DNA of 64,000 bases, taken from Polynucleobacter sp. MWH-Loch1C5. Its GTDB lineage: Bacteria > Pseudomonadota > Gammaproteobacteria > Burkholderiales > Burkholderiaceae. Location of the stretch: positions 992,001 through 1,056,000 of the forward strand of contig NZ_JACVPR010000001.1 in NCBI RefSeq assembly GCF_018881775.1, read 5' to 3'. Both the position numbers and the translations under genes were made by a program. Shown here piece after piece: positions 1 to 64,000 of this stretch. The notes under the pieces were generated by a model that was given only the letters and a program-made list of their open reading frames with translations, did not search any database and was not told the DNA's origin. Position 1 is the stretch's first letter. The number at the start of each line of letters is the position of its first letter.

Positions 1-312
1 CCAGATATGGATTTATGGAAGACGGCTAAACCCGTGCTGGAGCGTTGGGTTGATCAACAAATCGGCATTCGTGGCTTTTTACAGCGTATCAAAGATGAGG
101 CTCCGCATTGGGCTAAGTTAGTACCCACTATTCCTAGATTGCTTGCCCAGTGGTTAGAAAACCATAAGGAGTCGACTGATGAAGATCAGAATAAGCTCTT
201 GGAACAATTGCTCAAGGAGCAAACTAAACTGAAAAAACGTTTCACCTACTTGGGGATATTGACCTCCGTCTTGATTTTGGGCTTGATTCTGTCACTAAGC
301 TACCCCCGCTAA
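1..312 (+). CDS. ubiB: UbiB-family protein, C-terminal end (partial)
   Basis: This is the C-terminal part of a UbiB-like atypical kinase/ATPase needed for aerobic ubiquinone synthesis at the inner membrane. The reading frame is open from base 1, so the gene begins before the window; the ATG at base 7 is internal (frame reads PDMDLWKTAKPVLERW). That phrase and the following 'WLENH' stretch resemble the end of proteobacterial UbiB as I recall it. A charged, probably coiled region (about residues 57-78 of the visible part) is followed by a single hydrophobic C-terminal helix (YLGILTSVLILGLILSL), which fits the membrane anchor of the family. The catalytic kinase-like core lies outside the window, so the call rests on the tail only. 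It is followed closely by the DUF502 gene on the same strand. Confidence 0.8.
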   Translation, partial: PDMDLWKTAKPVLERWVDQQIGIRGFLQRIKDEAPHWAKLVPTIPRLLAQWLENHKESTDEDQNKLLEQLLKEQTKLKKRFTYLGILTSVLILGLILSLSYPR

Positions 313-332
313 GCCCTATAATTGCGGGTTCT

Positions 333-962
333 ATGAAAAAATATTTCATCGCTGGTATTTTGGTTTGGGCGCCATTGGCGATCACCATTTGGGTGATCAC
401 ATGGGGCGTTTCTGTATTGGACGGCGTTTTTGGTTCAATCATGTCTGCCATCATGGCAGTCACTCCTGGTGATACTCAACCAACACTGAAGAGTTTCCGC
501 GCTATACCGGGTTTGGGCGTCATCATTGTCCTAGCTATTATTTTTGTATCTGGGTTACTCGCTGCTAACTATGCAGGTCAATGGTGGATCAAATTATGGG
601 ATCGATTCATCAATCGTATTCCGATTGTTAAATCGATTTACTCGAGTGTGAAGCAGGTCTCAGATACCTTGTTCTCAAGTAAAGGAAATGCGTTTAGGCA
701 AGCTGTTTTAATTCCCTATCCTAGAAACGGCTCATGGACTATTGCCTTTGTCACAGGTAATCCTGCACAAGAGGTCGCTAATAAGTTAAAAGAAGAGCAC
801 TTGAATGTGTTTGTTCCAACAACACCTAACCCGACCTCGGGCTTTTTCATGATTGTGCCTAAAGCAGACATGATTGAGCTAGATATGACAGTAGAAGAGG
901 CGCTGAAGCATATCGTTTCCATGGGTTCGGTGCCACCAACTCAATCTAATAGTAATAAATAA
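333..962 (+). CDS. DUF502 family membrane protein
   Basis: Inner-membrane protein of the DUF502 family, whose function is not established. Two hydrophobic segments are visible: about residues 4-30 (starting [16 protein letters not shown]) and about 60-85 ([20 protein letters not shown]). A soluble part of about 125 residues follows, with family-typical wording such as '[18 protein letters not shown]' and '[14 protein letters not shown]'. The length of 209 residues is normal for the family. The gene sits 20 bp after ubiB and 16 bp before aspS on the same strand; ubiB-DUF502-aspS is an order I associate with Burkholderiales. No function can be deduced from context beyond probable co-transcription. 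The start is the only ATG near the beginning of the hydrophobic segment. Confidence 0.85.
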
Positions 963-978
963 TAATCAGGACGTTTTT

Positions 979-2778
979 ATGGCAATGCGCAGTCACCTTT
1001 GTGGGCAAGTCAATGAGACTTTAATCGGGCAAGAAGTTCAACTTACAGGTTGGGTTAATCGTCGTCGTGATCATGGCGGTGTGATTTTTATTGATCTACG
1101 TGATCGTGAAGGCTTTGTGCAGGTGGTTTGTGATCCAGATCGCCCTGAAATGTTTGCAACGGCTGAGCAAATTCGTAATGAGTTCTGTGTACAAATTAAA
1201 GGTTTAGTTAGAGCTCGTCCAGCGGGTACAGAGAATAATGATCTTGCATCAGGCAAGATTGAGTTGCTCTGCAAAGAACTCATTATTCTGAATGCCTCGG
1301 TCACGCCACCGTTTCAGTTAGACGATGAGAATCTCTCAGAGACCACCCGTTTGACGCACCGCGTATTAGATTTGCGTAGACCGCAAATGCAAAAGAACCT
1401 GATGCTCCGTTATCGTGTCGCCATGGAAACAAGACGCTACTTAGACGCAGCAGGTTTTGTCGATATTGAAACGCCGATGCTGACTAAGAGTACGCCTGAA
1501 GGTGCGCGAGATTATTTGGTGCCATCTCGGGTGCATGATGGTCAATTTTTTGCCTTACCGCAATCGCCTCAGTTATTTAAACAGTTATTGATGGTCGCTG
1601 GTTTTGAGCGTTACTACCAAATTACAAAATGTTTCCGTGATGAGGACTTGCGCGCTGACCGTCAGCCAGAATTTACTCAAATCGATTGTGAAACTGCATT
1701 TTTAGATGAGTTTGAAATTCGTGATTTATTCGAAAATATGGTTCGTCATATTTTCAAGACCGTCATGAATGTTGAGTTGGCTAACCCATTTCCAGTTATG
1801 CCCTATTCAGAAGCTATGGCGCGCTTTGGCTCTGACAAGCCTGATTTGAGAGTGAAGCTTGAGTTCACTGAATTAACAGATGTGATGGCTGATGTAGATT
1901 TCAAAGTTTTCTCAGCACCCGCACAACAAGAAAATGGGCGCGTGGTTGGTTTGCGCGTGCCAGGCGGTGCAGAGATTAGCCGTAGTGAAATTGATGATTA
2001 CACGCAATTTGTTTCAATTTATGGCGCTAAAGGTTTGGCATGGATCAAGGTTAATGATTTAGCTGCGGGCCGTGATGGTTTGCAATCTCCGATTGTCAAA
2101 AACCTGCACGACAAAGCTATACAAGAAATTTTGACTCGTTCCGGTGCGCAAAATGGCGACATCATTTTCTTTGGTGCTGACAAGGCTAAAGTAGTCAATG
2201 ATGCTATTGGAGCTTTACGTTTGAAGATAGGTCATTCTGCATGGGCAAAATCCAAAGGTCTTATGGAAGATGCTTGGAAGCCTATGTGGGTTGTTGATTT
2301 CCCAATGTTTGAATACGACGAGGACAACGCACGTTGGGTGGCCTGCCATCATCCATTCACAAGCCCTAAAGATGAACACCTCAATTATTTAGAAACTGAT
2401 CCAGGTAAATGTCTTGCTAAGGCTTACGATATGGTGCTCAATGGTTGGGAAATCGGTGGTGGCTCAGTTCGTATTTATAAAGAATCTGTTCAGAGCCAAG
2501 TATTCAGAGCTCTGAAGATTGGACCCGAGGAAGCGCAAGCTAAATTTGGATTCTTGCTAGATGCTTTGCAATACGGCGCTCCTCCGCACGGTGGTATTGC
2601 ATTCGGTCTAGATCGTATTGTCACTATGATGACAGGCGCTGAATCTATTCGTGATGTGATTGCTTTCCCTAAAACCCAGCGTGCCCAATGTCTCTTGACT
2701 CAGGCTCCAAGTGCTGTGGATGAAAAGCAATTACGTGAGTTACATATTCGTTTGCGTAATACTCAAAACATTGCATGA
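979..2778 (+). CDS. aspS: Aspartyl-tRNA synthetase, probably non-discriminating
   Basis: Class II aminoacyl-tRNA synthetase that charges tRNA-Asp in the cytoplasm. The 599-residue length fits bacterial AspRS. The N-terminal OB-fold anticodon domain starts at '[20 protein letters not shown]'. Class II motif 2 is visible as '[18 protein letters not shown]' and motif 3 as '[14 protein letters not shown]', separated by the bacterial insertion domain. His32 and Gly83 correspond, by my hand alignment, to His31 and Gly82 of the Pseudomonas aeruginosa enzyme, residues linked there to charging of tRNA-Asn as well. I infer that this enzyme may also make Asp-tRNA-Asn for a GatCAB amidotransferase, which is not in the window. 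Start: ATG at 979 (MAMRSH); ATG at 985 is an alternative. The stop overlaps the nudB start by 4 bp. Confidence 0.97.
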
Positions 2779-3215
2779 AAATTCCAATCTCAGTCTTAGT
2801 TGTCATCTACACAGCTAAGAAAGAGGTGTTGTTGCTTGAGCGTGCTGATCATCCCGGTTATTGGCAATCAGTGACCGGGAGCTTGGATGCTGTAGACGAG
2901 CCTTTAGCAGCCGCTGCCGCGCGTGAGGTCTTTGAAGAAACAGGTATTCAGCTTCATAAGCAAGCTAATGCCAAGTTGATTGATCTTCAGCACCATATTC
3001 ATTACGAAATTTATCCAGAGTGGCGTCATCGTTATGCGCCTGGTGTTACCCAAAATTTAGAGCATTGGTTTGCACTTGAGCTCGATGCTCGTATCCCTAT
3101 TACCCTATCCCCTCGAGAACACTTGAGCTATCAATGGCTGCCATTAGTAAAAGCGGCCGATCTATGTTTTTCCCCAAGTAATCAAGCTGCTATCAAAAAA
3201 CTGAATTCTGACTAG
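2775..3215 (+). CDS. nudB: Nudix hydrolase, dihydroneopterin triphosphate pyrophosphatase type
   Basis: Nudix enzyme of the NudB type, which removes pyrophosphate from dihydroneopterin triphosphate in folate synthesis. The Nudix box is visible at about residues 36-59 (starts '[12 protein letters not shown]', ends 'REVFEETGI'); the distance from Gly to the REVxEE core is one residue longer than the textbook box, which I recall as normal in betaproteobacterial NudB. The phrase 'WQSVTGS' before the box and the length of 146 residues fit NudB. The gene is translationally coupled to aspS through an ATGA overlap, an aspS-nudB arrangement also known in other proteobacteria. Specificity is inferred from family and neighbourhood; other nucleotide substrates are possible. 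Confidence 0.85.
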
Positions 3216-3224
3216 AATTCAGAT

Positions 3225-4439
3225 ATGTCCCTTTTAAGAAAAGATCGCTGGCAAGAAATCAATACTCTCCATCTTTTGGAGGGGGGCGTTAATTATTTTT
3301 CTTCCTTGATTAGGTTAATTCAAGCAGCAAAAAAAGAAATCTTTCTAGAGGTTTATATTTTCTCGGCTGATGCTCAAGCAGAGCAAATAGCCAAGGAGTT
3401 GGCAGATGCTGCCCGGCGAGGTGTGGAAGTTCGTTTGATTGTGGATTGGATTGGTTCTGCACCTCTGCCGTTTGAGAAGATGTTGAGGGATGCAGGAGTC
3501 CATTTTTCTTACTACAACAAAGCTTGGTTTGGTAAGTTAGGTTTTTCAAGGACGCATCGCAAAATAGCAGTCATCGATGAGGCTTATGCTGTGGTGGGGG
3601 GTATCAATATTTGTGATGATCGTCTAACGTCACAAGGCCAAGCTTTGGGTGCACCGCGTTGGGATCTAGCGATTGTTGCTACAGGACATATTGTTGAGAA
3701 GGTACACGCAACCTTTTTGCGACAGTGGCATCGACTAGCGGATGATGCCATGCATCTTAAAAATGTGATTAAGCGTCTTTTGGAGCATGAAGCACCATGG
3801 AGCTCAAAACATTATTTAGGTATAAGACACGGTAATAAACCCAGTATTGCCTTTATTGCGCGTGACAATCTGCATCATCGTCGTGATATCGAGAGAGCCT
3901 ACTTAAAAGCGATTGGTCAAGCTCAGGAAGAGATATGGCTGGTAACCCCATATTTCATTCCGGGTAGAAAATTACGTAAAGCATTGATTCGGGCAGCAGA
4001 TCGTGGCGTGCAAGTTAATTTACTGATTGGTAAAAATGAATTTGCCATTGTGGATTGGGCGGTACCTAGTTTGTATGGTCAATTTTTATCTTCTGGTATC
4101 AGTATTTATGAACATCAAAAAGATCAGCTTCATGCCAAAGTGATGGTCGTTGATCGTCGTTGGGTCACTCTCGGGTCATCTAATTGTGATCCTCTCTCGT
4201 TTTTGGTCAATCATGAGGCCAATTGGGTAATTCGCAATCACGCCATCATCAAAGATATCCGCTGCAAAATCGCAGACAGAGCTCAAGAAAGTGGATCCTT
4301 GGTCCTTATGGAAAACTTTCAGAGACGGTCGAGTTTCCTTAAAGTGTTGCATTGGTCAATCTATAACCTCATTCGCTTGGTGATGAGAATCGCAGCCGTG
4401 GGCACCCGGGATAAGCCTTTACCCTGGGATATCAATTAA
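3225..4439 (+). CDS. clsB: Cardiolipin synthase B-like phospholipase D family protein
   Basis: Phospholipase D superfamily enzyme resembling ClsB, which makes cardiolipin (and in E. coli also phosphatidylglycerol) at the inner membrane. Two HKD motifs are visible, 'HRKIAVIDEAYAVVGGIN' at about residues 108-125 and 'HAKVMVVDRRWVTLGSSN' at about 302-319, as needed for a two-lobed PLD active site. There is no strong N-terminal transmembrane segment, unlike ClsA, and the 404-residue length is close to E. coli ClsB. It starts 9 bp after nudB and is probably the last gene of the ubiB-aspS-nudB run. The alternative is a PLD family member with another phosphatidyl-transfer role, so the symbol is a family assignment. 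Confidence 0.85.
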   Translation: MSLLRKDRWQEINTLHLLEGGVNYFSSLIRLIQAAKKEIFLEVYIFSADAQAEQIAKELADAARRGVEVRLIVDWIGSAPLPFEKMLRDAGVHFSYYNKAWFGKLGFSRTHRKIAVIDEAYAVVGGINICDDRLTSQGQALGAPRWDLAIVATGHIVEKVHATFLRQWHRLADDAMHLKNVIKRLLEHEAPWSSKHYLGIRHGNKPSIAFIARDNLHHRRDIERAYLKAIGQAQEEIWLVTPYFIPGRKLRKALIRAADRGVQVNLLIGKNEFAIVDWAVPSLYGQFLSSGISIYEHQKDQLHAKVMVVDRRWVTLGSSNCDPLSFLVNHEANWVIRNHAIIKDIRCKIADRAQESGSLVLMENFQRRSSFLKVLHWSIYNLIRLVMRIAAVGTRDKPLPWDIN

Positions 4440-4490
4440 ATCAACAACTTAGAAGTTTTTCGAAAAAGACTACTCTTATAAAGGGGGTTG

Positions 4491-4519
4491 TTGCAATTCT
4501 GATTAAACCAAGGCATTAT
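4491..4519 (+). promoter_or_regulatory. Sigma70-like promoter of the TetR/beta-oxidation operon
   Basis: A -35 like TTGCAA (4491-4496) and a -10 like CATTAT (4514-4519) are separated by exactly 17 bp. The predicted start of transcription, about 4526, lies within the operator palindrome. Promoter activity is an inference from the motif match. Confidence 0.55.
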
Positions 4520-4522
4520 GCA

Positions 4523-4546
4523 AAAATAGAACGACCGTTCTTTTTT
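4523..4546. promoter_or_regulatory. Palindromic operator, probably for the adjacent TetR regulator
   Basis: Perfect inverted repeat AGAACG-AC-CGTTCT at 4528-4541. After one mismatched pair the dyad is extended by AAAA/TTTT on the outside (4523-4526 and 4543-4546). The site overlaps the predicted start of transcription and ends 6 bp before the TetR start codon. A GAACG..CGTTC core is the type of site bound by several TetR-family fatty-acid regulators. Autorepression of the whole operon is inferred. Confidence 0.65.
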
Positions 4547-4552
4547 AATGCC

Positions 4553-5176
4553 ATGACTGTTAAAGATATCGAAACCACTGTCGCTAAAAAAGGTGACCAA
4601 ACAAAAGCAGCGATTTTGTCGCAGGCTCTAGATTTGGCTGGGCGTGATGGTTTAGAAGGACTAACGATCGGTTTACTGGCGGAGCGGATGCAAATGAGCA
4701 AAAGTGGTGTCTTTGCCCACTTTGGTTCGCGCGAAGATTTACAGGTGGCTGTGGTGAAGGAATATCACCGCCGTTTTCAGGAAAGTGTCTTTGAGCCTGC
4801 CCTGAAAAAACCTAGAGGTTTGCCTCGTTTACAAGATATGCTCAATCGTTGGATTGCCCAGCGTGTTCATGAGTTAACGACCGGCTGTATTTATATATCG
4901 GGCGCCGTTGAATTTGATGATCGTCCCGGTTTGGTCAGAGATCAACTAGTTGAATCGGTTCAAACCTGGCGTCAAGCTATTTTGAGAGCCATTCGCCTTT
5001 CTGTAGAAGAGGGGCACTTAAAGAAATCCACGAAGCCTGAGGCAGTTCTGTTCTTGATTTACAGCATTGTTTTAGGTTTGCACCATGACGCAAAATTTTT
5101 ACATATCGATGGTAGTGTTGATATGGCAAAAAGAGCAATTAAGCAGATTATTGAAGACAACAAAAACGGTATTTGA
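4553..5176 (+). CDS. TetR/AcrR family regulator of the beta-oxidation operon
   Basis: One-component repressor of the TetR family, 207 residues. The N-terminal helix-turn-helix domain is at about residues 14-62 (GDQTKAAILSQALDLAGRDG... followed by 'MQMSKSGVFAHFGSREDLQV'). The C-terminal ligand domain resembles the TetR_C type often seen next to acyl-CoA dehydrogenases. It is the first gene of a run with acyl-CoA dehydrogenase, hydroxyacyl-CoA dehydrogenase/hydratase and thiolase (11 bp to the next gene), so I infer that it senses an acyl-CoA and represses its own operon through the palindrome at 4523-4546. The ATG at 4553 has no clear Shine-Dalgarno sequence and the predicted leader is only about 27 nt; no other in-frame start precedes the HTH. 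Confidence 0.88.
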   Translation: MTVKDIETTVAKKGDQTKAAILSQALDLAGRDGLEGLTIGLLAERMQMSKSGVFAHFGSREDLQVAVVKEYHRRFQESVFEPALKKPRGLPRLQDMLNRWIAQRVHELTTGCIYISGAVEFDDRPGLVRDQLVESVQTWRQAILRAIRLSVEEGHLKKSTKPEAVLFLIYSIVLGLHHDAKFLHIDGSVDMAKRAIKQIIEDNKNGI

Positions 5177-5187
5177 GGAGATAAAAA

Positions 5188-6975
5188 ATGCCAAGCTATA
5201 AAGCCCCCTTGCGTGAAATGCAATTTGTTATGCATGAGTTACTGGATGTGCAATCGACATACAAGGCATTGCCAGACTATGCAGAAGTAGATCGCGACAC
5301 CGTTGATCAGATCCTTGAGGAAGCTGCTAAGTTTTGCGAAAACGTTTTGATGCCCATTAATCAGAGTGGGGATGAAGAGGGTTGTCGACGTGATGAACAG
5401 GGCCAAGTTCATACTCCAAAAGGATTTAAGGAGGCCTATCAGCAATATATTGAGGCAGGTTGGCCAGCTCTCGCCTGTGACCCAGAGTATGGTGGTCAAG
5501 GGCTACCCCAGTTAGTCAATAGTGCTCTGTATGAAATGATGAACTCCACAAACCAAGCTTGGACTATGTACCCTGGCTTGTCTCATGGAGCCTATGAGTG
5601 TTTGCATGCACATGGTACAGAGCAGCAAAAGAAAACATATCTTGAGAAATTAGTTAGTGGTGAGTGGACGGGCACCATGTGTTTAACTGAGCCTCACTGC
5701 GGTACTGACTTAGGTATTCTGAAGACTAAAGCAGAGCCTGTGGCAGACGGCACGTACAAAATTACTGGAACTAAGATCTTCATCTCGAGTGGTGAGCATG
5801 ATCTTAGTAAAAATATCGTGCACTTAGTGCTGGCACGCTTACCTGATGCACCTAAAGGTAGTAAAGGCATTTCTTTATTTGTGGTGCCTAAATTTTTACC
5901 AGATGCAAATGGTGAGCCTGGCGCTAAAAACCAGCTGTCTTGCGGGTCGATCGAGCATAAGATGGGTATTCATGGCAATGCCACATGTGTGATGAACTTT
6001 GATGGTGCCATAGGTACCTTGGTAGGTGAACCGCACAAAGGTTTAAATGCCATGTTTGTGATGATGAATGCGGCTCGTTTAGGTGTGGGCATGCAGAGCT
6101 TGGGATTGACTGAAGTGGCGATGCAAAACTCTGTGGCCTATGCCAAGGACAGATTACAAATGCGTAGTCTGAAGGGGCCTAAAGAGCCCGAGAAAGCAGC
6201 TGACCCCATCATCGTTCATCCCGACGTAAGACGCATGTTGTTAACCCAAAAAGCATATGCTGAAGGTGCACGCGCGTTTACCTATTGGGTGGCCTTAATG
6301 ATTGATATTGAGCAGAAGCACCCTGATGAAAAAGTAAGGAAAGAAACGGGTGAAATGGTCGCTTTGTTAACGCCTATCGTGAAAGCATTCATCACTGACA
6401 ATGCTTTTATTGCAACCAATGAAGGTCTACAAGTCTTTGGCGGTCATGGATACATCAAAGAGTGGGGTATGGAGCAGTATGTGCGTGATGCTCGTATCAA
6501 TATGATTTATGAGGGTACCAATACGATTCAATCTCTTGATTTATTGGGTCGCAAGGTGCTTTCAGATATGGGTGCCAAACTCAAAAAATTTGGCAAACTC
6601 GTAGAAACTTTTATTGATCAAGAAGGCTCTCGTAAAGAGATGTCGGAATTTATTGATCCTCTGGCTGATATGGGGGACAAGGTCAAAAAGCTCACTATGG
6701 AATTAGGCATGAAGGCGATGACTAATCAAGAGGAGGTGGGTGCCGCAGCAGTACCTTATTTAAGAGTTGTGGGTCATCTCGTCTACGCTTATTTATTTGC
6801 GCGCATGGCCAAGATTGCCTTGGATAATAAAAATAGTACCGATCCAATCTATAAACAAAAGTTGGCAGTGGCTAGATTTTATTTTGCCAAGCTATTGCCT
6901 GAAACAGCCTATCAAATTCGTGCAGCTAGAGCGGGTGCGAGCACATTAATGGCATTGGAAGCCGACTTATTCTGA
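5188..6975 (+). CDS. Acyl-CoA dehydrogenase (long form with C-terminal domain)
   Basis: FAD-dependent acyl-CoA dehydrogenase for the first step of beta-oxidation, in the 595-residue form that carries an additional C-terminal domain (the DmdC/FadE5-like group). Visible family features are 'MCLTEPHCGTDLG' (FAD/substrate region), 'GGHGYIKEWGMEQYVRDARI' and 'MIYEGTNTIQ', which contains the usual catalytic glutamate. The residues after about 465 form the extra helical domain, ending 'RAARAGASTLMALEADLF'. A good Shine-Dalgarno (GAGGAGATAAAAA before ATG) supports the start. It lies between the TetR gene and the fused dehydrogenase/hydratase, so fatty acyl-CoA is the likely substrate. Chain-length preference cannot be read from the sequence. 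The DMSP-pathway enzyme DmdC is a related alternative, but context favours general fatty acids. Confidence 0.93.
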   Translation: MPSYKAPLREMQFVMHELLDVQSTYKALPDYAEVDRDTVDQILEEAAKFCENVLMPINQSGDEEGCRRDEQGQVHTPKGFKEAYQQYIEAGWPALACDPEYGGQGLPQLVNSALYEMMNSTNQAWTMYPGLSHGAYECLHAHGTEQQKKTYLEKLVSGEWTGTMCLTEPHCGTDLGILKTKAEPVADGTYKITGTKIFISSGEHDLSKNIVHLVLARLPDAPKGSKGISLFVVPKFLPDANGEPGAKNQLSCGSIEHKMGIHGNATCVMNFDGAIGTLVGEPHKGLNAMFVMMNAARLGVGMQSLGLTEVAMQNSVAYAKDRLQMRSLKGPKEPEKAADPIIVHPDVRRMLLTQKAYAEGARAFTYWVALMIDIEQKHPDEKVRKETGEMVALLTPIVKAFITDNAFIATNEGLQVFGGHGYIKEWGMEQYVRDARINMIYEGTNTIQSLDLLGRKVLSDMGAKLKKFGKLVETFIDQEGSRKEMSEFIDPLADMGDKVKKLTMELGMKAMTNQEEVGAAAVPYLRVVGHLVYAYLFARMAKIALDNKNSTDPIYKQKLAVARFYFAKLLPETAYQIRAARAGASTLMALEADLF

Positions 6976-6982
6976 GGATCCT

Positions 6983-9424
6983 ATGAATCAAGCTAAACGT
7001 TTTAACAAAGTAGCAGTTTTGGGCGCGGGTGTTATGGGTGCTCAAATTGCTGCGCACTGTATTAATTCAAAAGTACCCGTCATTTTGTTTGATTTACCTG
7101 CCAAAGCTAAAGAGGGTGAAGCGGTTGATCCCTATCGCATTGTGAGTCAAGCGTTAGGTCAGTTAAAGAAATTAAAGCCTGCTCCGATGGGTTTGACGGA
7201 AGAGGCTGATTTGATTGAGATGGGTCACTATGAGGCAGATTTAGAAAAGCTCAAAGAGTGTGACTTAGTCATTGAGGCCATTGCAGAGCGCTTGGATTGG
7301 AAGCATGATCTCTATAAGAGAGTATCGCCATATATTCATCCACAAGCAGTTTTTGCGACCAACACTTCAGGTTTATCGATCCAGAGCTTAGCCGCAGGTT
7401 TTGATGCAGATCTTAGAAAGCGTTTCTGTGGCGTGCACTTTTTTAACCCGCCGCGCTATATGCACTTGTTGGAATTAATACCAACGGCTGACACTGATCC
7501 GCAGTTAATCGATCGATTAGATGCATTCATGACTTCAGTGCTGGGTAAAGGCGTTGTGCGTGCTAAAGACACACCTAATTTTGTCGCTAATCGTGTAGGT
7601 GTTTTTTCAATTTTGGCAGTGATGCATGAAGCGCAAAAATATCAATTAAGTTTTGATACGGTTGATGCATTGACGGGCTCAAAACTCGGGCGCGCAAAGT
7701 CCGCTACATTTAGAACTAGTGATGTGGTCGGTATTGACACCATGGCTCATGTGATTAAGACCATGGAAGATAATTTGGCGAACGATCCATTTAGTGCTAT
7801 CTATAAGACGCCAGAGGTTGTGAAAACCTTGATCGCTCATGGTGCGCTCGGTCAAAAAACGAAAGCCGGATTTTATAAAAAAGTAGGCAAAGATATCTTA
7901 GTGTTTGACCCTAGTAAAAATGATTACATTGCATCTACGGGGGCAATGGAGCCTTTAGTCGAAAGAATTCTGAAAAAACCAATCGCAGAACGCTTGGCAT
8001 TATTAAGAGAGTCTGATGATTCTCAAGCACAGTTTTTGTGGGCGATCTTTAGAGATATCTTCCATTATGTGGCGATTCATTTAGAGTCAATTGCAGACTC
8101 TGCTCGAGAAATCGACTTTGCTATGAAGTGGGGATTTGGTTGGGATAAAGGTCCATTTGAGGATTGGCAAGATGCTGGCTGGTTAACTGTCGCTCAATGG
8201 ATTCAAGAAGATATTGATCAAGGCCGTGCCCTAGCTAAGGTCAATTTACCGGCTTGGGTATTTGATGGTCCTGTAGCTCAAACTCAAAAAATTCATACTG
8301 AGCAAGGCTCTTGGTCGGCATCACGTAAAACTTATGTCAAGCCATCAGCTTTACCTGTCTATGAGCGCCAACTATTTAGAGCTTCATTGTCGGGTGATGG
8401 TGCGCCTAGCGCAAAAAGCAGTGGCCAAACAATTTTTGAAAACGATGGCGCGAGAGCTTGGGTGCATCCGCACAAGGCCGATGTTTTGGTGTTGTCATTT
8501 AAATCCAAAATGAACACGATTGGCCCTGATGTACTGAGCTCGATTGTTGAGGCGATTGAACGTGCCGAACAAGATTTCGCTGGCTTAGTTATTTGGCAAC
8601 CAACATCATTAAAGTTGGGTGCTCCAGGTGGCCCATTCTCGGCTGGGGCAAATCTTGAAGCTGCAATGCCGTTATTTATGAAGAATGGCGCAGCTGGTAT
8701 TGAGCCTTTTGTTAAGCAGTTCCAAGATACCATGATGCGAATTAAGTATGCCAAGGTGCCAGTGGTGGCTGCTGTTTCGGGGATTGCTCTCGGTGGTGGC
8801 TGTGAGTTGCTCATGCACGCTGCCAAACGCGTAGTCGCCTTTGAAAGCTATATTGGTTTGGTTGAAATTGGCGTTGGCCTCCTCCCGGCGGGTGGTGGTC
8901 TGAAAGAAGCAGCAATTCGTGCTCATCGTGCGATGCAGGCTGCCGGTAGTCCTAATTACGTAGATGCTGTCAAAGCTTCTTTTGAGAATGCGGCTATGGC
9001 TAAGGTTTCAGGTTCAGCCTTGGAAGCTATGAAGATGGGGTATCTCTTACCATCAGATCAAATTGTCATGAACGTGCACGAATTGCTTAGCCAAGCTTGT
9101 GAGCAAGTACGTAGTATGAGTGCTGCAGGTTATACAGCACCGTTAATGAAGAAAATACCTGTTGGTGGTAGCTCTTTGATAGCGACCATTACTGGACAGT
9201 TGGTTAATCTCAAAGATGGTCGCTTCATTTCTGAGCACGATTATTTTATTGCTCACAAAATCATTTCTGTGATTGCTGGTGGTGAAGTCGATGCCGGAAC
9301 ATTAGTGACCGAAGACTGGTTATTGAAGTTGGAGCGTCAAGCATTCGTAGAACTATTGGGTACCCAGAAAACGCAAGAGCGAATTATGGGTTTGTTACAA
9401 ACTGGCAAACCTTTGCGCAACTAA
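6983..9424 (+). CDS. 3-hydroxyacyl-CoA dehydrogenase / enoyl-CoA hydratase fusion (FadN-like order)
   Basis: Bifunctional beta-oxidation enzyme of 813 residues. The N-terminal NAD-binding domain begins 'VAVLGAGVMGAQIAAHC', followed by the dehydrogenase signature 'FCGVHFFNPPRYMHLLELIP' and 'DTPNFVANRVG'. The C-terminal crotonase domain (from about residue 490) carries 'VVAAVSGIALGGGCELLMHA' and 'GLVEIGVGLLPAGGG', which include the two glutamate positions used by hydratases. The dehydrogenase domain precedes the hydratase, the reverse of E. coli FadB, so I leave the symbol empty; this order is like FadN. It lies 7 bp after the acyl-CoA dehydrogenase and 13 bp before the thiolase, with which it completes the oxidation cycle. 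Confidence 0.93.
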   Translation: MNQAKRFNKVAVLGAGVMGAQIAAHCINSKVPVILFDLPAKAKEGEAVDPYRIVSQALGQLKKLKPAPMGLTEEADLIEMGHYEADLEKLKECDLVIEAIAERLDWKHDLYKRVSPYIHPQAVFATNTSGLSIQSLAAGFDADLRKRFCGVHFFNPPRYMHLLELIPTADTDPQLIDRLDAFMTSVLGKGVVRAKDTPNFVANRVGVFSILAVMHEAQKYQLSFDTVDALTGSKLGRAKSATFRTSDVVGIDTMAHVIKTMEDNLANDPFSAIYKTPEVVKTLIAHGALGQKTKAGFYKKVGKDILVFDPSKNDYIASTGAMEPLVERILKKPIAERLALLRESDDSQAQFLWAIFRDIFHYVAIHLESIADSAREIDFAMKWGFGWDKGPFEDWQDAGWLTVAQWIQEDIDQGRALAKVNLPAWVFDGPVAQTQKIHTEQGSWSASRKTYVKPSALPVYERQLFRASLSGDGAPSAKSSGQTIFENDGARAWVHPHKADVLVLSFKSKMNTIGPDVLSSIVEAIERAEQDFAGLVIWQPTSLKLGAPGGPFSAGANLEAAMPLFMKNGAAGIEPFVKQFQDTMMRIKYAKVPVVAAVSGIALGGGCELLMHAAKRVVAFESYIGLVEIGVGLLPAGGGLKEAAIRAHRAMQAAGSPNYVDAVKASFENAAMAKVSGSALEAMKMGYLLPSDQIVMNVHELLSQACEQVRSMSAAGYTAPLMKKIPVGGSSLIATITGQLVNLKDGRFISEHDYFIAHKIISVIAGGEVDAGTLVTEDWLLKLERQAFVELLGTQKTQERIMGLLQTGKPLRN

Positions 9425-9437
9425 TAAGGAGATAAAT

Positions 9438-10634
9438 GTGAGCATGATTCAAGAAGCCTATATTGTGGCGGCTACCAGAACTCCGATTGGCAAAGCGCCA
9501 AAAGGGATTTTAAGAAATACACGCCCAGATGATTTGTTGGCGGATATTCTGAAAGCAGCGCTAGCTCAAGTGCCAACGCTGGACCCTCAATCAGTCGAGG
9601 ATGTGATTGTGGGTTGTGCCATGCCAGAAGGTCCACAGGGCCTCAATGTAGCCCGAATTGGTTTATTGATGGCTGGTTTACCGAATACTGTTGGAGGAAT
9701 TACGATTAATCGTTTTTGTGCCTCAGGTTTGAGTGCGATTGCAATGGCTGCTGACCGTATTAAGGTCGGTGAAGCTGATGTGATGATTGCAGCAGGTGTA
9801 GAGTCGATGAGTATGGTGCCGATGATGGGTAATAGCCCATCTTTGAGTCCACAAGTATTTACGCATGATGAAAACGTTGCCATCGCCTACGGGATGGGTT
9901 TGACTGCCGAGAATGTTGCTAATCAATGGCAAATTTCAAGGGATGCGCAAGATGAGTTCGCTATGCAATCTCATAAAAAGGCCTTAGCTGCTCAGGCGGC
10001 TGGTGAATTCTCAAAAGAAATTACGCCCTTGAATGTTTTGCTAAAGCGCCCCAATTTAGCGACTGGACAGGTGGATGTAAAGACGCAGTCGATGACATCT
10101 GATGAGGGTCCACGTGCTGATACCTCGATTGAAGCTCTGGCTAAGTTGAAAGCAGTCTTCGCTAATAAAGGTTCTGTGACGGCAGGTAACAGCTCACAAA
10201 TGTCAGATGGTGCAGGTGCTTTGATTTTGGTCAGTGAAAAAGCCCTCAAGACCTATGGTTTGACCCCGTTGGCTAAATTCAAAAGCTTTGCGGTTAAAGG
10301 CGTGCCACCTGAAATTATGGGGATTGGTCCTAAGGAAGCTATTCCGGCTGCATTAAAGCATGCTGGCTTAACTATGAATGATCTAGATTGGATCGAGTTG
10401 AACGAAGCTTTTGCTGCACAAGCACTCGCAGTGATGAAAGATTTAGATTTGGATCCTAGCAAAGTCAATCCTTTGGGGGGTGCGATTGCTCTTGGACATC
10501 CTTTGGGTGCAACAGGTGCTATCAGAAGTGCAACGGTTGTGCACGCTCTACAAAGAAGAAACTTAAAACATGGTATGGTTACTATGTGCGTTGGTACTGG
10601 TATGGGTGCCGCGGGAGTCTTTGAAAGAGTGTAG
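9438..10634 (+). CDS. fadA: Acetyl-CoA C-acyltransferase (3-ketoacyl-CoA thiolase)
   Basis: Thiolase that cleaves 3-ketoacyl-CoA to acetyl-CoA and a shortened acyl-CoA. The nucleophile cysteine is in 'NRFCASGLSAIAMAADRI'. The C-terminal catalytic motifs 'GGAIALGHPLGATGA' and 'MVTMCVGTGMGAAGVFERV' contain the usual His and second Cys. The length of 398 residues is normal. The GTG at 9438 has AAGGAG at a good distance (about 6 nt); the ATG at 9444 is the alternative, with 12 nt spacing. As third enzyme of the operon after the dehydrogenase/hydratase fusion, a degradative rather than biosynthetic role is likely, though an acetyl-CoA acetyltransferase cannot be fully excluded. Confidence 0.93.
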   Translation: MSMIQEAYIVAATRTPIGKAPKGILRNTRPDDLLADILKAALAQVPTLDPQSVEDVIVGCAMPEGPQGLNVARIGLLMAGLPNTVGGITINRFCASGLSAIAMAADRIKVGEADVMIAAGVESMSMVPMMGNSPSLSPQVFTHDENVAIAYGMGLTAENVANQWQISRDAQDEFAMQSHKKALAAQAAGEFSKEITPLNVLLKRPNLATGQVDVKTQSMTSDEGPRADTSIEALAKLKAVFANKGSVTAGNSSQMSDGAGALILVSEKALKTYGLTPLAKFKSFAVKGVPPEIMGIGPKEAIPAALKHAGLTMNDLDWIELNEAFAAQALAVMKDLDLDPSKVNPLGGAIALGHPLGATGAIRSATVVHALQRRNLKHGMVTMCVGTGMGAAGVFERV

Positions 10635-10636
10635 AT

Positions 10637-12448
10637 ATGCGTTCAAGCCATCATATTGATGGAATGCAGGGAAGCGGTAAGGCAAGTGATTGGGCGGTCA
10701 TCAAGAATCTCTTGCCTTACTTGTGGAAATTCAAGGCTAGGGTCTTCCTAGCCTTGTTTTGTTTGGTTGCGGCAAAAGTAGCCAACTTGGGTGTGCCCAT
10801 TCTTTTAAAAGAATTGATCGATGCGATGAATTTATCGCTCAATCAAGCTCTAGCTGTCATACCTATCTCTTTGATCTTGGCTTATGGATTATTGCGTTTG
10901 TCTGCTTCACTCTTTACGGAACTAAGAGAGCTGTTATTTTCGAGAGTCACTGAAAGCGCAGTACGAACAGTCGCTTTACAAGTCTTTGAACATTTGCATG
11001 CACTCTCGTTGCGCTTTCATTTATCTCGCCAAACTGGAGGTATGACACGCGATATCGAACGAGGTACACGAGGTATTCAATCGCTCATCTCTTATTCGCT
11101 GTACAGCATCATTCCTACTCTTGTAGAGCTGGGTTTGGTATTAGCTTATTTTTCAATTTCATATCACTTCGGATTTGCCGCCATTACTTTGGGAGCCTTG
11201 TTTTTTTATGTCATCTTTACGATTAAGGTGACCGAGTGGCGTACTCAGTACCGTCGCAAAATGAATGATCTGGATTCCAAGGCGAATCAAAAAGCAATCG
11301 ATTCACTGATTAACTTTGAAACTGTGAAGTATTTTGGTAATGAGGCTTATGAGGCTCAACGTTATGATGAAAATCTGCGTCGCTATCGCGAGGCTGCTAT
11401 CCAGTCACAACGTTCGCTCGCCTTCTTGAATGCCGGGCAACAAACCATTATTTCTCTTGGCTTGATTGGCATTCTTTTCCTCGCCAGCCAAGGTGTCGCT
11501 CAAGGAAAGATGAGTTTGGGCGACTTGGTCTTGGTGAATGTACTCATGATTCAGCTGTACATCCCCCTTAATTTTTTGGGCGTCATCTATCGTGAGATCA
11601 AACAAGCGCTGACTGATATGGATCGTATGTTTTCTCTTTTGGGAACGGATAGAGAAATCAAAGACCGTCCTAACGCCCCTGAACTGATTATTCATGATAA
11701 GACCTTGGGCCCCTGCGTTCGTTTTGAAAACGTCTCTTTTTCATATGAAAAGAATAGAGCGATCTTAGATGGCATTTCGTTTGTTATCCAGCCAGGTAAA
11801 ACGGTGGCTGTGGTAGGGCACAGTGGGGCAGGTAAAAGTACGCTCGCACGTTTACTTTTCAGATTTTATGAGCCGACTAGCGGGTCTATTTTGATTGATG
11901 GTCAAGATATTGCGCAGGTCAAGCAAGCTAGCTTGCGTCAGCAGATTGGGATTGTTCCACAAGACACAGTTTTGTTTAACGATACGATTGCCTACAACAT
12001 TGCATATGGTCGTCCGGGTGCTAGTCAAGCAGAAATTGAGCAAGCTGCCAAAGCAGCTCAGATTCATGCATTCGTGGCTTCTTTACCCGATGGCTACCAA
12101 ACACAGGTGGGTGAACGTGGTTTGAAGTTATCGGGTGGTGAAAAGCAAAGGGTCGCCATTGCGAGAACCTTACTTAAAAACCCATCGCTATTAATATTTG
12201 ATGAGGCAACATCTGCCTTAGACTCAAAAACAGAGCGTGCGATTCAAGATGAGTTAATGTCGCTGGCTAAAAACCATACGACTTTAGTGATTGCACATCG
12301 TTTATCAACCGTGATACATGCTGATGAAATTCTGGTGCTGGATCAAGGTCGTTTGCTTGAGTCAGGTAAGCATCATGACTTAATTGCAAAAAATGGTAGC
12401 TATGCCGCGATGTGGCGTACTCAACTGCAACAAGCGAACTCAGATTAA
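10637..12448 (+). CDS. ABC exporter, ATM1/heavy-metal type, fused permease-ATPase
   Basis: Half-transporter of 603 residues with an N-terminal six-helix membrane domain (about 35-330) and a C-terminal nucleotide-binding domain. Walker A is 'GHSGAGKSTLAR', the ABC signature 'LSGGEKQRVAIAR' and Walker B 'LLIFDEATSAL', followed by the H-loop 'IAHRLSTV'. The membrane part contains 'SLRFHLSRQTGGMTRDIERG' and 'TEWRTQYRRKMNDLDSKANQ', wording typical of the ATM1/ABCB7-like bacterial exporters, which are linked to glutathione-conjugated or heavy-metal cargo. It probably works as a homodimer in the inner membrane. The start is 2 bp after the thiolase stop, so it may be read from the beta-oxidation operon. 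A second ATG at 10664 is possible. Confidence 0.88.
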   Translation: MRSSHHIDGMQGSGKASDWAVIKNLLPYLWKFKARVFLALFCLVAAKVANLGVPILLKELIDAMNLSLNQALAVIPISLILAYGLLRLSASLFTELRELLFSRVTESAVRTVALQVFEHLHALSLRFHLSRQTGGMTRDIERGTRGIQSLISYSLYSIIPTLVELGLVLAYFSISYHFGFAAITLGALFFYVIFTIKVTEWRTQYRRKMNDLDSKANQKAIDSLINFETVKYFGNEAYEAQRYDENLRRYREAAIQSQRSLAFLNAGQQTIISLGLIGILFLASQGVAQGKMSLGDLVLVNVLMIQLYIPLNFLGVIYREIKQALTDMDRMFSLLGTDREIKDRPNAPELIIHDKTLGPCVRFENVSFSYEKNRAILDGISFVIQPGKTVAVVGHSGAGKSTLARLLFRFYEPTSGSILIDGQDIAQVKQASLRQQIGIVPQDTVLFNDTIAYNIAYGRPGASQAEIEQAAKAAQIHAFVASLPDGYQTQVGERGLKLSGGEKQRVAIARTLLKNPSLLIFDEATSALDSKTERAIQDELMSLAKNHTTLVIAHRLSTVIHADEILVLDQGRLLESGKHHDLIAKNGSYAAMWRTQLQQANSD

Positions 12449-12457
12449 GATATTGGG

Positions 12458-13780
12458 ATGAAACCTGCATCAGAAATTTTATTGGGGGCTTATCAGGCTG
12501 CGCTGCAGGCTGCACAACCTGCGCATATTTTGCCGGCTTATCTTGAAAAGATCCTAGCTCATAGCGCTAACTCTAGAGTTTTAGTATTGGGTGCAGGTAA
12601 GGCTGCCGCTTCTATGGCTCAAGCTTTTGAGGAATATGTTTCTCAGTCATACCCCCAGCTGAACTTTGATGGTTTAGTGATTACCCGTTATGGGCATCAG
12701 CTACCCACAAAGAAAATTAAAGTGATAGAGGCTGCTCACCCAGTGCCTGATCAAGCAGCGTATCAGGCGGCACAAAAAACATATGAGCTTTTAAATTCCT
12801 TGAAACCGGGTGATCATCTGATTGCCCTCATTTCTGGAGGTGGGTCTAGCTTATTGACTTTGCCTGTGCCGACAATCTCTGTAGATGATCTTAGATGGGT
12901 GACTAAAGCACTCTTGCACTGTGGGGCACCAATTGAGGAAATCAATGTGGTCCGTAAACACCTGTCTGTATTGCAAGGTGGACATATGGCACGCATTGCA
13001 GTGTCTAAAGGCGCTAAGGTAGATGCTCTCTTAATTTCTGATGTTACGGGGGATGATCCGGCAAGTATTGCAAGTGGTCCGTGTGCCGCAGATCCATCTA
13101 CTTATGAAGACGCATTACTTATTTTGCGTTCTTATGGTTTATTGCAAGCCGACTTTCCAGAGTCTGTCATTCGTCATTTGGAAGAGGGTATGCGTGGCAT
13201 CCATCCTGAAACTTCTAAGCCAGATGATGAGATTTTCCAAACAACGCATAACCATGTGATTGCTTCGGCACGACAAAGCTTAGATGCTGCGGCCCACTAT
13301 TGTCAGGCTCAGGGGCTAAATACGATTGTCTTGGGTGATACGGTGATGGGAGAGGCCAAAGATGTTGCTTATGTTCATGCTGCCATTGCTCGAGAATTCA
13401 CTTTGCACCAAAGCCCTGCCCAGAAACCTTTAGTCCTGCTCTCTGGTGGGGAGTGCACAGTCACATTGCCTAAGAATGCACAAGGTCGAGGTGGTCGCTG
13501 CTCAGAATTCTTATTACATTTCTTTGATAAAACAGCTGATTTAAAACATTTAGCTGCTTTGGCTGCGGATACAGATGGTATTGATGGTAGTGAGAACAAT
13601 GCGGGTGCATGGTTTGATGCTGATATACGTGAGCTAGCCTCTTGTCAAAATATTCGCGTGCGAGACTATCGTGAACAACATGATGCCTTTGGGTTTTTTG
13701 AGCAATTGAAGGGCCTAGTGCAGACAGGGCCAACTTTAACCAATGTAAATGACTTTAGAATCATTCTGATTCCTGATTAA
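12458..13780 (+). CDS. Glycerate 2-kinase, MOFRL family
   Basis: Glycerate kinase of the GckA/TtuD type (440 residues), which phosphorylates D-glycerate to 2-phosphoglycerate in glyoxylate or tartronate metabolism. The N-terminal DUF4147 domain shows 'VLVLGAGKAAASMAQAFEEY', 'ISGGGSSLLTLPVP' and 'INVVRKHLSVLQGGHMA'. The C-terminal MOFRL domain is marked by 'LLSGGECTVTLPKNAQGRGG' and 'AADTDGIDGSENNAGAW'. It is 9 bp downstream of the ABC transporter and 15 bp before pyrC, in a co-directional run, but no other photorespiration or glyoxylate genes are nearby, so its metabolic partner is not visible here. Confidence 0.92.
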   Translation: MKPASEILLGAYQAALQAAQPAHILPAYLEKILAHSANSRVLVLGAGKAAASMAQAFEEYVSQSYPQLNFDGLVITRYGHQLPTKKIKVIEAAHPVPDQAAYQAAQKTYELLNSLKPGDHLIALISGGGSSLLTLPVPTISVDDLRWVTKALLHCGAPIEEINVVRKHLSVLQGGHMARIAVSKGAKVDALLISDVTGDDPASIASGPCAADPSTYEDALLILRSYGLLQADFPESVIRHLEEGMRGIHPETSKPDDEIFQTTHNHVIASARQSLDAAAHYCQAQGLNTIVLGDTVMGEAKDVAYVHAAIAREFTLHQSPAQKPLVLLSGGECTVTLPKNAQGRGGRCSEFLLHFFDKTADLKHLAALAADTDGIDGSENNAGAWFDADIRELASCQNIRVRDYREQHDAFGFFEQLKGLVQTGPTLTNVNDFRIILIPD

Positions 13781-13795
13781 TGAGTGCAAACGAGT

Positions 13796-14860
13796 ATGAC
13801 AAAAGCTACCGATACTATAGAAATTAGACGTCCTGATGATTGGCATTTGCACGTCAGAGATGGCCGTGCGATGCAAGATGTGATTGTGCATACCGCTGCG
13901 CAATTTGCTCGTGCCATCATCATGCCTAATTTAAAGCCACCGGTAGTCAGCGCTCAAGATGCAATTGCTTATCGCCAAAGAATCTTGGCAGCCTTGCCTA
14001 AAGAAGGTGTTGCTAGTCAATTTCAACCTCTCATGACACTGTACCTGACTGACAATACCCCGGCTGATGAAGTTGCGCGGGCGAAAGAGGCTGGTGTGAT
14101 TGGTTTTAAGCTCTACCCTGCAGGCGCTACAACGAATAGTGATGCGGGTGTGACCGATATTCGTCGTTGTGATGCGGTTTTGGCACAAATGGAAAAATTA
14201 GATGTTCCTTTGTTAGTCCATGGCGAGGTAACGCATTCAGAGATTGATGTATTTGATCGTGAAGCCATTTTTATTGAAAAAATCCTAGAGCCTTTACGTC
14301 AACGTCACCCTGGTTTAAGAATTGTGTTTGAGCACATTACGACTAAACAAGCGGTTGAGTATGTGCGTGATGCTGATACCCAACGCTTTGCCAAAATTGC
14401 TGCTACGGTGACACCACAACATTTGTTGTATAACCGCAATTCTATTTTTAGTGGTGGTCTGCGCACTCATTACTATTGCCTACCTGTTTTAAAACGAGAA
14501 GAACACCGTCAAGCGATCGTTAATATTGTCGCCTCAGGTAATTCTCGTTTTTTCTTAGGAACTGATAGCGCACCACACCCGAAGGGTGCTAAAGAATCAG
14601 CGTGTGGTTGTGCTGGTTGTTACACCGCCTGGCATGCCATGTCTTTGTATGCGGAAGTTTTTGAGCAAGCTGGGGCTCTAGATAAATTAGAGGGCTTTGC
14701 TAGTATTTATGGCCCAGAGTTCTATGGCTTACCGCTTAATCAAGGTACTTTGAAGTTGCGTCGTCAAACCATTCAAATTCCAGCCGAGTTTCCATTTGGC
14801 GATGAGGTGGTGGTCCCTCTGCGCGCCGGAGAAACCACTCAGTGGGCTTTAGTAGAGTAG
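13796..14860 (+). CDS. pyrC: Dihydroorotase (class II, PyrC type)
   Basis: Zinc enzyme that closes N-carbamoyl-aspartate to dihydroorotate in pyrimidine synthesis. The metal-binding 'RRPDDWHLHVRDG' lies right at the N-terminus. The carbamylated lysine is expected in 'GFKLYPAGATTNSDAG', further ligands in 'LLVHGEVTH' and 'FEHITTKQAVE', and the catalytic Asp in 'FFLGTDSAPHPKGAKE'. I chose the ATG at 13796 rather than the ORF-track GTG at 13784, because it gives ten residues before RRPDDWH, as in E. coli PyrC. Neither start has a strong ribosome site. The length of about 354 residues is close to E. coli PyrC (348). rnpB follows after only 9 bp. Confidence 0.95.
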   Translation: MTKATDTIEIRRPDDWHLHVRDGRAMQDVIVHTAAQFARAIIMPNLKPPVVSAQDAIAYRQRILAALPKEGVASQFQPLMTLYLTDNTPADEVARAKEAGVIGFKLYPAGATTNSDAGVTDIRRCDAVLAQMEKLDVPLLVHGEVTHSEIDVFDREAIFIEKILEPLRQRHPGLRIVFEHITTKQAVEYVRDADTQRFAKIAATVTPQHLLYNRNSIFSGGLRTHYYCLPVLKREEHRQAIVNIVASGNSRFFLGTDSAPHPKGAKESACGCAGCYTAWHAMSLYAEVFEQAGALDKLEGFASIYGPEFYGLPLNQGTLKLRRQTIQIPAEFPFGDEVVVPLRAGETTQWALVE

Positions 14861-14869
14861 ACTACGTCT

Positions 14870-15170
14870 GCAGAGTTGGTTGGGCAATCGCTGCCTGAAA
14901 GGGGAGAGGAAAGTCCGGACTCCATAGGACAAGGTGTTGGCTAATGACCATCCACGGTGACGTGAGGAATAGGGCCACAGAGACGAGCGTATTAAGTTAC
15001 GGTGAAACGCGGTAACCTCCACCTGGAGCAATCTCAAATAGGCAGGCGTTGATGCGGTCCGCTGAGCCTGCGGGTAGAGAGCTCGAGCCTAACGGTAACG
15101 TTAGGCCTAGATGAATGATTGCCCCTGAGGAAACTCAGGTGACAGAATCCGGCTTATAGACCAACTCTGC
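14870..15170 (+). ncRNA. rnpB: RNase P RNA, bacterial class A
   Basis: Catalytic RNA of RNase P, which removes 5' leaders of tRNA precursors. The conserved CR-I block 'GAGGAAAGTCCGGACTCC' near the 5' end and the CR-V block 'ACAGAATCCGGCTTATAG' near the 3' end are both present. The P1 helix closes perfectly: GCAGAGTTGG at 14870-14879 pairs with CCAACTCTGC at 15161-15170. The size of about 301 nt is at the small end for this class. Six T residues (15171-15176) follow directly, so P1 plus the T-run probably act as the transcription end. It starts 9 bp after pyrC; a promoter within the end of pyrC is likely, but I could not identify a convincing one. Confidence 0.97.
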
Positions 15171-15174
15171 TTTT

Positions 15175-15597
15175 TTACGCCTCGATGATTTCAAAAGAAT
15201 GAGTGATTTCTGCCGTTTTACTCAGCATGATCGTGGCTGAGCAATACTTATCGTGAGATAGCTCAATAGCACGTTCAACTTTATTCTTATCTAAGTTTTT
15301 ACCGATCACGATAAAGCTCATGTGAATCTTAGTGAAGACTTTAGGATCTTCGTTAGCGCGTTCGGCGCTGAGCTTGACTGAGCAGTCATGGATCTCCTGA
15401 CGCGCTCTTTTAAGAATCATGACGACGTCAAAACAGGTGCAGCCACCCGCACCCACCAGCATCATTTCCATGGGGCGAGGCGCAAGGTTGCGACCCCCTG
15501 CATCAGGGGCGCCGTCCATATTGACGAGGTGACCACTGCCCGTTTCTGCGCTAAAGGCCATTCCATCCCGGCCTAACCATTTCACGATTGCTTCCAT
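15175..15597 (-). CDS. OsmC family protein
   Basis: Small protein of the OsmC/Ohr superfamily (140 residues), a group that includes thiol peroxidases acting on organic hydroperoxides. The family phrase '[20 protein letters not shown]' carries the conserved cysteine region (GCTCFDV), and a second conserved position lies near '[19 protein letters not shown]'. These match the YhfA-like branch better than classical Ohr, so peroxidase activity is unproven. The gene converges with rnpB; its TAA stop is read from the same T-rich stretch that ends rnpB. GAGGAAAAA precedes the ATG as ribosome site. The 350-bp region beyond its start carries a separate, rightward RNA candidate. Confidence 0.9.
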
Positions 15598-15676
15598 TTT
15601 TTCCTCATTTTGGGGCGATTTGCGCCGTTTTGCCTAGGACAAATATAAGAAATTTATCAATAAAAACAACAATTTC

Positions 15677-15704
15677 TTGCATATTTGAGGTGGCTAATTA
15701 TAAT
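15677..15704 (+). promoter_or_regulatory. Strong sigma70-like promoter of the candidate small RNA
   Basis: TTGCAT (15677-15682) and a perfect TATAAT (15699-15704) are separated by 16 bp. The predicted start of transcription is about 15711, immediately before the first hairpin of the candidate RNA. No reading frame with a ribosome site follows before the terminator. Confidence 0.75.
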
Positions 15705-15710
15705 TTTTCA

Positions 15711-15804
15711 CATCATTTGACCTTTATTGTAGGTCAAATAACCAGTGTCTCCTCCACCCTCTATGGTGGATTTATGCCCGGGATAGGAATCCCGGGCTTT
15801 TTTT
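15711..15804 (+). ncRNA. Candidate small RNA with three hairpins and an anti-Shine-Dalgarno motif
   Basis: A transcript of about 94 nt is predicted between a consensus-like promoter and an intrinsic terminator. Hairpin 1 is perfect: ATTTGACCT (15715-15723) with AGGTCAAAT (15731-15739) and a 7-nt loop. Hairpin 2 pairs TCCACC (15753-15758) with GGTGGA (15765-15770) across CTCTAT. Hairpin 3 is the terminator. CTCCTCC at 15749-15755 lies in the linker and the start of hairpin 2; it is complementary to Shine-Dalgarno sequences. I recall a described betaproteobacterial 'toxic small RNA' class with an anti-SD motif, which this may belong to or resemble; I cannot test this here. A leader attenuator for rplM is the main alternative, but the separate promoter after the terminator argues for a stand-alone RNA. 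Confidence 0.7.
15776..15804 (+). terminator. Intrinsic terminator of the candidate small RNA
   Basis: Perfect 9-bp stem GCCCGGGAT / ATCCCGGGC (15776-15784 and 15789-15797), 4-nt loop AGGA, then seven T residues. It is one of the strongest terminator-like structures in the window. Confidence 0.9.
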
Positions 15805-15812
15805 GCTACAAT
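15804..15812 (+). promoter_or_regulatory. Extended -10 promoter of rplM-rpsI
   Basis: TGCTACAAT (15804-15812) is an extended -10 element with a 5/6 match to TATAAT; no good -35 is visible. It directly follows the T-run of the upstream terminator, so L13/S9 transcription would start afresh at about 15819. Confidence 0.55.
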
Positions 15813-15818
15813 GGTGGA

Positions 15819-15947
15819 CTTTTCGGGAATAGCCCCTCGAAAATGGTAGTACCAAGTTCTTGCTTGAAACGGCGAGCCTGCAAACATAAGCGGTGCCAAA
15901 GTGACAACAGTAACTTGTTTATTAGGGCATCACAATTTAAGGTAATC
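15819..15947 (+). promoter_or_regulatory. 5' leader of rplM-rpsI
   Basis: About 129 nt between the predicted start of transcription and the rplM ATG, with no gene. It can form TTTTCG (15820-15825) / CGAAAA (15838-15843), and a weaker stem around GCTTG...CGAGC. A ribosomal-protein operon leader of this length may bind L13 for autogenous control; this is inference only. AAGG lies shortly before the ATG. Confidence 0.4.
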
Positions 15948-16376
15948 ATGAAAACTTTCTCAGCAAAACCGCATGAGGTGAAGCGTGAGTGGTTCGTGAT
16001 TGACGCAACAGACAAAGTTCTCGGTCGTGTCGCCAGTGAAGTGGCACACCGTCTGCGCGGCAAGCACAAGCCTGAATTCACCCCCCACGTCGATACTGGT
16101 GACTATATCGTTGTTATTAACGCAGCTAAGTTGCGCGTGACAGGCACAAAAGGTCTGAATAAAAAATATTACAGACACAGTGGCTACCCAGGCGGCATCT
16201 ATGAAACTAACTTTGACAAGATGCAAGCTAAATTCCCTGGACGTGCTTTGGAAAAAGCAGTGAAGGGTATGTTGCCAAAAGGTCCGTTAGGTTATGCCAT
16301 GATCAAAAAGCTCAAGGTTTATGCTGAAACTGATCATCCACATGCTGCCCAGCAGCCTAGCGTTTTAGAGATTTAA
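15948..16376 (+). CDS. rplM: Ribosomal protein L13 (uL13)
   Basis: Large-subunit ribosomal protein, 142 residues, the usual size. Family features are '[20 protein letters not shown]', '[20 protein letters not shown]' and '[19 protein letters not shown]'. The ORF-track start at 15588 is wrong: it would add 120 residues translated from the candidate small RNA and the leader. The ATG at 15948 (MKTFSAKP) fits the family and has AAGGTAATC before it. rpsI follows after 9 bp, the conserved bacterial L13-S9 operon. Confidence 0.98.
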
Positions 16377-16385
16377 GGAGCCGAT

Positions 16386-16778
16386 ATGATTGGAAACTGG
16401 AACTATGGTACAGGCCGTCGTAAGAGCTCTGTAGCGCGTGTATTTATCAAAGCTGGTAAAGGCGACATCATTGTGAATGGTAAGCCGATTGCCGAATACT
16501 TTGCTCGTGAAACATCACGCATGATCGTTCGTCAGCCTCTCGAGTTGACCAACCATGCCACAACATTCGATATCAAAGTCAATGTGTCAGGTGGTGGTGA
16601 GACGGGTCAAGCGGGTGCTGCACGTCACGGTGTGACACGTGCTTTGATTGATTACGATGCAACATTGAAGTCAGCCTTGTCTAAAGCAGGTTTCGTGACT
16701 CGTGATGCACGTGAAGTTGAGCGTAAGAAGGTTGGCTTGCACGGCGCGCGTCGTCGTAAGCAGTTTAGCAAGCGCTAA
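16386..16778 (+). CDS. rpsI: Ribosomal protein S9 (uS9)
   Basis: Small-subunit ribosomal protein of 130 residues. The conserved start '[18 protein letters not shown]', the middle '[19 protein letters not shown]' and the basic C-terminal tail ending 'RRRKQFSKR', which reaches the P-site tRNA, are all present. AAGGAG precedes the ATG. It is the second gene of the L13-S9 operon, with an intrinsic terminator 22 bp after its stop. Confidence 0.98.
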
Positions 16779-16799
16779 TTGCCAGCTGCACAAAAAAGA

Positions 16800-16828
16800 C
16801 CGCGCAAGTTACCTTGTGCGGTTTTTTC
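16800..16828 (+). terminator. Intrinsic terminator after rplM-rpsI
   Basis: Stem CCGCGCAAG (16800-16808) / CTTGTGCGG (16813-16821) with one G-U pair and loop TTAC, followed by TTTTTTCTTTTTT. It ends the ribosomal protein operon before argC. Confidence 0.9.
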
Positions 16829-16876
16829 TTTTTTACAATGTAGTATCAAGCTAAATCTTCTGTATTTGGAGTCCAT

Positions 16877-17935
16877 ATGATCAAAGTTGGGATTGTTGGG
16901 GGTACGGGTTATACCGGTGTTGAGCTATTAAGGCTATTGGCCTCACATCCTGAGGTTGAGCTGACTGCAATTACTTCCCGAAAAGAAGCGGGGATGCCAG
17001 TCGCGGAGATGTTTCCTTCTCTCCGTTCGCGCGTTCATTTGAGCTTCTCCACCCCTGAAGATGCACAACTGAAGCAATGTGATGCGGTGTTTTTTGCGAC
17101 GCCTCATGGTGTGGCTATGGCTCAGGCAAAAGAGTTATTAGATGCCGGTGTCAAGATTTTGGATTTGGCTGCAGACTTTCGCCTTAAAGATATTGCTGAG
17201 TTTGAAAAATGGTATGGGATGCCTCATGCTTGCCCAGAGATATTGTCTGAGGCTGTTTATGGCTTAGCAGAAATTAATCGTGAGCAGATTAAAAAAGCTC
17301 GTGTAGTTGGTTTAGCGGGTTGCTATCCTACTTCGGTGCAACTGGGCTTTGCGCCTTTATTAAGTCCTCGTTCAACGCAAGGTAAACGTTTGATTGACCC
17401 ATTACACCTGATTGCTGATGCTAAATCTGGTGTATCAGGCGCTGGCCGTAAAGCGGAGGTGGGAACTCTATTGGCTGAAGCCGGTGATAACTTCAAGGCT
17501 TATGGAGTGAAGAGCCATCGTCATCATCCAGAAATCAAACAGGGTTTACAAGCCATTGCCGGGGGCACTGAAGTGGGCTTGACCTTTGTCCCTCATTTAA
17601 CACCGATGATTCGAGGAATTCATTCAACTTTATACGCCCGGATCATGCCTGAAGGCCAAGATGTTGATTATCAAGCCCTATTTGAGAACTTTTACCGTGG
17701 TGAGCCCTTTGTAGATGTCATGCCAGCAGGTAGCATGCCTGAGACTCGCTCCGTCAGAGGAAGTAATGCTTTAAGGCTTGCAGTGCATCGCCCTCAGGGT
17801 GGGGATACTTTGGTGATCTTGGTTGTTGAGGATAATTTAGTCAAAGGTGCATCTGGCCAGGGAGTACAGTGTATGAACTTGATGTTTGGCCTGCCAGAAG
17901 ATACTGGCTTGAAGCATATCGCCTTGTTGCCATAA
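16877..17935 (+). CDS. argC: N-acetyl-gamma-glutamyl-phosphate reductase
   Basis: NADPH-dependent reductase of arginine synthesis that converts N-acetyl-glutamyl phosphate to the semialdehyde. The N-terminal Rossmann motif is '[18 protein letters not shown]'. The catalytic cysteine lies in '[15 protein letters not shown]', and further family motifs are '[18 protein letters not shown]' and 'HRHHPEI'. The length of 352 residues fits the long (type 1) ArgC. TTTGGAG before the ATG supports the start. No other arg genes are nearby, so it is a solitary arginine gene here, flanked by rpsI and erpA, the usual Burkholderiales setting as I recall it. Confidence 0.96.
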
Positions 17936-17998
17936 CCTTACTGCAAACACAGTTTTTCACAGATACAATAGATTTAAATCGTTTAGAAGGAGTCTGAT

Positions 17999-18373
17999 AT
18001 GACCGCGACACAAACAAATACCGCTGTGCAAGATATGGAGCCACCATCACCACTAGTCTTCACTGACAGTGCCGTTGCTAAAGTGGCTGATTTGATTGCT
18101 GAAGAAGGTAATCCGGATCTCAAATTACGCGTCTTCGTACAAGGCGGTGGTTGCTCTGGTTTCCAATACGGTTTCACATTTGATGAAACAGTGAATGAAG
18201 ACGATACACAAGTGAGCAAAGGTAATGTGACTTTGTTAATTGATTCAATGAGCCTGCAATATTTAGTGGGTGCAGAGATTGATTACAAAGAAGACATTAA
18301 TGGTTCTCAGTTTGTGATCAAGAACCCTAATGCCACAACGACTTGTGGTTGTGGTTCTTCATTCTCAGCTTAA
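17999..18373 (+). CDS. erpA: Iron-sulfur cluster insertion protein ErpA
   Basis: A-type carrier that delivers iron-sulfur clusters to apo-enzymes, including those of isoprenoid synthesis. The three conserved cysteines are visible: one in '[18 protein letters not shown]' and two in the C-terminal '[12 protein letters not shown]'. The N-terminal tail of about 20 residues before '[15 protein letters not shown]' is longer than in E. coli but common in betaproteobacteria. AGAAGGAG precedes the ATG. A TACAAT at 17964-17969 may be its -10, with a poor -35. Its stop (TAA) abuts the convergent anmK stop with no base between. Confidence 0.95.
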
Positions 18374-19486
18374 TTAAGCAATATACATAGCGCCTAAGAC
18401 CTTGGGTCGAGAGGCGCCAGTAACAGCCGGCAGATTTGCCGGCTTTTTATTGACATAGGCCCACGCGAGCCAGGCAAAGGCGGCCCCTTCAACGGCCTGA
18501 GGATCGATGCCCGTCAGAGTACTAGTCGACACTTTATTTTGCGGCAGTAATGCCTGAATCCTTTCAACTAAGAAGCGATTCTTTGCGCCACCTCCGCAAA
18601 GAATGACCTGACCTTGAGGATTCTGTTGCTGTATCGCTTGTGTGATCGATATAGCAGTTAGTTCCAGTAGAGTTCTTTGTACATCTTGAGCTTGAAGAGA
18701 TGACCATTTTTTCAGGTGTGCCGCTAACCACTGATGATTAAATAAATCTCTACCGGTGCTTTTGGGGGCGGGCATATGGAAATAAGGCTCTGATAAGAAG
18801 CTTTGTAGTAATTCTGCATGTACTACCCCGCTTAGAGCCCATTGTCCATCATGATCATATGCTTGCTGCTGATGTTGCATGACCCAAGTATCTAATAGTA
18901 GATTGCCCGGGCCACAATCAAAGCCAATGACATCGCTCAGTGTTTTTGAAGTAATGACGGTGATGTTAGAAATACCGCCGATATTAGTGATGGTGACAGG
19001 TGCCATATCAGCAAACTGCGCAAAATGAAATGCTGGAACTAAGGGGGCTCCTTGCCCGCCGGCTGCAATATCGGCATTTCTGAAGTCGGCGCAAACATTA
19101 ATTTGGCAAAGCTCTGCCAAAAGAGAGGCATTGAGTGTTTGCCAGCTATAAGCTGAGTGATTTTGGAGATTGGGTTGATGACGAATGGTTTGGCCATGTG
19201 CGCCGATTGCAGTGATCTTTTGGGCCACCATTTTTTCTTGGGCTAATAAATCTTTGACTGCCAAAGCGTATTCCATGGCTAATGCGGAGCCGGCTAGAGC
19301 TTCATTGTGTAATTCATCAGTATGAGCTGTCTGTAATTCGACGAGCTTTTGTTTTAATGGCTTTGAAAATTCCCTGGAAACCATGCCAATGACTTGAGTT
19401 TGACCTTGGGTATTTATTTGAGTCAGTACGGCATCAATGCCATCTAAGCTGGTGCCAGACATAATGCCGATAAAAAATGCAGTCAT
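18374..19486 (-). CDS. anmK: Anhydro-N-acetylmuramic acid kinase
   Basis: Cytoplasmic kinase that opens and phosphorylates 1,6-anhydro-MurNAc from recycled peptidoglycan to MurNAc-6-phosphate. The N-terminal family signature 'FIGIMSGTSLDGIDAVL', the ATP/sugar motifs 'NIGGISNITVI' and 'GFDCGPGNLLLD', and 'QVILCGGGAKNRFLVERI' are visible. I chose ATG at 19486 (MTAFFIG), giving 370 residues; the ORF-track start at 19513 is a TTG that adds nine residues not expected in the family. tyrS is divergent, 60 bp away, as in many proteobacteria. Together with amgK and murU at 29-30 kb it points to muropeptide recycling through MurNAc. Confidence 0.95.
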   Translation of the reverse strand: MTAFFIGIMSGTSLDGIDAVLTQINTQGQTQVIGMVSREFSKPLKQKLVELQTAHTDELHNEALAGSALAMEYALAVKDLLAQEKMVAQKITAIGAHGQTIRHQPNLQNHSAYSWQTLNASLLAELCQINVCADFRNADIAAGGQGAPLVPAFHFAQFADMAPVTITNIGGISNITVITSKTLSDVIGFDCGPGNLLLDTWVMQHQQQAYDHDGQWALSGVVHAELLQSFLSEPYFHMPAPKSTGRDLFNHQWLAAHLKKWSSLQAQDVQRTLLELTAISITQAIQQQNPQGQVILCGGGAKNRFLVERIQALLPQNKVSTSTLTGIDPQAVEGAAFAWLAWAYVNKKPANLPAVTGASRPKVLGAMYIA

Positions 19487-19546
19487 AGGGTTATTTTCAA
19501 AGAGATGCGACAATGCTGTCTATAGAAAAAATTGATTTTTAAGAAG

Positions 19547-20794
19547 ATGTCTAAGAATACCGAAAATCTAGAAAATAAGCCGAATTATCCAGTCACAGAC
19601 CTTGTTTTAGAGGCTATGGCTGTGACTAAGCGTGGTTGTGAAGAGCTATTAGTCGAGGCGGACTGGTTAACTAAATTAGCCCGCAGTGAAGCGACTAAAA
19701 CCCCACTACGTATTAAATTAGGCCTTGATCCTACAGCACCTGATATTCATTTGGGACATACGGTTGTTCTCAATAAGCTCAGACAGCTACAAGATTTGGG
19801 CCATCATGTCATTTTCTTAATTGGCGACTTTACCTCGATGATTGGTGATCCATCGGGAAGGAATGCCACTCGTCCACCGCTTACACGTGAAGAGATTGCG
19901 GTCAACGCCAAAACTTATTACCAACAAGCGAGTCTGGTGCTCAACCCCGATAAAACCGAGGTTCGTTATAACAGCGAGTGGTGTGATCCTTTGGGCGCCG
20001 CTGGGATGATTCAGTTGGCGGCTAAATATACGGTTGCGCAGATGTTGGAGAGGGATGACTTCACGAAGCGCTATAAGGCTGGCATCCCGATTTCTGTCCA
20101 TGAATTTTTGTACCCATTGATGCAAGGTTACGATTCAGTAGCGCTCAAGAGTGACTTGGAGTTGGGTGGTACTGATCAAAAATTTAACTTACTCGTAGGT
20201 CGAGAGCTTCAAAAAGAGTACGGTCAAGAGCCGCAATGCATTTTGACCATGCCATTGCTCGTAGGCACTGATGGTGTGGATAAGATGAGTAAGTCCAAGA
20301 ACAACTACATTGGCATCAGTGAAGCGCCTAATGAGATGTTCGGTAAGCTCATGAGTATCTCTGACGATCTGATGTGGGATTATTTTACTTTGCTCTCATT
20401 TAAGCCGATAGCAGATATACAGGCGATGAAGTTGGCTGTTGAGCAAGGTCAAAATCCACGTGACTTCAAAGTAGCGCTCGGTCAAGAAATTGTTGCTCGT
20501 TTTCATGGTTCCGACTCAGCAGTCAAAGCCCTAGAAGACTTTAATCATCGTGCGAAGGGCGGAATTCCTGATGATATTCCGGAAGTTTTAGTATCTGGTG
20601 CTCCGCTAGCGATTGGGCAATTATTAAAACAAGCCAATTTAGTCCCGAGTACCTCAGAAGCTATGCGCAATATTGAGCAGGGTGGTGTCAAGATTGATGG
20701 TGCTACTGTCAGTGATAAGGCACTCAAGCTTGAGTCGGGTACTTATGTTTTACAGGTTGGCAAACGCCGTTTTGCTAAGGTGACACTTAGTTAA
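19547..20794 (+). CDS. tyrS: Tyrosyl-tRNA synthetase
   Basis: Class I synthetase charging tRNA-Tyr. The HIGH-like motif is '[15 protein letters not shown]' and the KMSKS loop is '[14 protein letters not shown]'. A C-terminal S4-like RNA-binding domain (about residues 345-415, '[17 protein letters not shown]') is present. The ATG at 19547 (MSKNTENLE) is preferred over the TTG at 19532 of the ORF track and gives 415 residues. The short spacing ([20 protein letters not shown]) places it in the TyrRS group common in betaproteobacteria. It is divergent from anmK and is followed after 2 bp by a histidine phosphatase gene. Confidence 0.96.
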
Positions 20795-20796
20795 AG

Positions 20797-21453
20797 ATGA
20801 CGCGTCTTTATTTGATTCGTCATGGTGAAACTTTGTGGAATCGTGAAAAGCGTCTCCAAGGTCATTTAGATATTGGTCTTAATGAGACGGGCTTATGGCA
20901 AGCAGAGCAGGTCGGTCGTCACCTCGCCCAGCGGCCTTTGCAAGCCATTATTAGTAGTGATTTAAGTCGTGCAGCTGATACTGCACAAGCGATTGCCCAA
21001 CATCATTCAATCAGTCTTCAGCTCGATGAGCTATTGCGCGAGCGTCACTACGGCAATATGCAAGGCTTAACTTACGATGAGGTGGCGGCGCATCACCCCA
21101 GAAATCATTTAGCCTGGAAAAATCGTGAGCCTGACTTTTGCCCTGAGGGGGGTGAAAGCTTGAGACAGTTTTATGAGCGCGTGACGCAATCAGTGCTCGC
21201 TTGGGTCAAAAAACACCCCGCTGCAGAAATCGTGATTGTTGCGCACGGCGGAGTTCTCGACTGTATCAATCGCTATGCGAGAGGAATTGGTTTATCGGTC
21301 GCACGCGATTTTGAAATTTTGAATGCTAGCCTCAACACGCTTACCTATCAGGATGCCCAGCTCAAAATTGAGGAATGGGGTAATACTGAGTTTCTAAAGC
21401 ATCAACTCAACAAATCTTTGGATGAGTTAGATGGCAGCCCTAAATGGGCATAA
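20797..21453 (+). CDS. Histidine phosphatase family protein (phosphoglycerate mutase-like)
   Basis: Member of the histidine phosphatase superfamily (218 residues). The phosphoacceptor histidine is in '[20 protein letters not shown]' and the second catalytic histidine in '[19 protein letters not shown]'. This form resembles GpmB/CobC-type phosphatases more than true cofactor-dependent phosphoglycerate mutase, so I give no symbol; the substrate cannot be told. It begins 2 bp after tyrS. Its last 52 bp overlap the 3' end of ruvB on the opposite strand, so the final 17 codons are shared with the ruvB C-terminus in antisense. Confidence 0.88.
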
Positions 21454-22469
21454 GCTGCGGGAGTGGCTACGCGACCTCTAGGAGTGCGTTGTAAGAAGCC
21501 TTGCTGAATAAGATAGGGCTCAATCACATCTTCAATGGTCTCACGCTCCTCGCTAATCGCCGAGGCTAGGTTTTCGACACCCACTGGACCACCGTTGAAT
21601 TTATGAATAATCGTCTCTAATAATTTCCGATCCATCACATCAAAGCCCATAGGATCAACATCTAGCATAGATAGAGCCAGATCCGCAGTGTCTTTCGTAA
21701 TCGTGCCATCACTTTTTACTTCAGCATAGTCGCGCACACGGCGTAAAAGACGATTGGCAATACGAGGAGTGCCTCGTGAGCGCTTAGCGATTTCTATGGC
21801 GCCAGCATCATCCATACTGGCTTGCAGAAGATTAGCAGAACGCTTAACTATTTTGGATAGCTCATCGACTGAGTAAAACTCTAAGCGCGCCACAATCCCA
21901 AAGCGATCGCGTAAGGGGTTGGTTAGCATGCCTGCACGTGTGGTTGCACCAACGAGTGTGAACGGCTTTAAATCTAATTTGACGCTGCGTGCAGCAGGAC
22001 CATCACCGATCATAATGTCAATCGTATAGTCTTCGAGTGCAGGATAGAGTATTTCTTCAACCACGGGCGACAAACGATGGATTTCATCAATAAATAAAAC
22101 ATCGTTTTCTTCTAAATTGGTGAGTAGGGCTGCTAAATCTCCAGCTCGTTCTAAGACAGGCCCACTGGTTTGTCTAAGATTAACGCCTAATTCCTTGGCA
22201 ATGATATGTGCGAGAGTGGTCTTCCCAAGTCCTGGGGGACCAAATAGCAAAACATGATCTAGTGCTTCGGAACGTTTTTGGGCTGCGCTAATGAAGATTT
22301 CTAATTGCTCACGAGCTTTTTTTTGGCCTACGTATTCATCGAGCTGTTTGGGTCTTAAGGCGCGCTCTAAAACGGAGTCATCAAGACTGGCTTGGTGGCC
22401 AACGATTCTCTCGCTGGGGGCTTCGCCTGGGAAATCTTCCGCATCGATATTATCTGTTTTGATGACCAT
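21402..22469 (-). CDS. ruvB: Holliday junction branch migration helicase RuvB
   Basis: AAA+ motor of the RuvAB branch migration complex, which drives Holliday junction movement during recombinational repair. Walker A is '[18 protein letters not shown]', Walker B '[12 protein letters not shown]', sensor 1 '[20 protein letters not shown]', and the C-terminal winged-helix domain shows '[18 protein letters not shown]'. The length of 355 residues is usual. It is 19 bp downstream of ruvA in the leftward run dusB-fis-purH-ruvC-ruvA-ruvB. The 3' end overlaps the convergent phosphatase gene by 52 bp. Confidence 0.97.
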
Positions 22470-22488
22470 AGCAAGAGTGTATTACGAA

Positions 22489-23064
22489 TCAGTTCTTCGC
22501 CAAAATCTTCAAAGCCTGACGGATGCCATCGGAGACATCTTGTATGTCTTTAAGATCTTTAATGGCCAACTGTGCTTCTTTATCTGAGTAACCTAGAGCA
22601 CATAGAGCTTGGATGATTTCATGTTGATTGCCTGCAGGCGTATGCGCCACATGCCCTAAATCAGGACCTAATTTACCCTTGAGTTCTAGCAAAAGTCGTT
22701 CAGCAGTCTTTTTCCCAATACCGGGTACTTTGACAAGCCGACTACTATCTTGCAAAGAAATAGCTTGCGCAATTTCACTCACATTTAACCCCGAGAGAAC
22801 AGAAAGGGCCGTTCTCGCCCCAATACCCGAAACCTTAATCAGTTCTCTAAATGTCATTCGTTCAGCTTCAGTGATAAAGCCAAATAGTTGATGAGCATCT
22901 TCTCTGATGGCAAGATGAGTTAAGACAGTCACTTTTTCACCGACGCTAGGTAATTGATAAATCGTACTCATGGGAGCATCGATTTCATAGCCAACGCCAT
23001 GGCAATCCACTAGGATCTTAGGGGGGGTCACTGCAATCAGTTGACCTTGTATTCTTCCAATCAT
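22489..23064 (-). CDS. ruvA: Holliday junction binding protein RuvA
   Basis: Tetrameric junction-binding partner of RuvB, 191 residues. The N-terminal OB domain starts '[20 protein letters not shown]'. Two helix-hairpin-helix motifs are seen, '[18 protein letters not shown]' and '[20 protein letters not shown]'. The C-terminal domain III that contacts RuvB is '[16 protein letters not shown]'. Its ATG overlaps the ruvC stop by 4 bp (ATGA). Confidence 0.97.
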
Positions 23065-23579
23065 CTGCGTATCTTAGCTGATTGAGCGAGATTTTGAAGT
23101 TTTGACTTCATCTCATGTTGATGGGCAGCACAAATAGCAGCGGCTAGCGCATCAGAGGCGTCAGTACCTGTGATTTTTTTCATACTCAATAAGCGGCGTA
23201 CCATCTCTTGAACTTGTTCTTTTTTTGCGCACCCTGTGCCCACAATCGACTTTTTGATTTCTAAAGCGCTAAATTCTAAAAGAGGAATGCCAGTGGCCAC
23301 CAAGGCCGCAATCGCTGCACCACGAGCTTGTCCCAATAAGAGAGTAGAGCGTGGGTTCACGTTAAGAAAGACCTGTTCCATGCTCACTAAATCCGGTTGA
23401 TAGGTTTCAACCACTTCGCGGATACCCGAATACAAGGTGGCAATCCGATCGGGTACGGGTATCTGACTTGAACCCGTCTCAATCGTACCTGAAGCAATAT
23501 AACTGAGGCGTTGACCCTGGCTTTGGATAATGCCAAAGCCAGTCGTTCTTAATGCAGGGTCAATGCCTAAGATTTTCAT
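23061..23579 (-). CDS. ruvC: Holliday junction resolvase RuvC
   Basis: Endonuclease that cuts Holliday junctions, of the RNase H-like fold. The four acidic catalytic positions are found in '[16 protein letters not shown]' (Asp), '[16 protein letters not shown]' (Glu) and '[18 protein letters not shown]' (two Asp). I chose the ATG at 23579; the ORF-track start adds 18 residues read from the end of purH. This gives 172 residues, the usual size. It follows purH with a one-base gap, so it has no promoter region of its own and no room for a LexA site. Confidence 0.96.
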
Positions 23580-23580
23580 C

Positions 23581-25164
23581 TTAGTGTCTAAAGTGACGAG
23601 TGCCCGTATAGACCATAGCAATACCTCTTTCATCTGCCGCTGCGACTACTTCTTCATCGCGCATACTGCCGCCAGGTTGAATCACACAGCTAGCACCCGC
23701 ATCGACAACTACATCTAGACCATCTCTAAATGGGAAGAAGGCATCGCTAGCAACAGCAGAATTCTGTAAAGAGAGCCCAGCATTTTGAGCTTTGATGCTA
23801 GCAATCCTAGCGGAATCAATGCGGCTCATCTGGCCAGCACCAACACCGAGAGTCATCCCATTGCCACAGAAAACAATGGCATTGGATTTCACATACTTGG
23901 CAACACGCCAAGCAAACATTAGATCTTGCAGTTCTTGTGCTGTCGGTTGACGTTTGGTCACAACTCGAAGTTGATCCATGCCAACATTTTTCACGTCGGG
24001 AGTTTGTACCAAAATACCACCACCAATACGCTTAATGTCTTGTGGATTGATCGTTTCTGCTAACTCAATCTCGAGTAAGCGCACGTTTTGTTTGCTAGCA
24101 AAAATAGCCAATGCTTCGCTCGTGAAAGCGGGTGCAATTAGTACTTCAACAAATTGTTTTGAAACAGCTTCTGCGGTCGGGCCATCGACCGCACGATTAA
24201 ATGCAATGATTCCGCCAAAGGCAGAGGTGGAGTCAGTTTTGAAGGCTTTTTGATAAGCCTCTAAGGGTGAACCTGCAACTGCCACACCACAAGGATTGGC
24301 GTGTTTAATAATCACGCAGGCTGGCTCCCCAGTAGTGATGGTAGAGCCAAAACTTTTTACACACTCCCAAGCGGCATCTGCATCTGCAATATTGTTATAC
24401 GACAGCTCTTTACCTTGTAATTGACGGTAGTTCGCCAGGGCGCCAGCAACAGCGCGCGTGTCCTTATAGAAGGCTGCAGTTTGGTGTGGGTTCTCGCCAT
24501 AGCGCATCTCTTGAACTTTATTGAATGCTAAATGTAAGGTATCTGGATACTCAGAACGTTGTTCGTGAGCTAAATCTTGGCCTAAGCTCGATAAGTAGTT
24601 AGCAATTGAGCCGTCGTATTGGGCTGTATGAGCAAATACTTTTTTGGCCAAACGGAAATTGCTTTCGAAAGAAACTTTATTTTTGTTAGCGCGCATTTCT
24701 GCCAAGATAGACTCATAGTCTTCTGGTGAAATAAGAACGGTGACGTCTTGATGATTTTTGGCTGCTGCGCGCAGCATCGCTGGGCCACCAATATCAATAT
24801 TTTCTATCGCATCTTCAAAAGAGCATTGTTCTTTAGCTACTGTTTGATTAAAAGGGTAGAGATTGATGACCAACATATCAATCGTTTGAATACCATGTTG
24901 AGCTAGCGCTGCCATATGCTCTGGGTAATCACGGCGGGCCAATAAACCACCATGAACCATAGGGTGTAATGTTTTGACACGGCCATCGAGCATCTCAGGA
25001 AATTTGGTGAGTTCAGAAACTTCGATGACGGGCAATTTATTTTCTGCCAATAATTTAGCAGTACCACCTGTAGAGATGAGTTTTACACCGAGTTCATGTA
25101 AAGCTTTAGCAAAAGGCATGATACCGGATTTGTCAGATACAGATAAGAGAGCAGTTTGAATCAT
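23581..25164 (-). CDS. purH: Bifunctional AICAR transformylase / IMP cyclohydrolase
   Basis: Catalyses the last two steps of IMP synthesis. The N-terminal IMP cyclohydrolase (MGS-like) domain begins '[20 protein letters not shown]' and includes '[11 protein letters not shown]'. The AICAR transformylase domain contains '[15 protein letters not shown]', with the catalytic Lys-His pair, and '[18 protein letters not shown]'. The length of 527 residues is normal. It lies 18 bp after fis and directly before ruvC in one leftward operon. Confidence 0.97.
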
Positions 25165-25182
25165 AAGAGTGCTTATAGAAAG

Positions 25183-25422
25183 TTAGATAAGTTGATGTTG
25201 GGATAATTTTTTACGCAAGGTGTTACGGTTAATGCCTAAGTAATTGGCTGCTAAAGATTGATTGTAGTCTGCATGTTGCATGATGAGTTCAAGCATTGGT
25301 TTTTCAACAACTTCTAGAACCATTTGGTAGATATTGCTTGGTTCTGAATCGCCTAGATCATCAAGGTAGCGCTTGAGATGTTTTTCAATCACTAATGCCA
25401 CAGGATTGGGGTTTTGTACCAT
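25183..25422 (-). CDS. fis: Fis family DNA-binding protein
   Basis: Short Fis-like protein (79 residues) with a C-terminal helix-turn-helix 'YNQSLAANYLGINRNTLRKK', the family signature shared with NtrC-type activators. The N-terminal part (residues 1-35) is shorter than in enterobacterial Fis (98 residues), as is common in betaproteobacteria; the beta-hairpin arms known to contact the Hin/Gin invertases may be reduced. It starts one base after the dusB stop, the classical dusB-fis pair, and is likely a nucleoid or transcription regulator. Its target sites cannot be read here. Confidence 0.92.
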   Translation of the reverse strand: MVQNPNPVALVIEKHLKRYLDDLGDSEPSNIYQMVLEVVEKPMLELIMQHADYNQSLAANYLGINRNTLRKKLSQHQLI

Positions 25423-26439
25423 TTAAGCAGCCTCTTCATATATTAAGTATTCAGATTCATTTTTGAGGCTTTCAAAAAACAGATTAACAGCCTCTAACTG
25501 TTCTTGACAGTTATCAATAGTATTCATTTTCTGTTTAAATGCATGTGAACCACGCAGGCCTTTGCAATACCACCCAATATGCTTGCGTGCTGAGCGTACG
25601 CCAATATAATCGCCATAAAAATGATGGTGATCACGCAGATGGTCGTTCATGATGGCTTGAATTTCATCAACTTTTGGGGCTTCAAGAAATTGACCAGTCT
25701 TCAGGAAATGGTTAATTTCTCTAAAAATCCATGGCCGCCCTTGGGCTGCACGTCCAATCATGAGGGCATCTGCTTGGGTATATTTCAGAACTTGTTGGGC
25801 CTTCATGGGGCTATTGATATCACCGTTGGCCACGACCGGTATGCCTACAGCAGCTTTGACTGCAGCAATCGTCTCATATTCTGCTTCACCATGATAAAGA
25901 TCGGCTTTGGTTCTACCGTGAACTGTCAGCATACTAATGCCGTTATCTTCCGCAATCTTTGCAATACTTAAAGCATTTTTATGTTCTCGATCCCAACCCG
26001 TTCTGATTTTCAAAGTCACTGGTACTTGGGGGTGATGCCGTTGAACATGGCTGACAATCGTATGAACGATCGTCGCTACGAGTGGTTCATTGCGAAGCAG
26101 TGCTGAGCCTGAGGCAACATTGCAAACCTTCTTGGCGGGGCAGCCCATATTGATGTCAATAATTTGTGCGCCACGCTCAATATTTAATAATGCTGCCTCA
26201 GCCATCATCTGCGGGTCTGCGCCTGCAATCTGAACTGAAATTGGGGCCACTTCGCCATCGTGATTAGCACGGCGCAGAGTTTTTGAGCTATTCCAAAGCA
26301 TTGCATTGGATGCAATCATCTCTGAAACGGCATATCCAGCGCCTAGACGCTTGCACAACTGTCGAAAGGGTCGATCAGTTACGCCCGCCATGGGTGCTAC
26401 AAATAAGTTATTAGAGAGTTGATAGGGGCCTAATTTCAT
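25423..26439 (-). CDS. dusB: tRNA-dihydrouridine synthase B
   Basis: Flavoenzyme that reduces uridine to dihydrouridine in the tRNA D-loop. FMN barrel motifs are 'LFVAPMAGVTDRPFRQLC' at the start, 'IDINMGCPAKKVCNVASGSA' with the catalytic cysteine (KVCN), 'LTVHGRTKADLYHGEA' and 'VVANGDINSPMKAQQVL'. The 338-residue length and the position before fis both favour DusB over DusA or DusC. It is the first gene of the dusB-fis-purH-ruvCAB run. An inverted repeat TTGCCTA/TAGGCAA lies just upstream at 26472-26490 without a T-run. Confidence 0.95.
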   Translation of the reverse strand: MKLGPYQLSNNLFVAPMAGVTDRPFRQLCKRLGAGYAVSEMIASNAMLWNSSKTLRRANHDGEVAPISVQIAGADPQMMAEAALLNIERGAQIIDINMGCPAKKVCNVASGSALLRNEPLVATIVHTIVSHVQRHHPQVPVTLKIRTGWDREHKNALSIAKIAEDNGISMLTVHGRTKADLYHGEAEYETIAAVKAAVGIPVVANGDINSPMKAQQVLKYTQADALMIGRAAQGRPWIFREINHFLKTGQFLEAPKVDEIQAIMNDHLRDHHHFYGDYIGVRSARKHIGWYCKGLRGSHAFKQKMNTIDNCQEQLEAVNLFFESLKNESEYLIYEEAA

Positions 26440-26490
26440 CAGGGCGCCACTCTATCATGACGAGCTTACTTTTGCCTATTTTTTAGGCAA

Positions 26491-27609
26491 TTAGCGTTGC
26501 CCAAACATCATTTGGCGTGTGATCTTTGATTTAATCGGGGGCATCAATTGGAGGGCGGACAGAGCGAGTCCGCGAGCCCAAATTACGGGCTTTATTTTTG
26601 AGGTAAAGATACGTGCTAAGAAGTCGGTGCTTCTGATGGTCACACGTCGATCTTGCTGGCGCTTGGCAGCGTATCGAGCCAAGCAATTTGCAATTGAATC
26701 TGGCATGAGTAGTTCTTCTGCCAAGGTGTGTGCATCTCTGAGGCCTAAATTTAAACCTTGACCTGCTACTGGGTGGAGCGTTTGAGCGGCATTACCAATC
26801 CAGACTTGATGACCTTCTACAATCTCTTCTCTGGCATTGAGTCCTAGAGGATAGGCGCGTAAGTCCCCGACTTCTAAAAATTCACCCGCGCGTGTACCAA
26901 AAGCATTTTGTAAGGCCTGAATGAATGACTCTGGGCTGAGTTGTAAGCGTTCTTGAACGCTATCAGGTTTTGCACACCAAACCAAATTCAGAAACTGCTC
27001 GCCCCGATGGCTAGGAAGAAGAGCTAGTGGACCTTCTGAGGTGAATCTTTCCCAAGCATAGTGGCTATTGATCTGATTCGTTTTTACCCAGCCTACGATG
27101 GCACTTTGTTCGTAGTCACGATGGATGGGGCGTTCGTCTTGATCTTTAAATAAGCCACCTTCTGCATGAATGAGGACGGTTGCCTGATCCTGCTGAGGAG
27201 CAATTTCTTCTGTGTGAGAAAAGTGCCATTGAAATTGGCTAGCACTTCTTGCAATTGACCGAAGTGCTTGACGCAATGCTAGATGAATATCGGCGTAGCG
27301 CACCACATACCCTAAGGCCTCTTGACCTAACTCTTCACGACGTACTATGGCACGCCCAAAATGACCTTGGTGAGATACATGAATGGTATGGATGGCCGGA
27401 GCATTGGGGTGCCAAGCACCAATACTTTCCAGTAGTAATTTGCTGCCCTGAGAAATAGCGATACCACGCGTGTCGGCAGTTTCAAAAATACGATCATCTT
27501 CTGATAAACGATCGTATAGCTCAATGGGTAAATTTGGATTTTTCTGTAATAACCAAGCAGCGCATGCAAGACCTACAGGACCTGCTCCAGATATACGAAT
27601 TTTTTTCAT
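26491..27609 (-). CDS. FAD-dependent monooxygenase of the UbiH/COQ6 family
   Basis: Flavoprotein hydroxylase, probably for the ubiquinone ring. The FAD-binding GxGxxG motif is 'IRISGAGPVGLACAAWLL', the second FAD motif 'VWIGNAAQTLHPVAGQGLNL' is diagnostic of UbiH/UbiF/VisC proteins, and 'GLRDAHTLAEELL' follows. Which ring position it hydroxylates cannot be decided from sequence alone, so no symbol is given. Its start overlaps the pepP stop by 4 bp, the pepP-ubiH order known from E. coli, which favours UbiH. Length 372 residues. Confidence 0.9.
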   Translation of the reverse strand: MKKIRISGAGPVGLACAAWLLQKNPNLPIELYDRLSEDDRIFETADTRGIAISQGSKLLLESIGAWHPNAPAIHTIHVSHQGHFGRAIVRREELGQEALGYVVRYADIHLALRQALRSIARSASQFQWHFSHTEEIAPQQDQATVLIHAEGGLFKDQDERPIHRDYEQSAIVGWVKTNQINSHYAWERFTSEGPLALLPSHRGEQFLNLVWCAKPDSVQERLQLSPESFIQALQNAFGTRAGEFLEVGDLRAYPLGLNAREEIVEGHQVWIGNAAQTLHPVAGQGLNLGLRDAHTLAEELLMPDSIANCLARYAAKRQQDRRVTIRSTDFLARIFTSKIKPVIWARGLALSALQLMPPIKSKITRQMMFGQR

Positions 27610-28937
27610 GCCCGCATCAATGCTTCAATATCGGATACCGTTACAGGAACATCACGTGTCAGTATCTCAGGGTCAGCGGATGTTACGTGAACATCATCTT
27701 CAATACGAATACCGATACCCCAATATTTTTCTGCTGCCTGACTGCCATGCCGTATGTATAAACCAGGCTCAATCGTTAAAACCATCCCGGCCTCGAGTTG
27801 ACGCCAGGGTTGATCGCCAACCCCGGGTTCTCGATAGTTGCCTACATCATGCACATCCATACCCAGCCAGTGACTTGTGCGATGCATATAGTAATCTTGG
27901 TAGGCTTTAGCTTCTATCGCATTAGCGACGCTACCCCATTTTGATTTAGGTAATATTTCCAAATCTAAAAGACCTTGCGTGAGAACCTCTAGTGCTGCTT
28001 CATGAGGTGCCTGAAAGTTCGATCCTATGCGCGTTGCTGAAATGGCTTTTTCTTGGGCTTCTAGAACAATTTCATAGATGGCTTTCTGAGGGCCAGAAAA
28101 CTGACCATTCACAGGCAAGGTTCTGGTAATGTCCGAAGCGTAGCTGTCTAGTTCGCAGCCAGCATCAATCAAGCATAAATCGCCATCGAGAAGTTGCGCA
28201 TCACCAGCGCGGTGGTGCAGAGTACAGGCATTTTTTCCGGCTGCAACAATGCTGTTGTATGCCACATGCTGTGCCCCCATTTTACGGAAGATGTAGAGTA
28301 ATTCTGCTTCAAGATGGTATTCGTGCATGCCGGGTTGGCAGGCTTGCATAGCGCGAATATGACCTTGTGCAGCAATCTTCGCTGAGCGCCGCATGATCTC
28401 GATTTCAGCGCTATCTTTTAATAGACGCATTTCATGCACGATTTGTAAAACGTCATGAATTGCTGATGGAGGTCGTTTACCGCTTCTACTTTGCTGGCGT
28501 AAAACATCAAACCAAGATTCAATCTCTCTTTGTAGATCTCGATCAATTTTGGTATGCAGACTTTCAAAACCATTCATCAAGTCAGGCATACGTGTATGAA
28601 GTTCCGTGAGGGGGTAAGCAAAATCGACACCTAAAGCTTCGGGTGCTGCTTCAGGTCCTAGTCGCCAACCATCCCAGATTTCGCGTTCTAAATCTTTGGG
28701 GCGGCAAAATAAGTGAGTTTGAAAACCTTGCTCTGAAATTTGCATCACCAGGTAGGCCCCAGGCTCATTAAATCCAGTGAGGTAATAAAAATCAGAATCA
28801 TGGCGATACGGATATTCGCTATCGCGATTGCGCAATTTTTCACTCGCCGTATTGAGCAACAATACGCCTGAGCCAGTTTTCTTTTGGATGGCTTTAGCTA
28901 GGCGCTCACGCCTTTTCGCATACAAAGCTGTATTCAT
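27606..28937 (-). CDS. pepP: Xaa-Pro aminopeptidase (aminopeptidase P)
   Basis: Dimanganese M24 peptidase that removes N-terminal residues before proline. The N-terminal AMP_N domain contains 'SEYPYRHDSDFYYLTGFNEP'. Metal ligands are visible in the M24 domain: 'IDAGCELDSYASDITRTLPV' (two Asp), 'HRTSHWLGMDVHDVG' (His), 'VLTIEPGLYI' (Glu) and 'IGIRIEDDVHV' (Glu). I chose the ATG at 28937 (MNTALYAKRRERL); the ORF track adds 28 residues read through the murU C-terminus. Length 443 residues, like E. coli PepP (441). It lies 7 bp after murU. Confidence 0.95.
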   Translation of the reverse strand: MNTALYAKRRERLAKAIQKKTGSGVLLLNTASEKLRNRDSEYPYRHDSDFYYLTGFNEPGAYLVMQISEQGFQTHLFCRPKDLEREIWDGWRLGPEAAPEALGVDFAYPLTELHTRMPDLMNGFESLHTKIDRDLQREIESWFDVLRQQSRSGKRPPSAIHDVLQIVHEMRLLKDSAEIEIMRRSAKIAAQGHIRAMQACQPGMHEYHLEAELLYIFRKMGAQHVAYNSIVAAGKNACTLHHRAGDAQLLDGDLCLIDAGCELDSYASDITRTLPVNGQFSGPQKAIYEIVLEAQEKAISATRIGSNFQAPHEAALEVLTQGLLDLEILPKSKWGSVANAIEAKAYQDYYMHRTSHWLGMDVHDVGNYREPGVGDQPWRQLEAGMVLTIEPGLYIRHGSQAAEKYWGIGIRIEDDVHVTSADPEILTRDVPVTVSDIEALMRA

Positions 28938-28944
28938 AACTAAA

Positions 28945-29658
28945 TTATGACTGATTATTGAGTTCTTGGAGGCGCTCTGGGGTGCCAACGTCGGTCCAGG
29001 GGGTATGTAATAAGGCACCACCCACTTTTCCTGCTTCTATCAGGTCGCGCAATAAGGGGGCTAGTTTTGCCACGCTATGAGCCTGAATATGGCTAAATAT
29101 CGACCGATGATAGATGCCTATACCGCTAAAAGTGTGGGTGTTGATGGATGATTCTTTAGGCATGACCTTCCCGCCCTCTAGACAAAAGTCACCCTGAGGA
29201 TGGTGAGGTGGGTTGGGAACCATCCATAAAAATGCGGCCACTCCGTTCTTGCGTAGCTCAGGGATGGTTTGCTGAATAACATTGAAGTCCAGTCCTGGCG
29301 TAAAAACATCACCATTAATGACTAAAAAATAATCTTGGGGATCGAGCAGTGGTATCGCTTGGGCAATGCCGCCAGCGGTTTCTAGAGCCGTATCTTCTGC
29401 TGATGTATGAAACTCGATATTGGGATATTGCAATCGTACTGATGCTATATGTTCTACGATTTGTGACCCCAGCCAAGCGTGATTGACTACGACTTTCTTA
29501 AATCCAGCGTTTGCAATCGCCTGAATATGCCAATCGATCAGAGCCAGACCTTGTACTTTGAGTAGGGGTTTCGGTTGTTGGTCTGTGAGCGGTCTCATTC
29601 TCTCGCCCCGGCCAGCTGCCAGAATCATCACTGGGATACTAGCCGTGAGCGTCATCAA
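28945..29658 (-). CDS. murU: N-acetylmuramate alpha-1-phosphate uridylyltransferase (MurU)
   Basis: Nucleotidyltransferase that makes UDP-MurNAc from MurNAc-1-phosphate in the Pseudomonas-type peptidoglycan recycling route. The NTP-transferase signature is 'VMILAAGRGERMRPLTDQQ', followed by 'KPLLKVQGLALIDWHI', and the metal-binding 'LVINGDVFTPG'. The size of 237 residues fits MurU rather than the larger glucose-1-phosphate transferases. It is coupled to the upstream amgK by an ATGA overlap, the diagnostic pairing. ATG at 29658 is followed by a second in-frame ATG (MM). The function is assigned from family and neighbour. Confidence 0.9.
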   Translation of the reverse strand: MMTLTASIPVMILAAGRGERMRPLTDQQPKPLLKVQGLALIDWHIQAIANAGFKKVVVNHAWLGSQIVEHIASVRLQYPNIEFHTSAEDTALETAGGIAQAIPLLDPQDYFLVINGDVFTPGLDFNVIQQTIPELRKNGVAAFLWMVPNPPHHPQGDFCLEGGKVMPKESSINTHTFSGIGIYHRSIFSHIQAHSVAKLAPLLRDLIEAGKVGGALLHTPWTDVGTPERLQELNNQS

Positions 29659-30674
29659 AAAGTCAACCCATCTGGACGTTGAATACCTTCAACTTGATCA
29701 AAAAGATGAACTAGAGGTTTGAAGGCGTTATAGCGTTCGGCCACTTTGCGGGCGTATTTGAAAACAAGGGGAATGTCTTTCAGATAACCATCTTTACCAT
29801 CTCGGTGGAAAAGTCTGGCAAAGATACCTAAGACTTTGAGATGTCGTTGTAGTCCCATCCACTCAAAATCACGGTAGAAATCACCAAAATCTTCGCTGAC
29901 GGGTAGCCCAGCTTTTTTAGCATCCTGCCAATAGCGAATCAGCCAATCCATTTGCTGGGCTTCTTCCCATTCGATATAGGCATCTCGATACAAAGAGGCC
30001 AAATCATAGGTTATCGGGCCATATACCGCATCTTGGAAATCTAGGATGCCAGGATTGTTCTCTGGAGCGACCATCAAATTCCGGCTATGGAAGTCTCTAT
30101 GAACATAGACCTGCGCTTGTGCCAAATTATTTTTCAATAGAGCCGCAAATACTTCTTGAAGTTGCTGTGATTGTTGATTAGTCAGCTTGATATCTAAGTG
30201 ACGCGTTAGATACCACTCTGGGAACAGCGCCATTTCTCTGGAGAGCAAGGTGGTGTCGTATTCCGGTAGCACATTGGCTTTACTGCTCAGTTGAATTTTG
30301 ATAAGTGAGGCATTGGCATCTAAATACAGACTATTAGCTGACGATTCAGAGAGTTCAGACAAGTAGGTGGTGTGACCCAGATCACTTAACAGTAAAAAAC
30401 CAGCCTGGCTATCTTTGGCCAAAATTTCAGGTACAAGAACCCCGCTTTGGGCAAATAATTCAGCCACCTTCACAAAAGGCCCCGTATCTTCATGGCTGGG
30501 TGGGGCATCCATCACGATATAGCTGGAAGAACGATCCCTACTTTGGAGGCGAAAGTATCTCCTAAAGCTTGCATCGCTCGAGGCTGGGGCTAGAGACTCA
30601 AGGTCAAGGACCGGATTGAAATTTAATCGATTCAGCCAGTCTTTAATTGCTAAAAAGCGGATATCTGTCGTCAT
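29655..30674 (-). CDS. amgK: N-acetylmuramate/N-acetylglucosamine kinase (AmgK)
   Basis: Aminoglycoside-phosphotransferase-fold kinase that phosphorylates MurNAc (or GlcNAc) at C1. The catalytic loop is 'VYVHRDFHSRNLMV' (HxDxxxxN type) and the metal-binding Asp is in 'GILDFQDAVYGPITYDLASL'. The 339-residue length and the pairing with murU support AmgK over other phosphotransferases. The ATG at 30674 lies 29 bp from the divergent lptD start, the Burkholderiales and Pseudomonas arrangement. AmgK-MurU lets cells bypass MurA-dependent UDP-MurNAc synthesis, which in Pseudomonas gives intrinsic tolerance to fosfomycin; a similar effect here is inference. Confidence 0.9.
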   Translation of the reverse strand: MTTDIRFLAIKDWLNRLNFNPVLDLESLAPASSDASFRRYFRLQSRDRSSSYIVMDAPPSHEDTGPFVKVAELFAQSGVLVPEILAKDSQAGFLLLSDLGHTTYLSELSESSANSLYLDANASLIKIQLSSKANVLPEYDTTLLSREMALFPEWYLTRHLDIKLTNQQSQQLQEVFAALLKNNLAQAQVYVHRDFHSRNLMVAPENNPGILDFQDAVYGPITYDLASLYRDAYIEWEEAQQMDWLIRYWQDAKKAGLPVSEDFGDFYRDFEWMGLQRHLKVLGIFARLFHRDGKDGYLKDIPLVFKYARKVAERYNAFKPLVHLFDQVEGIQRPDGLTF

Positions 30675-30703
30675 GGATTCGTATAATAAAAGACTTAAGG
30701 AAT

Positions 30704-33064
30704 ATGCCTAAATCTTTTCAACATTCCAGGGTTTGTCCGCCCTTTCCAAAGTCAAAACTAACGTACTGGTTGGTAGGGGTTTGGACTTGTTGTTTTTCGG
30801 CCAATATCTTGGCACAAAATGCTAATTCCGCCCAAGAAACCCTCAGTCTGAAGCTTGAAGATCAACTCTTAGTGCGTCCACCGGTCTTGGATGAGCAATC
30901 TCCTACCTTTACTTCATCAAAAAAGGTCGATGGTGTAGTTGACCGAGTGATGAAGTTAGAGGGTGATGCGGTGATGCGGCGCAATCGAACGGTGATCAAA
31001 GGAGATGTGATTACCTATGATCCAGATACAGACATCGCTGATATTGAAGGTAATGCCGTACTCCTAAAAGAGACCACTTACTTCAAAGGCCCGCGTGCCA
31101 AGTTACGTCTAGATGCTCAAGAGGGTTGGATGGATACCCCTATTTTTGAGCTTAGGAATATTGGGGGTAGTGGAGAGGCTCAAAGAGTTGATTTTCTGCC
31201 CGATGATCAAATTGAGTTTCAAAAACTGAAATACACCACATGCCGACCGGATAATGTGGATTGGTATATTAAAGCTTCACGGATGGATGTGGAGCAAGAC
31301 ACCAACTCAGCGGTAGGGCGTAATGGGGTCTTACATTTTTTTAATGTACCCGTCTTATATACCCCGGCATTTGCTTTACCTACTAATTCAGAACGGCGTT
31401 CTGGCTTTTTATCTCCCACTTATGGACGTTCTAACAGAAATGGTTGGGACATTCGTGTACCGTATTACATCAATATCGCACCCAATCGCGATATGACTTT
31501 ATTTCCTCGTTACCTGCAGAATCGTGGTGAGCAGATTGGTACGGAGTTTAGATATTTAGATCGTAACTACGCCGGTACTCTGACTGCTGAATACCTAAGT
31601 GACGATAAGTTATATAAAAAAGATCGTTGGGCCTTTGGTATTAAGCATGTACAGAATGTGGCTCAGGGTATTCAGGCATACAGTGATTTCAGCAAGGTAT
31701 CTGATGATTTCTATGTGGATGATGTTGGCCGAAATTTAAGTGGCGTGGTCAATCGTCAGTTCAATCAAGAGATTGGTGCGAGAACTGCTATACAAGGTTG
31801 GACAGTATTGACACGCGTTCAGAAATTCCAAACCTTACAGCCTGATCCTACTATCCCCACAGTATTGCCTTATGAGCGTGAACCACAAATCAACGCTCGC
31901 TACGGCAAGATGAGCGCACAGGGTTTTCAGTGGAATGTAGAAACGGATTTCACACGTTTTACCTTACCTAATCGACAGCTATTCATTAATCCGTCACGAG
32001 TTTTCTCAGATGGTAATCGTGCCTATGTGAATACTTCAGTAGCACGCCCTTTCTTGACGCCAGGTTACTACTTCACGCCCAAAGTTAGCCTGCGTTCTGT
32101 TAGTTACGACGTCAATCAGTTTCAACAGTATTCAACGGGTGGTAACTTTAATCGCAACATCACTTTACCGACTTTGAGCCTAGATTCAGGTATGGTCTTA
32201 GAGCGAGATGCATTTGAGCTCAAGCCTATGTTTGGTAGAAATATGTTGATGACACTAGAGCCGCGTGCTTTTTATGTCTACACACCTTATCGTCAACAAT
32301 CTGATTTGCCGATTTTCGATACTGCAGATGCTGGTTTTGGTATCGCTCAAATTTTTAGTGAAAATACTTTTGCCGGAAATGACAGAATCGCAGACAACAA
32401 TAAATTAACCGTAGGTGTTACTTCTAGATTCATTGATGCAGATAGTGGTGTTGAAAGATTTAGAACCATCTTTGCTCAGAGAACTGACTTTGATGGTCAA
32501 AGAGTGGGCTTGTATTCCGAGTCAACGACACCGGCTAGAAAAAGATCTGATTTATTAGCAGGTTTGTCAACTCGACTTGCTGGTAACTTTAACGTTGATG
32601 GTGTGGCTCAATATAACGAAGACATCGCTAAAATCGTCCAGCAGACCGTGACCTTAGGCTATCGCCCTGAGTTAAGAAAGTTGGTCAACGTGAGTTATCG
32701 TAGAACGATTGACCCCACAAGTGCTCGGGCGAGTTTGGATCAGTATGAAATCTCTGGTCAATGGCCCATTACCCGAAAGTGGTATGGCGTAGCGCGTTAC
32801 AACTATGATTTGATCTCTGATCGTGTCTTGAATCGTTTGATGGGCTTAGAATATGACGCAGATTGTTGGGTGGTGCGCGTTGTTCAAAGACGTTTCCAGA
32901 ATACGACCGTGTTAGCCACTTCAGAAATCTTTATGCAGATTGATTTCAAGGGTTTTTCTGGATTTGGAAGTAATCCGATTAATCTGATACGCTTTAATGT
33001 GCCAGGGTATGAGCCTGTGAGTGTCAACCCAGCACCGATATCACCGTTTGAAAGTTACGAATGA
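30704..33064 (+). CDS. lptD: LPS assembly protein LptD (outer membrane)
   Basis: Outer-membrane beta-barrel that inserts lipopolysaccharide into the outer leaflet with LptE. A signal-like hydrophobic segment (TYWLVGVWTCCFSANILAQ, about residues 21-39) is followed by the OstA/LptA-like periplasmic domain ('VIKGDVITYDPDTDIADIEG') and a barrel of alternating aromatic strands. Cysteines at 'YTTCRPDNVDW' and 'YDADCWVVRVVQRRF' match positions used for the inter-domain disulfides. I chose ATG at 30704 (MPKSFQHS); the ORF-track start at 30647 lies in the divergent amgK gene. A TATAAT at 30682-30687 is a possible -10 without a clear -35. Length 786 residues; the stop overlaps surA by 4 bp. Confidence 0.95.
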   Translation: MPKSFQHSRVCPPFPKSKLTYWLVGVWTCCFSANILAQNANSAQETLSLKLEDQLLVRPPVLDEQSPTFTSSKKVDGVVDRVMKLEGDAVMRRNRTVIKGDVITYDPDTDIADIEGNAVLLKETTYFKGPRAKLRLDAQEGWMDTPIFELRNIGGSGEAQRVDFLPDDQIEFQKLKYTTCRPDNVDWYIKASRMDVEQDTNSAVGRNGVLHFFNVPVLYTPAFALPTNSERRSGFLSPTYGRSNRNGWDIRVPYYINIAPNRDMTLFPRYLQNRGEQIGTEFRYLDRNYAGTLTAEYLSDDKLYKKDRWAFGIKHVQNVAQGIQAYSDFSKVSDDFYVDDVGRNLSGVVNRQFNQEIGARTAIQGWTVLTRVQKFQTLQPDPTIPTVLPYEREPQINARYGKMSAQGFQWNVETDFTRFTLPNRQLFINPSRVFSDGNRAYVNTSVARPFLTPGYYFTPKVSLRSVSYDVNQFQQYSTGGNFNRNITLPTLSLDSGMVLERDAFELKPMFGRNMLMTLEPRAFYVYTPYRQQSDLPIFDTADAGFGIAQIFSENTFAGNDRIADNNKLTVGVTSRFIDADSGVERFRTIFAQRTDFDGQRVGLYSESTTPARKRSDLLAGLSTRLAGNFNVDGVAQYNEDIAKIVQQTVTLGYRPELRKLVNVSYRRTIDPTSARASLDQYEISGQWPITRKWYGVARYNYDLISDRVLNRLMGLEYDADCWVVRVVQRRFQNTTVLATSEIFMQIDFKGFSGFGSNPINLIRFNVPGYEPVSVNPAPISPFESYE

Positions 33065-34362
33065 AAAGAATACAAGGATGGTTTTTCAGCTTACTACTAG
33101 CGAGTAGCACGTGCGTCATGGCGCAGAACACAAGCCGTGTGATCGATGAAGTCGTAGCGATTGTTGATACTAGCCTTGTAACTAAAAAAGAGTTGCAAGA
33201 TCGTTTAAATCAAGTCGAGAAGCAATTAAAAGCAAGTAACCGTGCTATTCCTGTTGAGGAATTAAGAAAGCAAGTCTTAGAGCGTCTCATTATTGAGCGT
33301 ATACAACTCAACTTAGCGCGTGAGCAAGGTCTGCGTGTAACAGATAAAGATTTAGACAGAATTATTGGCAATATCGCTGCTCAAAATAAATTAACAGTAG
33401 ATGCTTTTAAAAAGAAGATAGAAAGTGAAGGTATACGTTTTTCTAAGTATCGTGAGGATATACGTCAAGAAGTGACTATTTCTCGTTTAAGAGAGCGCGA
33501 AGTCGATGCTCGTATTCAGATGACAGAAGCTGAAATAGATAGTTTCTTATCAGAAAGAAACCGGGGTCGCGCAGCGGTGCCTGAAGAAATATATTTAGCT
33601 CAGCTATTGATTCCTGTGCCGAATGGGTCTTCTGATGCTGAAGTAGAAGGTATCAAAACCAAAGTACAAGAACTTCTACAACAAGCTTCTAATGAAAAAG
33701 ACTTTGTTGCTTTTGCTAAAAAAGTGGCTCAAGCGGGTGGTTATCGTTATGAAGACTTGGGTTATCGCTCTTTAGATCGTTTACCGCAAATTTTTATTGA
33801 TGCGGTTGCCGGCGTACCAGCGAACAAGCTGGTTGGGCAGGCTGTACGTAGTGGTGCGGGCTTTCATATTTTGAAGGTGGTTGATCGAAAAGGTGGCGTT
33901 GCTGTTGAGAACATTGTCGTTAATCAAACCCTCGCAAGACATATTTTGATTAAGCATAAAGATAATTTGACGGATCTCGAGGCACAAAGACGTTTAAATG
34001 GTTTCAAAGATCAAATTCGCGTTAAGACGGCTGATTTTGCACAAATTGCCCAAAAATATTCAGAAGATGGTTCTGCAGCCAATGGTGGTAATTTGGGCTG
34101 GATGTCTCCTGGTGAGCTAGTGCCAGCCTTTGAGCAGGCTATGAATCAATTGGCTATCGGGGAAGTCAGTGAACCCGTTCGTTCAGAATTCGGCTGGCAC
34201 CTGATTCAGGTGATCGATCGTCGCCAGGCTCAGCTATCAGCTGATCGTCAAAGAGATTTTGCAAGGGCTGCGCTTCGCGAAAGAAAACTAGATCAAGCCT
34301 ATGAGGACTGGATTCGACAAATTCGCGATGCTGCGACTGTAGATATTCGACAAGCCAACTAG
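33061..34362 (+). CDS. surA: Periplasmic chaperone and peptidyl-prolyl isomerase SurA
   Basis: Chaperone for outer-membrane protein folding. A signal peptide is visible (KRIQGWFFSLLLASSTCVMA, cleavage near AQN). The N-terminal chaperone domain begins 'VIDEVVAIVDTSLVTKKEL'. Two parvulin domains follow, at about residues 180-280 and 290-390; the second carries the clear motif 'ARHILIKHKDNLTDLEA' and 'YSEDGSAANGGNLGWMSPGE', while the first is more diverged. Length 433 residues, like E. coli SurA (428). It lies in the conserved lptD-surA-pdxA-rsmA operon with a 4-bp overlap with lptD. Confidence 0.95.
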   Translation: MKRIQGWFFSLLLASSTCVMAQNTSRVIDEVVAIVDTSLVTKKELQDRLNQVEKQLKASNRAIPVEELRKQVLERLIIERIQLNLAREQGLRVTDKDLDRIIGNIAAQNKLTVDAFKKKIESEGIRFSKYREDIRQEVTISRLREREVDARIQMTEAEIDSFLSERNRGRAAVPEEIYLAQLLIPVPNGSSDAEVEGIKTKVQELLQQASNEKDFVAFAKKVAQAGGYRYEDLGYRSLDRLPQIFIDAVAGVPANKLVGQAVRSGAGFHILKVVDRKGGVAVENIVVNQTLARHILIKHKDNLTDLEAQRRLNGFKDQIRVKTADFAQIAQKYSEDGSAANGGNLGWMSPGELVPAFEQAMNQLAIGEVSEPVRSEFGWHLIQVIDRRQAQLSADRQRDFARAALRERKLDQAYEDWIRQIRDAATVDIRQAN

Positions 34363-34363
34363 T

Positions 34364-35329
34364 ATGTTAAATCTTGCCATTACGACCGGAGAACCCGCTG
34401 GTATTGGCCCTGAGATTAGCTTGCGGGCTGCAAAAAAAATCATAGAGCTGCATACAGATGTCAGCCTATCCTTGATTGGTGATGCGCATTTATTATCAGG
34501 CTTTTCTTTACCTCGTTTATCAATTGACCCGGTCCCATTGCGTGCACCTGTCACTCCTGGTGTGCTTGATGCAGCCAATTCAGCCTATGTGATTGATACC
34601 CTCAATAGGGCTACCGATCTTTGTTTACGAGGTCACTATGATGCAATGGTCACAGCCCCGGTGCATAAAAGCATCATTGCTGAGGCGGGTTATAGTTTCA
34701 TGGGCCACACTGAGTATTTGGCAGAGCGCTGCCAGGTGAAGAAGGTGGTGATGATGCTCTGTGGGCATCCTCAAGTGGGACAAGATGTTTTTCCGAAAAT
34801 GCTCAGGGTTGCATTAGCGACCACTCATATTCCCTTGGCTCAAGTCGCTGCTACGCTCAAGGTAGAGGATCTAAAAGCCATTATCCAAATTGCTCATGAT
34901 GATTTACGGAGTAAATTTGGCATTGCTCAGCCCAAAATTGCTCTGACTGGCCTCAATCCTCATGCGGGTGAGTCTGGGAAGATGGGTAGAGAAGAAATTG
35001 AAATTATTAAGCCTGCCTTGGATTGGGCCAGTCAGCAGGGAATAGACGCTCATGGTCCGTATCCGGGAGATACTATTTTTACTCCAGAGCATTTAAGGGG
35101 GTATGACCTGATCGTCGCTATGCAGCATGACCAGGGCCTGGCCCCCTTCAAGATGCTTACCTTTGGTCAAGGCGTTAATGTTACCTTGGGCCTGCCTATT
35201 ATTCGTACATCTGTAGACCATGGGACTGCCTTAGGTATTGCGGGTAAGAATCAGGCTGATGAAGGCAGTATGCTCGCAGCTCTTGAGTTGGCCTATCAAC
35301 TTGCTAAGAAACATGCGACATCAAGTTAA
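34364..35329 (+). CDS. pdxA: 4-hydroxythreonine-4-phosphate dehydrogenase
   Basis: NAD-dependent enzyme of pyridoxal-5'-phosphate synthesis. Typical motifs are 'LAITTGEPAGIGPEISLRAA', 'MVTAPVHKSIIAEAGYSFMG', which includes 'GHTEYLAERC' directly after, and 'GLNPHAGESGKMGREE'; metal-binding histidines fall in GHTE, NPHAG and 'IRTSVDHGTALGIAGK'. The length of 321 residues is usual. It starts one base after surA and overlaps rsmA by 17 bp, the conserved operon order. Confidence 0.95.
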   Translation: MLNLAITTGEPAGIGPEISLRAAKKIIELHTDVSLSLIGDAHLLSGFSLPRLSIDPVPLRAPVTPGVLDAANSAYVIDTLNRATDLCLRGHYDAMVTAPVHKSIIAEAGYSFMGHTEYLAERCQVKKVVMMLCGHPQVGQDVFPKMLRVALATTHIPLAQVAATLKVEDLKAIIQIAHDDLRSKFGIAQPKIALTGLNPHAGESGKMGREEIEIIKPALDWASQQGIDAHGPYPGDTIFTPEHLRGYDLIVAMQHDQGLAPFKMLTFGQGVNVTLGLPIIRTSVDHGTALGIAGKNQADEGSMLAALELAYQLAKKHATSS

Positions 35330-36110
35330 GAAACGTTTTGGCCAACATTTCTTAGTAGATCAAGGTGTCATTACCCAGATAGTCAATTCAATTGCTTGTC
35401 AAAATAGCGATCATGTCATTGAAATAGGTCCTGGTATGGGCGCCATGACTCAATTGCTACTAGATCGATTGGATCATTTGAGTATTGTTGAGATTGATCG
35501 TGACTTAATCGATTATTGGGAAAAACAGGGTTTATCAAAGCTCACTATTTATGGGCGCGATGTTCTTAAGTTTGATTTTTCAGAATGGTTTAAAACAACT
35601 GCAGGACCTGGCCAACATTTTATTGTCGGTAACTTGCCCTATAACATCTCATCACCCATTTTGTTTCATCTCGTGCAGTATGCAAATCAAGTAACTGGTC
35701 AAATTTTTATGCTGCAAAAAGAGGTCATTGATCGTATGCTGTCTCAAGCTGGCGATAGCGAATTTGGCCGTTTATCGGTGATGTTACAAGCTAGATATGA
35801 CATGTCTTTGGTCTTAGATGTTCCGCCTGAGTGCTTTGACCCGCCGCCAAAAGTAGATTCAGCAGTTGTGCGTATGGTCCCTAAGAAAGATTTTTCTTTA
35901 TCTTCAGAAGAGTACTTGGCTCTTGAAAAAATAGTGACGCAGGCATTTTCTCAAAGAAGGAAAGTATTACGTAATAATCTGAGCTCCTTCAAAAACCTTC
36001 TTGGTATGACCGAGCAGGAGCTAGGACAAAGAGCCCAAGAGATTACTGTAGAAAGATATATAGAGTGGGCTAAAGCTTGGGCTATTTCTCATAAGAATGC
36101 GGATCAATAA
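35313..36110 (+). CDS. rsmA: 16S rRNA dimethyladenosine transferase RsmA (KsgA)
   Basis: Methylates two adjacent adenines near the 3' end of 16S rRNA in late 30S assembly. The SAM site is 'DHVIEIGPGMGAMTQLLLDR', the catalytic motif 'IVGNLPYNISSPILFHLV' and the downstream motif 'FDPPPKVDSAVVRM'. The start is ATG at 35313 (MRHQVKKRFGQHFL), since the family begins just before KKRFGQHF; the ORF track adds 25 residues in the pdxA overlap. Length 265 residues. Its 3' end overlaps the convergent plsC-like gene by 29 bp. Confidence 0.96.
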   Translation: MRHQVKKRFGQHFLVDQGVITQIVNSIACQNSDHVIEIGPGMGAMTQLLLDRLDHLSIVEIDRDLIDYWEKQGLSKLTIYGRDVLKFDFSEWFKTTAGPGQHFIVGNLPYNISSPILFHLVQYANQVTGQIFMLQKEVIDRMLSQAGDSEFGRLSVMLQARYDMSLVLDVPPECFDPPPKVDSAVVRMVPKKDFSLSSEEYLALEKIVTQAFSQRRKVLRNNLSSFKNLLGMTEQELGQRAQEITVERYIEWAKAWAISHKNADQ

Positions 36111-36819
36111 TACGCATTTCTGATTCAATCCAAGCTTGAGTTTCTTGATGTAGAGTATCGGCACTCTTATTTGCAGAGCTAATGGCGGGGCCAATCGATA
36201 CAGTGATTTTTCCTGGGTATTTTAAGAAACTATTCCTTGGCCAAAAGTGCCCTGCATTGTGTGCCACTGGCAGAACCCAAGCTTGCGTAGCGCTGGCCAG
36301 GCGAGCGCCACCTTTGCGGTAAGCAGGGGCGCTTCCCACAGCGGTTCGTGTACCCTCAGGAAAAATAATGATCCAGTTACCTGCTGCTAAATGTTCTTTA
36401 CCTTGAGCAGCCACAGAAATCGAGGCAGATGAACGATCAGAGCGATTAATATGAATCATCCTAAGTAGCCCTAAGGTCCAGCCAAAAAATGGTATCCAAA
36501 GTAATTCTCTTTTAAATACGAAGCAAAGTTGGCGGGGGAAAATAGTCATAAAAGAAATGGTTTCCCATGCCGATTGATGTTTCGCCAGGATGATCACTTT
36601 CTCGTCTTGTACAGCTTTCAAATGCTCTAGGCCTTTGAGCTCATAAGAGATGCCGCATAGCCATTGGCAAACCTTAACAACGGTATGATTCCAGCCCAAA
36701 GCGAGTTGATAGCGACGGCGATGATTCAAAAGGGGGAAACTGATCATGCAGATCACTGCATAGATGGGTGTGTAGATCAGTAAAAAAACAAAAAATAGTA
36801 GCGATCTAATGGCGATCAT
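36082..36819 (-). CDS. plsC: 1-acyl-sn-glycerol-3-phosphate acyltransferase family protein
   Basis: Membrane-associated acyltransferase of phospholipid synthesis that converts lysophosphatidate to phosphatidate. A hydrophobic N-terminus (SLLFFVFLLIYTPIYAVICM) anchors it. The acyltransferase block 1 appears as 'KHQSAWETISF', HX4E rather than the textbook HX4D, a variant I recall in this subfamily; block 3 'IFPEGTRT' is intact. Length 245 residues. The start overlaps the gmhB stop by 4 bp. A role in lipid A or ornithine-lipid acylation is possible, so the symbol is a family assignment. Confidence 0.85.
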   Translation of the reverse strand: MIAIRSLLFFVFLLIYTPIYAVICMISFPLLNHRRRYQLALGWNHTVVKVCQWLCGISYELKGLEHLKAVQDEKVIILAKHQSAWETISFMTIFPRQLCFVFKRELLWIPFFGWTLGLLRMIHINRSDRSSASISVAAQGKEHLAAGNWIIIFPEGTRTAVGSAPAYRKGGARLASATQAWVLPVAHNAGHFWPRNSFLKYPGKITVSIGPAISSANKSADTLHQETQAWIESEMRIIDPHSYEK

Positions 36820-37376
36820 AGATGGGAAGAAATATAGTGATTAGCAAAAGCCATCAAATTAGTATGAATCGCTGTATAAGGGGGTAGTTGACCGCTAGCG
36901 CGTGCTTTTTCGCCTTTTCCAGTTAAAACGAGATGAGGATCAGCGCCTAAGTTCACGCCAGCGATGAGGTCGCGAACGCTATCACCAACGATTGGCACAC
37001 CTTTGAGTGAAATGCCGTAGCGCTCTGCAATTTGCTTCATCATGCCTGACTTTGGTTTGCGGCAGTCGCATTGATCCGCATCGGTATGTGGACAGAAAAA
37101 GATGGCATCCACTGAGCCGCCTAGTTTATGTAGTTTGCGGTTCATCTTCTCATGTATGGCGTTTAGGGTATCCATGTCATAGAGGCCGCGACCGACGCCA
37201 GATTGGTTTGTTGCAATCACAATGTGGTAGCCAGCCTGATTGAGCTTAGAAATAGCTTCTAGACTTTCAGGGATAGGCAGCCATTCATCAGGTGATTTGA
37301 TGTAGGCATCGCTGTCTTCATTAATCACGCCATCGCGATCTAGAATAATGAGACGAGAGCTTAATTTTTGACCCAT
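36816..37376 (-). CDS. gmhB: D-glycero-beta-D-manno-heptose 1,7-bisphosphate 7-phosphatase
   Basis: HAD-superfamily phosphatase of ADP-heptose synthesis for the LPS core. HAD motif 1 is 'LIILDRDGVINED', motif 2 'VIATNQSGVGRG', and the zinc-binding cluster of the GmhB type is visible as 'FFCPHTDADQCDCRKPKSGM'. Length 186 residues. It lies one base after glyS and overlaps plsC by 4 bp, the glyS-gmhB-plsC order typical of betaproteobacteria. waaF at about 60 kb uses the final heptose donor. Confidence 0.94.
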   Translation of the reverse strand: MGQKLSSRLIILDRDGVINEDSDAYIKSPDEWLPIPESLEAISKLNQAGYHIVIATNQSGVGRGLYDMDTLNAIHEKMNRKLHKLGGSVDAIFFCPHTDADQCDCRKPKSGMMKQIAERYGISLKGVPIVGDSVRDLIAGVNLGADPHLVLTGKGEKARASGQLPPYTAIHTNLMAFANHYISSHL

Positions 37377-37377
37377 A

Positions 37378-39510
37378 TTAATTAGCTAGCTTACTGATGT
37401 CTGCCACTTGATTCATGAGGGTATGCAGTTGATGAAGTAGCGCAATACGATTATTTTTGAGTTTTTCATCAGGGCACATCACCATTACATCAGCAAAAAA
37501 TTGATCGGTAGCCGCACGAATGCTTGCAAAAGCCTTCAAAGCTTGTGCATATTCGCCTTTTTGTAAGGCGGCTCGTGCTTGAGGCTCAATCGTTTCCAAA
37601 GCTTGATAAAGACTCTTTTCAGCAGCTTCTCGAAATAGAGTTGGATTCACAGAACTGGGTGTTTGACCATCTACTTTTTTAAGAATATTGCCAATACGTT
37701 TATTGGCTGCTGCCAATGCTTCAGCTTCTGGCAGTTGAGCGAATGCTCTGACTGCTGCTAAACGCTGCAATAAGTCGGCCAAGATATTAGGATTTAAGCT
37801 AACGACCGCATCAATTTCTTGACTGGTATAGTTTTTCCCGTCAGAGGCTTGATCTTTGAGATAGGCCTTGAGACGGTCCAATATAAATTGATAGATCTCA
37901 TGCAGTTGAGCATTGTCTTGAACTTCAGCTTGCTTGAATGTTGCTTTAGCTATTTCAAGTAAGTTTTGTACTTTGAGTGGTAGTTGTTTTTCAATCAAGA
38001 TACGGCAGATGCCTAAAGCATGTCTGCGCAGGGCAAAGGGATCTTTCTCACCGGTGGGTGCTAGGCCGATACCCCAAATGCCGACAATGGTTTCAATCTT
38101 GTCGGCAAGGGCTAATACGGTACCGACTTGAGATTGGGGTAATTGATCGCCAGCAAAGCGAGGGAAGTAATGTTCCATACAAGCTTGTGCCACTTCAGCA
38201 CTTTCGCCATCATGGTGTGCGTAGTAGCGTCCCATGATGCCTTGAAGCTCCGGAAATTCACCAACCATATCGGTTAATAAGTCACATTTTGCGATTTCAG
38301 CGGCTCGCTGAGTATCTTGTGTAATCTGACTTTGATTGGCAAACAGTTCGTTTGCAATCCAAAGTGCAATCGTTTGCACACGTTCGCTACGCTCGAGTTG
38401 AGTGCCGAGTTTATTGTGATATACGACCTTAGATAGATCTTTGATGCGATCTTTCAGAGCTTTCTTTTTATCTTGCTCAAAGAAGAATTTCGCATCGGCT
38501 AAGCGTGGCCGCACGACCCTTTCGTTACCAGAAATAATGGCATCTGGTGTCTTGGTCTCAATATTCGAGACAATCAAAAATTGATTAACGAGCTTGCCTG
38601 TTTGATCCGTTAATGCAAAGTACTTTTGATTGGTTTGCATGGTTAGGATCAGGCATTCTTGCGGCACGTCTAAAAATTCTTTCTCGAATGAGCAGGCATA
38701 GACAACAGGCCACTCTACTAATGAACAAACTTCTTCGAGCAGACTTTGTGGCATAAGAACTTGGTGTCCTTGAGCTTTTTCATTGAGTGCGAGCTTCATT
38801 TGATTTAAGCGCTTATCAAAATCAGCAATCACTTTGCCTGAACTTTCGAGAGTTGTTTCGTACTCAGAGGCGTGCTTAATGGTCAATGAACCGTCGCTTA
38901 AAAAACGATGACCAAGGGTCGTATTACTACTCTTTAAGCCCAAAGCGTGAACGGGTAAGACTTCTGAGCCATGCATGACTATTAAATGGTGCGCAGGCCT
39001 AACGAATTGCACATCGACTGCTTGTGCAGTACCCGCATCAATCTGGTAGCGCATGACTTTGGGAATCGGTAATTTACTCAAACAAGTATTAATGGCTTGT
39101 TGAGCGGCATCGGTCAGGCTTAATCCAGCTTGGTCAAGTTGGATATAGAAAGTTTCATTCTTACCTTCGCCATCACGCTCTAGCTGAGCAAGATTTACTT
39201 GTTCAATACCCAAAGAACTAAGTTTTTTAATTAATGGTGCACTCGCTTGACCATTAGCATCGAGACCGATACTAACAGGCAAGAGTTTTTCTCGACGTCG
39301 TTGTTGAGGTGCTTGACTTAAAACATCAGTGATCAATACAGCAAGACGGCGAGGTGTGGCAAATTTTGTACAAGTGGAACTATTGCTTAAAACGCCATCT
39401 TTTTTGAGTGATTGAAAAATACTTTCAGCAAAGCTATCACCCAGTTTAGATAGAGCCTTAGGTGGTAGCTCCTCAGTCAGGAGTTCAATCAGTAAAGGTT
39501 GTAAAGACAT
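37378..39510 (-). CDS. glyS: Glycyl-tRNA synthetase beta subunit
   Basis: Large subunit of the bacterial (alpha-beta) glycyl-tRNA synthetase. Visible features are the N-terminal 'LLIELLTEELPPKALSKLG', 'ADFDKRLNQMKLAL', 'NQKYFALTDQTGKLVNQFLI' and the HD-like 'ALADKIETIVGIWGIG', followed by 'GLAPTGEKDPFALRRHALGI', which are standard for GlyS. The start is ATG at 39510 (MSLQPL); the ORF-track extension overlaps glyQ and is not needed. Length 710 residues. Its start is two bases from the glyQ stop; both subunits are made from one transcript. Confidence 0.96.
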   Translation of the reverse strand: MSLQPLLIELLTEELPPKALSKLGDSFAESIFQSLKKDGVLSNSSTCTKFATPRRLAVLITDVLSQAPQQRRREKLLPVSIGLDANGQASAPLIKKLSSLGIEQVNLAQLERDGEGKNETFYIQLDQAGLSLTDAAQQAINTCLSKLPIPKVMRYQIDAGTAQAVDVQFVRPAHHLIVMHGSEVLPVHALGLKSSNTTLGHRFLSDGSLTIKHASEYETTLESSGKVIADFDKRLNQMKLALNEKAQGHQVLMPQSLLEEVCSLVEWPVVYACSFEKEFLDVPQECLILTMQTNQKYFALTDQTGKLVNQFLIVSNIETKTPDAIISGNERVVRPRLADAKFFFEQDKKKALKDRIKDLSKVVYHNKLGTQLERSERVQTIALWIANELFANQSQITQDTQRAAEIAKCDLLTDMVGEFPELQGIMGRYYAHHDGESAEVAQACMEHYFPRFAGDQLPQSQVGTVLALADKIETIVGIWGIGLAPTGEKDPFALRRHALGICRILIEKQLPLKVQNLLEIAKATFKQAEVQDNAQLHEIYQFILDRLKAYLKDQASDGKNYTSQEIDAVVSLNPNILADLLQRLAAVRAFAQLPEAEALAAANKRIGNILKKVDGQTPSSVNPTLFREAAEKSLYQALETIEPQARAALQKGEYAQALKAFASIRAATDQFFADVMVMCPDEKLKNNRIALLHQLHTLMNQVADISKLAN

Positions 39511-39511
39511 A

Positions 39512-40393
39512 TTAATTTGCCCCCTGTGCACACATAGGGAAGCCTAATCTTTCTCTTGAGTCATAGTAAGCTTGAGCGACTGTCTTGGATAAATTTCTGA
39601 TTCGTCCAATATAAGCTGCTCTTTCTGTCACAGATATCGCACCTCTCGCATCTAAGAGATTAAATGTATGCGCGGCTTTTAAAACCATTTCATAGGCAGG
39701 TAAGGCTAACGGGATTTCCATCAAACGCTTTGCTTCTCTCTCGTAGTTACCGAATTGCTCGAATAACCATTCACTATTGGAGTACTCAAAGTTATAGGTC
39801 GACTGCTCCACTTCATTTTGATGATAGACATCGCGATACTTAACGCCATCTGTCCATACGAGATCGTATACGTTTTCTACTTTCTGCAGATACATAGCTA
39901 AACGTTCTAGACCGTATGTGATCTCGCCTAAGATGGGTTTGCAATCGAGGCCGCCGACTTGCTGAAAATACGTAAATTGAGTAATTTCCATGCCGTTGAG
40001 CCAAACTTCCCAACCCAGGCCCCAAGCGCCCAGTGTGGGGTTTTCCCAATCATCTTCAACAAAGCGCACATCGTTTTGTTTCAAATCAAGACCCAGAGCG
40101 GCGAGACTACCAAGATAGAGCTCTAGGATATTTTCAGGTGCTGGTTTGAGAACTACCTGATATTGATAATAGTGTTGCAAACGATTTGGATTTTCACCAT
40201 AGCGACCATCTTTGGGTCGTCTAGAAGGTTGAACATAAGCAGCTTTCCACGGTTCTGGCCCAATGGCACGCAGAAAAGTAGCTGTATGTGATGTCCCTGC
40301 GCCAACCTCAAGGTCGACGGGTTGCAATAGGGCACAACCTTGTTGGTCCCAATACTCTTGTAACTTTAGGATAAGTTGCTGAAAGGTAAGCAT
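39512..40393 (-). CDS. glyQ: Glycyl-tRNA synthetase alpha subunit
   Basis: Class II catalytic subunit of glycyl-tRNA synthetase. The N-terminal '[20 protein letters not shown]' and '[20 protein letters not shown]' are diagnostic of GlyQ, as are '[20 protein letters not shown]' and '[14 protein letters not shown]' (motif 3 region). I chose the ATG at 40393 (MLTFQQL) over the ORF-track GTG at 40399 because it has a weak GAG ribosome site and fits the family. Length 293 residues. It heads glyQ-glyS-gmhB-plsC, 45 bp downstream of lnt. Confidence 0.96.
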
Positions 40394-40437
40394 ATTCACT
40401 CAATTAGTCAGACCCTCAATTTTACCTGTCTTGGGCT

Positions 40438-41958
40438 TCAAACTAGCTTTTTTGAGCGTATCCAGCAAAAAAATAGAGTGAGTATTGAAATTCCGAGGAT
40501 GGGAAGGTTCCCGAGGTGGACATAGGGGGTTTTGCCACTAAATGGCTGGACAGTGCCGGTGAGGGCCTCTTGTTCAAATTCTGCGAGCGTGGATGTCACT
40601 TGACCACGTTCATTAATGATCCCGGTAAGACCCGTATTGGTAGCACGTATAGTGGGGATTCCAGTCTCTAAGGAGCGTAAGCGTGCCAAGCGTAATTGTT
40701 GTTCTGCAGCTTGACTCTCACCAAACCAGGCAAGGTTGGTGATATTGACCCAAATGTGATGCCCTTGAAGGTCATACTTTTGGCGCTTCGCGATTTCAGA
40801 GCCAAAAACATCTTCATAACAGATCATCACACCCAGCCGAATGGGCTTTTCAGTATGCAAAACCATGGGGTTCTGTATGAGGTCACCGCGTTTAAATTGT
40901 CCTAGAGGTACTCCAAAAGCATTAACAAACCACTGAAAGCCGGTAGGTACAAATTCACCAAAGGGAACTAAATGGTGTTTGTCGTAGCGGTAGGTTTGCT
41001 TGTGATCAAAGCCAAGCGCTGAATTAGAAAGTTCTTGATTGTCGTGGCTACCTAGGATGCCACTGAGGAAAAATTGGTTTTTATCACCCAGTGACTTTTG
41101 CAAAGATTCAACATTGAGTACTCGATCGGTGATGGGTAAAGCTGTTTCAGGGGCTACGACTAATTGAGCTGAACTTGTACTTAATTTTTTTAAATAAAAA
41201 TCCTGTTGTGCAATTGCTTGCTCTTGGCTCATAAATAGGGGCTGCGGAAAATTACCCTGTAGTAACTCTACTGAAATTCCTGAACCATAAGGCGTAGTAA
41301 ATGGAATTAAGGCTAAACCGTTGCTGAGTGAAACGATAAAAAGTACGGTGATAGATTTTTTTATTAGGCTGGTTTTTGCCAGAGCAATAAAAGCTGCGGT
41401 AAAACTGGCTATCCAAGTGCATGCAAGACCTCCTAGGATTGGAGCCCAACCAAAAAATGCACCGTCGATTTGAGATTCAGCAATGCCAGCCCATGGAAAA
41501 CCTGTAAATACTATCCCTCTAAGCCATTCAGCTAGGCAAATACTGCTGGCTAGCGCTGCCGGTAAAAAAGAAAAATGAATCAGTTTGCGCGCTGTTGCGA
41601 CGCTGAGCGCAAACCAAATTGATAAATATGAAGATAGGGCAACTACTGCAAATATCGAGAGTAATACATGCATTCGACCAACATCATGAAGGCTGATGTA
41701 TATCCACCAGAGCGCATTCACAAAATAACCTAGTTGATAGAGCCAAGCGTGAAGTAGGGGTTGATTGGATTTTTTATAGAAATGAAAAAAAGCAGTGAGT
41801 GCAAGTAAAAACCACCAGCCACCGTAAGGTAGCTCAGTCATCCAGGCTGTCAGTGAACCTAGTAAGAGAAAGAGTGCAGTTTTAATCAAGATCTTGCGGT
41901 TTGCTAGCAAGAATAATGTGAATTTGTCTCGCGTCAGCTCGTTGTATCTCAAACTCAT
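40438..41958 (-). CDS. lnt: Apolipoprotein N-acyltransferase
   Basis: Inner-membrane enzyme that adds the third acyl chain to lipoproteins. Multiple N-terminal transmembrane helices (about residues 25-210) are followed by a nitrilase-like periplasmic domain: Glu in 'QLVVAPETALPI', Lys in 'HHLVPFGEFVPTG' (within 'YDKHHLVPFGE') and Cys in 'GVMICYEDVFGSEIA' form the catalytic triad; a C-terminal helix ends the protein. Length 506 residues with the ATG at 41958, which has GGAG four bases before it but lies 77 bp inside corC. A TTG at 41889 next to the corC stop would remove 23 residues and is the alternative. Confidence 0.93.
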   Translation of the reverse strand: MSLRYNELTRDKFTLFLLANRKILIKTALFLLLGSLTAWMTELPYGGWWFLLALTAFFHFYKKSNQPLLHAWLYQLGYFVNALWWIYISLHDVGRMHVLLSIFAVVALSSYLSIWFALSVATARKLIHFSFLPAALASSICLAEWLRGIVFTGFPWAGIAESQIDGAFFGWAPILGGLACTWIASFTAAFIALAKTSLIKKSITVLFIVSLSNGLALIPFTTPYGSGISVELLQGNFPQPLFMSQEQAIAQQDFYLKKLSTSSAQLVVAPETALPITDRVLNVESLQKSLGDKNQFFLSGILGSHDNQELSNSALGFDHKQTYRYDKHHLVPFGEFVPTGFQWFVNAFGVPLGQFKRGDLIQNPMVLHTEKPIRLGVMICYEDVFGSEIAKRQKYDLQGHHIWVNITNLAWFGESQAAEQQLRLARLRSLETGIPTIRATNTGLTGIINERGQVTSTLAEFEQEALTGTVQPFSGKTPYVHLGNLPILGISILTLFFCWIRSKKLV

Positions 41959-42724
41959 AGTCTCCGAGTTTGATTACATCGCCTTTATGAGGAAGTTTGC
42001 CAAGATGTTTAAGGATGAAGCCGGCAAGAGTATCGTTGTCCTCATCATAAAAGCTGGTGTTGAGAAACTGGTTCACTTGCTCGAGTTCAGCAATGCCTTT
42101 GATTCTAAATTTTCCATCGTTGGTCTGGATAATGTTGTCTTCAGAATCATCGATGTCATGCTCATCCTCGATGTCGCCTACGATTTGCTCGAGTACATCT
42201 TCAATGGTGACTAAACCTGCAATGCCACCATATTCATCGACGACCATTGCTAGATGGTTGCGATGCTCACGGAAGTCTCGAAGCAAGACACCTAAGCGTT
42301 TGGATTCAGGAATAAATACTGCCGGTCTGAGCCAATCACGTATATCAAAACCTTCTTCTTGAGAATGGCGTAGTAAATCTTTGGCTAGTAGTATGCCAAT
42401 GACGTTATCACGACTGTTTTCATAGACTGGAAAGCGAGAGTGGGCAGCTCGAATAACTTCATTAATGGTGTCTTCAAGTGATGCATTGATATCGATCCAG
42501 TCGATTTGCGAACGAGTGACCAAGATATCTCGAGCAGTCATTTGACCCACTTGGAAAACACCTTCGATCATAGCTAATGCATCTGCATCGATCAAACCTT
42601 CTGATTGAGCTTGGCGAAGAGTTTCAAGTAGTTCTGCTCTTTTTTCCTCGGCAGAGGCAGGCGATGGGGACAGTAAACGTCCTAATTTTTCGAGTAAGGT
42701 TTGCGACTCAGGTTCTGCTGACAT
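41882..42724 (-). CDS. corC: CorC/YbeX-family CBS-domain protein
   Basis: Cytoplasmic protein with two CBS domains (about residues 65-185: 'ARDILVTRSQIDWIDINASL' and 'LAMVVDEYGGIAGLVTIEDV') and a C-terminal transporter-associated CorC_HlyC domain ('DGKFRIKGIAELEQVNQFL'). The family is named for a proposed role in Mg2+/Co2+ efflux; in E. coli YbeX is linked to ribosome-related functions. It lacks the membrane domain of larger HlyC/CorC proteins. It is placed between ybeY (30 bp upstream) and lnt, the conserved ybeY-ybeX-lnt order. Confidence 0.92.
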   Translation of the reverse strand: MSAEPESQTLLEKLGRLLSPSPASAEEKRAELLETLRQAQSEGLIDADALAMIEGVFQVGQMTARDILVTRSQIDWIDINASLEDTINEVIRAAHSRFPVYENSRDNVIGILLAKDLLRHSQEEGFDIRDWLRPAVFIPESKRLGVLLRDFREHRNHLAMVVDEYGGIAGLVTIEDVLEQIVGDIEDEHDIDDSEDNIIQTNDGKFRIKGIAELEQVNQFLNTSFYDEDNDTLAGFILKHLGKLPHKGDVIKLGDYEFEIQRADARQIHIILASKPQDLD

Positions 42725-42754
42725 AATGCCTAAGCATAACGGATTTTTGTGATA

Positions 42755-43210
42755 TTACAAATAAGGATTTGCAATTTTGAGTTTTTGCAAAATGGCTACT
42801 TCCAAGCTCTCCATGGCTTCTGCCTCAATTTCATCTTCGTGATCAAAACCTTGGGCATGGAGTGCCCCATGCACCAAAAGATGGCTTAAATGATCAACAA
42901 TACTTTTTCCTTGAGTTTTGGCTTCTTGCACCACTATGGGCCAGCAAATCACTAAGTCGGAGTGGAGCGCTTGACCTGGTGTGTGATAGTTGAAGGTCAG
43001 AATATTGGTGGCATAGTCTTTATTGCGATAAGCCGCATTCAGTTTGCGGCTTTCTGCTTTACCGGTAAAACGTAAAGTCAATTGCGCATCATTTTGAATA
43101 GTCATGCGCAATATTTTTTTTAATTGAGCCACACTCATGATGGCATTGATAGATTCCTCTAATTTGGCTGTGCCAAATTGAATCTCAATGAATACTTTAT
43201 TCGACTTCAT
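42755..43210 (-). CDS. ybeY: Endoribonuclease YbeY (rRNA maturation)
   Basis: Single-strand endoribonuclease with a role in 16S rRNA 3' maturation and ribosome quality control. The zinc-binding motif of the UPF0054 family is intact: '[17 protein letters not shown]' (three His). The preceding '[14 protein letters not shown]' is the other family mark (usually KDxxTNVLSFxY). Length 151 residues. Its start overlaps the miaB stop by 4 bp. In E. coli and many betaproteobacteria phoH/ybeZ lies between miaB and ybeY; here it is absent. Confidence 0.94.
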
Positions 43211-44547
43211 TCTTGAATGATGAGCTCACCTCTAAGAGAGTGAGCTAAAGCTTCTGTGTATTTAACAGGTAGCAATTTACCAATTAGGCGACGTGCTTGA
43301 TCGTTGCCGATGTCAATATTGACCACGCGATTATTCTCGGTGCGCCCCTGAAGACGTAGGCCATCTTTGGCCATACTTTCAATCATGACTAATTCTTCTT
43401 GACCAACCATGGATTGGCTGATTTCAAGAATATGCTTATCAATTTGTCCCACAAGACGTTGTAAGCGTGCGACTTTTGTGGCGCGCGGTGTGTCGTCTTT
43501 TAGATTTGCTGCAGGCGTGCCTGGGCGTTCGCTGTAAATAAAGCAGTAACTATTATCGAAATATAAATCTTCAACCAGACGCATGAGCATCTCAAAGTCT
43601 TCATCAGTTTCGCCAGGGAAACCGACAATAAAATCACTTGAGAGTGAAAGGTTAGGTCGTATTGCTTTGACTTTACGTATGACACTTTTGTATTCAAGAC
43701 TTGTATAGCCACGTTTCATGGCGGCCAATATCTTGTCTGAGGCATGTTGCGCTGGAAGATGTAAGTGATTGACGAGTTTAGGTAACTTTTCGTAGCAATC
43801 AATCAGGCGTTGCGTAAATTCTTTAGGATGACTGGTTGTAAAACGAATTCGTTGAATGCCTGGGATCTCTGAAACATACTCAAGGAGTAAAGCGAAGTCA
43901 GCAATTTCTGAGGTGTTACCCATTTTGCCACGATACGCATTCACGTTTTGACCTAGTAGGTTAATTTCTTGAACGCCTTGGGCTGCTAAAGTAGCTACTT
44001 CCGTCAGCACGTCATCTAAGGGTCTAGAGACTTCTTCGCCGCGAGTGTATGGCACAACGCAGTAGCTACAGTATTTAGAGCAGCCTTCCATAATCGATAC
44101 ATAAGCTGCACCACCTTCGACTCGAGCCGGAGGTAAGTTATCAAACTTTTCAATTTCCGGGAAGCTGATGTCGACTTGAGGCAGGCCACTTTGACGGCGC
44201 GCAGAAATTAAATCAGGCAGGCGGTGTAGGGTTTGCGGGCCAAATACCAAATCAACATAAGGAGCGCGATTAATAATATGCTTACCTTCTTGGCTGGCCA
44301 CACAACCACCAACACCAATGATCAGTTCTGGCTTAATGGCCTTGAGCTCTTTGAGTCTACCTAGGTCAGAAAAAACTTTTTCCTGAGCTTTTTCTCTGAC
44401 AGAGCAAGTATTCAAAAGAATGACATCAGCATCCTCTGGGGTTTCTGTCTGAACAAGTCCTTCTTTGGCATGTAAGACGTCAGCCATCTTGTCAGAGTCA
44501 TATTCATTCATCTGACAACCAAAAGTGCGGATATAAACTTTTTTCAT
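43207..44547 (-). CDS. miaB: tRNA-2-methylthio-N6-dimethylallyladenosine synthase
   Basis: Radical-SAM enzyme that methylthiolates i6A37 in tRNAs reading U-starting codons. The N-terminal UPF0004 domain starts '[20 protein letters not shown]' with the first cluster cysteine; others lie in '[17 protein letters not shown]' and '[11 protein letters not shown]'. The radical-SAM motif is '[20 protein letters not shown]' (CxxxCxxC), and a TRAM domain closes the protein. The start is ATG at 44547 ([12 protein letters not shown]); the ORF track adds 22 residues. Length 446 residues, a normal size. Confidence 0.97.
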
Positions 44548-44549
44548 AA

Positions 44550-45815
44550 TTACAGTAATTGAAAGGCGATGATCGCTACTATGGTTGGGGGTAGTGCAGC
44601 TAAGAAGAGCCACAGTGCGGATACATTTCCATCCGGAAAATGCTCACGGAGTATCGACATACCAGCAGGGTTAGGTGCATTAGCAATCACGGTTAAGCCG
44701 CCGCCCGTAATTGCACCTGCTACTAGGGCATATTTAAATTCATCGCTAACTCCTTCTACCAATGAGCCTAAGTAAGTTAGAGCAGCATTATCTGTGACTG
44801 CAGTTAAAGCGGTTGCGCCGAAGTAAACCACAGTAGAACTCATACTTTCTAATGTGGGTTGCAGCCACCACTGTTGCATACCACCTAAGACGACTAAGCC
44901 GGCTAAGAAGAATGCCACCATTAAAGCCTCTTTTAATAAAAGACGGCTCTGATATTTGGCATATGCATGGGTGTAACCTAGGAAGAAAAGTAGTAAACCC
45001 ATGAAGACCACAGGATGGTGTGCAAAAACCACAATACTGGCCAAGAAGAATAAATGAACGGCAACGACAAACCAGGGTATTTCATCCGCTTTGTCATTCG
45101 TAGCTTGTTTAGGTAGATCTTTATGAACCAAGAGGGTTAAAAGAACTGTGTTCACTAGTACGGCAAGTGCTGCTTTTGTACCAAAGGTATAGAAAACAAA
45201 GCTGGTCGACCAATTCCAAGTGCTAGCCACCATCAAAATCGGAGGAGCTGCAAAGTTAGTCAATGCACCACCAATCGAGATATTGACAAATAAGACACCA
45301 ATGGTGAGATACATCAACTTCGTGTTTTTGGTCTGACTAAAGATTTTTTTCTTTAGCAGTAATGCTGCCAAGGTCATTGCAGCCGGCTCGGTGATAAATG
45401 AGCCTAAAAGGGGCACTAGGCTTAGAGTGACAAAGTAATTCGTGATGTTTGCATTGAGGCGAAATAGTTGACTGAGTAAGCCAGAGACTATGCGCACGAG
45501 TTCAGACGCAAAATGTAAGATCGGACGGCTTGCAGCTACAACCATAATGGCGAAAACAAATAAAGGCTCGGTATAGTTTCTGCCTTCGACATATTCAATC
45601 GATGACTGAATAGACCCTGATTGAGCTGCCATAAATAAAACTAGGACCATCGCCCAGAAGCCAAACACAGCCTCCACTTCGCCCAAGAGATGCCAGAGGC
45701 CTGCGTGATTGGGTTGTTTGTGAGCAAGTCTCTCGAAGAGGCTAGCAGAAAAAGTATGAAGTACTGCAATACAGAACAGCGTAGTCGCAATAATTTGTAC
45801 GGTGGTTGGATTCAT
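44550..45815 (-). CDS. Putative Na+/H+ antiporter (polytopic membrane protein)
   Basis: Inner-membrane protein of 421 residues with about eleven hydrophobic segments. The wording '[20 protein letters not shown]', '[19 protein letters not shown]' and '[19 protein letters not shown]', plus '[15 protein letters not shown]' near the end, resembles the putative Na+/H+ antiporter family (Na_H_antiport_3) of proteobacteria as I recall it. The paired motifs '[15 protein letters not shown]' and '[15 protein letters not shown]' in the two halves suggest an inverted-repeat ion transporter fold. Ion specificity is not proven. Start: ATG at 45815 (MNPTTVQ), not the ORF-track start at 45869. It ends 2 bp before the miaB start codon, so it may be co-transcribed with miaB. 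Confidence 0.82.
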
Positions 45816-45861
45816 AAAAGGCCCTTTCTCTGGGAGATATTTTAAGCCTTTATGTGAATAA

Positions 45862-45877
45862 ACCGCCAAACGGCGGT
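45862..45877 (-). terminator. Hairpin after the DsrE-like gene, probable weak terminator
   Basis: Perfect stem ACCGCC/GGCGGT with a 4-base loop. Read leftward it lies about 30 bp after the DsrE stop and is followed by TTTATT, a poor T-run. It may end the DsrE transcript before the antiporter gene. Confidence 0.5.
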
Positions 45878-45907
45878 CTATAGAGTGTTATGGTTATTTA
45901 TAGAAAC

Positions 45908-46324
45908 TTAGGGGCGCAAATAGGCGTATTTTTCTTTAGCTTGTAGATTGGCTACTTCTGCCACACCGGAAGGCACAATCTTGGCTTCTAAAACGACTTG
46001 CTCTTTGGCAATTTTTCTAGAAACTAAGGTGTTATTGCAGACTCTAAATTCAACACCGCGACTGGCTAGCTCACCGATCGGGCCTGCAAATTTTCCACCA
46101 GCCATGTTTTCGGCACCTTCAAGCAGAAAATCAATGCCTGGGCCATGAGTGACCACAACAATTTTTGCACTAGGATCGGCATTGAGGTGGTTGCGAATAT
46201 TGCCAATTGCACGACTAGCCTGTTGTACACCTTCATTGATGTGATAAACCACTTTAGTTTCTGCATGAGCGAGACTGCTAATCAAAATGGCAGCTACAAA
46301 AGCAATAGATCGACTTATTTTCAT
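45908..46324 (-). CDS. Secreted DsrE-family protein
   Basis: Small exported protein (138 residues) with a signal peptide (ISRSIAFVAAILISSLAHA, cleavage after AHA). The mature part resembles the DsrE/DsrF-like fold: 'TKVVYHINEGVQQASRAIGN', 'AKIVVVTHGPGIDFLLEGAE' and 'RGVEFRVCNNTLVSRKI'. The cysteine in 'FRVCNNTL' is at the position where family members handle sulfur, but periplasmic DsrE proteins have no proven role. The start is ATG at 46324 with a strong GGAGGGAA ribosome site; the ORF track adds 23 residues. It is monocistronic, flanked by two hairpins. Confidence 0.85.
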   Translation of the reverse strand: MKISRSIAFVAAILISSLAHAETKVVYHINEGVQQASRAIGNIRNHLNADPSAKIVVVTHGPGIDFLLEGAENMAGGKFAGPIGELASRGVEFRVCNNTLVSRKIAKEQVVLEAKIVPSGVAEVANLQAKEKYAYLRP

Positions 46325-46410
46325 ATTTCCCTCCATGGGCATTGATTGTTTATTAGGTCTTATGCCGTTTAGTCTAACACCAGTTATCTTCACAGAGTTG
46401 TGCCCAAAAT

Positions 46411-46444
46411 AAAAAAGACCCAGCTGAAAACTTGGGTCTTTTTT
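46411..46444 (-). terminator. Terminator downstream of tRNA-Met
   Basis: GACCCA (46417-46422) pairs with TGGGTC (46433-46438), extended by A/T pairs on both sides. Read leftward from the tRNA it gives a stem followed by a T-run; being symmetric it could work in both directions. Confidence 0.8.
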
Positions 46445-46452
46445 AAGTGTTT

Positions 46453-46529
<77 letters not shown>

Positions 46530-46539
46530 GAAGTTAGAG

Positions 46540-46569
46540 ATTATAGCCCAATCGCTCTAGGAGGAGCAA
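46540..46569 (-). promoter_or_regulatory. Promoter of tRNA-Met
   Basis: Read leftward: TTGCTC (46569-46564), an 18-bp spacer and a perfect TATAAT (46545-46540). The predicted start of transcription is about four bases before the tRNA. Confidence 0.65.
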
Positions 46570-46600
46570 TTGGACTATTAGGCTTCTAAAGTAGGTAATA

Positions 46601-46630
46601 AAAAACGGCGACCTTTTGAGTCGCCGTTAT
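46601..46630 (-). terminator. Terminator of the MFS transporter gene
   Basis: AACGGCGAC/GTCGCCGTT stem (9 bp) with a 7-base loop, followed leftward by TTTTTATT. It starts about 25 bp after the MFS stop codon. Confidence 0.85.
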
Positions 46631-46654
46631 CTTTTTTGCTTAAGAGACTATGGA

Positions 46655-48319
46655 TTAGTCACCAGCGTAGATATCTCTATCTTTCGTTTCACGCATGAAC
46701 AATGTACCGATAACCAGTGTCATTGCTGCGATGATGATTGGGTACCAGAGACCATAGTAAATGTTACCGTTCTGAGCAACCAAGGCGAAAGAGATTGTTG
46801 GCATCAAGCCGCCGAACCAGCCGTTACCAATGTGATATGGCAATGACATAGATGTATAGCGGATGCGAGTTGGGAACAACTCAACGAGGTATGCAGCGAT
46901 TGGGCCGTAAACCATCGTTACCAAAACAACCAAGAACACTAAGAGAGCTAGTACAGCAGGTACGTTCACCTGGGCTGGATCAGCTTTAGCTGGATAGCCT
47001 GCAGCATTCAAAGCCTCACGAACAGCTTTCTTGAACGCAGCATCTTTAGCTTTAGCTTCATCAGCAGGGATACCTTTAGCTGTGTAACCTTCGATCTCTG
47101 TATCACCAATCTTGATCTTCGCTACTGTGCCTGGTGCGCCAGCAATCGTTTCATAGCTTGCTGAGTTTGAGGCCATTGTTTGTTTAGCGATGTCACAAGA
47201 GCTTGTGAACTTAGCAGTACCTGTTGGGTTGAACTGGAAAGAACACTCAGCTGGATCTACGGTGATTGATGCAGGTGATGTTGCCATTGCTTTTTCCAAT
47301 GCTGGATTTGCATAGTGTGTCAAAGCATTGAAGACTGACAATGGTGTATTCGGGATATAAGTGATGATGGCGAGCAAGAGGCCCAACATGATGATCATCT
47401 TACGGCCGATACGATCAGACAAGGCACCAAATACGATGAAGAATGGTGTGCCGATAACGAGTGAACCCGCAATCAAGAGGTTGGCTGTCTTAGCATCTAC
47501 TTTCAAGACTTGAGTCAAGAAGAAGAGTGCGTAGAACTGACCTGTGTACCAAACAACAGCTTGACCAGCAACCAAACCAAACAATGCCAAGATAACGATC
47601 TTTAGGTTTTTCCATTGACCGAATGCTTCTGTCAAAGGAGCCTTAGAAGTTTTACCTTCTGCTTTCATCTTCTGGAATGCTGGAGATTCGTTCATTGACA
47701 AACGAATGTATACAGAGATACCTAATAAGACGATAGAGAGAAGGAATGGAACACGCCAGCCCCAAACTTCGAAGTTTGGACCAGTCAATTCACGTGTGAA
47801 CAAAATCACGAGCAAGGACAAGAACAAGCCGAGTGTGGCTGTAGTCTGAATCCAAGCTGTGTATGCACCACGCTTACCATCTGGAGCATGCTCGGCAACA
47901 TAAGTTGCAGCACCGCCGTACTCACCACCCAGCGCCAAACCTTGAAGCATACGTAAAACGATCAAGATGACTGGAGCAGCAACACCAATGGTGTTATATG
48001 TAGGCAGAATACCAACGATGAACGTTGCACCACCCATCAATAAGATGGTGACCAAGAAGGTGTATTTACGACCAATCAAGTCACCTAAGCGACCAAACAC
48101 CAAGGCGCCAAAAGGACGTACGATAAAGCCAGCAGCAAATGCCAAAAGGGCAAAAATAAATGCTGAGCCTGCATCGAGACCAGCGAAGAATTGCTTAGCA
48201 ATAATCGCGGCCAATGAGCCGTACAAATAAAAGTCATACCATTCAAATACCGTTCCCAGAGAAGATGCAAAAATAACTTTGCGTTCTTCTGCGGTCATCG
48301 GGGCTGCAGTTTTAGCCAT
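46655..48319 (-). CDS. MFS transporter of the metabolite:H+ symporter (MHS) type with a large inserted loop
   Basis: Twelve-helix proton-coupled symporter of the ProP/ShiA/KgtP group. Typical phrases are 'LGTVFEWYDFYLYGSLAAII', 'FGRLGDLIGRKYTFL' (loop 2-3 motif), 'LRMLQGLALGGEYGGAATYV', 'GALSDRIGRKMIIMLG' and 'ELFPTRIRYTSMSLPYHIGN'. The length of 554 residues exceeds the usual 430-450. The extra part is a soluble stretch of about 125 residues (about 325-452) between helices 9 and 10, on the outer face, rich in Ala/Lys/Thr with two cysteines (359 and 375). The substrate is unknown; organic acids, betaine-like solutes and shikimate are family precedents. GGAGGAAAC precedes the ATG. It lies 125 bp after the DUF4212 gene. 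Confidence 0.92.
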   Translation of the reverse strand: MAKTAAPMTAEERKVIFASSLGTVFEWYDFYLYGSLAAIIAKQFFAGLDAGSAFIFALLAFAAGFIVRPFGALVFGRLGDLIGRKYTFLVTILLMGGATFIVGILPTYNTIGVAAPVILIVLRMLQGLALGGEYGGAATYVAEHAPDGKRGAYTAWIQTTATLGLFLSLLVILFTRELTGPNFEVWGWRVPFLLSIVLLGISVYIRLSMNESPAFQKMKAEGKTSKAPLTEAFGQWKNLKIVILALFGLVAGQAVVWYTGQFYALFFLTQVLKVDAKTANLLIAGSLVIGTPFFIVFGALSDRIGRKMIIMLGLLLAIITYIPNTPLSVFNALTHYANPALEKAMATSPASITVDPAECSFQFNPTGTAKFTSSCDIAKQTMASNSASYETIAGAPGTVAKIKIGDTEIEGYTAKGIPADEAKAKDAAFKKAVREALNAAGYPAKADPAQVNVPAVLALLVFLVVLVTMVYGPIAAYLVELFPTRIRYTSMSLPYHIGNGWFGGLMPTISFALVAQNGNIYYGLWYPIIIAAMTLVIGTLFMRETKDRDIYAGD

Positions 48320-48444
48320 GTTTCCTCCTAGTTAATGAAATGAAGGCCGTAAGTATCCCGACCTTGACCACATGATTAATTTGGGGGCTTACCGAATTCT
48401 GACGGCTTAGGGAAATTACTTACTAAATTGGGGTAATACAGGGG

Positions 48445-48666
48445 CTAATCCGTTGATTTATCGATTTTTCTCATCTCTTTGGCGTAGAGCCAGGTGATTA
48501 GGAGGTAAATCAAAATTGCGCCTTGGGCGCCGAACCAATACGTGAATTCCCAGCCATGAAAGCTAAATCTGAGTGGTTCTGGCGCAAGGCCTACAAGCAT
48601 AGTGACGCAGAACCATGCAATCAGTAGCTTGAAAGTCAGTCGCTTATTTTTTTGCCACTTGGTCAT
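48445..48666 (-). CDS. DUF4212 protein, sodium/substrate symporter small subunit, without its partner
   Basis: Small membrane protein of 73 residues with two hydrophobic helices (LTFKLLIAWFCVTMLVGLA and WFGAQGAILIYLLITWLYAK). The wording, including 'FSFHGWEFTYWFGAQGA', fits the DUF4212 family, which I know as the small subunit next to an ActP-like sodium:solute symporter. The start is ATG at 48666 (MTKWQKNKR), overlapping the histidine kinase stop by 4 bp; the ORF-track extension is not needed. The expected large symporter does not follow: the next gene is the MFS transporter, and the 125 bp between them show no remnant. Confidence 0.85.
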   Translation of the reverse strand: MTKWQKNKRLTFKLLIAWFCVTMLVGLAPEPLRFSFHGWEFTYWFGAQGAILIYLLITWLYAKEMRKIDKSTD

Positions 48667-50150
48667 TTGGCATCCGCTGGTAAGGTCACACGAATACATG
48701 TGCCCGAAGGATGGGACTGGTTTTCTTGTGCGTGATCTAGGATCTCAATTCGGCCACCATGTTGTGTCGCGATTTCTTTAACAATCGCTAAGCCCAGACC
48801 ACTGCCCTCCACATCGCTACCCAGGATGCGGTAAAAGCGTTCAAGCACACGTGTACGTTCTTCTACTGGGATGCCAGGGCCTGTATCTTTGACTTCGATT
48901 TCAATAAAGCCTGGCCGACTAGCGCGCTTAACCTCTACGGTGACATGACCGCCGATGGGCGTGTATTTAATGGCGTTATCAATGAGGTTGTTAAATAACT
49001 CGCGCATCATCACGGCATTTCCCATGATGTGTACTGCATATTCGTGGGTATGGCAGCCTAAATCAATTTGTTTAGACCATGCCGCATTAAGCCAATTCTT
49101 GGTGGCTTCTTGAGCGGCGATATTAAGATCAATCTTTGCCCGATCAGACAGATTGGTAGTGTTCTCCATTCTGGCTAAAGAGAGCAGTTGTTGTACAAGG
49201 CGCGCGGCTCGGTTAGAGCTATCGGCAATTTGTTCTAGTGAGCGCTTAAGTTCCTCAGGGTTACTTTCTCTTTGCGCTAACTCCGCTTGCATTTGTAAAC
49301 CAGCTAAGGGGGTTTTGAGTTGGTGAGCAGCATCGGCAATAAAGCGCTTCTGTGCATTGACAGAATCTTCTAGCTGAAAGAGGACCCCATTAAAACTAGA
49401 GATGAGCGGCATGATTTCTTGGGGGGCTGCTTTTTCTTCAATCGGGCTTGTATCTTCTACATGACGATTGCGAATGTGATTTTGTAGAGCGTGCAATGGA
49501 GCTAAACCACGCGTTAGACCAAACCAAACTAAGACCACCACAATCGGCAAAATAATGAACTGCGGCAGAATCACGCCTTTGATAATTTCGTTAGCTAACT
49601 GCGAACGTTTATCAAGAGTTTCCGCAACTTGAACAAGAATGGTGTTTGCATCTAAGTTAGGGTTTTGTGGCAGTAGTGTTGAGGCAATCCTAATTTTTTC
49701 ACCATTGATTTTGGCATCACGGTAGGTGACAACTCCAATTTGAGTCACATCATCAAGACCTGGAATAGGTAAATCTTTATCACCTGCAATTAGGTAACCA
49801 CGTTGGTCGAGTACTTGAAAATAAATACGATCATTTTCATCCGCTTGCAGTATTTGCTTGGCAGAATGAGGTAGGCTCAGGCTGACATTCTCCCCTTGTA
49901 TGCGGACCTGCTGTGCAATCGCTTGCACATTGTTTTCAAGTCCGCGATCAAAAGGTGCATTAGCTATTGATTGAGCCACTAAATAGGTGACCGCAATACT
50001 CATTGGCCACAGCAATAGCAATGGCGCTAACATCCAATCAAGGATTTCTCCAAATAAGGATCTAGGGCCACGTTCTTGAGGTTTGCCCGCTTGAAGTTCG
50101 CTAGGTAATAGCTTTTGCAGTTCCGAATCAATGACGGCTGCCACAGACAT
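48663..50150 (-). CDS. Sensor histidine kinase, TctE-like
   Basis: Membrane sensor kinase of 495 residues. The first transmembrane helix is at about 38-62, followed by an extracytoplasmic domain of about 130 residues (two-component sensor kinase N-terminal type) and a second helix at about 192-212. The phosphoacceptor His276 lies in 'FIADAAHQLKTPLAGLQMQA'. ATP-binding boxes are 'ELFNNLIDNAIKYTP' (N), 'VKDTGPGIPVEERTRV' (G1) and 'GSGLGLAIVKEIA' (G2). It follows its response regulator by 5 bp and overlaps the DUF4212 gene, so it may control a sodium symporter or carboxylate uptake. The stimulus is unknown. Confidence 0.92.
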   Translation of the reverse strand: MSVAAVIDSELQKLLPSELQAGKPQERGPRSLFGEILDWMLAPLLLLWPMSIAVTYLVAQSIANAPFDRGLENNVQAIAQQVRIQGENVSLSLPHSAKQILQADENDRIYFQVLDQRGYLIAGDKDLPIPGLDDVTQIGVVTYRDAKINGEKIRIASTLLPQNPNLDANTILVQVAETLDKRSQLANEIIKGVILPQFIILPIVVVLVWFGLTRGLAPLHALQNHIRNRHVEDTSPIEEKAAPQEIMPLISSFNGVLFQLEDSVNAQKRFIADAAHQLKTPLAGLQMQAELAQRESNPEELKRSLEQIADSSNRAARLVQQLLSLARMENTTNLSDRAKIDLNIAAQEATKNWLNAAWSKQIDLGCHTHEYAVHIMGNAVMMRELFNNLIDNAIKYTPIGGHVTVEVKRASRPGFIEIEVKDTGPGIPVEERTRVLERFYRILGSDVEGSGLGLAIVKEIATQHGGRIEILDHAQENQSHPSGTCIRVTLPADAK

Positions 50151-50155
50151 ACCTA

Positions 50156-50866
50156 TCAGAGGGTGGATGAGGAGGAGGGTTCTTTATTGGCAGCGGGAGG
50201 CTGAAACTTTTCTAAGCAGTAGCCCAAACCTCGAATGGTAGCGATACGAATACCGCCCACCTCAATTTTTTTACGTAGGCGGTGAACATAGACTTCTATG
50301 GCGTTATTACTCACCTCTTCGCCCCACTCACATAGATGGTCGACTAATTGATCTTTAGATACAAGGCGACCGACTCTTTTGAGGAGGATCTCTAATAAAC
50401 CTAACTCACGTGCTGATAACTCCAGCATCTTGTCGTCAATATAGGCAACACGACCCACCTGATCGAAATTGAGGGGGCCATGTTTCACGACAGTCGGGCC
50501 ACCGCCAGATCCACGGCGCGTTAGAGCGCGTACTCGAGCTTCGAGTTCCGTTAAGGCGAATGGTTTTGCCATGTAATCATCTGCACCACTATCCAAGCCC
50601 TTGACGCGTTCGTCAGTCGAGTCAGCTGCAGTGAGAATCAGTACGGGGATCATTGAGTTTCTGGCGCGTAAACGCTTGAGAACCTCAAGACCTGTCATTT
50701 TGGGTAAGCCTAAGTCTAGTATTAGAAGGTCAAAAGTTTGAGCTGATAGAGCGAGGTCGGCAGATTGACCGTCTTTTACATGGTCCACTGCATAACCAGA
50801 TTGTCTAAGTGATCTAGTGAGGCCGTCTGCTAGAACATTGTCGTCTTCAGCGATTAGGATTCTCAT
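50156..50866 (-). CDS. OmpR-family response regulator, TctD-like
   Basis: Response regulator with receiver domain (1-115) and winged-helix DNA-binding domain (about 130-222). The acidic pocket is 'AEDD', the phosphoacceptor Asp51 is in 'LLILDLGLPKMTGLEVL', and the conserved Lys lies in 'DDYMAKPFALTELEAR'. The output domain has 'LLKRVGRLVSKDQLVDHL' and 'NAIEVYVHRLRKKI'. Length 236 residues. It forms a pair with the kinase gene that follows. Divergent from recA, with 180 bp between the two starts. Confidence 0.94.
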   Translation of the reverse strand: MRILIAEDDNVLADGLTRSLRQSGYAVDHVKDGQSADLALSAQTFDLLILDLGLPKMTGLEVLKRLRARNSMIPVLILTAADSTDERVKGLDSGADDYMAKPFALTELEARVRALTRRGSGGGPTVVKHGPLNFDQVGRVAYIDDKMLELSARELGLLEILLKRVGRLVSKDQLVDHLCEWGEEVSNNAIEVYVHRLRKKIEVGGIRIATIRGLGYCLEKFQPPAANKEPSSSSTL

Positions 50867-50957
50867 ATAACCTTTAGCCCTCAGGGGTCTGTTTTTTTAG
50901 TGTGATACTTATAGTTGCAAGTAGTTTAATAGCTAAATTAAGAGAGACAAAAAAATC

Positions 50958-50987
50958 TTGCACAAAGTACTGTTTTTATATACAGTA
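50958..50987 (+). promoter_or_regulatory. recA promoter with consensus SOS (LexA) box
   Basis: The 20-mer TACTGTTTTTATATACAGTA (50968-50987) has the CTGT-N8-ACAG core and all flanking bases of the E. coli-type LexA box. A -35 TTGCAC (50958-50963) with 17-bp spacing to TACAGT (50981-50986) places the box over the spacer and -10, the classical position for LexA repression. Confidence 0.9.
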
Positions 50988-51045
50988 CTCAACATACAGC
51001 AGATTTTTACGGAAAAACAGGCACAGGAACAAGAAAAGGACTCAT

Positions 51046-52128
51046 ATGGACGATCAAAAAAAGACATCTTCAGCCAATCTATCGAATATTGACGGAATGA
51101 GTACTGATAAGCAAAAAGCCTTGAGTGCAGCATTGGCTCAAATCGAAAAACAATTTGGTAAAGGCTCAATCATGCGCTTAGGGGATAGCGAGATTGAGCA
51201 AGATATTCAGGTGGTCTCGACGGGCTCTTTAGGCTTGGATATCGCTTTGGGTGTTGGTGGTCTTGCGCGTGGTCGTGTGATTGAGATTTATGGGCCTGAG
51301 TCATCCGGTAAAACGACTTTAACTTTACATGCTGTAGCGGAAATGCAGAAGCTCGGTGGGACTTGTGCATTTATCGATGCTGAACATGCGCTCGACGTAC
51401 AGTATGCTGCCAGACTAGGCGTAGATGTTAATAACCTATTGATCTCACAGCCAGACACAGGTGAGCAGGCATTAGAAATTGCAGACGCATTGGTGCGTTC
51501 TGGTTCGATTGACTTAATCGTGATTGACTCTGTAGCTGCCTTGGTGCCAAAAGCAGAAATCGAAGGTGATATGGGGGATTCATTACCAGGTTTACAGGCA
51601 CGTTTGATGAGTCAAGCTTTAAGAAAGCTCACAGGAACAATCAAGCGTACTAATTCGATGGTGATTTTCATCAACCAGATTCGTATGAAGATTGGCGTGA
51701 TGTTTGGTTCGCCTGAAACCACCACGGGTGGTAATGCCCTCAAGTTCTATGCTTCTATGCGTCTAGATATTCGTCGTATCGGTAGTATCAAAAAAGGTGA
51801 TGAAGTCGTAGGTAATGAAACTCGTGTCAAGGTGGTTAAAAACAAAGTATCTCCACCATTTAGAGAAGCCTTGTTTGACATCATGTACGGTGAAGGTATT
51901 TCCCGACAAGGTGAAATCATCGATCTGGGCGTGGAGTGCGGCATCGTGGATAAATCAGGCGCTTGGTACAGTTATAACGGTGATCGTATTGGCCAAGGTA
52001 AAGATAATGTGCGTGAGTTTTTGAAAGAAAACCCAGAAATCGCTCAAGAGATCGAAGCTAAGATTCGTGAAAAATTGGGTGTGAAGGGTGGCACTGTATT
52101 GAGCCCTAAAGAAGAGGCTGATGCCTGA
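51046..52128 (+). CDS. recA: Recombinase RecA
   Basis: ATP-dependent strand-exchange protein and SOS co-protease. Walker A is '[20 protein letters not shown]', Walker B region '[20 protein letters not shown]', DNA-binding loop 1 follows as '[19 protein letters not shown]' and loop 2 as '[20 protein letters not shown]'. The start is ATG at 51046 with AAAGGA before it; the ORF-track extension of 48 residues runs through the SOS box and is false. Length 360 residues. recX overlaps its end by 8 bp. Confidence 0.98.
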
Positions 52129-52591
52129 TAAGCCAGTTATCAGTCTCAAAGGCCGGGCCCTACGATTTTTATCAAGACGGGATTACAGTCGACAAGAGCT
52201 TCGTAAGAAGCTCTTGTCTTATGCTGAATCTGAGGTTCAGTTAGACGAACTGCTTGATGATCTACAGAAAAATCAGTGGTTGAGTGATAAGCGCTATGCC
52301 GAAAGTCTGGTGCGCCGACGTACAGAACGATTCGGCAGTAAAAAGATCTTAGAAGAGATGCGTCAAAATGGGCTGTCAGATGACTTACTGAACGAGTACC
52401 GCGAAGATCTTAAGGCGCATGACCCTCAACTGGCCTTTGAGCTGTGGCATAGGAAATTTGAAAATCTTCCTACAGACCCAAAAGAAAAGGCTCGTCAAAT
52501 TCGATTTTTAGTCTCACGAGGATTTTCTTCGGATCTGGCACTGAAGATTGTCAGTGGTCGCCTCAATAGCAATGATTTTTCCTCAGGGTAA
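52121..52591 (+). CDS. recX: Regulatory protein RecX
   Basis: Inhibitor of RecA filaments, 156 residues. Family marks are '[19 protein letters not shown]', '[19 protein letters not shown]' and '[20 protein letters not shown]', forming the three-helix repeats. The start codon lies within the end of recA (8-bp overlap), so translation is coupled and both genes should follow SOS induction. Confidence 0.94.
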
Positions 52592-52617
52592 ACACTAATC
52601 TGGTGTAGACTCTCGCG

Positions 52618-53217
52618 ATGACTCGTAATGTAGATGTTCATAAAGAGCTAATTCATACCCGCTCCATAAAAACCCAAGTATTCCGGCGTGATGATGGTTT
52701 GTGGGAAATAGAAGCCTATCTTTTGGATACCAAAGGGAAGGACTTTCATTTAGCTAGCGGTGTGAAAAAACAGGGTGAGCCTATCCATGAAATGAAACTG
52801 TGGGTACTCATCGATACACAATTCAATATCCTAGATGCCTCGTCTGAGAGCTTGGCTGTGCCGTATGAAGGTTCGTGTGAACGCATCAATGGAGATTACA
52901 AAAAACTCATTGGACTCAATTTAGTACAGGGTTTTAGAAAGAGTGTCCATTCACTTCTTTCTGGTATTCAGGGGTGTTCTCATATCACCGAATTATGTTC
53001 TGTACTGCCAACTACCGCGATCCAGGCATTTGCAGGTGAAGTCATCAAGATTAGGGATCATGCTGAGCAAAACTCAGAGGAAATGCCTTTTCAGTTAAAT
53101 CGCTGCCATGCCCTGAGAACCGATGGCGAGGTGGTTAAAAAATATCATCCAAAATGGTTTGGCACCCCTTTAGAACCGAGGGAAATACCAAAAAAGAGAG
53201 GGTCGGACTCAGACTGA
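52618..53217 (+). CDS. DUF2889 domain protein
   Basis: Cytoplasmic protein of unknown function (199 residues) that resembles the DUF2889 family: 'HTRSIKTQVFRRDDGLWEIE', 'IHEMKLWVLIDTQFNILDA' and 'LIGLNLVQGFRKSVHSLLSG'. Two cysteines occur in 'SGIQGCSHITELCSVLPT'. There is no signal peptide or membrane segment. It begins 26 bp after recX and precedes sucC by 98 bp; a recA-recX-DUF2889-sucCD order is, to my recollection, shared with related Burkholderiales. No function can be inferred from the context. Confidence 0.8.
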   Translation: MTRNVDVHKELIHTRSIKTQVFRRDDGLWEIEAYLLDTKGKDFHLASGVKKQGEPIHEMKLWVLIDTQFNILDASSESLAVPYEGSCERINGDYKKLIGLNLVQGFRKSVHSLLSGIQGCSHITELCSVLPTTAIQAFAGEVIKIRDHAEQNSEEMPFQLNRCHALRTDGEVVKKYHPKWFGTPLEPREIPKKRGSDSD

Positions 53218-53315
53218 GGATAATAGCGGGTTTTGATAGTTAGTTAATACAACTAAGACAGAGTTAAGTAAGTTAAAAACATTAGTATTTTCAAGATTAT
53301 TAACAGGGAGCTTCC

Positions 53316-54476
53316 ATGAAGATTCATGAGTACCAAGGCAAAGAAATTTTGCGCCAATTCAATGTACCAGTACCAAACGGTATTCCTGCATTAACCGTAG
53401 ATGAGGCTGTTGCAGCCGCACAAAAATTAGGTGGACCAGTATGGGTTGTTAAAGCCCAGATCCACGCGGGTGGTCGCGGTAAAGGCGGTGGCGTGAAAGT
53501 AGCGAAAAGTTTAGAAGAAGTAAAAACATACGCTAGCCAGATCTTGGGCATGCAGTTAAAGACACATCAAACAGGCCCAGAAGGTCAAAAGGTACGTCGT
53601 TTATTGGTTGAAGACGGTGCAGATATCAAAAAAGAGTACTACATCGGCATCTTGACTGATCGCGCGACTCAAGCTGTTGCCGTGATGGCATCTAGCGAAG
53701 GTGGTATGGATATTGAGGAAGTCGCTGCTAAGACTCCAGAAAAAATCATTAAAGTATTTGTAAACCCACTCGTTGGCTTAACAGATGCTGATGCCTTGAA
53801 GTTAGCGCAAGGCATTGGTGTACCAGAAGCTTCACAAGCTCAAGCTAAAGAAGTATTGAAGAACTTGTACAAAGCTTATATGGAAACAGATGCTTCATTG
53901 GCTGAAATTAATCCTCTCATCTTGGAAGGTAACGGCAACATTAAGGCTTTGGACGCGAAATTCAACTTCGATTCAAATGCCCTGTTCCGTCACCCAGAAA
54001 TCGTTGCTTACCGCGACTTAGACGAAGAAGATCCAGCCGAGGTTGAAGCTTCTAAGTTTGATTTGGCTTACATCTCATTGGATGGCAACATTGGTTGCTT
54101 GGTCAATGGTGCTGGTTTGGCGATGGCTACCATGGATACCATCAAGTTATTCGGTGGCGAGCCCGCTAACTTCTTGGATGTTGGCGGTGGTGCTACTGCT
54201 GAAAAAGTCACTGAAGCATTCAAGATCATGTTGAAGAACAAGAATGTGAAAGCGATTTTGGTCAACATCTTTGGCGGCATCATGCGTTGTGATGTGATTG
54301 CTGATGGTGTGATTACTGCATGTAAAGCAGTCAACTTGAATGTGCCTTTGGTAGTTCGTATGAAGGGTACAAATGAAGAGCTCGGTAAGAAGATGCTTGC
54401 TGAGTCTGGTTTACCAATCATTAGTGCCGATACGATGGCAGAAGCTGCAACTAAAGTTGTTGCTGCAGTTAAATAA
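53316..54476 (+). CDS. sucC: Succinyl-CoA synthetase beta subunit
   Basis: ADP/GDP-forming succinate-CoA ligase, beta chain, of the TCA cycle. The ATP-grasp domain at the N-terminus starts '[20 protein letters not shown]' and carries '[19 protein letters not shown]'. The C-terminal ligase domain contains '[20 protein letters not shown]' and '[19 protein letters not shown]'. Length 386 residues. AGGGAG precedes the ATG. The 98-bp upstream gap is AT-rich and probably holds the promoter, though I could not fix its elements. sucD follows after 22 bp. Confidence 0.97.
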
Positions 54477-54498
54477 GTTGGCCACGAAAGGATAGAAG

Positions 54499-55392
54499 AT
54501 GTCTATTTTGATTAATAAAAATACGCGTGTTATTACCCAAGGTATTACAGGTAAGACGGGGCAATTCCATACAGAGAAATGCCAAGAATACGCTAATGGT
54601 AAAGAGTGTTTTGTTGCTGGTGTGAATCCTAAGAAGGCTGGTGAAAAGATTTTTGATATTCCCATTTACGCCACTGTTAAAGAGGCTGCCTCAGCAACGG
54701 GCGCAACTGTATCAGTGATCTACGTTCCACCCGCAGGCGCTGCAGCTGCGATTTGGGAAGCCGTAGAAGCTGATTTAGATTTGGCCATTTGTATTACCGA
54801 AGGTATTCCTGTTCGTGACATGTTAGAAGTTCGTAACAAAATGGCGCAAAAGGAAGCCAAGGGTGGCAAAAAGACTTTGTTGTTAGGCCCTAATTGCCCT
54901 GGTTTGATTACTCCAGAAGAAATCAAGATCGGTATCATGCCAGGCCACATTCATCGTAAAGGTCGTATTGGTGTGGTGAGCCGCTCAGGTACCTTGACGT
55001 ATGAAGCGGTAGCTCAGTTAACAGAAATTGGTTTAGGTCAATCATCTGCTGTAGGTATCGGTGGCGACCCCATCAATGGTCTAAAGCACATTGATGTGAT
55101 GAAGGCTTTCAATGATGACCCAGACACAGATGCAGTCATTATGATTGGTGAGATTGGTGGTCCTGATGAGGCAGAAGCAGCTCGTTGGTGTAAAGCCAAT
55201 ATGAAAAAACCTGTGGTTGGCTTCATTGCGGGTGTGACTGCGCCAGCAGGTAAGCGTATGGGACACGCAGGTGCTTTGATCTCCGGTGGTGAAGATACAG
55301 CAGATGCTAAATTAGCCATCATGGAAGAGTGCGGTTTCAAGGTAACACGTAATCCATCAGAAATGGGCAAACTACTCAAAGGTTTGTTGTAA
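54499..55392 (+). CDS. sucD: Succinyl-CoA synthetase alpha subunit
   Basis: Alpha chain with the CoA-binding Rossmann domain ('NKNTRVITQGITGKTGQFHT') and the active-site histidine phosphorylated during catalysis in 'KRMGHAGALISGGEDTA'. 'LLGPNCPGLITPEEIKIGIM' and 'GRIGVVSRSGTLTYEAV' are further family marks. Length 297 residues, usual. It pairs with sucC to form the tetramer and is followed by an intrinsic terminator. Confidence 0.97.
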   Translation: MSILINKNTRVITQGITGKTGQFHTEKCQEYANGKECFVAGVNPKKAGEKIFDIPIYATVKEAASATGATVSVIYVPPAGAAAAIWEAVEADLDLAICITEGIPVRDMLEVRNKMAQKEAKGGKKTLLLGPNCPGLITPEEIKIGIMPGHIHRKGRIGVVSRSGTLTYEAVAQLTEIGLGQSSAVGIGGDPINGLKHIDVMKAFNDDPDTDAVIMIGEIGGPDEAEAARWCKANMKKPVVGFIAGVTAPAGKRMGHAGALISGGEDTADAKLAIMEECGFKVTRNPSEMGKLLKGLL

Positions 55393-55423
55393 AATTCGTG
55401 TAAGCTTTGAAGTAGTAATAATG

Positions 55424-55450
55424 AACGGGGGCTTTTGCTCCCGTTTTTTT
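55424..55450 (+). terminator. Intrinsic terminator after sucCD
   Basis: AACGGGGGC/GCTCCCGTT stem (one G-U pair) with a short TTTT loop and a run of seven T residues. It lies about 30 bp after the sucD stop. Confidence 0.88.
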
Positions 55451-55472
55451 AATAAAAACAAATGAGGATGAC

Positions 55473-56186
55473 ATGGAATTTCTCGCGATGATTGACTGGG
55501 CAGTAATTGCTCAAATTATCTTGATTGATCTTTTGCTAGGTGGTGACAATGCTGTTGTGATTGCTCTAGCTTGCCGTAATTTACACCCCAACCAGCGTCG
55601 TAAGGGCATCATGTACGGCACAGCAGGTGCCATTATTCTGCGTGTGGTCTTGGTAGCATTTGCAGTGACCTTATTGCAAATCCCATTCCTGAAGTTTGTT
55701 GGCGGCCTGTTGCTTTTCTGGATTGCTTATAAGCTGATTATCCAGACGGAGGAAGGGGACGATCATGAGCTAGAGGCATCAGATAAATTATGGTCTGCTA
55801 TCAAAACCATTATCGTCGCTGATATTGCAATGAGTGTTGATAATGTGATTGCTATTGCCGGTGCTGCTGGTCAAGTAGACGTTGCGCATCATCAGTATGG
55901 CTATATTGTGTTCGGTCTTTTGGTTTCTATTCCAATCATCGTTGCAGGCAGCCAAATTGTCTTGTATTTGATTGATCGTTTCCCATTAATTGTTACCCTC
56001 GGTGCTGGTCTCTTAGGTTGGATTGCTGGTGGCATGATATGCTCAGATCCAGGTTTGATTAAACAGTTTGGTGAAGGTATCCAAGATTACGGAACCGCTG
56101 CAAGCGTTGTGTCTGCTGTCGGTATTATGTTGGTTGGTGAGGTGATGAAGCGCTCAATGAAAAAGAAGAAGAGCGCAGCTAGCTAA
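55473..56186 (+). CDS. TerC family integral membrane protein
   Basis: Polytopic membrane protein of 237 residues with about seven helices. The TerC signature motifs are present: 'LLLGGDNAVVIALACRNL' and 'ADIAMSVDNVIAIAGAAG', in which the paired aspartates within membrane helices probably bind metal. The family includes tellurite-resistance TerC and manganese exporters such as Alx and MeeF/YceF-like proteins. This short, YjbE-like form lacks C-terminal CBS domains. Metal export is an inference from the family. I see no upstream riboswitch: the 22 bp between the preceding terminator and the ATG leave no room. A terminator follows. Confidence 0.88.
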   Translation: MEFLAMIDWAVIAQIILIDLLLGGDNAVVIALACRNLHPNQRRKGIMYGTAGAIILRVVLVAFAVTLLQIPFLKFVGGLLLFWIAYKLIIQTEEGDDHELEASDKLWSAIKTIIVADIAMSVDNVIAIAGAAGQVDVAHHQYGYIVFGLLVSIPIIVAGSQIVLYLIDRFPLIVTLGAGLLGWIAGGMICSDPGLIKQFGEGIQDYGTAASVVSAVGIMLVGEVMKRSMKKKKSAAS

Positions 56187-56206
56187 ACTAAGTAGTTAAC
56201 TGATAT

Positions 56207-56241
56207 AAAGCCTGTTGAGCGAAAGCTGAGCAGGCTTTTTT
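56207..56241 (+). terminator. Intrinsic terminator after terC
   Basis: AAGCCTG ... CAGGCTT outer stem with an inner AGC-GAAA-GCT hairpin (GNRA-like tetraloop), followed by TTTTTT. It separates the TerC gene from the pilin promoter. Confidence 0.85.
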
Positions 56242-56256
56242 CTTGGGGCTCTTGAT

Positions 56257-56285
56257 TTGAAGCAATTTAAAGCTTTTCCTACAAT
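56257..56285 (+). promoter_or_regulatory. Sigma70-like promoter of the pilin gene
   Basis: TTGAAG (56257-56262), a 17-bp spacer and TACAAT (56280-56285). No sigma54 -24/-12 element (GG-N10-GC), often used for pilA, is seen in the upstream region. Confidence 0.5.
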
Positions 56286-56349
56286 AAATTCATGCCCGTG
56301 TAGGTAGTTTATTTGAGATGATATGAACTTGATTATTTGTGGGGTGAAT

Positions 56350-56838
56350 ATGAATCAAGTGTTATCAAAAAAAGAAGCTGGCTTTACATTAATTGAGTTG
56401 ATGGTTGTGATTGCCATCATTGGTATTTTGGCTGCGATTGCGGTGCCTCGCTATCAGGATTACATTGCAAAAACACGTGTGACCGAAGGTCTCAGTTTGG
56501 CCTCGGGTGCTAAGCTAGCAGTCACAGAAGTGTATTCAAGTAAGGGTGCAGCAAACATGGCTGAGGCGACTGCGAGTAGCTATCAGTCTGTTTCAAGTCA
56601 AAGTGTGCAAAAGGTTGAGATTGAACAATCAGGTGCAATTTCAATTCATTTCAACAATAACGTCGCTGAGGCAGGCGCTAATGTACTTAGACTGATGCCT
56701 GTGTACCAGTTAGATGATAAAAACTTGGTAGAGGCAGATTTGAGTGATAGCAAGGCTAAGCCTTGGGCTGGTATGTGGTCCTGTAAAGGCTCAGGTAGTA
56801 CGCTGACACCAAAGTTTTTGCCTGCTGATTGTAAATAG
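56350..56838 (+). CDS. Type IV pilin (PilA-like)
   Basis: Type IVa prepilin. The leader '[11 protein letters not shown]' ends in Gly, followed by the mature N-terminus '[20 protein letters not shown]' with Phe+1 and Glu+5, the prepilin peptidase signature and assembly helix. Two C-terminal cysteines ('MWSCKGSGS' and 'PADCK') form the expected D-region disulfide. Start: ATG at 56350 gives an 11-residue leader; the ORF-track ATG at 56323 would give 20, long for type IVa. The mature protein is about 151 residues. No other pilus genes are near, so assembly proteins must lie elsewhere. Its stop is 3 bp from the convergent moaC stop. Confidence 0.93.
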
Positions 56839-56841
56839 CAA

Positions 56842-57321
56842 TTAAGGGGTGGCGGTCCAGGTTCCAGACTTGCCGCCACTTTTTTCAAGTAGGCGTACTT
56901 CTTGTATGACCATGCCACGATCGACGGCTTTGCACATGTCGTAAATCGTCAACAAGCCAATCTGAACACCAGTTAGCGCTTCAATTTCAACGCCAGTTTG
57001 ACCTATATTCTCTGCAGTGACTGTGCAACGAATGGTGTTATGAGTCGCGTCAGGCTCAAACTCAACGGCTACCCTTGTTAAGGCAATGGGGTGACATAAA
57101 GGAATTAAATCAGAGCTTCTCTTTGTGGCTTGGATAGCAGCAATACGTGCAATACCAATCACATCCCCTTTTTTGTGAGATCCTGATTGCACCATTTCAA
57201 AGGTGGAGGCTTGCATCTTGATGAGCCCAGTGGCTACAGCAATACGATGGGTGTGTGCCTTATCGCCCACATTGACCATATGAGCTTGTCCGGATTCATC
57301 AAAATGTGTGAGTTTATTCAT
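56842..57321 (-). CDS. moaC: Cyclic pyranopterin monophosphate synthase
   Basis: Converts the MoaA product to cyclic pyranopterin monophosphate in molybdenum cofactor synthesis. Characteristic blocks are '[20 protein letters not shown]', '[20 protein letters not shown]', '[19 protein letters not shown]' and '[20 protein letters not shown]'. Length 159 residues. No other moa or moe genes are in the window. It is divergent from the M48 protease gene with only 26 bp between the start codons. Confidence 0.96.
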
Positions 57322-57347
57322 GATTAAGTTGTACCATAATCTTATAT

Positions 57348-59003
57348 ATGGGATCTAAATTTACTTCATTTAGTCAAAAAGCACTATGTGTCGCTTTGGC
57401 AATGATTTTTCAGCCAGCAGCCATCTTAGCTCAAACGGAAACTAATCGGGTTGCGCAGGACAATCTCAATCGTGTGATGCAAAAGCCCCAGGCGCATTCG
57501 GAATTCAAGCCCGATAATCGTATGCCACAGCAACCCAGTTTAGTTTTGCCTGACCTGGGTGACGTCTCAAGTGCTGCTCTGACACCTTTAGATGAGCGTA
57601 TTTTAGGTGAGCGGATTATGCGAGAGATCAGGCGCGATCCCGATTATGCTGATGACCCCGTTTTTTATGACTATCTCAATGCTATTGGTCAACACTTGGT
57701 GGGTGCTGCACGACAACAGAAAGTTCCTGGCATGGAGGGGGCAGGAACCTTTGCTATCCAGTTTGAGCTTTTTGGGGTGAGAGATCGCAGCATTAACGCA
57801 TTCGCATTACCCGGTGGATTTATTGGTGTGCACACGGGTCTGGTAGTTGCTGCTGAGTCTGAGTCCGAACTAGCTTCAGTATTGGGCCATGAAATTGGGC
57901 ATGTCACGCAAAAACATATTGCGCGTATGTATAGTCAGCAAGGAACTAACTCACTCATCGCATTAGCATCCATCATCGTTGCTGCTCTGGCTGTCAGTCG
58001 TAATCCTGGTGCAGCCCAAGGTCTAGCGATGGGAGGTCAAGCGCTAGCTATCCAAAATCAACTGTCATATTCACGTGATGCTGAGCGAGAAGCTGATCGT
58101 ATTGGTTTGCAGATACTGCAAGCAGGGGGTTTTAATCCCCAAGGGATGCCCGATTTTTTCCAAAGAATGCAAAGAGCCAACAGCATCATGGAAAGCGGTG
58201 TGCCAGCCTATGTTAGAACACACCCTTTAACGACTGATCGTATTGCTGACATGAGCGATCGTGTGCGCAGTTTGCCAGTTCGTAAAGTGGAGTCTTCACT
58301 TGAGTTTATTCTCATGAAGGCGCGCGCACGACTGATTCAAACCGTGAGCACAAGTAATTACCCAGAACTCAGGCAATTACTCAATAGTCTTACTAGAAAA
58401 CCCGAGGCCAGTAAGCAATTGGAAGGCTTTTATGGTTTGGCATTATTAGACCTCAAGTTGGGGCGCTTGGCTGACGCTGAAGCCGCATTACAGAAGGCGC
58501 GTACGCTCACGCAGCAGCTCAGTGGACGTGGGTCGCCGATGTTGAGATATAGCGTTGCCTTAGAGAGTACAGCCATTGATATTCTGATGGCTAAGAAACA
58601 ATATGATCAAGCAGCCAAAGCGATTGCTCAGCAAAGAGCACAATTTATTCACTCACGGACTTTTCAGTTGCAAGCACTTGATGTGCAACTGAAAACTGGA
58701 CAACTAGATGAAGCCATTGCTTGGTTAAAAAATCAAACCAAAATTCAAGCGAGTGATACAACATGGTGGGATTGGTTATCCCGTGCCTATGCCAAAAAAG
58801 GTAGAGTTGGACTTCATCATGCCGCTTTGGCAGAGAAGTATGTGACTCAAGGGGCCTGGGTCGCCGCTATTGAACAAACAAAATTAGCAAAGCAAGCTGG
58901 CGATCTGGATTTTTACCAAGCTTCTGAACTGGATGCGCGTAGTCGCCAAATACAAGATTTATATCGTCAAGAATTACGAGATGACGGTAAGAGGCCTGGT
59001 TGA
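57348..59003 (+). CDS. Periplasmic M48 metalloprotease with TPR domain (BepA-like)
   Basis: Secreted zinc metalloprotease resembling BepA, which maintains outer-membrane proteins including LptD. A signal peptide is visible ([18 protein letters not shown]). The zinc motif HExxH is in '[19 protein letters not shown]', with the third ligand expected at '[13 protein letters not shown]'. After about residue 330 the chain continues with TPR-like helices ('[20 protein letters not shown]' type wording, '[19 protein letters not shown]'). Length 551 residues, somewhat longer than E. coli BepA (487). The last 37 bp overlap the convergent gene. Confidence 0.9.
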
Positions 59004-59563
59004 GCTTTAATATCAGTCATGCGTGTTTGCTCAATGGCTATTTTTTTGTTTTTCAACTGCACTTCTCCGAGTAATCCGCAGCCGGTATTGATTTCAGCGA
59101 TCCTGGAAAACTCTTCCAAGTCAGCATCATGAAGCTTAGCCCAAAAACGATGTTTTTCTTTTAAAAAATCGCCAGCCTTAGCAACTTGAATCAGACTTTC
59201 ACATTGAAAGATGATGTGACCCTCTTCATCCATATAACACTCAATCGGCTCCAAGGGGTTGCCGCAGGTACTGGTTAAGGTTTGATTAAAAAGCCGCGCA
59301 ACAAATGGCGTGTAGGAGATGCTTAGATACACTTTTTGTGGGCCATTTTGAAAAAACCATTCTTGAGTTGCCCAGTCATAACAGCGATTTCTTTCAATAT
59401 ATTCAATCAAGTGACGCTGATGAATAATGTCACCTGCTAAATGATGTTCTTGAGCGTATTCGTTACGCATGCGCCATTGACCTCGTGCGTCAATAGCTAA
59501 CCACCCTCTACATTCGGGAACTTGTGGCCACTTGATCAGCGCTTGGATGACTCTTTCATCCAT
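58967..59563 (-). CDS. Conserved hypothetical protein of betaproteobacterial type
   Basis: I do not recognise a function. The protein (198 residues) is soluble, without signal or membrane segment, and rich in Trp and aromatic residues. It starts 'MDERVIQALIKWPQVPECRG' and has 'WLAIDARGQWRMRNEYAQE' and 'WFFQNGPQKVYLSISYTPFV', wording I have met in Ralstonia and Burkholderia hypothetical proteins with a DUF label that I cannot name with certainty. The start is ATG at 59563; the ORF-track extension reads into the neighbouring gene. It is two bases after the NTF2-like gene, so both are probably co-transcribed with waaF. Its 3' end overlaps the protease gene by 37 bp. Confidence 0.78.
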   Translation of the reverse strand: MDERVIQALIKWPQVPECRGWLAIDARGQWRMRNEYAQEHHLAGDIIHQRHLIEYIERNRCYDWATQEWFFQNGPQKVYLSISYTPFVARLFNQTLTSTCGNPLEPIECYMDEEGHIIFQCESLIQVAKAGDFLKEKHRFWAKLHDADLEEFSRIAEINTGCGLLGEVQLKNKKIAIEQTRMTDIKAQPGLLPSSRNS

Positions 59564-59565
59564 GA

Positions 59566-60000
59566 TTAGTGAAAGCCGTGAATGGTCTCTGGTAACTTGA
59601 TGTGTTCTTCTTGGGCAGGGCTTGAGTGTATATGGGCAATTCTCCAACCCATTGGGCCTTGAATCAAGACATAAGAAAAATTGAGGAAAAATTCAGGCTC
59701 AATTTGTTGTGGATCTAAGCGGACTGCCTCTGTGGTGTCGAAGAATGCAACAGACATACCTGTATGACCAATACCCTGAATAGGATCAAGCCATAGAAAA
59801 TTATCTTCCAGAATTTTCTTGAGACCATCACGTAATTCAGCATGACCTGAGAGACGTTTACCGCCTGGCAAAATACAAGTGATGGAGTCTTCATCAATCC
59901 ATAAATCAATCGATCCTTCAAGATCATTGCGATGTAAAGATTCTCGCCATGCTTCAATAACCTCTTCTGGCATTTGAAATAAGCGAGCTTGTTTGGGCAT
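59566..60000 (-). CDS. SnoaL/NTF2-like protein
   Basis: Small protein (144 residues) of the nuclear transport factor 2-like fold (SnoaL/SnoaL_3 group). The N-terminal helix 'MPEEVIEAWRESLHRNDLEG' is followed by 'SIDLWIDEDSITCILPGGKR', and the C-terminal strands by 'FFLNFSYVLIQGPMGWRIAH' and 'IHSSPA', the usual pattern ('W.I.H.H.S') of these proteins. The fold is used for very different enzymes and binding proteins, so no activity is inferred. It lies 10 bp after waaF in a leftward run. Confidence 0.82.
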   Translation of the reverse strand: MPKQARLFQMPEEVIEAWRESLHRNDLEGSIDLWIDEDSITCILPGGKRLSGHAELRDGLKKILEDNFLWLDPIQGIGHTGMSVAFFDTTEAVRLDPQQIEPEFFLNFSYVLIQGPMGWRIAHIHSSPAQEEHIKLPETIHGFH

Positions 60001-60010
60001 AGTAATCTTT

Positions 60011-61021
60011 CTAGATGATTTCTAGCGAGTTTAGGACGGTTTGTGGCTGGATGTCTACCAGGCAGCGATAGTGGCCTAATGGACAGGTCCTTTTGAAGCA
60101 GGGACTGCAATCTAATTTTAACCAGTGAATCTTGGCAAGATTGGATAAGGGTGGGGTATGTCTAGGATCGCTGGAGCCAAAGATGGCCACTTGGGGAATC
60201 CCTAGTGCTGCAGCAATATGCATGAGTCCAGAATCATTACTGACAACTCCTTGCGACACACTAATTAATGAAACAGCATCGTCAAGCGATGTTTTGCCAC
60301 AGAGATTGATGATGCGATCTGTTTGGCTATGAAGCACAATCTCATCACCCAATGCCTTTTCTTTGTTGCTACCCAAAATTAGGATAGTGGCATTTCTTTG
60401 GCGTTCGCTAAGTGCCTTCGCTAATTCAGCGTAATGACTGCTCGGCCACTGTTTGGCTGGACCATACTCTGCGCCGGGACAGAATATATAAAGACCCTCA
60501 TGGTTTTGTAAAGTCTTCGCATAATCTCGGGCTCTACTCTTCATCACATCTTTACAGATCAGGCGCGGCTTAGATTCCTCTGGGCTTAACTCCTGGCCTG
60601 CTAATGCCAAATAATGTTGATGCATGGGAGGACGATTTTGCCTTGATGGGTTACTCAGAGTTTGGTTGAGTAGACCCCAGCGCCACTCCCCTAAGTAGCC
60701 AATTCTTTTAGGAATATTCGCAAGCCAAGGAATTAAAGCGGATTTGAAGCTATTAGGTAGCACATAAGCTTCATGATAATTGTTAGTTTCTAATTGAGTG
60801 GCTAATTGACGGCGCTCTTTCCATTGCAATTTGCCATGCAGTAGAGGAGCTTGAATGATGTCATTGACTAGCGGTATGAAGCGCATCACAGAGGCAACCC
60901 AAGGGGTTGCCAAGACATCAATACTTGATTCAGGAGACTTGAGATGTAGCGCTCTGATGAGAGGCTCAATCATCACCGCATCTCCAATCCAATTAGGTGC
61001 GATGATGAGTATTCTTTTCAT
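60011..61021 (-). CDS. waaF: LPS heptosyltransferase II
   Basis: Glycosyltransferase family 9 enzyme that adds the second L,D-heptose to the inner core of LPS. The N-terminus 'MKRILIIAPNWIGDAVMIEP' is typical of WaaF, and the donor-binding C-terminal half contains 'PGAEYGPAKQWPSSHYAELA' and 'VVSNDSGLMHIAAALGIPQV', followed by 'AIFGSSDPRHTPP'. The cysteines in 'KLDCSPCFKRTCPLGHYRCL' are a family trait. Length 336 residues. It follows the zinc-finger gene by 4 bp. Confidence 0.94.
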   Translation of the reverse strand: MKRILIIAPNWIGDAVMIEPLIRALHLKSPESSIDVLATPWVASVMRFIPLVNDIIQAPLLHGKLQWKERRQLATQLETNNYHEAYVLPNSFKSALIPWLANIPKRIGYLGEWRWGLLNQTLSNPSRQNRPPMHQHYLALAGQELSPEESKPRLICKDVMKSRARDYAKTLQNHEGLYIFCPGAEYGPAKQWPSSHYAELAKALSERQRNATILILGSNKEKALGDEIVLHSQTDRIINLCGKTSLDDAVSLISVSQGVVSNDSGLMHIAAALGIPQVAIFGSSDPRHTPPLSNLAKIHWLKLDCSPCFKRTCPLGHYRCLVDIQPQTVLNSLEII

Positions 61022-61025
61022 ATAT

Positions 61026-61217
61026 TCAGTGACCGCTAGGGGCTGTGCCTGGTTTTAGGCGATATTCAGTGCCACAGTAAGGACATTTGACGTGTCCTGT
61101 ACTGAGGATGTCTAAAAAAACACGTGGGTGAGAGCTCCATGCTGGAGATTTTTTATTAGGACACTGAAGTGGCAAGTCGCGATGACCGTCAATTTCAATA
61201 AGTTTTGCTTGATCCAT
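61026..61217 (-). CDS. Small zinc-finger domain protein
   Basis: Protein of 63 residues with a probable zinc site of the zf-CHCC type: 'LQCPNKKSPAWSSHPRVFLD' supplies a Cys and a His, 'VKCPYCGTEYRL' supplies two Cys. Proteins of this type are related to the NDUFS6-like zinc-finger family and are often located between ilvE and waaF in betaproteobacteria, in my recollection. The cellular role is unknown. It is 12 bp after ilvE and 4 bp before waaF. Confidence 0.85.
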   Translation of the reverse strand: MDQAKLIEIDGHRDLPLQCPNKKSPAWSSHPRVFLDILSTGHVKCPYCGTEYRLKPGTAPSGH

Positions 61218-61229
61218 AATCGCTATCTA

Positions 61230-62150
61230 TCAAACTAAAGTTAACCAGTGTTCATACTTGGCATTTTTTCCGGCGACTGCATCAAAGAATACCTTTTGTA
61301 CCTTTTCGGTAATAGGGCCGCGACCTCCGTTACCAATTGGACGATCGTCAAGTTCACGAATCGGTGTCACCTCGGCAGCAGTGCCAGTAAAGAAGGCTTC
61401 ATCAGCGCAATACATTTCATCACGCGTAATACGCTTCTCTTTCACTTCGATACCTAAGTCTTTAGCAATGGTGAAAATGGCATCGCGTGTAATACCATCC
61501 AAACAAGAGGCTAAATCGGGTGTATAGATCACCCCGTTTTTGACAATAAATACGTTTTCGCCAGATCCCTCAGAGACGTAGCCATCAGTATCTAAAAGTA
61601 ATGCTTCATCGTAGCCGTGAGCGCTAACCTCTTGGTTGGCCAAAATGGAATTGATGTAATACCCTGAAGCTTTTGCACGCACTAGAGACACATTGACATG
61701 GTGACGTGTGAATGATGAGGTTTTGACACGGATACCTTTGTTGAGGCCGTCTTCGCCTAGGTAGGCACCCCATTCCCAAGCAGCAATTGCAGTATGAATT
61801 GTGTTGGTCTTGGCTGAAATACCTAATTTTTCTGAACCAATCCAAGCAATAGGTCTGAGGTAGCAAGAAGTCAATTTATTTTGGCGGACTACTTCACATT
61901 GCGCCTTTGCAATTTCTTCAGGGGTGAATGGAATTTTCATCTGAAAAATTTTTGCTGAATTAAACAGGCGTTTGGTATGTTCTTGAAGCCTGAAGATAGC
62001 AGTGCCTTTTTCAGTCTTGTATGCACGCACACCCTCAAAGACACCCATGCCGTAATGCAATGTATGTGTGAGCACATGAATCTTGGCATCTCTCCATGGA
62101 ACAAGTTGACCGTCCATCCAGATGAAACCATCACGATTTGCCATTGACAT
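61230..62150 (-). CDS. ilvE: Branched-chain amino acid aminotransferase
   Basis: PLP enzyme of fold type IV for the last step in valine, leucine and isoleucine synthesis. Marks are 'GMGVFEGVRAYKTEKGTAIF', the lysine that binds PLP in 'LVRAKASGYYINSILANQEV' and 'DGYVSEGSGENVFIV'. Length 306 residues with ATG at 62150 (MSMANRDG), which has GAGG eight bases upstream; the ORF-track start at 62171 and ATG at 62144 are less likely. The divergent azlCD branched-chain amino-acid exporter starts 104 bp away, which suggests linked metabolism. Confidence 0.95.
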   Translation of the reverse strand: MSMANRDGFIWMDGQLVPWRDAKIHVLTHTLHYGMGVFEGVRAYKTEKGTAIFRLQEHTKRLFNSAKIFQMKIPFTPEEIAKAQCEVVRQNKLTSCYLRPIAWIGSEKLGISAKTNTIHTAIAAWEWGAYLGEDGLNKGIRVKTSSFTRHHVNVSLVRAKASGYYINSILANQEVSAHGYDEALLLDTDGYVSEGSGENVFIVKNGVIYTPDLASCLDGITRDAIFTIAKDLGIEVKEKRITRDEMYCADEAFFTGTAAEVTPIRELDDRPIGNGGRGPITEKVQKVFFDAVAGKNAKYEHWLTLV

Positions 62151-62253
62151 AAGCTGATCCTCAGAACTCAATTGAAAACACTATTGTAAAACAGGCTGCC
62201 CTTCATTCACTCCCAATCCTACCTATAATTGTGGACAAAAGAATGGAGACACT

Positions 62254-62967
62254 GTGAAGAGCCATCACGCTTGGCAAAAACATTTCTGGGAGGGGTCAGC
62301 GACCATGCGTCGATCTGCCCCGGCTGTGGCGACTTGGGGATTGGTGACCGGAATTGCTATGGCGAAGTCAGGGCTAACCATAGGCCAATCTATTGGCATG
62401 TCATTGATGGTCTATGCTGGATCAGCCCAGTTGGCCGCCTTACCCCTCATTGCAGGCGGGTTCCCACTGTGGACCATCTTGGTAACGGCATTTATCGTGA
62501 ATTTACGTTTCGTTATTTTTAGTGCAGGTATTCATCCGCATTTTAAAGATAGGCGCTTTTGGCAAAGAACTGTCTTGGGCTATCTCAACGGTGACCTGAC
62601 TTTTGCGATGTTTCTAAGCCGTTATCCAAGGGCGGAGAGAAAGCCTGAAGAGTTACATTACTTTTTGGGAATGTCCTTGACTAACTGGAGTATGTGGCAG
62701 TTAGGCTCTGTGTGCGGTATCGTTTTCGCTGCTTTTATCCCTGATTCCTGGGGTTTAGGCTTTGCTGGCGTTTTGGCCTTGATTGCCATTACAGTGCCGA
62801 TGATTCAAGGTAGGGCTGCCATTTTTGCGGCACTCGTTGCTGCCTTTATTTCGGTATTGGCCTATGGCTTGCCGTACAAGCTCAATTTGCTACTCGCCGT
62901 GATTGCCGCCATTCTGGTAGGCTTGTGGCTAGGTCGTCGAACTCCTAAATCTGAGGGTGTGGCATGA
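62254..62967 (+). CDS. azlC: AzlC family branched-chain amino acid exporter, large subunit
   Basis: Membrane protein of 237 residues with five or more helices that, with AzlD, forms an exporter of branched-chain amino acids (BrnFE type). 'SAPAVATWGLVTGIAMAKSG' and 'LMVYAGSAQLAALPLIAGGF', followed by 'NLRFVIFSAGIHPHF', are family features. Start: GTG at 62254, with TGGAG upstream; no ATG fits. A TATAAT at 62224-62229 is a possible -10, with a poor -35. It overlaps azlD by 4 bp and is divergent from ilvE. Confidence 0.92.
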   Translation: MKSHHAWQKHFWEGSATMRRSAPAVATWGLVTGIAMAKSGLTIGQSIGMSLMVYAGSAQLAALPLIAGGFPLWTILVTAFIVNLRFVIFSAGIHPHFKDRRFWQRTVLGYLNGDLTFAMFLSRYPRAERKPEELHYFLGMSLTNWSMWQLGSVCGIVFAAFIPDSWGLGFAGVLALIAITVPMIQGRAAIFAALVAAFISVLAYGLPYKLNLLLAVIAAILVGLWLGRRTPKSEGVA

Positions 62968-63308
62968 CTACCCTGCAAATTTGGCTGGCCTTGATTGGCT
63001 TAACTCTTGTCACGATCTTGACCCGAGGATTTTTTCTGCTGTGGGGTAACCGTTTTGAGTTACCAGAATCGGTCCAAAACGCCATTCGTTATGCGCCCAT
63101 GGCCGCTTTGATTGCCATCATCGTTCCAGAGTTGCTGATCAATAAAGATGCCTCTGAACAGAGTTTGAATTGGTTAGGTCGCGTTGATTTTTCCCAGCCT
63201 CAATTTCTGGCGGGGGTTATTGCAATTTTGGCTCACCTGTATATCAAGAATATGGCCTTGACTATCGGTATTGGCGTCGCAGTTTTTATGCTTCTAAGGG
63301 CTATTTGA
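62964..63308 (+). CDS. azlD: AzlD family branched-chain amino acid exporter, small subunit
   Basis: Small membrane partner of AzlC, 114 residues with about four helices. 'WLALIGLTLVTILTRGFFLL' at the N-terminus and 'VQNAIRYAPMAALIAIIVPE' are typical of the family. The ATG overlaps the azlC stop (ATGA), so the two are translated together. No regulatory gene of the Lrp type, common next to BrnFE, is seen between here and pgk. Confidence 0.92.
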   Translation: MTTLQIWLALIGLTLVTILTRGFFLLWGNRFELPESVQNAIRYAPMAALIAIIVPELLINKDASEQSLNWLGRVDFSQPQFLAGVIAILAHLYIKNMALTIGIGVAVFMLLRAI

Positions 63309-63381
63309 GCCCTCTAAAAATAGGCGGATCATGTCTGGAAAAGGGTAAAATCACCTTTTTCCAGTAATTCATTAAAAACAT

Positions 63382-64000
63382 ATGCCTGGCACGTCTAAAT
63401 TGAACTTCTTCCGTCTTTCTGAGCTCGCCCAAGCAGGGCAATTAAAGGGCAAAAGAGTCTTTATCCGCGCTGACTTAAATGTGCCGCAAGATGAGGCGGG
63501 GCGTATTACTGAAGATACTCGTATACGTGCTTCTATTCCTGCGATAAAAATTGCTTTAGAAGCGGGCGCTGCTGTGATGGTGACATCCCATTTGGGGCGT
63601 CCCACGGAAGGTGAGTTCAAACCTGAAGACAGCTTAGCGCCGGTGGCTGATCGCATCGCGGAGCTTTTAGAAAGAAAAGTCCCTTTGATCAGTGACTGGG
63701 CAGATGGTGCATTCTCTTTAGAACCCGGTGATTTAGTTTTATTGGAAAACTGCCGCTTGAACGTCGGTGAGAAAAAGAATAACGATGACTTGGCAAAAAA
63801 GCTTGCCAAATTATGCGATGTCTATGTGAATGATGCCTTTGGTACGGCGCATCGTGCGGAAGCGACGACTCATGGCATGGCCAAATACGCGCCTATAGCC
63901 TGTGCTGGCCCTTTGATGGCTGCAGAGTTAGATGCTTTGGGTAAAGCCTTACATCATCCCAAGCGACCTTTAGTTGCGATTGTGGCTGGTTCTAAGGTAT
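63382..64000 (+). CDS. pgk: Phosphoglycerate kinase, N-terminal part (cut by window end)
   Basis: Glycolytic kinase that forms ATP from 1,3-bisphosphoglycerate. The gene starts at ATG 63382 ([10 protein letters not shown]) and runs off the window, so it is not in the ORF track; 206 codons are visible. N-terminal domain marks are '[20 protein letters not shown]', '[20 protein letters not shown]', '[14 protein letters not shown]' and '[17 protein letters not shown]'. The N-terminus is a few residues longer than in E. coli. No strong ribosome site is seen. It lies 73 bp after azlD and probably has its own promoter. Confidence 0.96.

Follow-up and report, generated by a model that had tools for sequence, protein, structure and literature searches.

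The family Betaproteobacteria_toxic_sRNA (Rfam RF02278) is an already described one, made up of anti-Shine-Dalgarno (anti-SD) small RNAs (sRNAs) that block the ribosome-binding sites of metabolic genes. NcS27 of Burkholderia cenocepacia, a 'double-hairpin RNA' of 92 nt, was established as a discrete RNA by dRNA-seq, RACE and qPCR (PMC10987360). It lies between BCAL3348a and BCAL3349 (PMC4603805), BCAL3348 being named as a ribosomal protein gene (PMC5688073), and it is cut between CGA and AUG (PMC7377471). On some substrates but not others NcS27 attenuates growth (PMC10987360), and it also attenuates respiration, with effects on phenylalanine/tyrosine catabolism and carbohydrate transport; its levels, like those of NcS03 and NcS05, are higher in glucose medium. 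S17 of Bordetella pertussis affects ~91 genes (PMC11722255), and its form S17S represses BP2158 via 'Site 1', as restoring double mutants show, in an Hfq-dependent manner. Processing before UGUCUCC has been published for both S17 and NcS27 (PMC11722255, PMC5688073, PMC7377471). In Neisseria, NmsRA and NmsRB (RcoF, NgncR_162/163; RF02877) repress defined TCA-cycle mRNAs through their anti-SDs (PMC5362039). As to control, Sass et al. (2017) described as unknown what governs the accumulation of the sRNAs they had found, double-hairpin RNAs included; for S17, a repressor yet to be identified was postulated by Sim et al. (2024).

The window (the whole stretch of 64,000 nt of Polynucleobacter DNA analyzed here) holds an RNA of this kind at a conserved position framed by two genes: a divergent upstream OsmC-family gene (15175-15597, minus strand; PF02566) and rplM, which encodes ribosomal protein L13 and lies downstream, outside the sRNA (15948-16376, plus strand; PF00572, E = 2.3e-45). 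All elements of the sRNA are on the plus strand. Its predicted promoter (15677-15704) consists of TTGCAT (15677-15682), a 16-nt spacer and TATAAT (15699-15704). The -10 and the TTGC of the -35 region recur in relatives, and a promoter scan listed no site here because TTGCAT shares no more than 3 of 6 bases with the -35 consensus. Counting from the -10, the primary transcript is predicted to span ~94 nt (15711-15804), a segment that folds at -37.8 kcal/mol, against -21.7 ± 3.35 kcal/mol in dinucleotide shuffles (z = -4.8; none of 200 shuffles as good). Hairpin 1 (15715-15739; arms 15715-15723 and 15731-15739) has 9 bp and a regional z of -4.1. Hairpin 2 (15753-15770; arms 15753-15758 and 15765-15770) pairs UCCACC with GGUGGA over 6 bp around a 6-nt loop, CUCUAU. 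Hairpin 3 (9 bp, arms 15776-15784 and 15789-15797) and a run of seven T (15798-15804) form an intrinsic terminator at 15776-15804, which a terminator scan recovers. The linker at 15740-15752 is unpaired with a probability of at least 0.91. The seed, GUCUCCUCC (15747-15755), is the counterpart of Site 1 of S17 and of alpha-SD1 of NmsR; its part 15747-15752 is single-stranded and 15753-15755 belong to the stem of hairpin 2, so that CTCCTCC (15749-15755) starts in the linker and enters the hairpin from 15753.

Directly 3' of the terminator lies an extended -10 element, TG-C-TACAAT (15804-15812, plus strand), the probable promoter of rplM; TA(C/T)AAT is conserved at this place in relatives. An open frame at 15588-16376 spans the sRNA and continues into rplM, with no sign of translation. 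The first-pass annotation had given the promoter hexamers and their spacing, the three perfect stems, the T run and CTCCTCC correctly to the base, and its view of a stand-alone, terminated anti-SD RNA, separate from an rplM leader with its own extended -10, is borne out. The rplM leader itself (15813-15947) is well conserved in the genus (GCGAGCnTGCAAAnATAAGC) and is perhaps an L13 autoregulatory leader; Rfam gave no match for it. On the other side, an RNase P RNA (RF00010, 14872-15172) adjoins osmC, an arrangement that recurs in Burkholderia and Polynucleobacter loci.

The Rfam search proposed in that annotation places the RNA in the class of betaproteobacterial toxic sRNAs that it had named. 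RF02278 matches at 15746-15805 (plus strand; model positions 1-64), which is the expected mature form, with 54.8 bits (cmscan, E = 6.7e-10), only 4.8 bits over the gathering cut-off of 50; a scan of the whole window finds the same match. The UGUCUCCUCC seed, hairpin 2 and the terminator hairpin with its T run are all present. The window RNA lacks the second anti-SD that family members typically carry in the hairpin 2 loop; since this element is unnecessary for reaching the cut-off, we do not treat it as defining. Across the taxonomic family 133 of 150 genomes have RF02278 matches beyond the cut-off, as do 38 of 61 in the genus, which sequence comparison also points to as Polynucleobacter, since loci named as such (L064, L069) are nearly identical to those of same-genus genomes. 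With RF02877 (NmsRb) the whole RNA aligns, at 30.8 bits and thus under the cut-off of 52, and the scores with RF02837 (anti-hemB, 21.7 bits, cut-off 49.5) and RF02784 (SorX, 21.9 bits, cut-off 46.6) are well under threshold, the likeness to these two being weak and lying in the anti-SD and terminator part. A new sRNA family, which had been raised as an option, is rejected by the RF02278 match above the cut-off.

Within the family the closest counterpart is NcS27. It shares with the window RNA the position between osmC and rplM, an own promoter, membership of RF02278, the length (92 versus ~94 nt) and the order of hairpin 1, UGUCUCCUCCACC and two further hairpins, and it differs in carrying a second CUCCUCC in the loop of hairpin 2, where the window has CUCUAU. 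Two Burkholderia loci (L054 and L062) read CCGAATGTCTCC, consistent with the published NcS27 cut. S17 resembles the window RNA in its UGUCUCCUCCACC seed, TTGCAT -35, hairpin 2 and terminator, but has a 190-nt precursor and adjoins coq7 rather than rplM. NmsRA and NmsRB likewise have three hairpins with an anti-SD between hairpins 1 and 2, but are tandem genes beside lrp with RelA-linked control. We therefore read the window RNA, with a probability of about 0.87, as the Polynucleobacter-type orthologue of NcS27, in a freshwater bacterium with a small genome, and as an RF02278 sRNA with a mechanism as in its relatives; the call of orthology is based on the three-hairpin form and on the place of the gene, with osmC diverging on one side and rplM on the other. 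With family and orthologue named, findings published for NcS27, S17 and NmsR become transferable to it.

The order osmC (minus), sRNA (plus), rplM (plus) is shared by dozens of Burkholderiales loci, and many named Burkholderiales have TGTCTCCTCC and a terminator on the rplM strand between the divergent osmC and rplM; some rplM loci, such as those of Massilia, Janthinobacterium and Bordetella, have no sRNA at this place. Among 37 aligned relatives TCTCCTCC is invariant. The covariation check that had been suggested for the stems turned out positive for two of the three: in hairpin 3, 4 of 6 consensus pairs have changed in a compensatory way (37 sequences), and in hairpin 1, 3 of 11 pairs have done so within Polynucleobacter, but hairpin 2 hardly varies, because its 5' arm is the seed. 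From the 37-sequence alignment RNAalifold retrieves hairpin 3 alone, as MAFFT misaligns hairpin 2, with its 5' arm frozen by the seed. Relatives retain a hairpin at the place of hairpin 1, about half of them with another sequence; over 43 sequences this region has a mean z of -1.4, and z < -1.5 in 21, so the hairpin is not evident in every relative. The loop of hairpin 2 reads CUCCUCCUUU, that is, the second anti-SD CUCCUCC, in most relatives outside Polynucleobacter, and AAACAUA or similar in other members of the genus.

By analogy with these relatives, the sigma-70-type promoter would give an RNA of ~94 nt ending at hairpin 3, and a cut before UGUCUCC, made by RNase E in S17 and expected at the corresponding place here, would probably remove hairpin 1 and leave a form of ~58 nt, as in S17 and NcS27. 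The exposed GUCUCC(UCC), aided by Hfq, would then pair with GGAGGAGAC-like SD regions of a restricted group of genes for transport and carbon metabolism and block their translation, as shown in relatives. Ribosome-binding sites in the genome that match the 6-nt seed number 77, versus 63 when the pattern is reversed, which is no clear enrichment. The 8-nt seed has a single match at a real ribosome-binding site, GGAGGAGAGCATG, upstream of a gene for a TctC-family binding protein (G000:C1:246343; GGAGGAGAGCAUG), after which a CoA-transferase gene comes next. The computed duplex energy with the sRNA is -22.7 kcal/mol at this site, against -7.1 at the start region of rplM and -16.3 at that of osmC. 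The gene for the TctC-type carboxylate-binding protein, followed by that for the CoA-transferase, is thus our predicted target. A second place matching the 8-nt seed was rejected, as it lies inside an hscB-like frame with no start there.

How such an RNA acts is where the name 'toxic sRNA' suggests something else, namely a general poison of translation that titrates ribosomes by its anti-SD. Overexpressed RF02278 RNAs do inhibit E. coli (PMC4603805, PMC5688073), and NmsR is toxic there, more mildly so once its alpha-SDs are mutated. Against this, S17 showed no toxicity in E. coli (PMC11722255) and S17S is non-toxic in exponential cells, the effects of NcS27 depend on the substrate, and the window RNA, its second anti-SD gone, has only GUCUCC fully unpaired. 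We consider a general poison very unlikely, and the 'broad repressor of translation' of the first-pass annotation overstated: the characterized relatives act on selected metabolic and transport mRNAs, as seen in the ~91 genes of S17, the substrate dependence of NcS27 and the defined TCA-cycle mRNAs of the NmsRs.

The neighborhood of rplM raises another possibility, a transcription attenuator or leader of this gene, with transcription either stopping at hairpin 3 or reading through. The sRNA precedes the start of rplM by ~145 nt on the same strand, and rplM is autoregulated in other bacteria. However, a separate, conserved promoter-like element for rplM follows the terminator, the distance between sRNA and rplM varies from ~200 to ~1000 nt in relatives, and one close genome (L223) has lost the sRNA entirely yet keeps rplM and TACAAT. 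The detection of NcS27 as a discrete RNA (PMC10987360) points the same way, and we give an attenuator hardly any credence. The absence of the gene from L223 can also be read, together with the degraded seed (TCTCTTCC) and weakened terminator of a more distant genome (L227), as a sign that the window RNA is a decaying, non-functional copy whose role has passed to siblings such as the RNA in a phasin 3' UTR described below; the window clade has indeed lost both the second anti-SD and the promoter operator discussed next. Yet the three hairpins are perfect, the fold keeps its z of -4.8, and TATAAT and the seed are both preserved, which makes decay improbable. The reading as an orthologue of NcS27 is the one we carry forward.

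In most rplM-linked relatives TTCTTGC(A/G)T(T/C)GCAC(A/C)A lies over the -35 region of the sRNA promoter. Of 66 distinct rplM-type copies, the window included, 50 have the core TTGC-N3-GCA upstream, versus 0.6% of shuffles, although the copies are related and the counts therefore not independent. Outside Polynucleobacter, the core overlaps the -35 within 115 nt in 23 of 32 rplM-linked relatives. All 49 operator sites of this kind are followed, 15-19 nt on, by a loose -10 match, and the baseline in the same loci at large is that 5% of TTGC continue as N3-GCA. The arrangement extends to RF02278 paralogues (L009-L038), 26 of 30 of which carry the core over the -35, 36-37 nt before TCTCC. It resembles the PhbF site footprinted in Herbaspirillum, TG[N]TGC[N]3GCAA, and the Rhodobacter PhaR site, CTGC[N]3GCAG (PMC3206438). 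The window genome encodes PhaR (PF07879) and has five perfect TTGCRYYGCACMA matches, three of which precede two phasin genes and a PHB depolymerase gene. At the sRNA promoter of the window and its near relatives the second half-site, GCA, is absent, so that TTGC-N3-GCA is not found there.

Judged from these motifs, the RF02278 promoters of relatives appear to be under control of the PHB state through a putative PhaR/PhbF operator, and the greater abundance of NcS03, NcS05 and NcS27 in medium with glucose would fit derepression by PHB. What is new here is evidence suggesting that most relatives sit under a PHB-sensing control site that the window lineage would have lost. In Sinorhizobium meliloti the PhaR homologue AniA represses the promoter of the sRNA MmgR (alpha-r8) (PMC8401924), a parallel to the PhaR link proposed here for relatives, but this RNA is alphaproteobacterial and has phasin targets. 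No paper describing these sRNAs as controlled by PhaR came up in our literature search, whose reach excluded Sass 2019, the key paper on NcS27. An operator of PhaR type over the -35 offers a specific candidate for the control questions of Sass et al. (2017) and Sim et al. (2024).

The wiring of the window clade may have moved rather than vanished. The 3' UTR of a Phasin_2 gene contains a sibling anti-SD RNA (L003:1501-1572, G000:C1:74369-74440; also L190-L198), with UUGUCUCCUCGGUACCC, a hairpin and a strong terminator, and the phasin promoter in this clade carries a PhaR-type operator. UUGUCUCCUCGGUACCC with a terminator is present in the phasin 3' UTR of all nine near genomes versus none of 21 other Polynucleobacter examined. 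We propose, as an even call, that the RF02278 sRNAs of Burkholderiales could be an output of PhaR, kept off until PHB granules sequester PhaR and then stopping carbon uptake and catabolism, and that in the window clade the rplM copy would have lost its operator while a CUCCUC RNA arose in the phasin 3' UTR under one. If true, this would link carbon storage to the shutdown of carbon uptake across a bacterial order. The stricter idea that operator loss is always paired with the phasin 3' UTR RNA does not hold: in a third group of the genus (L228-L232, L235-L238) both operator and phasin 3' UTR RNA are missing, so that the association of operator loss with this RNA amounts to one clade and one evolutionary event and is no statistical proof of a swap. 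Ahead of the sRNA, four loci of this third group (L235-L238) have a different conserved stretch, possibly another control site, whose end reads ACCCTAATATATAAT (three of them have ACCTAGTGATAACCCTAATATATAAT there).

A second sibling (L002:1501-1559, minus strand, G000:C1:313949-314007) carries UGUCUCCUCACAGGCCC and has two hairpins and a run of eight T, and reaches 35.1 bits with RF02278, under the cut-off. Further GUCUCCUC stretches, each with a terminator hairpin after it, lie at L004:1501-1550 (G000:C1:853457-853506) and at G000:C1:288713-288758, bringing the possible number of such anti-SD RNAs in the genome to four or five.
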